From positions 1 through 27,048 of the IMG/VR virus record IMGVR_UViG_3300010399_000073: DNA of 27,048 nt; one strand, written 5' to 3'. Positions within the stretch are counted from its first letter, which is position 1, and each line of letters begins with the position of its first letter. Position numbers and translations under genes: made by a program. Positions 1 to 27,048 of this stretch are shown one piece after another. This DNA is from a virus. The notes beneath the pieces are model-generated. The model did not search any database. It saw only the letters and a list, made by a program, of their open reading frames with translations, and had not been told where the DNA came from.

Positions 1-22
1 CTCCGAAGGAGGCGGTGCACTG

Positions 23-475
23 ATGGGCGGACGCGTCGGCTCACCGACTGACTCGCAGCGCAAGTTCGTCGAGCGCTACCTCGCTCACGGCAATGCGCGC
101 CGCGCTGCGCGCGAGGCTGGCTACCCGGAGCGCCGCGGGGCCGCGATGCTCACCACGCGGGTAGTGGGCGACATGGTGCGTAGCGCTCAACAGAAGGCCG
201 CGCAGCGCTCGACTATGAACCGGGACGAGGCGCTCGACCGGGCCAGCGACATCGCGCGCAAGGGGCAGGACAAAGACGCCATCAACGCGCTCAAGCTGCT
301 CGCGGCTCTGTGTGGCTGGGAGGCGGCGAAGAAGCACGAGCTGAGCGGGCCGAACGGCCAGCCGATCGCGATCACGCAGGCCACGCGCGCGGACGCTGTG
401 GCGGCGCTTCGGCTCGAGCTGCAGCGCAATCCGAAGCTGCGTGACGAGCTGCTGCTGCCGGAGGAGACGAAGTGA
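23..475 (+). CDS. Terminase small subunit
   Basis: A 150-residue protein that should recognise phage DNA and load the large terminase for packaging. The N-terminal part, about residues 8-40, has the family pattern of a Q-K/R-FVE-x-YL stretch followed by GNA-x-x-AAREAGY, the helix-turn-helix of Terminase_2-type small subunits. The rest is helical and charged, as expected for an oligomerisation region. A strong Shine-Dalgarno (GAAGGAGG, positions 5-12) lies about 10 bases before the ATG. Its stop overlaps the GTG start of the next gene, and the large subunit follows one gene later, which supports the call. Motif and context are seen; function is by family resemblance. Confidence 0.87.
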   Translation: MGGRVGSPTDSQRKFVERYLAHGNARRAAREAGYPERRGAAMLTTRVVGDMVRSAQQKAAQRSTMNRDEALDRASDIARKGQDKDAINALKLLAALCGWEAAKKHELSGPNGQPIAITQATRADAVAALRLELQRNPKLRDELLLPEETK

Positions 476-765
476 AGCAGCACAGCTACAGCGCGCTTAC
501 GGATGAACTGCTGATTCGGGCTGAGCCCAACGACTTCGATCTCTATTTCGGCATTGAGCCGACTCAGGACGAGCTCGAGCGTCACGCGAAACTCATCCCC
601 ATTGGGTCCGAGCTGTTGCGCAACGCGGCCTGGCATGGCGACTACAAGCGTCTGCTGCACGATGCGGTGATGGACCGCGTCGAATGGCAGGCGTGGGCCA
701 TCACCTGCGAGCGCGCGATGAACAGCCCGGAGCCCGGCTGGGACGCGAACGGAGCGCCGGTGTGA
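472..765 (+). CDS. Hypothetical protein between terminase subunits
   Basis: A 97-residue protein I do not recognise. It starts at a GTG in a GTGA overlap with the small terminase stop, and its own stop overlaps the GTG of the large terminase, so it is translationally coupled on both sides. It is acidic in the middle and contains several Trp residues (AWHGDY, EWQAWAI). It ends in GWDANGAPV, which is nearly repeated at the end of the 65-residue protein at 2488-2685 (GWDGNGSPCI). A role in packaging is only suggested by position. Confidence 0.75.
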   Translation: MKQHSYSALTDELLIRAEPNDFDLYFGIEPTQDELERHAKLIPIGSELLRNAAWHGDYKRLLHDAVMDRVEWQAWAITCERAMNSPEPGWDANGAPV

Positions 766-2198
766 CTGACGAGCGCGACATCGCTAGCAACGTCCTCGGC
801 CCCCACTGGCCGACGAAGCTGGCGATCGCGCGTAGCATGTTCCCGCAACAGGTCGACCTACACTACGACCCTGCGCAGTTCCGGGCGTGCCACGCCGGTC
901 GCCGCGGCGGCAAGAGCGACGGCATGCCGAAGAGCTCGGCCCTCGACGTGCTCGACGCGGGTCCGAACGAGGACGTTGTTATCGGAGCCGAGACGCTGAA
1001 GAAGGCGAAGGCGCTGCACTGGGAGAACCTGCGCGCCGTGGTGCGCCAGTTCAATCTGCCGCTCACGCCGAATGGTCAGGACGATACGTGGGTGGCGCCG
1101 TGGGGCGCGCGCATCCGGTTCTGGGGGCTGAACGACGCGGGCGCCGTCGAGCTTCTGCGCGGCCTCAAGCTCAAAGCCGCCCGCTTCGATGAGTGCGCCA
1201 CCATCGCGGGCGTGCTGCCGCGCCTGGTCGAGCACGTGCTCGAGCCGGCCCTGGGCGACACGGGCGGCTCGCTCACCCTGTACGGCACGCCCAGCGTCAC
1301 GCGCGCAGGCCCGTGGTTCGAGATCTGCGCCGGTTCAGAGGCCCACAAGTGGTCGGTGAAGCACTGGGACGCGCGGGCGAACCCGCACTTCCGAGCCGAC
1401 CGGGGAGGCGCCGAGGCGTGGTTTCAGGAGGTGCTCAAGCGCAACGGTTGGGACTGGAACCACCCCACGTTCCAACGGGAGTACCTCGGCCTGTTCGTGG
1501 ACGATCACACCCGGATGGTTGTCGAATACAAGCGCGACCGGGACGGGATCACGGAGCTGCCGGCGGACTACTCGGCGGCCTGGCGGCACGTCGCGGGCGT
1601 GGACTACGGCTACAACGATGCCTTCGCGATCGTGGTGGTGGCCATGGACCCCTACGAGCCCGCGCGGCGCCTCAAGCGCTTCGCTCGGAAGGCTCACCGC
1701 ATCACGTACGATGAGGCCGCGGACATGCTCAAGTCGGTGCTGAAGCAGTTCGAGTGTCAGCACGTGGCCTGCGACCCGGCCGGTGGCGGCAAGCCCTTCT
1801 ACGAGACCTTCAACGCCCGCTACGGCGGCGAAGTTGGCGTAAACGTGACGAGCGCCCACAAGGTGGCGGGTAGCCTCGTGGAATCGATCAGGTTCCAGAA
1901 CACGGAACTGCGGACGGGTCGGCTCCAGGTCTACCTACCCGAGGCTCAGGCGCTGGCGGACGAGTGGCAGGCGCTCCCCTGGAAGGACGACTGGCGGGAT
2001 GCGGTCGACGACGCGTTCCCGCAAGATTGCTTTGACGCGGGGCGCTATGCTCTCATGGAGACGATCGCGTGGGAGCCGAAGCCGCGGCCCACGCAGGAAT
2101 CGAAGGATGCTAAGCTGGAGCGCGAGCTGATGATGAACGCGGCGCGTAAGGCGTCGTTGGCAGCGAGCCCGATGGAGCGGCTCAAGGAGCGGTGGTGA
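762..2198 (+). CDS. Terminase large subunit (packaging ATPase/nuclease)
   Basis: A 478-residue motor that translocates DNA into the prohead and cuts it. The Walker A variant is GRRGGKS (residues 46-52, from a start at GTG 762). The Walker B is ARFDE with D143-E144, followed by a coupling motif LYGTPS. The C-terminal RNase H-like nuclease shows its expected acidic residues: D281 in GVDYGYNDA, D338 in ACDPAGGG, and D425 in CFDAGRYAL. I chose GTG 762 because it overlaps the preceding stop (GTGA) and begins the recognisable N-terminus; an upstream ATG at 684 in the same frame would overlap the previous gene by 80 bases. Length fits the family. Confidence 0.95.
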   Translation: MTDERDIASNVLGPHWPTKLAIARSMFPQQVDLHYDPAQFRACHAGRRGGKSDGMPKSSALDVLDAGPNEDVVIGAETLKKAKALHWENLRAVVRQFNLPLTPNGQDDTWVAPWGARIRFWGLNDAGAVELLRGLKLKAARFDECATIAGVLPRLVEHVLEPALGDTGGSLTLYGTPSVTRAGPWFEICAGSEAHKWSVKHWDARANPHFRADRGGAEAWFQEVLKRNGWDWNHPTFQREYLGLFVDDHTRMVVEYKRDRDGITELPADYSAAWRHVAGVDYGYNDAFAIVVVAMDPYEPARRLKRFARKAHRITYDEAADMLKSVLKQFECQHVACDPAGGGKPFYETFNARYGGEVGVNVTSAHKVAGSLVESIRFQNTELRTGRLQVYLPEAQALADEWQALPWKDDWRDAVDDAFPQDCFDAGRYALMETIAWEPKPRPTQESKDAKLERELMMNAARKASLAASPMERLKERW

Positions 2199-2491
2199 GC
2201 TGGTCTGACACGATCGTTTTCGAGAGCGTGGAGCTTCCGCAGGAAGAGCTATGGAAGATCGCTGGCCTGTCTGGCTTGCAGAAGGCGGCCACGCTCAAGA
2301 ACGGCACGCCGCTCTATGTGCAGTCCGTGGACCACAAGCGCGGTGTGATCGTGTACAGCCAGAAGCCGACCGACTACGACCCGCTCGCCTGCCTCAAGCG
2401 CGGGCCCGCTTCGCAGCTCACCCCGTTCGAGCGCCACGTGATGCGCGGCTGCGCGGTGCGCCGTGGCCACTGGAGAGGGCCGGCCCTATGA
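2195..2491 (+). CDS. Hypothetical protein after large terminase
   Basis: A 98-residue protein with no family that I recognise. AAGGAG at 2184-2189 sits 5 bases before GTG 2195 but only 2 bases before an alternative GTG at 2192, so 2195 is preferred; it forms a GTGA overlap with the terminase stop. The C-terminus is basic and rich in Arg and Cys (MRGCAVRRGHWRG). Its stop overlaps the ATG of the next gene. It is probably a small packaging or head accessory gene by position only. Confidence 0.72.
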   Translation: MSWSDTIVFESVELPQEELWKIAGLSGLQKAATLKNGTPLYVQSVDHKRGVIVYSQKPTDYDPLACLKRGPASQLTPFERHVMRGCAVRRGHWRGPAL

Positions 2492-2685
2492 GCCTCGAGG
2501 AGCAACTCTCCGGCGTGACCAGGACGCGCGAGCTGAGTGCCGCACGGCACTGCGAGATCGCGCATGAGATCGCTGTAGCGATGCACGTCTTGGAGCGCCA
2601 GCTGAACAGGCGACTGTGGGCGAGCGACCCCTCTCCGATAGATGGGCGCGAGGGCTGGGACGGCAACGGGAGCCCGTGCATATGA
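2488..2685 (+). CDS. Small hypothetical protein (65 aa)
   Basis: ATG 2488 overlaps the preceding stop (ATGA) and the gene ends in an ATGA overlap with the next one. The first half looks helical; the C-terminus GWDGNGSPCI closely matches the C-terminus of the 97-residue protein at 472-765. The first 13 bases around the start (tatgagcctcgag) are identical to those at the start of the next gene at 2682, giving both proteins an MSLE N-terminus. No function can be assigned. Confidence 0.65.
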   Translation: MSLEEQLSGVTRTRELSAARHCEIAHEIAVAMHVLERQLNRRLWASDPSPIDGREGWDGNGSPCI

Positions 2686-2921
2686 GCCTCGAGACGACGA
2701 GGCCGGCGGACGTCGCCGACCTGTTCGTGAGCCTGTGTGAGCGGCTGCGCGAGATGGGCGCCACGCGCGTCGAGGGTTTCGGTCTGGTGGCGAGCTTCAG
2801 CTTGCTGCAGCCCGCGCCCGTCGAGCGCGAAGAGCGGCGCGAGCGTGACGACGGCCCGAAGATGACGCCCGAAGAGGCTGAGCTGGCCCAGCGGCTCAAA
2901 CAGCTTGCGAGGATTGCATGA
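2682..2921 (+). CDS. Small hypothetical protein (79 aa)
   Basis: Starts at ATG 2682 in an ATGA overlap. The protein begins MSLE like its upstream neighbour, has a mixed alpha/beta middle section (EMGATRVEGFGLVASFSL) and a charged C-terminal helix (PEEAELAQRLKQLARIA). The fold resembles the small unnamed proteins often found between terminase and portal genes in podoviruses, but I cannot name a family. The stop overlaps the ATG of a 13-codon minigene. Confidence 0.68.
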   Translation: MSLETTRPADVADLFVSLCERLREMGATRVEGFGLVASFSLLQPAPVEREERRERDDGPKMTPEEAELAQRLKQLARIA

Positions 2922-2959
2922 ACCGCCAAAAGGACACGGCATCTACCACTGACTCGTGA
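2918..2959 (+). CDS. Possible 13-codon minigene coupling to portal
   Basis: A 13-codon reading frame (MNRQKDTASTTDS) starts at ATG 2918 in an ATGA overlap with the upstream gene and stops at 2957-2959, overlapping the GTG start of the portal gene (GTGA). GAGG at about 2909-2912 gives this minigene a plausible ribosome binding site, while the portal GTG has none. It may serve only to deliver ribosomes to the portal start, not to make a functional peptide. It could also be chance, given its size. Confidence 0.35.
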   Translation: MNRQKDTASTTDS

Positions 2960-4830
2960 GCCGCCCGGACAAGTCCACCGAATGGTGGAACTTGCCCAAG
3001 GGGCAGCGCGCTCAGCCGCTGTGGACTTGGTGCGACTACGTTGCGAAGCAGAATCGCACGCAGCGCATGGACACGCGGATCTTCGTCGAGGCTGTCAACA
3101 ACTTCAACCCGGACGGCAACTCCGACTTCAGCTACGCGCTGCGTAGCGCGATGCCCTACAAGATCCGCGACAATATCCTGCTCGCCGCGCGCGACACGAT
3201 GGTCGCGATGATCGCGCAAGCGCGCACCTCGCCGCAGTACCTCACGACGGCGGCCGAGTGGGGGACGAGCCGCATCGCCGAGCGGCGCTCTCGCGTGCTG
3301 CAGGGCCAGATGTACGACCTGGGCGTCTTCCAGCTCGTCCCGCGCGCGTTCGGGGACGCCTGCGACGGAGGCACGGGCTACGTGTACGGCTGCCTGGACT
3401 CGAACGGGCTGCCGTCGCTCGAGCGCTGCCTGCACAACGAGGTGTACGTCGACCCCGAGGACGGGCGCTATGGGATGCCAGAGCGCGCGGCGCGCGTGCG
3501 CTTCGTGGACCGCAAGAAGCTGCTCAAGCAGCACCCGACGATGCGCGCGAAGATCATGGAGGCGTCTGGCCCGATTGGGCAGGACTACATGGATTTCTTC
3601 ATCAAGCGCTCGTCCAAGGCGGACAAGGTGCGCGTGGTGGAGGCATGGCAGTGCGCGAGCTCCGAGGGCGCGAACGACGGGCTGTACGTCAAATCCATCA
3701 GCAACTGCGCGCTCGAGGAGCGCAAGTATCGCTGGACCGAGTTGCCGATCGTGCGCGTGGTGTTCGCGGAACGCGCGCAGGGCTACTACGGGCAAAGCCT
3801 GACCGAGCGCATGATGCCGGCGCAGATGCGTGTGTGCGAGATTGACGACTACATCGCACGCTGCCAAAAGCTCGGCTCGAGCTCGAAGTGGTTCGTTTTC
3901 CAGAACAGCGGCGTCACGCGCGACGACATCACGAACGTACCCGATCAGGTGCTGGACGTGCGATCGCCTGACCTGATGCCACAGCACGTGGTGCACACGG
4001 CGACTCCGCCGGACCTGCTCGAACAGCGGCGCGAGGTCAAGTCCGACGTGATGAACCAGGAAGGCTTCGGCGACAACGCGACGACGGGCGACGTGAACAA
4101 GGGCCTGTCGAGCGCGCGCGCGGTGCGTGCTGCCCACGACGTGCGCTCTCAGCGCTTCATCAATCCGACGCGGTATCTCGAGGACGCGTATCTCGGTGTG
4201 GTGCGGCTGATCGAGCGGCTGAACGACGAGTGCGCGGAGCTCGACCCGAACTACGCACCGAAGGCGAGATACCGCAGCGGGCGGCGCACGTGGCTCAAGA
4301 CGTCGCGGTGGCTGGATCTGTCGCTGAAGGAGCACGACGCGACGGTGCAGATGTTCCCGATCAGCGCGCAGGCGACCACGCCGCAAGGCAAGTGGAGCAG
4401 CGTCGAGGAATGGGTGCAGGCCGGCTTCGTCTCGAAGCCGCAGGCCATGGACCTCATGGAGTTCCCCGACACCGAAGCTTTCGAAGCTCTGGAGAACGCG
4501 AACTACGACCTGGTGCACGAGCAGATCGACAACATCATCTCGCTCGACAACGTGCGCGAAGACATGTTGCTTCCGGTACCCGAGCAGGACCTTGCGCTCG
4601 CGAAGTACGTGGCGCGCAACGCGATGCTCGTGGCCTTCCGGCTCGGCGCGCCCGACGACGTCATGGCGCGCTTCGACGCCTACATGGCGTACGCGCGCGA
4701 GCTAGAGAAGAAGGCGAAGGAAGCAGCAGCCCAGGAAGCTGCTGTTCAGACGCCAAACCCGGCCGCGCTGAACCCGAGCGCGCAGGCAGCGGCACAGCTT
4801 TCCGCGGTCCCCCAAGTGGCCGCAGCGTAG
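2956..4830 (+). CDS. Portal protein
   Basis: A 624-residue protein expected to form the dodecameric ring at the capsid vertex through which DNA is packaged and ejected. Size, position after the terminase, and composition fit podovirus portals: a mostly helical protein with a long stem-like C-terminal half and an Ala/Gln-rich C-terminal tail (about residues 585-624). Clip/stem-like sections include the ERMMPAQMRVCEIDDYIARC helix. GTG 2956 is the first possible start after an in-frame TGA at 2950-2952; there is no Shine-Dalgarno, and translation probably depends on coupling. The next Met is residue 38. A long open frame on the opposite strand here is a codon-bias shadow. Confidence 0.88.
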   Translation: MSRPDKSTEWWNLPKGQRAQPLWTWCDYVAKQNRTQRMDTRIFVEAVNNFNPDGNSDFSYALRSAMPYKIRDNILLAARDTMVAMIAQARTSPQYLTTAAEWGTSRIAERRSRVLQGQMYDLGVFQLVPRAFGDACDGGTGYVYGCLDSNGLPSLERCLHNEVYVDPEDGRYGMPERAARVRFVDRKKLLKQHPTMRAKIMEASGPIGQDYMDFFIKRSSKADKVRVVEAWQCASSEGANDGLYVKSISNCALEERKYRWTELPIVRVVFAERAQGYYGQSLTERMMPAQMRVCEIDDYIARCQKLGSSSKWFVFQNSGVTRDDITNVPDQVLDVRSPDLMPQHVVHTATPPDLLEQRREVKSDVMNQEGFGDNATTGDVNKGLSSARAVRAAHDVRSQRFINPTRYLEDAYLGVVRLIERLNDECAELDPNYAPKARYRSGRRTWLKTSRWLDLSLKEHDATVQMFPISAQATTPQGKWSSVEEWVQAGFVSKPQAMDLMEFPDTEAFEALENANYDLVHEQIDNIISLDNVREDMLLPVPEQDLALAKYVARNAMLVAFRLGAPDDVMARFDAYMAYARELEKKAKEAAAQEAAVQTPNPAALNPSAQAAAQLSAVPQVAAA

Positions 4831-4838
4831 GAGGAGAC

Positions 4839-5153
4839 ATGTACGGGGCCAACAGCATCGGGATGCAACAGGGGCAGGTGGTCGACAAGCTGAACCAGCT
4901 AACGGGTCAGCTGGGGGCGGTGCGACCAGAGCTCACGGCGCAGGACGCGTCGCGCGATTACAGCGAGCTGCTCATGCACGCCGAGTCGGTGCGAGAGCGA
5001 ATCAGCCTAGCTCTGGAGCAGACGCGCGCGCGCATTTCCATGGAGAGCCACAACGCGTCCATGCTGGAGCACCAGCTCAAGCTGACCGAGGCGTTTCTCG
5101 AGATGGTCCGCCAGGCTAGCAACATGCCGCCGCAGGCCGTGGTGGCCCGATGA
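4839..5153 (+). CDS. Small coiled-coil head-region protein
   Basis: A 104-residue protein preceded by a strong ribosome binding site (AGGAGGAG) just before ATG 4839. Residues about 38-95 are predominantly helical with long amphipathic stretches, suggesting a coiled coil. It lies between portal and scaffold, and its stop overlaps the scaffold start (ATGA), so a role in head assembly is plausible. I do not recognise the family. Confidence 0.72.
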   Translation: MYGANSIGMQQGQVVDKLNQLTGQLGAVRPELTAQDASRDYSELLMHAESVRERISLALEQTRARISMESHNASMLEHQLKLTEAFLEMVRQASNMPPQAVVAR

Positions 5154-6157
5154 GCGCACCCGCAGCAGCGCCCCCCGCGGGCGCTCCGCCGGCCGCGCCC
5201 GGCCCGAACACGCCGCCCGCAGGCGGCCCGCCGCAGCCAGCCGCCAAGGGCGCCCCGCCCGCGCCTCCCAGCTCTCCCGCGGCAGAGGCGACGAAGGACA
5301 AGATCGAGCAGGCCGGCGGCGACGCGCCCACGCAGAAGCCGGGCGAGTCCGACAAGGACTACGAGGTTCGCCTCGCGGGCGCGCTGCGCGAGTTCAAGCA
5401 GGCTCGTCGCGAGATCGAGCGCAACAAGATCGACAAGCAGCAGCTTGAAACGATGAAGGCCGAGCTCGAGAAGGCCAAGAACAAGCGCATCTCCAAGAAA
5501 GAGTTCGTGGAGATGGTCAAGCAGCTCAACGAGGGCAAGCTCGAACTCGACGACGACGAGTGGGCGGCCCTCCCCCAGGCCATGCGCGAGCGGATCGAGC
5601 GGCTCGAGTCGGCTGCGCAGAAGCGCGAACGCGAGGAGCAGGAAGCTGCCCAGGCCGCGCAGCGCACCAAAGAGGAAGGCATCGTCGCGACAAGATTAAA
5701 GGAAACGGCGGAGGATTGGCCGCTCATCGCCGCGGTGGATGGCGCCGCGAGTGACGTCTTGGACTGGTGGTATGACGTGCGCGCGCGCACCGGACAGGCG
5801 CCGGACCTCGATGCGGTGATCGCGGAGGTGAACGGCGGACTTGCGCGGACTGTGGCGACGGCGCTACAGTCAGAAGCGTCTCGCAGGTTTCTTCTTCAGG
5901 CACATCCTGAGCTGATACCGCTCCTGACGGAGCTCAAGGCAGCGAGCAGCCCGACGAGTGAAGCAAAGGGCCCTGGCGCAGCGAATGGTCGCGGCGCCGC
6001 CCCAGCCCACTCTGAGCAGCCGGAACCCGCTCCGCCCAAGAGACCGCTGACGCGCCTCGAGGAAGACGAAGCCAAGAGCGCGCGCATGAAAGCCTCCTAC
6101 GACGAGTGGGTGGCCGAGCAAAGGGCGTTGAAGGCCGCAGCTGCGCAGAAGGGGTGA
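5150..6157 (+). CDS. Capsid assembly scaffolding protein
   Basis: A 335-residue protein directly before the major capsid gene. The N-terminal ~45 residues are almost only Pro, Ala and Gly. Residues about 70-180 are a highly charged helical region (many Lys/Glu, KKEFVEMVKQLNEGKLELDD), and the C-terminus is again Pro/Ala-rich with a final charged helix. Disordered tails around a charged helical core are typical of phage scaffolds, which direct prohead assembly and leave or are cleaved before packaging. No protease gene is visible here. The function rests on composition and position. Confidence 0.8.
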   Translation: MSAPAAAPPAGAPPAAPGPNTPPAGGPPQPAAKGAPPAPPSSPAAEATKDKIEQAGGDAPTQKPGESDKDYEVRLAGALREFKQARREIERNKIDKQQLETMKAELEKAKNKRISKKEFVEMVKQLNEGKLELDDDEWAALPQAMRERIERLESAAQKREREEQEAAQAAQRTKEEGIVATRLKETAEDWPLIAAVDGAASDVLDWWYDVRARTGQAPDLDAVIAEVNGGLARTVATALQSEASRRFLLQAHPELIPLLTELKAASSPTSEAKGPGAANGRGAAPAHSEQPEPAPPKRPLTRLEEDEAKSARMKASYDEWVAEQRALKAAAAQKG

Positions 6158-6178
6158 TGCCTACCTCGGACGTGCAAC

Positions 6179-7441
6179 ATGCCAACAGGTACCAACACGG
6201 ACTTCGCGTTCTTGCAGAAGATCCTGTACGACGCGGACGTCGACAAGAACGCGCTGGTCAAGGACAAGAAGGCGCTCTCCAACACGCCGCACAAGAAGAA
6301 CTTCACCAGCGCCAAGGGTTACGAGATCCCCGCGCCCTACTCGACGCCGCAGGGCGCGAGTGCGGCGGTGGCCACGGCCGCCAGCAACGCCTCGTCCAGC
6401 AAGGGTCAGAGCTTCACGGTCCCGCAGACCAACTACTACGCGCAGCTGCGTCTCGAGGGGAGCCTCGTCAAGAACGCGGCCGAGGGCAACGCGTCGAGCC
6501 AGTTCATCGACCAGGTCAAGTACGAGACCGAGATGGTCGAGGACACGATCGGCTGGGAGCTCGAGCGCCAGTTCTTCGGCTCGAACACCGGCTACCGCGC
6601 GCAGATCGGATCGGTCAGCATCGGCGCAAACACGACCGTGACGCTGAAGAAGATCAGCGACGCGATCTTCTTCCGGCCGAACATGGTCATCGTGCTCGCG
6701 GCGGTCGGCGGCGGTGCGGGCGGCGCGATTCGCTCGGCCGGTACGACCAACAAGGCCACCGTGACCGCGGTCAACGCCAAGACCGGCGTCCTGACCTTCA
6801 CCGGCCAGAACTTCACCACGCTGTTCGGCACGGCCGTCGCGGACGACTACATCTACCGCGAGGGCGACGCGCAGAACGGCGGCACGGCGAAGGTGGCAGC
6901 CGGTCTCGAGGACTGGAACCCTTCCAGCGACCCGAGTGCGACGCTCTTCTTCGGCGTGGATCGCTCACTGTCGCCGAGCGACCTCGCGGGCGTGCGCTAC
7001 GACGGCACCACCGACCAGATGCAGACGGTGTTCATCCGTGCTCTGGCGCAGTACCAGACCGAGATCGGCCGCCCCATCAAGAAGGGCGTCTTCTACATCC
7101 ACCCCCTCTACGGCGCGGCGATGCGCACGGCCTACGAGGCCAAGCGCATCGTGGAGGTGGAGTTGCCCACCACGTACGACCTGAGCGTCGAGGCGTTCAA
7201 GGTGGACAACATCAAGTTCATCGAGGCTCCGAGCTGCCCGTACGGCGTGGCGAAGTTCGTCACCGACTCTGCGTTCATCCGCGCGAGCTGCGGCGATCAG
7301 CCGGACTGGTCGAGCATGGGCTCGAGCAACTTCTGGCTCGATCCCGACACCGACACGGTCAAGGGGATGATGGCCAACTACGGCAACTTCTGCGCATGGC
7401 ACGTGAACGAGCTCATGCACGTCACGCTGCCGGCGCTGTGA
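6179..7441 (+). CDS. Major capsid protein
   Basis: A 420-residue protein in the canonical place after scaffold. It shows mixed alpha/beta composition with the layout of HK97-fold capsid proteins. Residues about 80-140 (TNYYAQLRLEGSLVKNAAEG onward) look like the E-loop/spine-helix region. A Gly/Ala-rich inserted beta region lies about residues 175-245 (VTAVNAKTGVLTFTGQNF). A C-terminal domain has FYIHPLYGAAMRTAYEAK and ends ...AWHVNELMHVTLPAL. ATG 6179 has only a weak ribosome binding site. The fold assignment is inferred, the capsid role is strongly supported by context. Confidence 0.87.
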   Translation: MPTGTNTDFAFLQKILYDADVDKNALVKDKKALSNTPHKKNFTSAKGYEIPAPYSTPQGASAAVATAASNASSSKGQSFTVPQTNYYAQLRLEGSLVKNAAEGNASSQFIDQVKYETEMVEDTIGWELERQFFGSNTGYRAQIGSVSIGANTTVTLKKISDAIFFRPNMVIVLAAVGGGAGGAIRSAGTTNKATVTAVNAKTGVLTFTGQNFTTLFGTAVADDYIYREGDAQNGGTAKVAAGLEDWNPSSDPSATLFFGVDRSLSPSDLAGVRYDGTTDQMQTVFIRALAQYQTEIGRPIKKGVFYIHPLYGAAMRTAYEAKRIVEVELPTTYDLSVEAFKVDNIKFIEAPSCPYGVAKFVTDSAFIRASCGDQPDWSSMGSSNFWLDPDTDTVKGMMANYGNFCAWHVNELMHVTLPAL

Positions 7442-7450
7442 GGTGATCTT

Positions 7451-7834
7451 ATGGCCTCCTACGGAGACTACAACCTGAACAGCCTGGTGAAGCGCGTCGG
7501 CGTGGCGGATGGCATCTACGCCTTCACCGCACACTTCACCACGGCGAACGGCGCTGCGCCCACGATCGATACGGCAAAGACCCGTGGCGTCGTGAGCATC
7601 GCGCGCACCGGCGAGGGCGTCGTGCGCGTCACGCTTCCCTTCGCACTTCGCAACGTGAGCGTGCAGCTCTCGGTCGCTGGCCGGCCCGCGGGCGCTGTGG
7701 ATCAGGCGCTCGAGTGGTCACACACCGAGGGCACGGCGGTCGTGGACATCACGGCCAAGATCGCCAGCACCGGCGCAGCGGACGACCAGCCGAACACCGT
7801 GATCCACGCGCGCATCGAGGGGAGAAACGGCTGA
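7451..7834 (+). CDS. Probable minor head or decoration protein
   Basis: A 127-residue, mostly beta-strand protein immediately after the capsid gene, with a good ribosome binding site (GAGGTGAT) overlapping the capsid stop. It contains a pattern seen in small phage structural proteins found after capsid genes: a VSIARTGEGVVRVTLP stretch followed by an SVQLSVAGRPAG strand and a final IHARIEGRN-type strand. Decoration or cement function is inferred from position, size and beta content. The stop overlaps the next start (TGATG). Confidence 0.62.
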   Translation: MASYGDYNLNSLVKRVGVADGIYAFTAHFTTANGAAPTIDTAKTRGVVSIARTGEGVVRVTLPFALRNVSVQLSVAGRPAGAVDQALEWSHTEGTAVVDITAKIASTGAADDQPNTVIHARIEGRNG

Positions 7835-8079
7835 TGGCCAAGGGATCGGAAGGTCTCGGGCTGCTCATCGGCATGAGCCCGGCCAAGGGCGCCCAGAAGG
7901 GGGAGCCCGAGGCCGGGGCAGGCCATGATGAGTCGACCACGATGGCGGCGAAGGCCCTTATGCGTGCGCTGAAAGGCGACGATCCGGGGCGCGTGGCGTC
8001 TGCGTTCAAGGAGATGCTCGCGTGCTGCGACGACGACTACGACGTGGCCGAGGAGGCCGAACCCGAAGACGAGGAGTGA
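7834..8079 (+). CDS. Small acidic hypothetical protein
   Basis: An 81-residue protein with a Gly-rich N-terminus (GSEGLGLLIG), a central helix (MAAKALMRALKGDD...VASAFKEML) and a strongly acidic C-terminus that follows a CC pair (CCDDDYDVAEEAEPEDEE). It begins in a TGATG overlap with the previous gene and has a GAGGGGAG ribosome binding site. Similar short proteins with acidic tails occur between capsid and adaptor genes in podoviruses. The function is unknown. Confidence 0.68.
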   Translation: MAKGSEGLGLLIGMSPAKGAQKGEPEAGAGHDESTTMAAKALMRALKGDDPGRVASAFKEMLACCDDDYDVAEEAEPEDEE

Positions 8080-8082
8080 AGC

Positions 8083-8772
8083 TTGATCGGTCACACCGTG
8101 TCGAGTCTGCAGGAGCGCGTGCGGTTTCGCTGCGCGCTTCCTGCTTTCACGGCCAACACGAACGTGACCACGGCTGACGCGCTCTCTCTCGTGCAGGAGA
8201 GCGTGCGAAAGCTGTGCGGTCTCATGGCCGAGTTCAATCCTGAGGCGTACTTCGCAACAGGCACGACGCTTACGACTACCTCGGGCGTGTCCACGTGCTC
8301 GCTGCCGCTCAACTTCACCAAGCTGCTCACGCTGCACTGGGACCGTGGCAACGGCTGGCAGATTCCGATCCGCCTGGCCACCGTCGAGGACCAGTGGCCG
8401 AGCGATTCGGTCTACAGCTGGGAGAACTTGCGACCGATGTATCGGTTTCTCGGTAACCAGCTCGAGTTCTATCCAACACCGCGCGCGGTGCACGACGTGG
8501 CGCTGCGTTATTCGACGGGCCTGTTCCCGACGGCCGCGGCCGACACGGTGTTTTTGGAGCTCGGCTGGGACGAGTGGGTAGTGCTCGACTGCTGCTGCAA
8601 GGTGCGCCAGCGCCAAGAGAAAGGCTACGCCGAGTTTGCGGGCGAGCGTTCCACGATCGAGCAGCAGATCCGCGATCAGGCGCGCCGCGATCGCGTTGGC
8701 GTGGCTCAGACGCGCGACGTTCAGGCCGACAATCGCGAGGCGCGTGCGCTCGAGTGGTGGAGGCTGCCGTGA
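8083..8772 (+). CDS. Head-tail adaptor protein
   Basis: A 229-residue protein starting at TTG 8083, with GAGGAG at 8071-8076 as ribosome binding site. The pattern matches podovirus adaptors that bind under the portal: an N-terminal helical stretch (SLQERVRFRC, then ADALSLVQESVRKLCGL). A beta section follows with TTTSGVSTCSLPLNFTKLLTLHW and GNQLEFYPTPRAVHDVALRY. Near the end is a conserved-type helix around ELGWDEWVVLDCCCKVRQRQ. It lies between capsid and nozzle-like genes, as expected. The stop overlaps the next GTG. Confidence 0.75.
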   Translation: MIGHTVSSLQERVRFRCALPAFTANTNVTTADALSLVQESVRKLCGLMAEFNPEAYFATGTTLTTTSGVSTCSLPLNFTKLLTLHWDRGNGWQIPIRLATVEDQWPSDSVYSWENLRPMYRFLGNQLEFYPTPRAVHDVALRYSTGLFPTAAADTVFLELGWDEWVVLDCCCKVRQRQEKGYAEFAGERSTIEQQIRDQARRDRVGVAQTRDVQADNREARALEWWRLP

Positions 8773-9059
8773 TCAAGCCTCCGAGCGACAAGACGACGCT
8801 ACCAGAGTACGACCGGCAGCTCACGCAGGCGCTTCCCGAGCTGTTCGGGAACGTGATCGAAATCCAAATGGCCGCTTCGCTGGCGCCGCAGAAGTTTCCG
8901 CATGGCCTCGGTCGTCCGTACCGCGGCGCGTACTTCTGGTTCACCGGTTTCGGCGAGCTGCGCGTGATGGACCCCGACCAGCAGACCGACGCGGAGACGA
9001 ACATCACCATCGAGGACAGCGTGGCAGCCGGTGGGCGTGCCGTGCTGCGGGTGTGGTGA
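8769..9059 (+). CDS. Small connector or tail-region protein
   Basis: A 96-residue protein starting at GTG 8769 in a GTGA overlap with the adaptor gene. It has aromatic and Gly-rich beta segments (RPYRGAYFWFTGFGELRVMD) and ends with an acid-rich beta strand. The adaptor-nozzle position suggests a structural role, but I do not recognise a family. The stop overlaps the ATG of the large tail protein (TGATG). Confidence 0.66.
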   Translation: MIKPPSDKTTLPEYDRQLTQALPELFGNVIEIQMAASLAPQKFPHGLGRPYRGAYFWFTGFGELRVMDPDQQTDAETNITIEDSVAAGGRAVLRVW

Positions 9060-12000
9060 TGCCAGACCCTAAGACGCAGCTCTTGAGCTTCCCACTCGAC
9101 CTCGGGATCGACCAAAACGGCGACCCCGAGACGGTGCAGCCGTTCGGAGACCGGCCGCGACTCGTTTCGAGCGTGAATACGCGCCTCACGGCGACGCGCG
9201 GACGCGTTTCGAAGGCTCCGGCGCGAACCACGCTCGCGGCGGGCGTGCGCCGATGCGGCGGCATCGTTCCGAGCCGCGCGTACGACTCGGCGCTGGCGTT
9301 CTTTCATCCAGCAGACGGCGGTAACCGCCGGATTGTGGACGGCGCGGTTGGCTCGCTGAGCGCGGTGCACGACAAGAACGAGCAGCAGAACAGCTACTAC
9401 CCGCTGCGTGTTTCGCGCGCCGGGGTGCTGCCGAGCGGCGCTGTTGCTGCGGTTGGACCCGCTGTCGCGCACGACCCGTCCACCGGCTACACCTACTTTG
9501 CGACGCTTGGCGACACGATCGTGTCGGCCGTGGAGGTCAGCTACATCGCGGTCACGGTGATCGGGGCGGACGGCGAGCTCGTCTGTCCGCCCACGCGGCT
9601 TGTGCTGTACAGCTCGTCGATCGGCAATCCGTTTCTGGCGCTCACCGCGTTCAGCGGACAGGTGACGCTCTGGTACAAGAGCACATCCACGAACGCGATC
9701 CTGGCAGCGCGCCTGACCGTCGCCAGCTTGGGCGTGACCTTGGGCGCGCCGAGCACGATCTTCACACCCACTGCCATCACGCTCGGCTCCGCGGCGATCG
9801 CTTACGACCAGGCGGACACCAGCAACGTCTACATCGTGTGCTTTCAGGCTGCGAGCAACAACGCGCGCTTGTTGCGAGTGAATCCGACCACACTCACGGT
9901 GAGCACCGGGCTCGATGTTGCGACGGGCGCGGATGCGTCTGCGAAACACGCGATCGCGTACGTGCACGACGGGACGAGCGGACAGCTTGCGTGGATGGTT
10001 AGCTGGCCAGCGGGAAACTGCAGCCTGTTTGCGGCGAACCCAACGACGCTGGCGACGTCGTGGTCGCAGACAAACAGGATGTGGTGGGCAGCCGACGGCG
10101 GCGTGAGCTGCGGCTTTTACAAGACGGCCGCGCCGTATTCGCTCAACTCGGCCGTGTTCGCCGTGACGCGCGCAGGCGTCGTGACCAGCACGGCCACGCC
10201 CGGCGGCACGCAGGTAGAGGCACGGGCGTACGCCGGCGGCGGGCTTACCTCAGCGTCGCAAATCCCCTGGTACCAGATGATCGCACCGATCTGCACGGTG
10301 AAGGTGGAGAGCTCGACGCAGTTCTATCCAGTGTTCTCAATGCTCCCCTACTACGCGCTCGCGGCCGATCCGACGGACGAGGCCTTCGTCACCGATCCGA
10401 GCATCGAGCTCATGCGCCCTCGGTACTCGGTGGGACCTGGGGCGGAGCTTCGGTTCGACATCCTCGGCAGAGTGGGGTCCGACATCGTCTATCGCTACTA
10501 CAATGGCAGCCCGCTCGGCTGCAACAGCAGCGTGTACGTTGCCGCCGATCGCAAAATGCGGCTCCTGTATGTCGCGGACGACCTCGACGGAATCTCGCGT
10601 GGCGGGCTCGTCGTGCGTTACGTGGAGTTTGATTGGAGCCCGGCGAATCCGAGGCTCGCCACGCTCGTCAGTGGACAGGCAATCATCGCAGCAGCTCAGC
10701 CTGCGGTGTGGGACGGCGCCGAACTAACCGAGTTCCAGCCCGCGCGCGCGCCCAAGATTACAGGCAGCGCCACCGGCGGCAGCGGGGATGCTCTCACCGG
10801 AACGTATTTGTTTGCGGCGGTTGTGTCGTGGCGCGACGGCGCCGGCCACGTGCACCGCAGCCCGCCAAGCAACATCATCACGCTGAGCCCCGCGGCCACT
10901 GCCGTGCGGCTGTGGGTCACGGTGCCGGTGACCTACAGCAATCGCGTTACGCAGGGTGCCTACTCGGTGACGATCTACGCGTCGCAGGCCAGCGGCACTA
11001 CGCTGTACGCTCAGACGACGGCTGAGACCGTGGCGTCGAGCTCAGCCTACTGGCTGGCGTTTTTGACGGTGTTCGATCCTATTCAGGACGCCAGCACGCC
11101 ACCGCTTTACAGCGCGGGTGGCGCGAGGGAGATGAAGCTTCCGTTCTCTCCGAACGCGATGCGCGACGCGAAGGTGATCGGTGATCGGTTGTGGGTGCTC
11201 GATGCGGAGTTCAATCGTGCCTACTACTCGCAGCCGCTCTCGACCGAGGCGCTCAAAGGCATCTTCCCCGCGATGAATCCCACGCAGTACGTGGACTTCA
11301 CCGCTGCGGCTGGCACTGTCGTCGCGCTAGAAAACTGGAACGAGGCGCCGCTCTTCTTTTCGTCCACGGGTGTGTGGACGGTGGACGGTGAAGGTCCTGA
11401 CGCGATCAACAACCCGCCGTTTTTTGCGCAGCCACGCCAACTGTCGGACATCCCATGCACGGACACTGACTCGGTGGTGCTCACTCCGGCTGGGATCTTG
11501 TTTCGGTCCGGCAACCGCTTCGCAGTGGCCGGCGAAGTGTTCGGTGTGCTCGATGATGTGAACGCAAACGTGGACATCGTGGGCGCAGTCGTGTTTCGCG
11601 ACCAGCACGAGATCGTGGTGTTTGCCTCGAACGGAACGGCGTTCGTCTATAACTTCCTCAAGAAGGGCTGGACGACGTGGGACGCGAACGTGTTCAGTTC
11701 GTCGGGCGCAGTCTCTGCAGTCGCCCAAGATCCGTGGAGCGGCAAGGCGCTGTACTTCAGTGACGCGGCTACGGCGCTGTTTGCGATTGATCCGACGTCG
11801 GTGTCGACGACTGCGCAGATGTCGATGCGCACCGGCCGTGTGCTCCCTGGAGGTCCGCAAGAGGACTGCGTGCTGCAGAGCGTGATGGTGCGTATTGCGA
11901 AGGCGGGCACGCACGGTGCCACGTTGCAGATGGGCACGGATTACGAGGCGCTCCAGACTGCGAAGGTCTACTCGTCTGCGGATGTGAACGACGCGGTTGT

Positions 12001-12178
12001 GAACGACCGATACGACCTGTGGCCAGAGCCGGAGAACATGGCCGCGCGCGCGGTCGAGCTGCTGCTCACGGAGACCGGTTCGACTGGGGCCGGAATGCAG
12101 CCTCTGAACTTGACGGTCGAGCTCTTGCGCAACTCTGGCAAGCGCGCGCAGTCGCTCCGTCAGACGGGGAGGAAGTAG
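9059..12178 (+). CDS. Large tail protein, nozzle/stabilisation-like
   Basis: A 1039-residue protein starting at ATG 9059 in an overlap with the preceding gene. Almost the whole length is beta-strand with repeating short blades, including SSVNTRLTATRGRVSKAPAR near the start, typical of phage proteins that plug the tail. A C-terminal part has a propeller-like series (GDRLWVLDAEFNRAYYSQPL, EAPLFFSSTGVWTVDGEG, HEIVVFASNGTAFVYNF, GKALYFSDAATALFAID). This layout recalls podovirus nozzle/stabilisation proteins (T7 gp12 or P22 gp10 type), which close the tail after packaging. Size is larger than those relatives. Structure inferred, not demonstrated. Confidence 0.7.
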   Translation: MPDPKTQLLSFPLDLGIDQNGDPETVQPFGDRPRLVSSVNTRLTATRGRVSKAPARTTLAAGVRRCGGIVPSRAYDSALAFFHPADGGNRRIVDGAVGSLSAVHDKNEQQNSYYPLRVSRAGVLPSGAVAAVGPAVAHDPSTGYTYFATLGDTIVSAVEVSYIAVTVIGADGELVCPPTRLVLYSSSIGNPFLALTAFSGQVTLWYKSTSTNAILAARLTVASLGVTLGAPSTIFTPTAITLGSAAIAYDQADTSNVYIVCFQAASNNARLLRVNPTTLTVSTGLDVATGADASAKHAIAYVHDGTSGQLAWMVSWPAGNCSLFAANPTTLATSWSQTNRMWWAADGGVSCGFYKTAAPYSLNSAVFAVTRAGVVTSTATPGGTQVEARAYAGGGLTSASQIPWYQMIAPICTVKVESSTQFYPVFSMLPYYALAADPTDEAFVTDPSIELMRPRYSVGPGAELRFDILGRVGSDIVYRYYNGSPLGCNSSVYVAADRKMRLLYVADDLDGISRGGLVVRYVEFDWSPANPRLATLVSGQAIIAAAQPAVWDGAELTEFQPARAPKITGSATGGSGDALTGTYLFAAVVSWRDGAGHVHRSPPSNIITLSPAATAVRLWVTVPVTYSNRVTQGAYSVTIYASQASGTTLYAQTTAETVASSSAYWLAFLTVFDPIQDASTPPLYSAGGAREMKLPFSPNAMRDAKVIGDRLWVLDAEFNRAYYSQPLSTEALKGIFPAMNPTQYVDFTAAAGTVVALENWNEAPLFFSSTGVWTVDGEGPDAINNPPFFAQPRQLSDIPCTDTDSVVLTPAGILFRSGNRFAVAGEVFGVLDDVNANVDIVGAVVFRDQHEIVVFASNGTAFVYNFLKKGWTTWDANVFSSSGAVSAVAQDPWSGKALYFSDAATALFAIDPTSVSTTAQMSMRTGRVLPGGPQEDCVLQSVMVRIAKAGTHGATLQMGTDYEALQTAKVYSSADVNDAVVNDRYDLWPEPENMAARAVELLLTETGSTGAGMQPLNLTVELLRNSGKRAQSLRQTGRK

Positions 12179-12180
12179 CC

Positions 12181-13668
12181 ATGGCGCTGCCGAGAAAGAA
12201 GATCAGGGAGCGTCGGCGCGAGCAGCGCCAGGAGAAGCGCAACGCGGCCAAGCCGCGCGAGCAGTATTACGGCGGTTCGCCGGAACAAGCCGACCTACTA
12301 CGTGGCCGCAACCAGGCCAACGTGAGCTCCGGCACAGCCCGTGAGGATGCCGGGCTCGCGGGCATGGAGAACGAGTGCGTAATGGCGGGCCGCAATCTCA
12401 CAGCGCTCGATCAGCGATTGCAGGGCGAGCGCTCTCAAGCAAACCAGGACTTCCGTGGCCTGTCCGACGTGGCTCTCGCCGAGCGCGGCTATGGCGAAGG
12501 CCGCATTCAGAACGTCGAGCAGCGCGTCGACAGTGAGCGCAATCGCGCCAACACGGCGTTCGGCAACGTGGATGCCGCGGCGCTGGGAGAGCGCGCATAC
12601 GGCGAAGGTCGTATTCAGAACGTCGAGCAGAACGTGGCGGCGGAGCGGGCCCGCGCAGCGCAGCAATACGGTGACGTGCTCGGCAACGTGCAGGCGCAGC
12701 GGCAGTTGAGCGCGAGGCAGGCCCTCACGTACGGTCGCGGCGCGGACCAGGCGCTCACGGACTACCGCGCGGGTCGTGGGGACATCCTGCGCGGAGCGAG
12801 TGAGCTCGAAGCGAGTGGCCGAGCTGCCGCTGGGCGCTACCAGAGCGCAGCGGATTTGGCCGAGAAGGCGAGCGCGGAGCGCGTGCAGCGCCAGGCTCTC
12901 AGCCTTGCGGCTGGCCGCGGCAACGATGCGATTCGCACCGCTCTCGCCACCTCGGCTGAGGCAAACCGAGATGCAGCGCTGACTGGCGCTGCAACGCGCG
13001 CGCAGGAGATGAACCAGCTCCTGGCGCTCGAGCAGGGCGCGATCGACCGCGCGGCAGCCATCCGGGCCGGCGTTGGCCAGCAAGATCAGGGCGCAGCCGG
13101 TATCCAGGCTGGTCGGCAACAGGTCCAGACGGGCACGGCGGCGAACCTGCTCGGCCTCGAAGGCGACGTCACGCAGGCGGACGTGGCTGCGGGCCAGGCC
13201 GCCTCCGGCATGCAGCGCGACCTCGCTGCGGCGAGCGCCGATCTTGGGCTGCGGACGGGCGCGCTGCGCGCGGGCGTGGCCGAGTCGAACGCGGCCGCGG
13301 GCTCGACGGCGAACGCACAGCGCGCGGGGCTGGCTGGGCAGAGCGCGCAGCTCGGACTTGCGACCAATGCGCAGCGCGCGGGACTTGCGGAAGCGAACGC
13401 TCAGACCGGGCTCCAGACAGGCGCGCAGCGTGCGGGACTTGCCGCCACCGATGCTCAAATCGGACTCGGCGTGCAAGACGCTGCTGCCGCGGCGGGCGCT
13501 GGGAAGCGCGGGCAGTTCCTGGCGGCCGAGGCCGGCCAGGAAGGTTCGCAGCTCGCAGCGAGTGGGGCTTATGAGCAGGCGCGGCAGCAGCAAGCAGCGG
13601 GGCAGCGCCAGCGCATGTTCAAGAAGATCTTCCTCGATCCCGCTGGGATGTTTGGAGGTGCAGCGTGA
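12181..13668 (+). CDS. Repeat-rich internal/ejection protein
   Basis: A 495-residue, Ala/Gln/Arg-rich helical protein. Its N-terminus is very basic (RKKIRERRREQRQEKR). A 36-residue repeat appears about three times between residues ~75 and 180, with YGEGRIQNVEQ at residues 104 and 140. An 18-residue repeat (AQRAGLA...) occurs four times at residues 361-432, encoded by 54-bp units from 13261 to 13476. The composition is coiled-coil-like. First of four genes between the nozzle-like protein and tailspike, where podoviruses place the internal virion proteins delivered into the cell at infection. ATG 12181 follows GAGGAAG. Confidence 0.68.
   Translation: MALPRKKIRERRREQRQEKRNAAKPREQYYGGSPEQADLLRGRNQANVSSGTAREDAGLAGMENECVMAGRNLTALDQRLQGERSQANQDFRGLSDVALAERGYGEGRIQNVEQRVDSERNRANTAFGNVDAAALGERAYGEGRIQNVEQNVAAERARAAQQYGDVLGNVQAQRQLSARQALTYGRGADQALTDYRAGRGDILRGASELEASGRAAAGRYQSAADLAEKASAERVQRQALSLAAGRGNDAIRTALATSAEANRDAALTGAATRAQEMNQLLALEQGAIDRAAAIRAGVGQQDQGAAGIQAGRQQVQTGTAANLLGLEGDVTQADVAAGQAASGMQRDLAAASADLGLRTGALRAGVAESNAAAGSTANAQRAGLAGQSAQLGLATNAQRAGLAEANAQTGLQTGAQRAGLAATDAQIGLGVQDAAAAAGAGKRGQFLAAEAGQEGSQLAASGAYEQARQQQAAGQRQRMFKKIFLDPAGMFGGAA
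13261..13476 (+). repeat. 54-bp (18-residue) tandem repeats in ejection protein
   Basis: Four consecutive 54-bp units encode the 18-residue pattern (A-Q/L-R-A-G-L/V-A, then a variable part with A-Q/A-x-G). The units are diverged at DNA level but clearly homologous. An 18-residue helical period (11+7) suggests a coiled-coil rod. A separate 108-bp (36-residue) repeat lies about 12410-12690 in the same gene. Confidence 0.75.
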
Positions 13669-13961
13669 ACAAGTTCGGGCTCGGCGACTTCGCAGATCAG
13701 CTGTCGATCGACCAAGTCAACGGCGCGCTTGGCAACGTCGGCGCCGACTACCGCGTCGAGCAGCCGGCGCAGGGCATCCAAGCGCCCGCGGCGCCCACGG
13801 CGCCCACGGGCGCGCCACCTCCGCCGGCCTGGGAGCAGGAGGAGAAGAAGAAAGAGGGAGGCGGGCTCGGAGGGATTCTCGGGCTCGTCGGCGGGTTCAT
13901 GGGCGGCGCGTACGGCGCGGCGCTTCAGGGCGTGGGCGGAATGATGGGGGGCAAGAAGTAA
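13665..13961 (+). CDS. Small Gly-rich hydrophobic virion protein
   Basis: A 98-residue protein at GTG 13665 in a GTGA overlap with the upstream gene, with GGAGGTG as ribosome binding site. The N-terminus FGLGDFADQLSIDQV matches the next protein's N-terminus (LGFGNFAGQLSADEL). A Pro/Ala linker (about residues 40-58) and a charged EQEEKKKEGGG patch lead to a hydrophobic, Gly-zipper-like C-terminus (GGILGLVGGFMGGAYGAALQ...), ending KK. It could insert into membranes during DNA ejection or act as an assembly factor. No named family recognised. Confidence 0.66.
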   Translation: MNKFGLGDFADQLSIDQVNGALGNVGADYRVEQPAQGIQAPAAPTAPTGAPPPPAWEQEEKKKEGGGLGGILGLVGGFMGGAYGAALQGVGGMMGGKK

Positions 13962-15592
13962 TGGGCCTGGGGTTCGGCAACTTCGCGGGGCAGCTGAGCG
14001 CAGATGAGCTTGCGCGCGCCTACGCCATGGCAGGCGGCCGGCCCGACGAGCTGAACATGGGTCAGGAAGCGCTGCAGCGCTCCCAGATGGCCGCGCCTCC
14101 GCCCGCCCCTGCGCCACCCCCGAGTGCCTCGCCGGACATGAGCCTGCGCGCGCCGAAGGGCGCGCCCGCGCGCACGCTTCGGGAGCTCGATCGAGCGCAG
14201 CTCGAGGACGCGAACGCCCGGATCTCGCTCGCGGGCGAGATGGGCGAGACGCAGGCTCGCGGCCACGAGCAGGCGGCTGGGCTGCGCGGCGAGCAAGCAA
14301 CACGCGCGCGCGCTGGCACGGAGGCCGCGCGCGCGGACGTAGCGCGCCGGCGCGAGCATGAGGACCAGTATCAGGCCGAGGCGGATCGCATCTACGAGGA
14401 CATGAAGGCGCACACCAAGCCGCCGCCGCAGAGCACGCTCAGCAAGGTAATGGGCATCGTGGCCATGGTCGCACAGACGCAGGGAGGCGGCGGCGCGGCG
14501 CAGGGCGCGCAGATGCTCGCCGGCATGTTCGGCCAGGATCCGGGACGCTGGGAGGCCGAACGGCGCGCCAACAGCGACCTGTACCAGAACGCGCTGAGCA
14601 TGATCGATCGCGACCGGTCGGGCGCCACGCATGACCTGGACGTGGCGAGCCGCATAGCGGCTCTCGAAGGGAACGAGACCGAGATTGCGCTCGGCCAGAT
14701 TGCCGAGACAAGCAAGAGCGCCGAGATGCGCCAGGCCGCGCGCGACACGCAGCTTCAGCTGCGCATGCAGACGCGCGCGGGCTTGCGCGCGATGCAGGAG
14801 GCGAAGGCGAAGGCCGCGGGCGCGCAGCAGCGCAGCGCAGCGGAAGACTACTTCTGGAAGGTGCCTTTCGAGCAGCTCGAGCAGATGCCTTCGCAGATCT
14901 TGGGCGAGGCTGGGCAAAAGGTGCTTGGCGAGCGCACCAGGATGGAGAAGGGTCGCAAGGATCTGCACGAGGACCCAGCGGCGAAGGGCGGCGCGCAGAG
15001 TGCCGACGAGCGCAAGATGCAGCGCTTGCTCACGGGCGTCACGCCTGCAGTCACAAATCTTCGATCGAAGCTCGAGTCTGGCGCCGCAGTTCCGCATCCT
15101 TGGGCAGAACACGTGCCGGAGGCATTTCGCGGCACGAGCGCGCTCAACATGGAAGCCGACATTCAAGCTGTGGCGGACATTCTGCTCCGTGATGAGTCGG
15201 GCGCCGCGATCGGCAAGGACGAGCAGGACAAGAAAAAGAAGGGCTGGGGCATCACGTCGGGGGATCCGGCGGTGCGTCGCCGCGGCCTGCAGAAGATGCT
15301 CGCCGAGTACGACACGCGCTTGGGCAGCGCTGGTGGCGCAGCGGGCGGGCCGCCCGCGGGAGGGGGGTCGCAGACGTTCCAATCCGGCGTGGGCGGTGGC
15401 CTGGCCAAGCCGGCCGCGCCGGCGGGCACCGCGCAGCCCGTGAAGATGACGCGGCCGGACGGCAAGACGTTCGACGTGCACCCCACGCAGGTCGCGCGGC
15501 TGCGTGCGGCTGGTTGGATGGAGCCGACCGTGGCCGGCGGCTCGTTCATCGCCCAGCCGGCGGATCTCCTCGCGCAAGGCGGTGGACAGTGA
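13961..15592 (+). CDS. Internal/ejection protein
   Basis: A 543-residue protein starting at ATG 13961 in a TAATG overlap with the previous gene. It shares the N-terminal motif LGFGNFAGQLSADEL with that neighbour. After a Pro-rich segment, a long charged Ala/Arg/Glu/Gln-rich helical region spans about residues 60-340. A short hydrophobic segment (SKVMGIVAMVAQTQGGGGAA) lies near residue 165. The C-terminal ~75 residues are Gly/Ala/Pro-rich with a small folded end (MTRPDGKTFDVHPTQVARL). It is the second large member of the internal protein block; the function is inferred from position and composition. Confidence 0.68.
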   Translation: MGLGFGNFAGQLSADELARAYAMAGGRPDELNMGQEALQRSQMAAPPPAPAPPPSASPDMSLRAPKGAPARTLRELDRAQLEDANARISLAGEMGETQARGHEQAAGLRGEQATRARAGTEAARADVARRREHEDQYQAEADRIYEDMKAHTKPPPQSTLSKVMGIVAMVAQTQGGGGAAQGAQMLAGMFGQDPGRWEAERRANSDLYQNALSMIDRDRSGATHDLDVASRIAALEGNETEIALGQIAETSKSAEMRQAARDTQLQLRMQTRAGLRAMQEAKAKAAGAQQRSAAEDYFWKVPFEQLEQMPSQILGEAGQKVLGERTRMEKGRKDLHEDPAAKGGAQSADERKMQRLLTGVTPAVTNLRSKLESGAAVPHPWAEHVPEAFRGTSALNMEADIQAVADILLRDESGAAIGKDEQDKKKKGWGITSGDPAVRRRGLQKMLAEYDTRLGSAGGAAGGPPAGGGSQTFQSGVGGGLAKPAAPAGTAQPVKMTRPDGKTFDVHPTQVARLRAAGWMEPTVAGGSFIAQPADLLAQGGGQ

Positions 15593-18021
15593 CCGACGAG
15601 GAGCTGCAAGCCTCGCTGCTCCAGCCGGCGCCCGCGGAGGCGCCGCCAGACCTGGACCCAGACGCGGCGCTCCAGGCCGAGCTGCTGCAGCCCGTGGACG
15701 CACCGCAGGGGCCGCAGCCGGCGCGCGCGGCGGACGGGCGCGTGTACGTGGTTTCGCCGCTCGGAAATCTGGGCACGGTCGACGAGGCGGAACTCCCGGC
15801 GCTTGGCGATGGCTACCAGCTCGCCACGCCCGAGCAGGTAGCCAAGCAGATCGAGACGGAGGAATACGGCGACGTCGGTTCGCAGGTGGCGGCCGGCCTC
15901 GAGGGCGCCGCGCAGGGGGCCACGCTGGGCGCCTACGGCGCGGTCGCCGGCCTGGTCGACGATGGCTACGACCGCGAGCGTCGGCTACGTGAAGAGTACA
16001 ACCCGGTTACGTCGACCGTGGGCCAGGTGGTGGGCGCTGTGGCCCCCGCGCTGCTCTCCGGCGGCGCCGGCGCGGCGGGCACGGCTGCGCGCCTGCTTCC
16101 GGCCGGCCTCGAGGCGAGCCTGGGCGCCAAAATGGCTGCGTCGCTCGGCAGCAAGGCCGCGGCGTGGGGCGCCGGCAAGGCAGGCCAGCTGGCGGTGCGC
16201 GCGGCGGCCACGGGGCTCGAGAGCGCGGCGGACGTGGCGCTGCGCACAGTGCTCGACGACGCGGCGAACGGCGACGTGGACATCACAGCCGAGCGCATGC
16301 TCGATCACGCTTGGAGCGGCCTCACGACGGGCGCCGCGCTCGAGCTCGGCATGGCCGGCCTGGGAGCGGCGGGGCGCGCGGTCGGGCGCGGTGCCAAGCG
16401 GGCCGCGGGCGCGCTGATGGACAGCCTCCCGAGCGTTTCCGAGGCTGCGGGCGAGGCGGCCTACAAGGCGGCTGTGGGCCGCACGAACCGCGCTTCGCAG
16501 CGCATGGCCGAGCGCTACGGCGGCGCCGCGGCGGTGGGGCAGACGCTCCTGCAGAAGGAGCTCGTGCGCGCGGGCGACACGGTGGAGGAAATCGCCGAGC
16601 GACTCCCCGCCGCGCGCGAGGCCGCGGGTCAGCGCCTCTCGGCGATGCTGGACGAGGTGGGCGAGGGCGTGACGAGCCGGCCGGCGGTGCTGCAGCGGAT
16701 CGAGGACGAGGTGATCGCCCCGCTCGACATGCCGGGCACGCGGGACGTCGCGAATGCGGTGCGCTCGAAGCTGCAGGCCAGCGGCCTGGCCGAGGCGCTC
16801 AGCTCGGGGGACGAGATCACGCTGCGCGAGCTTCACGAGCTGCGGCGCGCGTTCGACACCCGGCCGGACCTCAAGTGGAACTCCGCCAACACCGCGGACC
16901 TTGCGACCGACTCCATGCGCGACATCCGACGCGTCTTGGAAGACACGTTCGAGCAGGCATCGGACGGCGTGGCTAAGGGCGATTTTCTCGCGCGCTTGAA
17001 GCAGGCGAAGCGCGAGTACAGCCACCTTGCGCTCGCGGCAAAGCAGGCTGAGGAAGGCGTGCTCACCGCGCGCGCCAACAACCGCATGGGCCTCAACGAC
17101 GTGCTAGCGGGCGTGGGCGGAGCCGCGGCGCTCGGGGACCCGCTGGGCGGCCTCGCCACGGGCGTGGTTAGCCAGGTGGTGCGCCCGCGATTCGAGTCGA
17201 CGGTGGCCGCGGGCCTCTATCGCCTCTCCCGCAAGGCGGAGACCACGACGATGCTGGGGCGGCTCGCGGAGGGCGCGGCCGAGGCGCAGCAGCGTGTGGT
17301 GCGCCAGGCCGACTCGGCCGTGCGCGCCGTGTTCGAGCCCGACCGGCGCGCGGTAGCGCGGACTGCGGTCAAGCTCGCCTCAGCGCGCGAGATCCAGCGC
17401 GCAACCGAAAAAGCGGTCGCGCTGCAGAATCCCGACTCGCCCGAGTCGAAGCATCTCGACGCCAGCGTGGCCGAGATCGCCCAGCAGGACCCGCAGCTCG
17501 CGGCGGTGCTGCGCGACAAGGTGACCGCGCGCGCGGCCTTCATCGCCAGCAAGGTCGCGCCGCCGCTCGACGCGTCCGACCCGCTGCAGCGCACGCCGGG
17601 GCGTGTGGACGCGCAGACGGCGCGGCGCAACGGGCGCTACGTCCAAGCCGCCATGAATCCGCAGGCCGCGCTCGAGCGGCTCTCTGCGGGCGTGGGATCG
17701 GTCGAGGACATCGAAACGCTGCGGGCGCTCACGCCGCGCCTGTACGACATCTTCGTCCAGCGCGCGAAGCTGCGTGTGGATGCCTCGAAGCGCGCCCCCA
17801 CGGCGCGCGAGCGCATGAAGCTCGCGTACCTGCTCGGCATGCCGATGTCCTCTGCGGGCGAGCAGGTCGCCTGGTACCAGGGTATTCAGCAGCCCGCGTC
17901 GGAGCAGCAGCAGAATCCCAACCTCGCGCCGGTTACGCCGCGCGCGAAGGTGAACACCGATATGGACCCGCGCGATGAGGTCTGGGCGTCGCGCACCGAT
18001 GAAATCATGGCCGGACAGTAG
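15589..18021 (+). CDS. Large internal/ejection protein
   Basis: An 810-residue protein that starts at GTG 15589 in a GTGA overlap. Near the N-terminus a short motif is duplicated (ELQASLLQP and ALQAELLQP). Residues about 100-300 are very rich in Ala/Gly with hydrophobic stretches (AQGATLGAYGAVAGLV, GQVVGAVAPALLSGGAGAAG), resembling the membrane-interacting regions of podovirus ejection proteins. A charged helical region follows (about 300-520), then another Ala/Gly-rich stretch and a final charged part. I see no transglycosylase Glu motif such as in T7 gp16. Role: probably ejected to help move DNA across the envelope. Confidence 0.68.
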   Translation: MTDEELQASLLQPAPAEAPPDLDPDAALQAELLQPVDAPQGPQPARAADGRVYVVSPLGNLGTVDEAELPALGDGYQLATPEQVAKQIETEEYGDVGSQVAAGLEGAAQGATLGAYGAVAGLVDDGYDRERRLREEYNPVTSTVGQVVGAVAPALLSGGAGAAGTAARLLPAGLEASLGAKMAASLGSKAAAWGAGKAGQLAVRAAATGLESAADVALRTVLDDAANGDVDITAERMLDHAWSGLTTGAALELGMAGLGAAGRAVGRGAKRAAGALMDSLPSVSEAAGEAAYKAAVGRTNRASQRMAERYGGAAAVGQTLLQKELVRAGDTVEEIAERLPAAREAAGQRLSAMLDEVGEGVTSRPAVLQRIEDEVIAPLDMPGTRDVANAVRSKLQASGLAEALSSGDEITLRELHELRRAFDTRPDLKWNSANTADLATDSMRDIRRVLEDTFEQASDGVAKGDFLARLKQAKREYSHLALAAKQAEEGVLTARANNRMGLNDVLAGVGGAAALGDPLGGLATGVVSQVVRPRFESTVAAGLYRLSRKAETTTMLGRLAEGAAEAQQRVVRQADSAVRAVFEPDRRAVARTAVKLASAREIQRATEKAVALQNPDSPESKHLDASVAEIAQQDPQLAAVLRDKVTARAAFIASKVAPPLDASDPLQRTPGRVDAQTARRNGRYVQAAMNPQAALERLSAGVGSVEDIETLRALTPRLYDIFVQRAKLRVDASKRAPTARERMKLAYLLGMPMSSAGEQVAWYQGIQQPASEQQQNPNLAPVTPRAKVNTDMDPRDEVWASRTDEIMAGQ

Positions 18022-18029
18022 GAGAGCAC

Positions 18030-18470
18030 ATGGCCTCGAACGCCGAAATCAAAGCAGCGAGCTACTACGGACCGAGAGCATCCGCCACTCCGACGAACGG
18101 AGACCCCGGCCTCAACACGATCCGCTTCGCGACGTCAGAGGTCGCGGCATCGCCAGAGATGAACTCGGACACGATGCAGGACGGAAGGCCCGTCTATCCG
18201 TACCAGGGGAAGTACGTCAACATCAAAAACGAGCACGCTTCGCTGGGCCTGGACGTGGCGTTTTCCGTGGCAGCTCAGACGTTGGTGTACGGGCAGACGT
18301 CGGCATCGTTCGCGGCCGGCGATGCGCGCGCCGGATGGAACCTGTCCCCCGGGGAGACGATCAGCGCGATCGTCCCCAATGATGCCAAGTTCTTCAACCA
18401 CATCCTCGAATCTGCGGGCACTGGCAAAGTCGCCATTCGCTGCAGCGAGGGGAACGTCGGGAACAAGTAA
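18030..18470 (+). CDS. Small beta-rich structural protein
   Basis: A 146-residue protein with a good ribosome binding site (TAGGAGAG) before ATG 18030. A short unstructured N-terminus is followed by beta strands (KYVNIKNEHASLGLDVAFSV, AAQTLVYGQTSASF, GETISAIVPNDAKFFNHI, GKVAIRCSEGN). It resembles compact beta-sandwich virion proteins. Its stop overlaps the tailspike ATG (TAATG), so a tail or decoration role is likely. I do not recognise the family. Confidence 0.65.
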   Translation: MASNAEIKAASYYGPRASATPTNGDPGLNTIRFATSEVAASPEMNSDTMQDGRPVYPYQGKYVNIKNEHASLGLDVAFSVAAQTLVYGQTSASFAAGDARAGWNLSPGETISAIVPNDAKFFNHILESAGTGKVAIRCSEGNVGNK

Positions 18471-20698
18471 TGCTCGTTTGGCCCAACATCGGACTGACTG
18501 TGTACGCGGAGGATCTGGTCACTCAGATCCCCGACACGAGCGCCGATGTGCCGAACACCAAGTATTACCGCGACCTAAAGGCAGCCTTTGCCCTGCTGGA
18601 CTACGACCCGCTTGAACTAAGCGGCGATCCGATTGCGGTACCGGCGATCACGCGCATCTCGGCGGGACTTGTCGGGCAGTTGACGCTGGGCTTATCGTCG
18701 CGGCCTGGACTGAGCGACGGAGAGTCCGTTATCACGTCTGGGTTCGCAGCAGCAGGCGACCGCGGAGGGGACGAGTATAAGTTTTTCGCGGGCGCGAGCG
18801 GCGGACAGATCAACGGCACCGACTTCGGCCGCATCGACTGCCCCAACGGGCAGTACCGGCTGCAATACAAGCAAAACACAGTGAGGGCGTCATCCTTCGG
18901 CGCCGGCCTCGGTCTCGGCTCGGACGGCGATCGGTTGCGCGCGGCGTGCCTGACGCTGGCCTCTACCGGAGGCGTCGTAGAGCTCGGACCCGGCACGTTC
19001 ACGCTCAGCAACAACTCGTTCGTGGCGCTGCTGCTGGCAGACAACGTCACGGTGCGCGGCGCTGGCATGGATGTGACAAAGCTGGTGCTCCCCGGCACGT
19101 GGAGCCCGGCCATCCATTTCCAGGGCAATAGTCGCTGCGCAGTTGAGGACCTGACGATCGAGCTGCAGGCGTTCGTGGACTTCATTACCGCCATCAACGC
19201 GAACGCCGCAACGGACTGCGCTGTGCGACGCTGCCGCATCTACATGACAGACGCCGCTGCGGCCAGCGCGACTCTGGGAGAGTCCACGCTCCATGCTGTG
19301 CTCGCGCAGGGCGGCACGCGGCTGATTGTCGAGGACTGCGAGATCCGAAACATGCAGCTCAAGATGGCGGGCGATAGCGGCGGTGACGGCTGCTGGGTTC
19401 GGCGCAATCGCATTGAGAAGCCGCTCAACTACGCGGTGTCGTATGTCGCGGCGGATAGCGTCGCGGTGCCCGATCCTATCCTGAATCGCTGCTACATAGA
19501 GGACAACGTCATCAAGGACTCGTGGAGCGGCGGCGCCATCTACGTCGGGCCAGACGGGGAGCAGTTCTCGGTCGCGGAGATGGACACAATCCACATCCTT
19601 CGCAACACCATCTACGGCAGCGTGGAATCGATTCCAGACGGCGAGCATTTTGGGATCTTGCTGCGCACCGCGCGGTACAGCCGCGACTTCCGTGTCTGCG
19701 GCAATACCATCATCAACGATGAGGGCACGTACGATGGCTCGTACGGAATCCGAGTGCAGTCAGTGGACACGACTGACGACGTCGACGGGCTCGACGTCTC
19801 TGACAACTACGTCGACGGCGCCGACCACGCTGGCGTCTGGATCAACGTCACCGGGCGGAACATCCGGGCCAGCCGTAACGTGCTCAAGCGCTGCCGCGGT
19901 CTCTATCTGGTCGCCGACCATGGCGACATACACGACGCTCTCGTGAGCGAGAACGAGTGCGACGCGACCGTGATTTACGGGCTTCGCTTCGTTACTGACT
20001 CTGGCAGCATCTACGGCCTCACGGTCGCAAACAACAAGGTGTGTGACGTCAACGGATCCGGCTCCGGAGCCGCAGGAAACGCTGGGTATCACTACGAGGC
20101 CACTTCGGGGCGAAGGATCGAAGCGACGAGCCGCGGCAACACAGCGCGCAACAAGTCGCGGACCGACATGGGCTACGGCGCGTGGATGTACGGCCAGGGC
20201 ACGGTCGACGTCCACTTCGAAGGCGACCGATTCTACGACCTGCACACGGGATTTTTGAAACGCGTGATCGGCCCAGCGTCGGACGAGCTCGCGGCCGGCT
20301 TCGCCACAGGCCGCGGCAACCACGGAGTCGGCACGGTGCCGTGTACGCGCGAGGTGACGATCAGGCTGTCGGACGTCAGTACCGCAAGCTCGGCTTCCGT
20401 CAAGAGCCCCTGCGCCGGCAAGATCATCGGCCGCCGTGGCTACCTCGGGGGCCCGATCACGGGCGCAAACTCGGTCATCACCGCCGCTCTGCAGCCGGCC
20501 GCAGGCGGTGGTTACACGAACATCACCGGCACGCTGACGGTCGTGGCAAGCGGGTCCGCGCGTGGTTCGCGGTTCCAGTCTGTACCGAGCGCGAACAACA
20601 CCGTGGAGAGGGCCGGGGACATTCAGATCTCCACGGACGGCGCTTCGTCAACAGCGGCTGTGTACGACGAGACGCTGATCATCCAGGAGGACGTATGA
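18470..20698 (+). CDS. Tailspike, right-handed parallel beta-helix
   Basis: A 742-residue protein. The first ~145 residues are likely the virion-binding and trimerisation part. From about residue 150 the pectate-lyase superfamily signature appears: GDRLRAACLTLASTGGVVEL then PGTFTLSNNSFVALLLADNV. This is followed by many helix rungs with N-x-I/V and short beta repeats (ILRNTIYGS, VCGNTIIND, VSDNYVDGADHAGVWI, ASRNVLKRC, VANNKVCDV). The C-terminal ~150 residues are a separate beta-rich region, possibly a jelly-roll cap. Such spikes usually bind or cleave surface polysaccharide. Catalytic Asp/Glu cannot be assigned without a structural comparison. The ATG overlaps the preceding stop. Confidence 0.85.
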   Translation: MLVWPNIGLTVYAEDLVTQIPDTSADVPNTKYYRDLKAAFALLDYDPLELSGDPIAVPAITRISAGLVGQLTLGLSSRPGLSDGESVITSGFAAAGDRGGDEYKFFAGASGGQINGTDFGRIDCPNGQYRLQYKQNTVRASSFGAGLGLGSDGDRLRAACLTLASTGGVVELGPGTFTLSNNSFVALLLADNVTVRGAGMDVTKLVLPGTWSPAIHFQGNSRCAVEDLTIELQAFVDFITAINANAATDCAVRRCRIYMTDAAAASATLGESTLHAVLAQGGTRLIVEDCEIRNMQLKMAGDSGGDGCWVRRNRIEKPLNYAVSYVAADSVAVPDPILNRCYIEDNVIKDSWSGGAIYVGPDGEQFSVAEMDTIHILRNTIYGSVESIPDGEHFGILLRTARYSRDFRVCGNTIINDEGTYDGSYGIRVQSVDTTDDVDGLDVSDNYVDGADHAGVWINVTGRNIRASRNVLKRCRGLYLVADHGDIHDALVSENECDATVIYGLRFVTDSGSIYGLTVANNKVCDVNGSGSGAAGNAGYHYEATSGRRIEATSRGNTARNKSRTDMGYGAWMYGQGTVDVHFEGDRFYDLHTGFLKRVIGPASDELAAGFATGRGNHGVGTVPCTREVTIRLSDVSTASSASVKSPCAGKIIGRRGYLGGPITGANSVITAALQPAAGGGYTNITGTLTVVASGSARGSRFQSVPSANNTVERAGDIQISTDGASSTAAVYDETLIIQEDV

Positions 20699-21501
20699 GC
20701 CGTCGCGGGCGCTGCAGGCGGAACCCAGGCCAGAAGCGGTCGATCGATGTGCTGTTCGCGTCGCTTTTCCGCATCGGCGACTACCGGTTCGAGGCAGCCA
20801 CGTACGCGGCCGACGGCGTCGACCCCACGAAAGTGGCGAACTTCCCCAACACGCTCGACGTGGCCAAGACGCTCGCGGCAACAGGCGCTCAACAAGTCCT
20901 TCTGCCGACGACGAACGCTAACTTTGCCGGAGCGCTCACCGCCACGTTTGCCAGCCCGCTGCGCTACGACTCGAGCGAGGCTGCGAGCGCGTGGAATGCC
21001 GGCCACAACGGCAGCGGGTTCGAGATCTTCACCGGCTTCCGCCCAACCAGCGCCGTCGCCTTCGGCATGTTGCAGTGCACGCTGAGACTGCAGGACTCCG
21101 CCACGGTCAACGGCTTCATGCTCGGGTACCGGACGAGCGGGACAAACGGCCTGCACTTCCGCGTGGCGCGCTCGGCGGCCGGATTTCCGGTGGAGGCCGA
21201 CATTGCTGCAGGCGTGGCCGTCAACACGGCGACATACGCCAACGCCAGCTACAGCTCGACGTCCTCGCCGAACTACGCCCTGCGCCTCAAGGGCACGCTG
21301 ATCGCCAGCGGCGCGCAGGCGCAGGCTCCGAACGCCGGCAACGCGAGCGTTACGTTGCGCCTGGGCGCGAACGCCACATCGAATGACTTCCCGTTCGTCG
21401 GCGAGTGGCCGTTTACCTACATCTTCAAGCGCGTGCTCTCGCCGTACGAGCGGGCGATCGCGCAGCGCTACATCCAAGCCAGATTCGGGCTCGCACCGTG
21501 A
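20695..21501 (+). CDS. LamG/concanavalin A-like tail protein
   Basis: A 268-residue protein starting at ATG 20695 (ATGA overlap with tailspike, ribosome binding site AGGAGG). A basic N-terminus is followed by a beta sandwich of the LamG type: SGFEIFTGFRPTSAVAFGML, GFMLGYRTSGTNGLHF, YALRLKGTLIASG, SVTLRLGANA. It ends in the typical closing motif (GEWPFTYIFKRVLSPYERAIAQRYIQARFG). LamG domains often bind carbohydrates or act in host adhesion. Adjacent to the tailspike, it could be a second receptor-binding or spike-accessory protein. Confidence 0.76.
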   Translation: MSRRGRCRRNPGQKRSIDVLFASLFRIGDYRFEAATYAADGVDPTKVANFPNTLDVAKTLAATGAQQVLLPTTNANFAGALTATFASPLRYDSSEAASAWNAGHNGSGFEIFTGFRPTSAVAFGMLQCTLRLQDSATVNGFMLGYRTSGTNGLHFRVARSAAGFPVEADIAAGVAVNTATYANASYSSTSSPNYALRLKGTLIASGAQAQAPNAGNASVTLRLGANATSNDFPFVGEWPFTYIFKRVLSPYERAIAQRYIQARFGLAP

Positions 21502-21515
21502 GGAGAGGCAGCGTT

Positions 21516-21818
21516 ATGAACATGTCCAAGCTACTGCGAATCCTGGCCTTCGTCGGCGGCGCGATCGGCGCCGTAGTGGAGGCCATCGAGCTCGCGCAAA
21601 GGGCCGACGCGCAGGTGACGCCCACGCACCTGTACGCAGCTGGTTTCCTGGCGGCGGTGATGTTCGCGCTCAAGTGGCCGGGCGACATGACGGCGCGCGA
21701 GGCGCAGGAGCTCGAGGCGCGCGTGAAGCGCGAGAGCATCCTGCCTCCGCCGTCGCAGGAGACGCGCGACATGGTGGACATGCTGCGCGACGCGAAGATC
21801 AAGGAGCGGGAACCATGA
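21516..21818 (+). CDS. Holin-like membrane protein
   Basis: A 100-residue protein with two hydrophobic stretches, about residues 6-27 (LLRILAFVGGAIGAVVEAIEL) and 38-53 (HLYAAGFLAAVMFALKW), and a charged cytoplasmic tail ending KIKEREP. Two transmembrane segments with a charged C-terminus directly before an endolysin cluster are typical of holins or antiholins. AGGAGAGG lies just upstream of ATG 21516; ATG 21522 is an alternative that could give a shorter product. The stop overlaps the next ATG. Family unnamed; holin role inferred. Confidence 0.62.
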   Translation: MNMSKLLRILAFVGGAIGAVVEAIELAQRADAQVTPTHLYAAGFLAAVMFALKWPGDMTAREAQELEARVKRESILPPPSQETRDMVDMLRDAKIKEREP

Positions 21819-22018
21819 ACCCGCTCGCTCGCAAGGCCGCCGAGGTTGGCGCGCGCCTTGTGCCGCGCATCGCTCGCCGCATCGTCATTCGGCGCGCAGC
21901 GAAGGGGAAGCGCTTCGCCCGCTGGCTGATCGAGACGTTCGGCGAGCCCGAAGCGCAGGATCTGAAAGAGCTCGCACGCGAGTACGTCGAGGAGCTCGGC
22001 GAGAAGCGACAGAAGTGA
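21815..22018 (+). CDS. Small basic protein in the lysis cassette
   Basis: A 67-residue protein starting at ATG 21815 in an ATGA overlap with the holin-like gene. The first 40 residues are strongly basic and amphipathic (RLVPRIARRIVIRRAAKGKR); the remainder is an acidic helix (EPEAQDLKELAREYVEELGE). It may associate with the membrane or act on the holin, but that is only positional inference. No family recognised. Confidence 0.58.
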   Translation: MNPLARKAAEVGARLVPRIARRIVIRRAAKGKRFARWLIETFGEPEAQDLKELAREYVEELGEKRQK

Positions 22019-22058
22019 TCCGCGTGCCGCTGCCGCGGAGGTTGAGGAGGTTGCGACG

Positions 22059-22280
22059 ATGCAGGACGAGATCGCGGTGAAGCTGACCGACGCCATCGTG
22101 CAGCAGAGCGTGCTGCTCGAGCGCAACAGTCGCGCCCTCGAAGCGCTCGAGCACCGCATGGCGGTGCAGCCCAGCGCGCCGCTGTTCGACCCGCGTACGC
22201 TGGTGGTGCGCGCCATCCTCGTGGCCGGCGTCTCAGCGCTGGTCGGCGCCACGGTGGCGCTGGCGTGGGTGGCGCCGTGA
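22059..22280 (+). CDS. Small C-terminal-TM protein of lysis cassette
   Basis: A 73-residue protein with an N-terminal helix suited to a coiled coil (about residues 1-36, LTDAIVQQSVLLERNSRALEALEHR) and a single C-terminal transmembrane segment (LVVRAILVAGVSALVGATVALAW). GAGGTTGAGGAGG upstream of ATG 22059 supports initiation. It lies between the basic protein and the endolysin and its stop overlaps the endolysin GTG. It could be an antiholin, a one-TM holin or another lysis regulator; I cannot decide. Confidence 0.6.
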   Translation: MQDEIAVKLTDAIVQQSVLLERNSRALEALEHRMAVQPSAPLFDPRTLVVRAILVAGVSALVGATVALAWVAP

Positions 22281-22723
22281 CCCGCTTCACCGGTCTGGAT
22301 CAGCTGCTGCCGCCCGTGCGCGAGCGCGTCGAGCGGCTCATGGCCTGGCTGCGTGAGGACGGGTACGAGCCAATGCTGCACGAGACCTACCGCACGCCGG
22401 AACGCAGCGCCGAACTCGTGGCGGCCGGCAAGAGCCAAGTAAAGGGCGGGCCGTCGATGCACTGCTACCGCATCGCGGCGGACATCATCTGCGCGCGGCA
22501 CAAGTACGGCTGCGCGAACCACCGGTGCGACTTCTTCGACCGATTGCACGCGAAGGCCCTTGGGCTCGGCTTCACGCGCGTGCGGCTCACCGATCCCAAG
22601 ACCGGGCGCAAGTACTGGGACGGGGCGCACGTCCAGGCGGTGCCTGTCGCGATGCAAGCGACGGTGCGTCGCGCCCAGCCCGAGGAGATCGAGCAGCTTG
22701 CGCGCGAGTACCTCCGTGCCTGA
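22277..22723 (+). CDS. M15-type endolysin (D-Ala-D-Ala or L-Ala-D-Glu peptidase)
   Basis: A 148-residue peptidoglycan endopeptidase of the M15/VanY-like group. The two zinc-ligand motifs are visible: S60-M-H62...A67-A-D69, and W114-D115-x-x-H118 (H62, D69 and H118 as ligands, D115 the likely catalytic acid). The family's usual Gly in SxHxxGxAxD is Arg65 here. A short Cys/His cluster at residues 72-84 (CARHKYGCANHRC) could bind a structural zinc. No signal peptide is visible, so release through a holin is expected. GTG 22277 overlaps the preceding stop. It lies beside holin-like and spanin-like genes, as in a lysis cassette. Confidence 0.87.
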   Translation: MTRFTGLDQLLPPVRERVERLMAWLREDGYEPMLHETYRTPERSAELVAAGKSQVKGGPSMHCYRIAADIICARHKYGCANHRCDFFDRLHAKALGLGFTRVRLTDPKTGRKYWDGAHVQAVPVAMQATVRRAQPEEIEQLAREYLRA

Positions 22724-23162
22724 GTGGCTCGCAGGCCCAGCCATGGGCGGTGCGCTGGTGGGGCTGATCGTGGCCCTGGCGCACGCCATCCGGCGCCGTA
22801 GCGACGCCAGCGCGGCCAAGGAAGAGGCCAGCGCGGCTCAGGACGCTGCCAGCGCGAAGGCTGTCGTCGAACTCGTCGCGCAACTGGGGGACCTCCGCCG
22901 CGACCTGGACCGCGAGCAGGCTGCCAGGGAGCGACTGCAGCAGCAGGTCGATCAGCTCGAGCAGCAGCTCGGCGCCGCGTCCAGCCGGTGCGCCTATCTC
23001 GAGGGGCAGGTCGACCAGCTCACGCGCGAGGCCGGCGCGGAGCGTGCGCGCGCGACGCAGGCGGAGGCCCGGGCGGAGGCGCTGGCCGGCGAGCTCGGGG
23101 AGCTGCGACGCGCCATCCAGGGCGGGCACACGCTGCCGAGCGGGATCCCGCCGGCGCGCTAG
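22716..23162 (+). CDS. i-spanin-like protein
   Basis: A 148-residue protein with a short N-terminal transmembrane segment (about residues 8-24, AMGGALVGLIVALAHAI) followed by a basic RRR stop-transfer patch and a long Ala/Gln/Glu-rich coiled coil (residues ~30-135). This is the layout of Rz-type inner-membrane spanins, which with an outer-membrane lipoprotein disrupt the outer membrane at lysis. GTG 22716 overlaps the endolysin end by 8 bases. I did not find an outer-membrane spanin lipobox in or just after it. Ends the rightward late operon. Confidence 0.68.
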   Translation: MPEWLAGPAMGGALVGLIVALAHAIRRRSDASAAKEEASAAQDAASAKAVVELVAQLGDLRRDLDREQAARERLQQQVDQLEQQLGAASSRCAYLEGQVDQLTREAGAERARATQAEARAEALAGELGELRRAIQGGHTLPSGIPPAR

Positions 23163-23199
23163 CTGCGCAAAATGCGTGTTCTGTCAACTAGATCGCCCA

Positions 23200-23388
23200 T
23201 CAGGCGCCGGACGCATCGAGCGCGTCGTCCAGCTTGAGCATGAGCCGATCGCGCTCGTCCTCCAGCTTCTTGACCTTGCGCTCCAGGCGGCGGATCTCGC
23301 GCTCCTTCGCCTCCAGGCGCGGGCGCCACTCGTCAGCCGCTTCCATGCCTGCTATCTCGGCGTCGGTGTAGAAGTCGCGCGAACCCAT
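23200..23388 (-). CDS. Small coiled-coil protein
   Basis: A 62-residue protein on the minus strand. After residues 1-24 (acidic start DFYTDAEIAGMEAADEW) comes a heptad-like coil (LEAKEREIRRLERKVKKLE... LMLKLDDAL). A TGATG overlap with the zinc-ribbon gene supports ATG 23388; a GTG codon one triplet upstream (23391) is possible but would sit inside the ribosome-binding region GGGGAAG. Only 37 bases separate it from the convergent spanin-like gene. Confidence 0.63.
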   Translation of the reverse strand: MGSRDFYTDAEIAGMEAADEWRPRLEAKEREIRRLERKVKKLEDERDRLMLKLDDALDASGA

Positions 23389-23552
23389 CACTTCCCCGCT
23401 TTCTTCTCAGCCATGTCCGGCAACCTGAGCGCTGCAATGCGAACGCCGTTGACGACCTGTACGCGTGGTTCCTCGGCCCGCTTGGGCGGGCAGTACGGGC
23501 ACGTGCGCGTCATTTCTCCGACCAGGATTCCGCATCGTGGACACCACATCAT
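23388..23552 (-). CDS. 54-residue zinc-ribbon-type protein
   Basis: A short minus-strand gene. The protein starts MMWCPRCGILVGEM and has a second Cys pair CPYC about 14 residues later, giving a CPRC...CPYC arrangement as in small zinc ribbons, then a short beta/helix tail with final KKAGK. ATG 23552 overlaps the upstream stop (ATGA), GGGGAAGCG lies upstream, and its stop overlaps the next gene start (TGATG). All four overlaps fit translation in series. Function is unknown; small zinc ribbons in phages often bind nucleic acid or other proteins. Confidence 0.62.
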   Translation of the reverse strand: MMWCPRCGILVGEMTRTCPYCPPKRAEEPRVQVVNGVRIAALRLPDMAEKKAGK

Positions 23553-23713
23553 CGCTTCCCCTTCGGCCGCTTGCGCTTCCGCTCGGCCTGCAGCCGCTCG
23601 TACTCCTCGTTCTCCGGTGGCACTGCCGGCAGCCCGAGCTCGAGCCGCCGCTCCTGGGCGGCGCGGTCGACCCAGGCGAGCTGCTCAGCGGTGGGGCGGC
23701 GTCGGCGCTTCAT
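23549..23713 (-). CDS. Small basic protein
   Basis: A 54-residue, highly charged protein: an N-terminal KRRRR cluster, a helix around AEQLAWVDRAAQERRLELG, and a basic tail (QAERKRKRPKGKR). ATG 23713 overlaps the upstream gene stop (ATGA), and its stop overlaps the zinc-ribbon start. An open frame extends upstream but would overlap the 142-residue gene, so the internal ATG is preferred. Family unknown; basic ends could bind nucleic acid. Confidence 0.6.
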   Translation of the reverse strand: MKRRRRPTAEQLAWVDRAAQERRLELGLPAVPPENEEYERLQAERKRKRPKGKR

Positions 23714-24138
23714 GGGGCGAGCGTAGCGCTGGTCAGCGCGGCAATCCGCTCGCATGCGTCGTAGAGGACATTGCCGGCAGCTGCGATGACGTCGCGTGCT
23801 CCCGGTTCCACCGACCCGTCGGCCACGCAGATGGCGGCGTCCTCGTGCAGCGCGTGCCACTCGTGCTGCTTGGCCTGCACGACCGCCAGGCTGGCGCGAA
23901 TGCCGTCGTTCCTGGCCGCCGCGTACCCGGCTGCGATGCGCTGGAGCGCCTTGGTCAGGCTGGTCATGGGAGAGCCATCGAGGATGGGCTCTCCCGTCTC
24001 CAGCCACGGCTTGATCGTGGCGTTCACCGCCAACACCACCGGCGGCGGATTAGGCCCGTTCCACGCAGCGAGCGCGGCCTCCCTGTCAGCCCTGGTCACC
24101 GCCCCCGTTTCGCCCCCAGTTTTCTCTGAACTATCCAT
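23710..24138 (-). CDS. Hypothetical protein beside attP
   Basis: A 142-residue protein that I do not recognise by family, first of four minus-strand genes. It begins with a short disordered acidic end, then a VTRADREAALAAWNG segment reminiscent of small unnamed phage proteins, and long Ala-rich helices (QRIAAGYAAARNDG, ASLAVVQAKQHEWHALHEDA). ATG 24138 is chosen because GAAAGGTGAG lies about 6 bases upstream; GTG 24144 would be too close. A palindrome lies just upstream at 24157-24170. Confidence 0.66.
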   Translation of the reverse strand: MDSSEKTGGETGAVTRADREAALAAWNGPNPPPVVLAVNATIKPWLETGEPILDGSPMTSLTKALQRIAAGYAAARNDGIRASLAVVQAKQHEWHALHEDAAICVADGSVEPGARDVIAAAGNVLYDACERIAALTSATLAP

Positions 24139-24156
24139 GGTCACTCACCTTTCGGA

Positions 24157-24170
24157 CGGTTTGAAAACCG
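24157..24170. promoter_or_regulatory. 14-bp palindrome before the four-gene cluster
   Basis: CGGTTT-GA-AAACCG, a perfect 6-bp inverted repeat with a 2-base centre, lies between attP and the ATG at 24138 on the minus strand. It could be an operator that controls the four minus-strand genes, or a weak hairpin terminator for transcripts coming through attP. No convincing -35/-10 pair was found near it. Confidence 0.35.
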
Positions 24171-24211
24171 CCGCTCAATACCCACCAGCGGCTTTGTTCA
24201 CGTGCTTGCAC

Positions 24212-24288
24212 AGCGGGCCCGCCTCGTGCTGTAAGCTGGCGCTATCGCTTGCGTTTGCGTGTGGCCCGCTTTGCCTTCTAAGCGATAG
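24212..24288. repeat. Interleaved inverted repeats at attP
   Basis: Two inverted repeats are interleaved here. AGCGGGCC (24212-24219) pairs with GGCCCGCT (24263-24270), and CTATCGCTT (24242-24250) pairs with AAGCGATAG (24280-24288); the last lies across the anticodon region of the tRNA fragment. The order A-B-A'-B' is that of a pseudoknot if transcribed. In DNA they may be binding sites for integrase, excisionase or host factors. A 10-bp palindrome GCGGGCCCGC (24213-24222) overlaps the first arm. Confidence 0.5.
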
Positions 24289-24319
24289 GTCGCAGGTTCG
24301 AATCCTGCTGGGACTGCCA
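24271..24319 (+). other. attP core: 3' half of a tRNA-Arg(TCT) gene
   Basis: The sequence contains an anticodon loop CTTCTAA (anticodon TCT at 24277-24279), variable region AGGTC, T arm GCAGG-TTCGAAT-CCTGC, acceptor 3' strand TGGGACT, discriminator G and CCA (24317-24319). It resembles bacterial tRNA-Arg(TCT) from anticodon to 3' end. The 5' acceptor strand (AGTCCCA) is absent upstream, so it is not a complete tRNA. It starts five bases after the integrase stop, as expected for a tRNA-targeting attachment site that restores the host gene on integration. Confidence 0.8.
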
Positions 24320-24323
24320 CTTT

Positions 24324-25415
24324 TCACGGCAAAACCCCCATACACGAGTCGCGTAGAGGCTCGCTGGGACCCGTGCACGGCATAGATTCTTGCACAACGT
24401 CTTTCACACTGATCCGGGCTACCGCGGACACCAGCGAAGCCGTGTCGAAGTGGCTGTACACCGCGCGCACCATGGCAGTCGAGGCGTGCCCCATCAGCTC
24501 GGCCGTGATGCGCTCGGGCACCCCTGCCTGGCACAGCCAGCTGCAGAAGGTGCGCCGGAAGTCGTTAGGGCTGGCCTTGGCGATGCCCGCCCGCTTGCAC
24601 GCCACCTCGAGGTCGCGCCGGTCGTTGGTCCACGGCGGGAAGCTCGCGCGCCTGGAGAACACCTCGAAGGCCTCGTTGGCCAGCGGCACGACGCGCTCGG
24701 CCTTGTCCGTCTTGGTGCCCCACACCTTCAGCTCGCGCTTGGCCACGTCGAGGTCGCGCTCGCGGTTGTACGCGGTGAGCTCGGCGCGGCGCAGCCCGGT
24801 GAAGCACCACGCGGTGATGTAGTCCGCGCGCAGCTCCTCGGTCCGGCCAGAGGTCACGGCCAGCGACTCGATCAGCGCGGTGTACTCGGCGCGCGGCAGC
24901 CAGCGCTCGCGGGGCTTGTAGACCTGCCCCATCTCCTCGGGCTTGAGGTCGGGCGGCGGCTGCAGCCCGGCGAGCTTGGCCACGCGCTTCCACGCTTGCT
25001 TGAGCGCGATGAGCTCTTTGTGGATGGTGTGCCGGTCGCCGCCCTGCTCGAGGCGCTGTTCGAAGTAGCGCGTGGTGTCCGAGATGGTAATCGTCGTGAT
25101 CGGGCGGTCTGCGCCGAGCAGCTCGATGAGGTGCCGCGCGTGGTAGCTCGTCGCGCGGACGGTGTTCTCCGCCCGGCCCTTCTTGCGCTGCAGGTCGAGC
25201 AGGTTGGCCATCGCGATCTTCAGCGTGACTTTCGACGAACGCGCCGCGTTGGAGTCAGCAGCATATCGGCGCTCGATTTCGCGCGCGGCAAGCTGCGCCG
25301 TTCTCTTGTCGCGCTGTTTGGTGCTTTCGCGCCAGATCTTCCCGTTGACGTCGTATCCCCAAGCCCACCAGATGAGTCCACGGAGATAGAGTCTACTGCT
25401 TGCTTTCCGTGCCAC
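24324..25415 (-). CDS. int: Tyrosine integrase
   Basis: A 363-residue site-specific recombinase. Residues 1-60 form the arm-binding region (LYLRGLIWWAWGYDVNGKIW), 65-165 the core-binding helical domain, and 175-340 the catalytic domain. Catalytic residues visible: R209 (TGLRRAEL), K235 (GTKTDK), R287 (NDFRRT), H310 (MGHAS) and nucleophile Y320 (VYSHF). The usual His of HxxR is Asn284. GTG 25415 is chosen because GGAGG lies 6 bases upstream and it begins the conserved N-terminus; TTG 25436 is in frame but has no such site. The stop lies five bases from the tRNA fragment. The start lies inside the HTH gene. Confidence 0.92.
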   Translation of the reverse strand: MARKASSRLYLRGLIWWAWGYDVNGKIWRESTKQRDKRTAQLAAREIERRYAADSNAARSSKVTLKIAMANLLDLQRKKGRAENTVRATSYHARHLIELLGADRPITTITISDTTRYFEQRLEQGGDRHTIHKELIALKQAWKRVAKLAGLQPPPDLKPEEMGQVYKPRERWLPRAEYTALIESLAVTSGRTEELRADYITAWCFTGLRRAELTAYNRERDLDVAKRELKVWGTKTDKAERVVPLANEAFEVFSRRASFPPWTNDRRDLEVACKRAGIAKASPNDFRRTFCSWLCQAGVPERITAELMGHASTAMVRAVYSHFDTASLVSAVARISVKDVVQESMPCTGPSEPLRDSCMGVLP

Positions 25416-25597
25416 TCGCCGCCTCCAGAGATCCAACGCTCGAGTACTTCAGGCCGAATCCGCAGCAGGCGCCCGACGCGCACGTGGGCGAGCGAGAGCA
25501 TCACCTCGCTGGCCTTGCCGTACTTGCAGCCAAGACGTTCCATCACGTCTTCGACGGTCAGCAGCGGCGCGGGCTTGTGGTCTCGTGCGGCACCCAT
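25220..25597 (-). CDS. Excisionase-like HTH protein
   Basis: A 125-residue protein with a winged helix-turn-helix of the MerR/HTH_17 excisionase-like type at about residues 11-57 (LLTVEDVMERLGCKYGKASE and then GRLLRIRPEVLERWI). It could act as Xis or a regulator of integrase. AGGAGG lies 8 bases before ATG 25597. The C-terminal ~65 residues (SISVDSSGGLGDTTSTG...), read in a different frame over the first 196 bases of int, look unstructured; this part may be tolerated overlap. Start and N-domain are well supported. Confidence 0.72.
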   Translation of the reverse strand: MGAARDHKPAPLLTVEDVMERLGCKYGKASEVMLSLAHVRVGRLLRIRPEVLERWISGGGEWHGKQAVDSISVDSSGGLGDTTSTGRSGAKAPNSATRERRSLPRAKSSADMLLTPTRRVRRKSR

Positions 25598-25599
25598 GG

Positions 25600-25800
25600 C
25601 TACGGCCTCCTGTGCACGCGCGCTACGACGTCTGTCGTCATCCAGACGTTGCGCTTGCGGGCTGGTCGCCCGCTCCGATCGAGCTCGCGCACCGTGATCC
25701 CGAAGGGGAACGCGCGTGGGACGACACGCGCCCAGTGTCCTGCCTCGTGCTGGACAAGGTCTCCTGGTGCGGCCTCAAGCGGAGTCACGTCTTCCTCCAT
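25600..25800 (-). CDS. Small hypothetical protein
   Basis: A 66-residue protein with beta-rich character (PGDLVQHEAGHWARVVPRAF, GITVRELDRSG) and a basic end. The GDLV-x(n)-ARVV pattern recalls small SH3-like or KOW-like folds, but this is only a visual impression. ATG 25800 overlaps the upstream gene by 16 bases; there is no strong ribosome binding site. Its stop is 3 bases before the HTH start. It is in the minus-strand lysogeny/early operon. Confidence 0.57.
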   Translation of the reverse strand: MEEDVTPLEAAPGDLVQHEAGHWARVVPRAFPFGITVRELDRSGRPARKRNVWMTTDVVARVHRRP

Positions 25801-25991
25801 CGGTCAGCGTTCGGGCACGTCGAAAAGTGCGAGACGTACGTGTTGCGCATGCGCGCCTTCATCGGGTCTTTGCCGGCTTCGATCACGAACCGGCGCTCGG
25901 GTTCGAAGTCGAGCGGCATGCGCTTGCCGTTCTCGGTCTCCACCCACAGGATGTGGGCGTTGCAGCTCTTGCACTGTGCCCGCTCGCTCAT
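25785..25991 (-). CDS. Small Cys/His (zinc-type) protein
   Basis: A 68-residue protein with an N-terminal CKSC motif, a short beta region (HILWVETENGKRMPLDFEPE) and a C-terminal HFSTC motif (Cys and His about 42 residues later), so likely one zinc site from CxxC and HxxxC. Small proteins with this layout (CKSC...ENGKRMPLD...SHFxTCP) are common in phage early regions. ATG 25991 overlaps the upstream stop (ATGA). A longer start at GTG 26009 would overlap the J-domain gene. Function unknown. Confidence 0.7.
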   Translation of the reverse strand: MSERAQCKSCNAHILWVETENGKRMPLDFEPERRFVIEAGKDPMKARMRNTYVSHFSTCPNADRWRKT

Positions 25992-26602
25992 CGCGGCCCC
26001 CGCAGCCACGCCAGCGCAGCATCACGCGCGCCCTGCAGTTCGATGAACAGCTCGTGCGAGCCGCCCGCGTCCGGGTGCGCGATCTTGCTGCGCGTGCGGA
26101 ACGCGTCCTCGACGTGCGCCACGCTCGCCGGGTAGTCGACCAGGCCCAGCGTGTACACCCACTCGGGCTTGGGCGCGGGCAACCCCTTGTTTGCGAACGT
26201 CTGCATGGTGCGATCGAGGATCTGTGTCGCCCCGCTGCGCTGAATCGCGCGCAGGCCCTCGAGCGCCATCCCGATCGCGCGGATGTTCTCGCGCACGCTC
26301 GGGTGCATGTCGCAGGCGATCACGCGCGTCTCCTGGCGCTTCGGGTCGAGCCACCAGAGCGCGACGCCAGGATCCTCACGGGCGCCGCGTCCCTCGGTGG
26401 GCGGCAGGCCCGACTTCACGCGCAGGTTGCTCGACAGGCTCCACTGCCGAACGCCCATGCGCTTGAGGCTCTGCAGCGCCTCGGTCTGCGCCTGCAGGTA
26501 CGGCACCTCGTACTTCGAGCGGTGCTGTTTGGCGTACGGCGTGCGCGGCCACTCTTCGGGCCAGAACAGCGGGTACGGCGCTGGTAGTTGGGTCGTGCTC
26601 AT
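25988..26602 (-). CDS. J-domain-containing phage protein
   Basis: A 204-residue protein. The C-terminal ~40 residues are a minimal J-domain-like helix pair with the HPD motif (FRTRSKIAHPDAGGSHELFI, H176-P177-D178), the part of DnaJ proteins that stimulates Hsp70 ATPase. The first ~140 residues (WPRTPYAKQHRSKY, then RQWSLSSNLRVKSGLP, VIACDMHPSVRENIRAIGMA) resemble unnamed phage proteins that carry the same C-terminus. ATG 26602 is chosen because the sequence upstream is a basic read-through of the repeat gene's end. Its stop overlaps the zinc-type gene. It could recruit host DnaK, or the HPD may have another role. Confidence 0.75.
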   Translation of the reverse strand: MSTTQLPAPYPLFWPEEWPRTPYAKQHRSKYEVPYLQAQTEALQSLKRMGVRQWSLSSNLRVKSGLPPTEGRGAREDPGVALWWLDPKRQETRVIACDMHPSVRENIRAIGMALEGLRAIQRSGATQILDRTMQTFANKGLPAPKPEWVYTLGLVDYPASVAHVEDAFRTRSKIAHPDAGGSHELFIELQGARDAALAWLRGPR

Positions 26603-26610
26603 GCCGGCTG

Positions 26611-27048
26611 CTACGCGCTCTTGTCGGCGCGCTCGAACGAGCCGTCTGCGTTGAGACGGTACGGCACGTTCGGCTCGATGCCGTCTTCGCCGACGTGCGC
26701 GACGTGCATGCGATAGCGCTTGCCGTTCCACCGCTTGATGCAGAGGATCCCGTCGTCGCCCGCGGTGGCGGTGCCTCTGTTGCCCGCGGTGGCGGTGCCG
26801 GCGTAGCCCGCGGTGGCGGTGCCGTCGTCGCCCGCGGTGGCGGTGCCGGCGTAGCCCGCGGTGGCGGTGCCGTCGTCGCCCGCGGTGGCGGTGCCGGCGT
26901 AGCCCGCGGTGGCGGTGCCTCTGTTGCCCGCGGTGGCGGTGCCGGCGTAGCCCGCGGTGGCGGTGCCTCTGTTGCCCGCGGTGGCGGTGCCTCTGTTGCC
27001 CGCGGTGGCGGTGCCGGCGTCGCCCGCGGTGGCGGTGCCGGCGTAGCC
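26611..27048 (-). CDS. Partial octapeptide-repeat beta-solenoid-like protein
   Basis: A gene cut at its 5' end by the window edge; 145 residues are visible before the TAG at 26613-26611. The visible N-terminal part is 12 tandem octapeptides of the form G-(Y/N/D)-(A/R/D)-GTATA. A separate 50-residue C-terminal domain follows (GILCIKRWNGKRYRMHVAHV, then GEDGIEPNVPYRL). Alternating Y- and D/N-type units give a 16-residue period, which resembles the ice-nucleation protein repeat with its TxT motif. A beta-solenoid is likely. It heads the visible minus-strand operon. No start or signal sequence can be seen. Confidence 0.78.
   Translation of the reverse strand, partial: GYAGTATAGDAGTATAGNRGTATAGNRGTATAGYAGTATAGNRGTATAGYAGTATAGDDGTATAGYAGTATAGDDGTATAGYAGTATAGNRGTATAGDDGILCIKRWNGKRYRMHVAHVGEDGIEPNVPYRLNADGSFERADKSA
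26761..27048 (-). repeat. 24-bp tandem repeat, 12 units
   Basis: Twelve 24-bp units lie inside the partial minus-strand gene. On the plus strand each has an invariant 15-base block (cgcggtggcggtgcc) and a 9-base variable block with only four alleles: tctgttgcc, ggcgtagcc, gtcgtcgcc and ggcgtcgcc. All encode in-frame octapeptides on the minus strand. The array runs off the window end, so the total copy number is unknown. The exact identity of the 15-base block suggests recent expansion or gene conversion. Regular in-frame spacing excludes CRISPR. Confidence 0.93.

Follow-up and report, generated by a model that had tools for sequence, protein, structure and literature searches.

The arrangement described here is the standard anticodon-type tRNA attP, which is well known; only this example of it is new. 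The sublocations within tRNA genes are reportedly a topic of Williams (2002). In its account of genomic islands, the Islander paper describes attP sites that carry part of the tDNA, by which the tDNA is restored upon integration, and it counts 2083 islands with class A (anticodon-centred) sites as well as a 3′ fragment in 3760 of 3919 islands (PMC4383910). Phage YA3, with a serine tRNA, serves as a worked example. In tRNA-dependent lysogeny, as outlined in PMC10865867, a short common core does not rebuild the tRNA, and a whole tRNA gene carried by the phage replaces the disrupted host tRNA.

Two related integrases come with visible attachment sites. The record of Pseudomonas phage D3 (AF165214) lists a misc_feature ‘AttP’ at 27039-27099; from the integrase stop at 27104 to the edge of this feature it is 4 bases. 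The opposite strand of the feature carries a tRNA-Leu(TAG) 3′ half, from the loop TTTAGGT to CCA, with CCA 9 bases from the integrase stop; we assigned its isotype after comparing it with an intact tRNA-Leu(TAG) in a bacterial genome, G398. This genome holds a 49-kb prophage (C1:2090511-2140010) at a tRNA of the same isotype as the D3 AttP. The stop of the prophage integrase lies 12 bases past the CCA of the intact tRNA-Leu(TAG), and a 66-base block starting at tRNA position 30 is duplicated exactly 49,434 bases away. Eight long ORFs picked between the att duplicates include replication, terminase, portal, regulator and tail proteins.

A tRNA-Arg(TCT) 3′ half beside an integrase gene

The window analysed here is the whole 27,048-base stretch of an IMG/VR virus record, a linear fragment of an incomplete genome. 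On the plus strand, positions 24273-24319 hold a tRNA-Arg(TCT) 3′ half that extends from the anticodon loop to CCA and that we read as the core of an attP. It comprises GC, with which the 5′ anticodon stem ends (24273-24274), the anticodon loop CTTCTAA with the anticodon TCT (24275-24281), the 3′ anticodon stem GCGAT (24282-24286), the variable stretch AGGTC (24287-24291), a perfectly paired T-arm (stem GCAGG, 24292-24296; TTCGAAT, 24297-24303; CCTGC, 24304-24308), the acceptor strand TGGGACT (24309-24315), the discriminator G (24316) and CCA (24317-24319). We assign the isotype as Arg because the anticodon is TCT.

In ungapped alignments with three real tRNA-Arg(TCT) genes over their 3′ 47 bases, the half shows 41, 42 and 43 identities; the runner-up place in the whole window, both strands considered, reaches 26, 26 and 28 identities to the same three ends. 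Judged from these alignments, the resemblance is not a chance one. Upstream of the core, the 5′ part of the tRNA scores 8, 8 and 7 identities of 29 in the same register with the three genes, and the best match to a 5′ half in the window (19-20 of 30) lies elsewhere. ARAGORN found no whole tRNA gene in the 27 kb window, itself an incomplete genome, and the Rfam tRNA model yields 21.2 bits at the site against a cut-off of 29. Since the 3′ half matches, the 5′ part is at chance level, ARAGORN reports no tRNA and the Rfam score falls below the cut-off, what is present is half a tRNA, cut at the anticodon stem-loop. A whole or split tRNA was considered and rejected, as the Rfam model reaches its sub-cut-off score here by being stretched over the 5′ side, just as it does at the D3 AttP region (21.0 bits).

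A blastn search of 24263-24330 against phages matched 684 records. In all 40 listed of these, the match starts at 24271-24274. The annotation among the same 40 is tRNA-Arg in 11, which have the best E-values (5e-7), tRNA-Lys in 25, all except one from Mycobacterium phages, and uninformative in 4.

Two features of a tRNA-gene attP at the anticodon (A) sublocation are found at 24273-24319: a tRNA fragment that starts in the anticodon region, continues to the 3′ end and lacks the 5′ half, and a tyrosine integrase gene adjoining it, with 4 bases between CCA (24319) and the stop of the convergent integrase (24324-24326, minus strand). The initial annotation had placed an anticodon-to-CCA half of tRNA-Arg(TCT) here, which the 41-43 identities of 47 and the absence of the 5′ half bear out. 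Its description of the site stands, while its span of 24271-24326 is slightly wide, running from two bases before the half to the end of the stop codon, and the five bases it counted between the tRNA half and the integrase stop are four.

The integrase and the genes around the site

The integrase gene (24324-25436, minus strand) encodes 370 residues when read from a TTG, and the true start may be internal. The product matches Pfam PF00589 (1.2e-15) and PF02899 (1.1e-4) and the family phrog_1 (1.2e-38). Its relatives in phages amount to 81 records, of which the 20 listed are all Pseudomonas phages, among them D3, whose integrase is 27% identical over 94% of the window protein. Plasmids contributed 13 records, all below 60% identity, and a single-protein scan of viral_contigs, which detects close relatives only, confirmed none. 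Among 398 genomes of one phylum, with at most five candidates per genome scored among the matches listed, a single genome gave a match at or below 1e-15; this was G398, with 33% identity to its prophage integrase.

The catalytic set of tyrosine recombinases consists of R, K, H-x-x-R, H and Y. In the window integrase, the R in TGLRRAEL, the R in NDFRRT, the H in MGHAS and the Y in VYSHF align with three relatives, and the catalytic Lys is presumably the one in TKTDKAERVVPL. Box II reads SPNDFRRTF (24546-24572), and residue 291 is an Asn (codon 24564-24566, minus strand) at the position of the box-II His of the aligned relatives. These have His in three of three cases (HDLRHT in D3 and in the G398 prophage, HDLRRT in a Deinococcus plasmid integrase), as does the integrase of Rhizobium phage RHph_N28_2 (HDLRGT). 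The box-II His of tyrosine recombinases is not absolutely invariant, and for this reason the window integrase is probably active; N291 could reduce its activity.

Overlapping the integrase start, an ORF at 25220-25597 (minus strand) encodes an HTH_17-like protein (PF12728, E 6e-4, 20.5 bits against a cut-off of 27; no PHROG match). From its position, which is that of the corresponding genes in D3 and the G398 prophage, it is a probable excisionase. Farther to the right, 25988-26602 (minus strand) encodes a 204-residue protein of phrog_9210 (6.3e-33) with relatives in 11 phage records, 8 of them annotated as molecular chaperone, DnaJ-like or J domain-containing. The gene at 26611-27048 (minus strand) consists of 8-residue repeats, GTATAG plus two varying residues, in 24-base units, and its product matches phrog_18079 (1.6e-42). 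The right end of the record stops within this 24-base tandem repeat, where the assembly probably broke.

To the left of the core lie four small minus-strand ORFs (23200-23391, 23388-23552, 23549-23713 and 23710-24144), with 4-base overlaps between neighbours. Searches with the four gave no informative homologue: there is one 21-residue match to phrog_10210 (9e-4), a phage family of unknown function, and the coiled-coil matches are below cut-off. In composition, 23163-24260 agrees with the remainder of the window; its r of 0.918 equals or exceeds the values of 60% of equally long windows. We regard the four as phage genes mainly by their position and composition, a weaker case than the initial annotation made when it put phage genes on both sides of the site; that statement holds for the integrase on the right and for the terminase and tail side on the left, and less so for these immediate neighbours. 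Next on the left are a gene with a weak Rz-like spanin match (22560-23162, E 0.0026) and a beta-helix protein (18470-20698), followed further left by adaptor and terminase genes.

The structural side of the record is nearly orphan. Within positions 1-22280, 3 of 18 mechanical ORFs, some of which overlap and are perhaps not genes, have a PHROG match: a small terminase, a large terminase and a tail protein (SU10 adaptor in Pfam). The terminase has two distant matches in phages and the 6179-7441 protein has none there; single-protein scans of viral_contigs, sensitive to close relatives only, confirmed no relative of the terminase, the 6179-7441 protein or the 25988-26602 protein.

These surroundings bear on whether the site belongs to a free phage genome or to the end of a prophage. 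Because the tRNA half has integrase DNA 3′ of it and no 5′ half, it is not a prophage attL, and because the integrase sits on the right it is not an ordinary attR. The claim that this is the arrangement of an attP and not a prophage end is upheld by the integrase on the right, the terminase and tail genes on the left, the missing 5′ half, the continuous composition and the shared geometry of two integrase relatives. If the contig instead spanned the junction of two tandem prophages, or joined attR and attL chimerically during assembly, the site would be an attP-like hybrid within an array; an attR/attL tandem junction has a sequence identical to attP, the record is incomplete and lacks end repeats (its first and last 3 kb share no 14-mer), and tandem islands do occur, the Islander paper giving 125 tandems of two or more beside its 3919 islands (PMC4383910). 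However, the host-facing attL of such an array would carry an intact tRNA, which is absent here, none of the ORFs scanned was recognised as host-like, the composition runs continuously across the site, and arrays of this kind are rarer than a plain attP. We consider this origin of the contig scarcely plausible.

Integration model and host prediction

We are highly confident that the tRNA half is the attP of a temperate tailed phage, whose integrase (24324-25436) would recombine it with a tRNA-Arg(TCT) gene of the host. This reading builds on the tRNA half and its missing 5′ counterpart, on the convergent integrase next to it, and on the matching layout of D3 and of an integrated relative. The activity of this copy, its exact crossover point, its arm sites and its host are inferred. 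Strand exchange with the host tRNA-Arg(TCT) would take place in or beside the anticodon loop. The host 5′ half would then be completed by the phage’s own 3′ half up to CCA, leaving an intact tRNA gene at the integrase end (attL), and the host 3′ half would be displaced to the far end (attR), beyond the ORFs at 23-24 kb. The loop CTTCTAA (24275-24281, plus strand) is likely the strand-exchange (overlap) region, since tRNA identity among the phage matches begins at 24271-24274, the shared block of the G398 prophage begins at tRNA position 30, directly ahead of the loop, and the Islander class A sites are centred on the anticodon (PMC4383910).

The presumed P arm to the left of the core (24180-24272) is unlike a tRNA 5′ half: aligned in the tRNA register, it is identical at 7-8 of 29 positions. 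Three candidates for arm-type sites were examined against 200 dinucleotide shuffles of 24180-24420 and rejected: a direct repeat CTTGCACAGCG/CTTGCACAACG flanking the core, which 33 shuffles reach; a 12-base inverted repeat ending at 24274, which 6 reach, a count uncorrected for three tests; and a 9-base inverted repeat at 24242-24250/24280-24288, which 23 reach. Integration by tRNA-dependent lysogeny was likewise rejected, as the resemblance to a tRNA extends over the entire 3′ half and the incomplete 27 kb holds no tRNA gene.

The fragment could also be imagined as the remains of a phage-borne or once-acquired tRNA-Arg gene that has decayed, plays no part in integration and lies beside the integrase by accident. 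Whole tRNA-Arg genes do occur in some phages, as the annotation of 11 of the 40 listed records illustrates, the integrase has N in place of the box-II His, and no matching host tRNA turned up in the genomes searched. Yet the part that remains covers the anticodon loop, an intact T-arm and everything on to CCA, next to a 5′ half at chance level, and decay is not expected to halt at the anticodon. The closeness of the half to the integrase stop (4 bases) is, moreover, common to D3 (9) and the G398 prophage (12). Such a relic is thus very improbable. Read as an attP, the site marks a phage with few recognisable genes as temperate, or as descended from a temperate one. It also predicts the ends of the prophage form and supplies a 47-base probe for a host search, directed at a tRNA-Arg(TCT) with a nearly identical 3′ half.

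By base pairing with the phage half, the host tRNA should have the 5′ anticodon stem ATCGC and the acceptor 5′ strand AGTCCCA, or wobble variants of either. The initial annotation predicted a bacterial tRNA-Arg(TCT) with an identical 3′ half, and the genome search did not confirm it: the exact 45-mer of the half occurs in none of the 84,980 species of genome_contigs, and a search of 398 genomes from a single phylum, Pseudomonadota, to which the Nitratireductor MAG belongs, revealed no copy within 3 mismatches. In viral_contigs, the exact 45-mer, a 32-base piece of the half and a degenerate pattern all gave zero matches. The same degenerate pattern detected three tRNA-Arg(TCT) loci in genome_contigs, in Parvularcula, Hirschia and Nitratireductor; these were rejected as hosts, differing from the window at 7, 6 and 5 of 48 3′-part positions, respectively. 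Blastn against plasmids returned 65 records that are 80-95% alike over part of the query, none above 95% identity or covering 80% of it. The relatives of the 25988-26602 protein, found in viruses of Synechococcus, Microcystis, Erythrobacter, Caulobacter, Halorubrum and Haloarcula, do not settle the host.

One more specific scenario is that the phage belongs to a host lineage absent from the searched species genomes, has a tRNA-Arg(TCT) gene as its attB and carries Asn naturally in place of the catalytic His of box II. Taken as a whole we find this unlikely; if it were true, the chemistry or control of integration would differ from that of the D3-type relatives.

Comparison with other tRNA-directed phages and islands

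The site in Rhizobium phage RHph_N28_2 (MN988516) resembles that of the window in having a tRNA-Arg(TCT) 3′ half (3000-3048 of the stretch examined) beside a convergent integrase gene, in a circular record that lists no attP or other feature there. Its integrase is very distant from that of the window (27% identity over 51 residues, E 2e-4), and 70 bases lie between CCA and the integrase stop. RHph_N28_2 is an independent parallel. Unlike the window half, that of RHph_N28_2 has exact counterparts in genomes: of 249 genomes from a single order, 2 contain its 45-mer, both times within a whole tRNA-Arg(TCT) gene, with identity over the last 49 bases. Its exact presence in whole tRNA genes indicates that the host-prediction method can work when the searched genomes include relatives of the host. 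The class A islands of the Islander paper share the attP with a 3′ tDNA fragment starting from the anticodon; as presented there, they are integrated islands in sequenced hosts (PMC4383910), whereas the window is known from the attP side alone.

Phage D3 has an excisionase gene overlapping the integrase start, then the integrase, then, in the opposite direction, a tRNA 3′ half that starts at the anticodon loop and ends in CCA; phage genes flank it on either side. The gene order excisionase-integrase-attP is that of the window, where the excisionase is a sub-cut-off HTH_17 match. D3 differs in its tRNA, Leu(TAG) instead of Arg(TCT), in the distance from CCA to the stop (9 against 4 bases) and in an integrase that is only 27% identical and has His in box II. 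The prophage in G398 likewise combines a related, convergent integrase with an excisionase-type gene overlapping its start and a tRNA at the integrase end. It also uses tRNA-Leu(TAG) and not tRNA-Arg(TCT), and, unlike the window, it is integrated, so that both of its att sites are visible. It thereby displays the form predicted for the window after integration, with the tRNA restored at the integrase end and the displaced 3′ half at the other. Because these two integrase relatives, one free and one integrated, show the same geometry, the attP reading of the window site is well supported.
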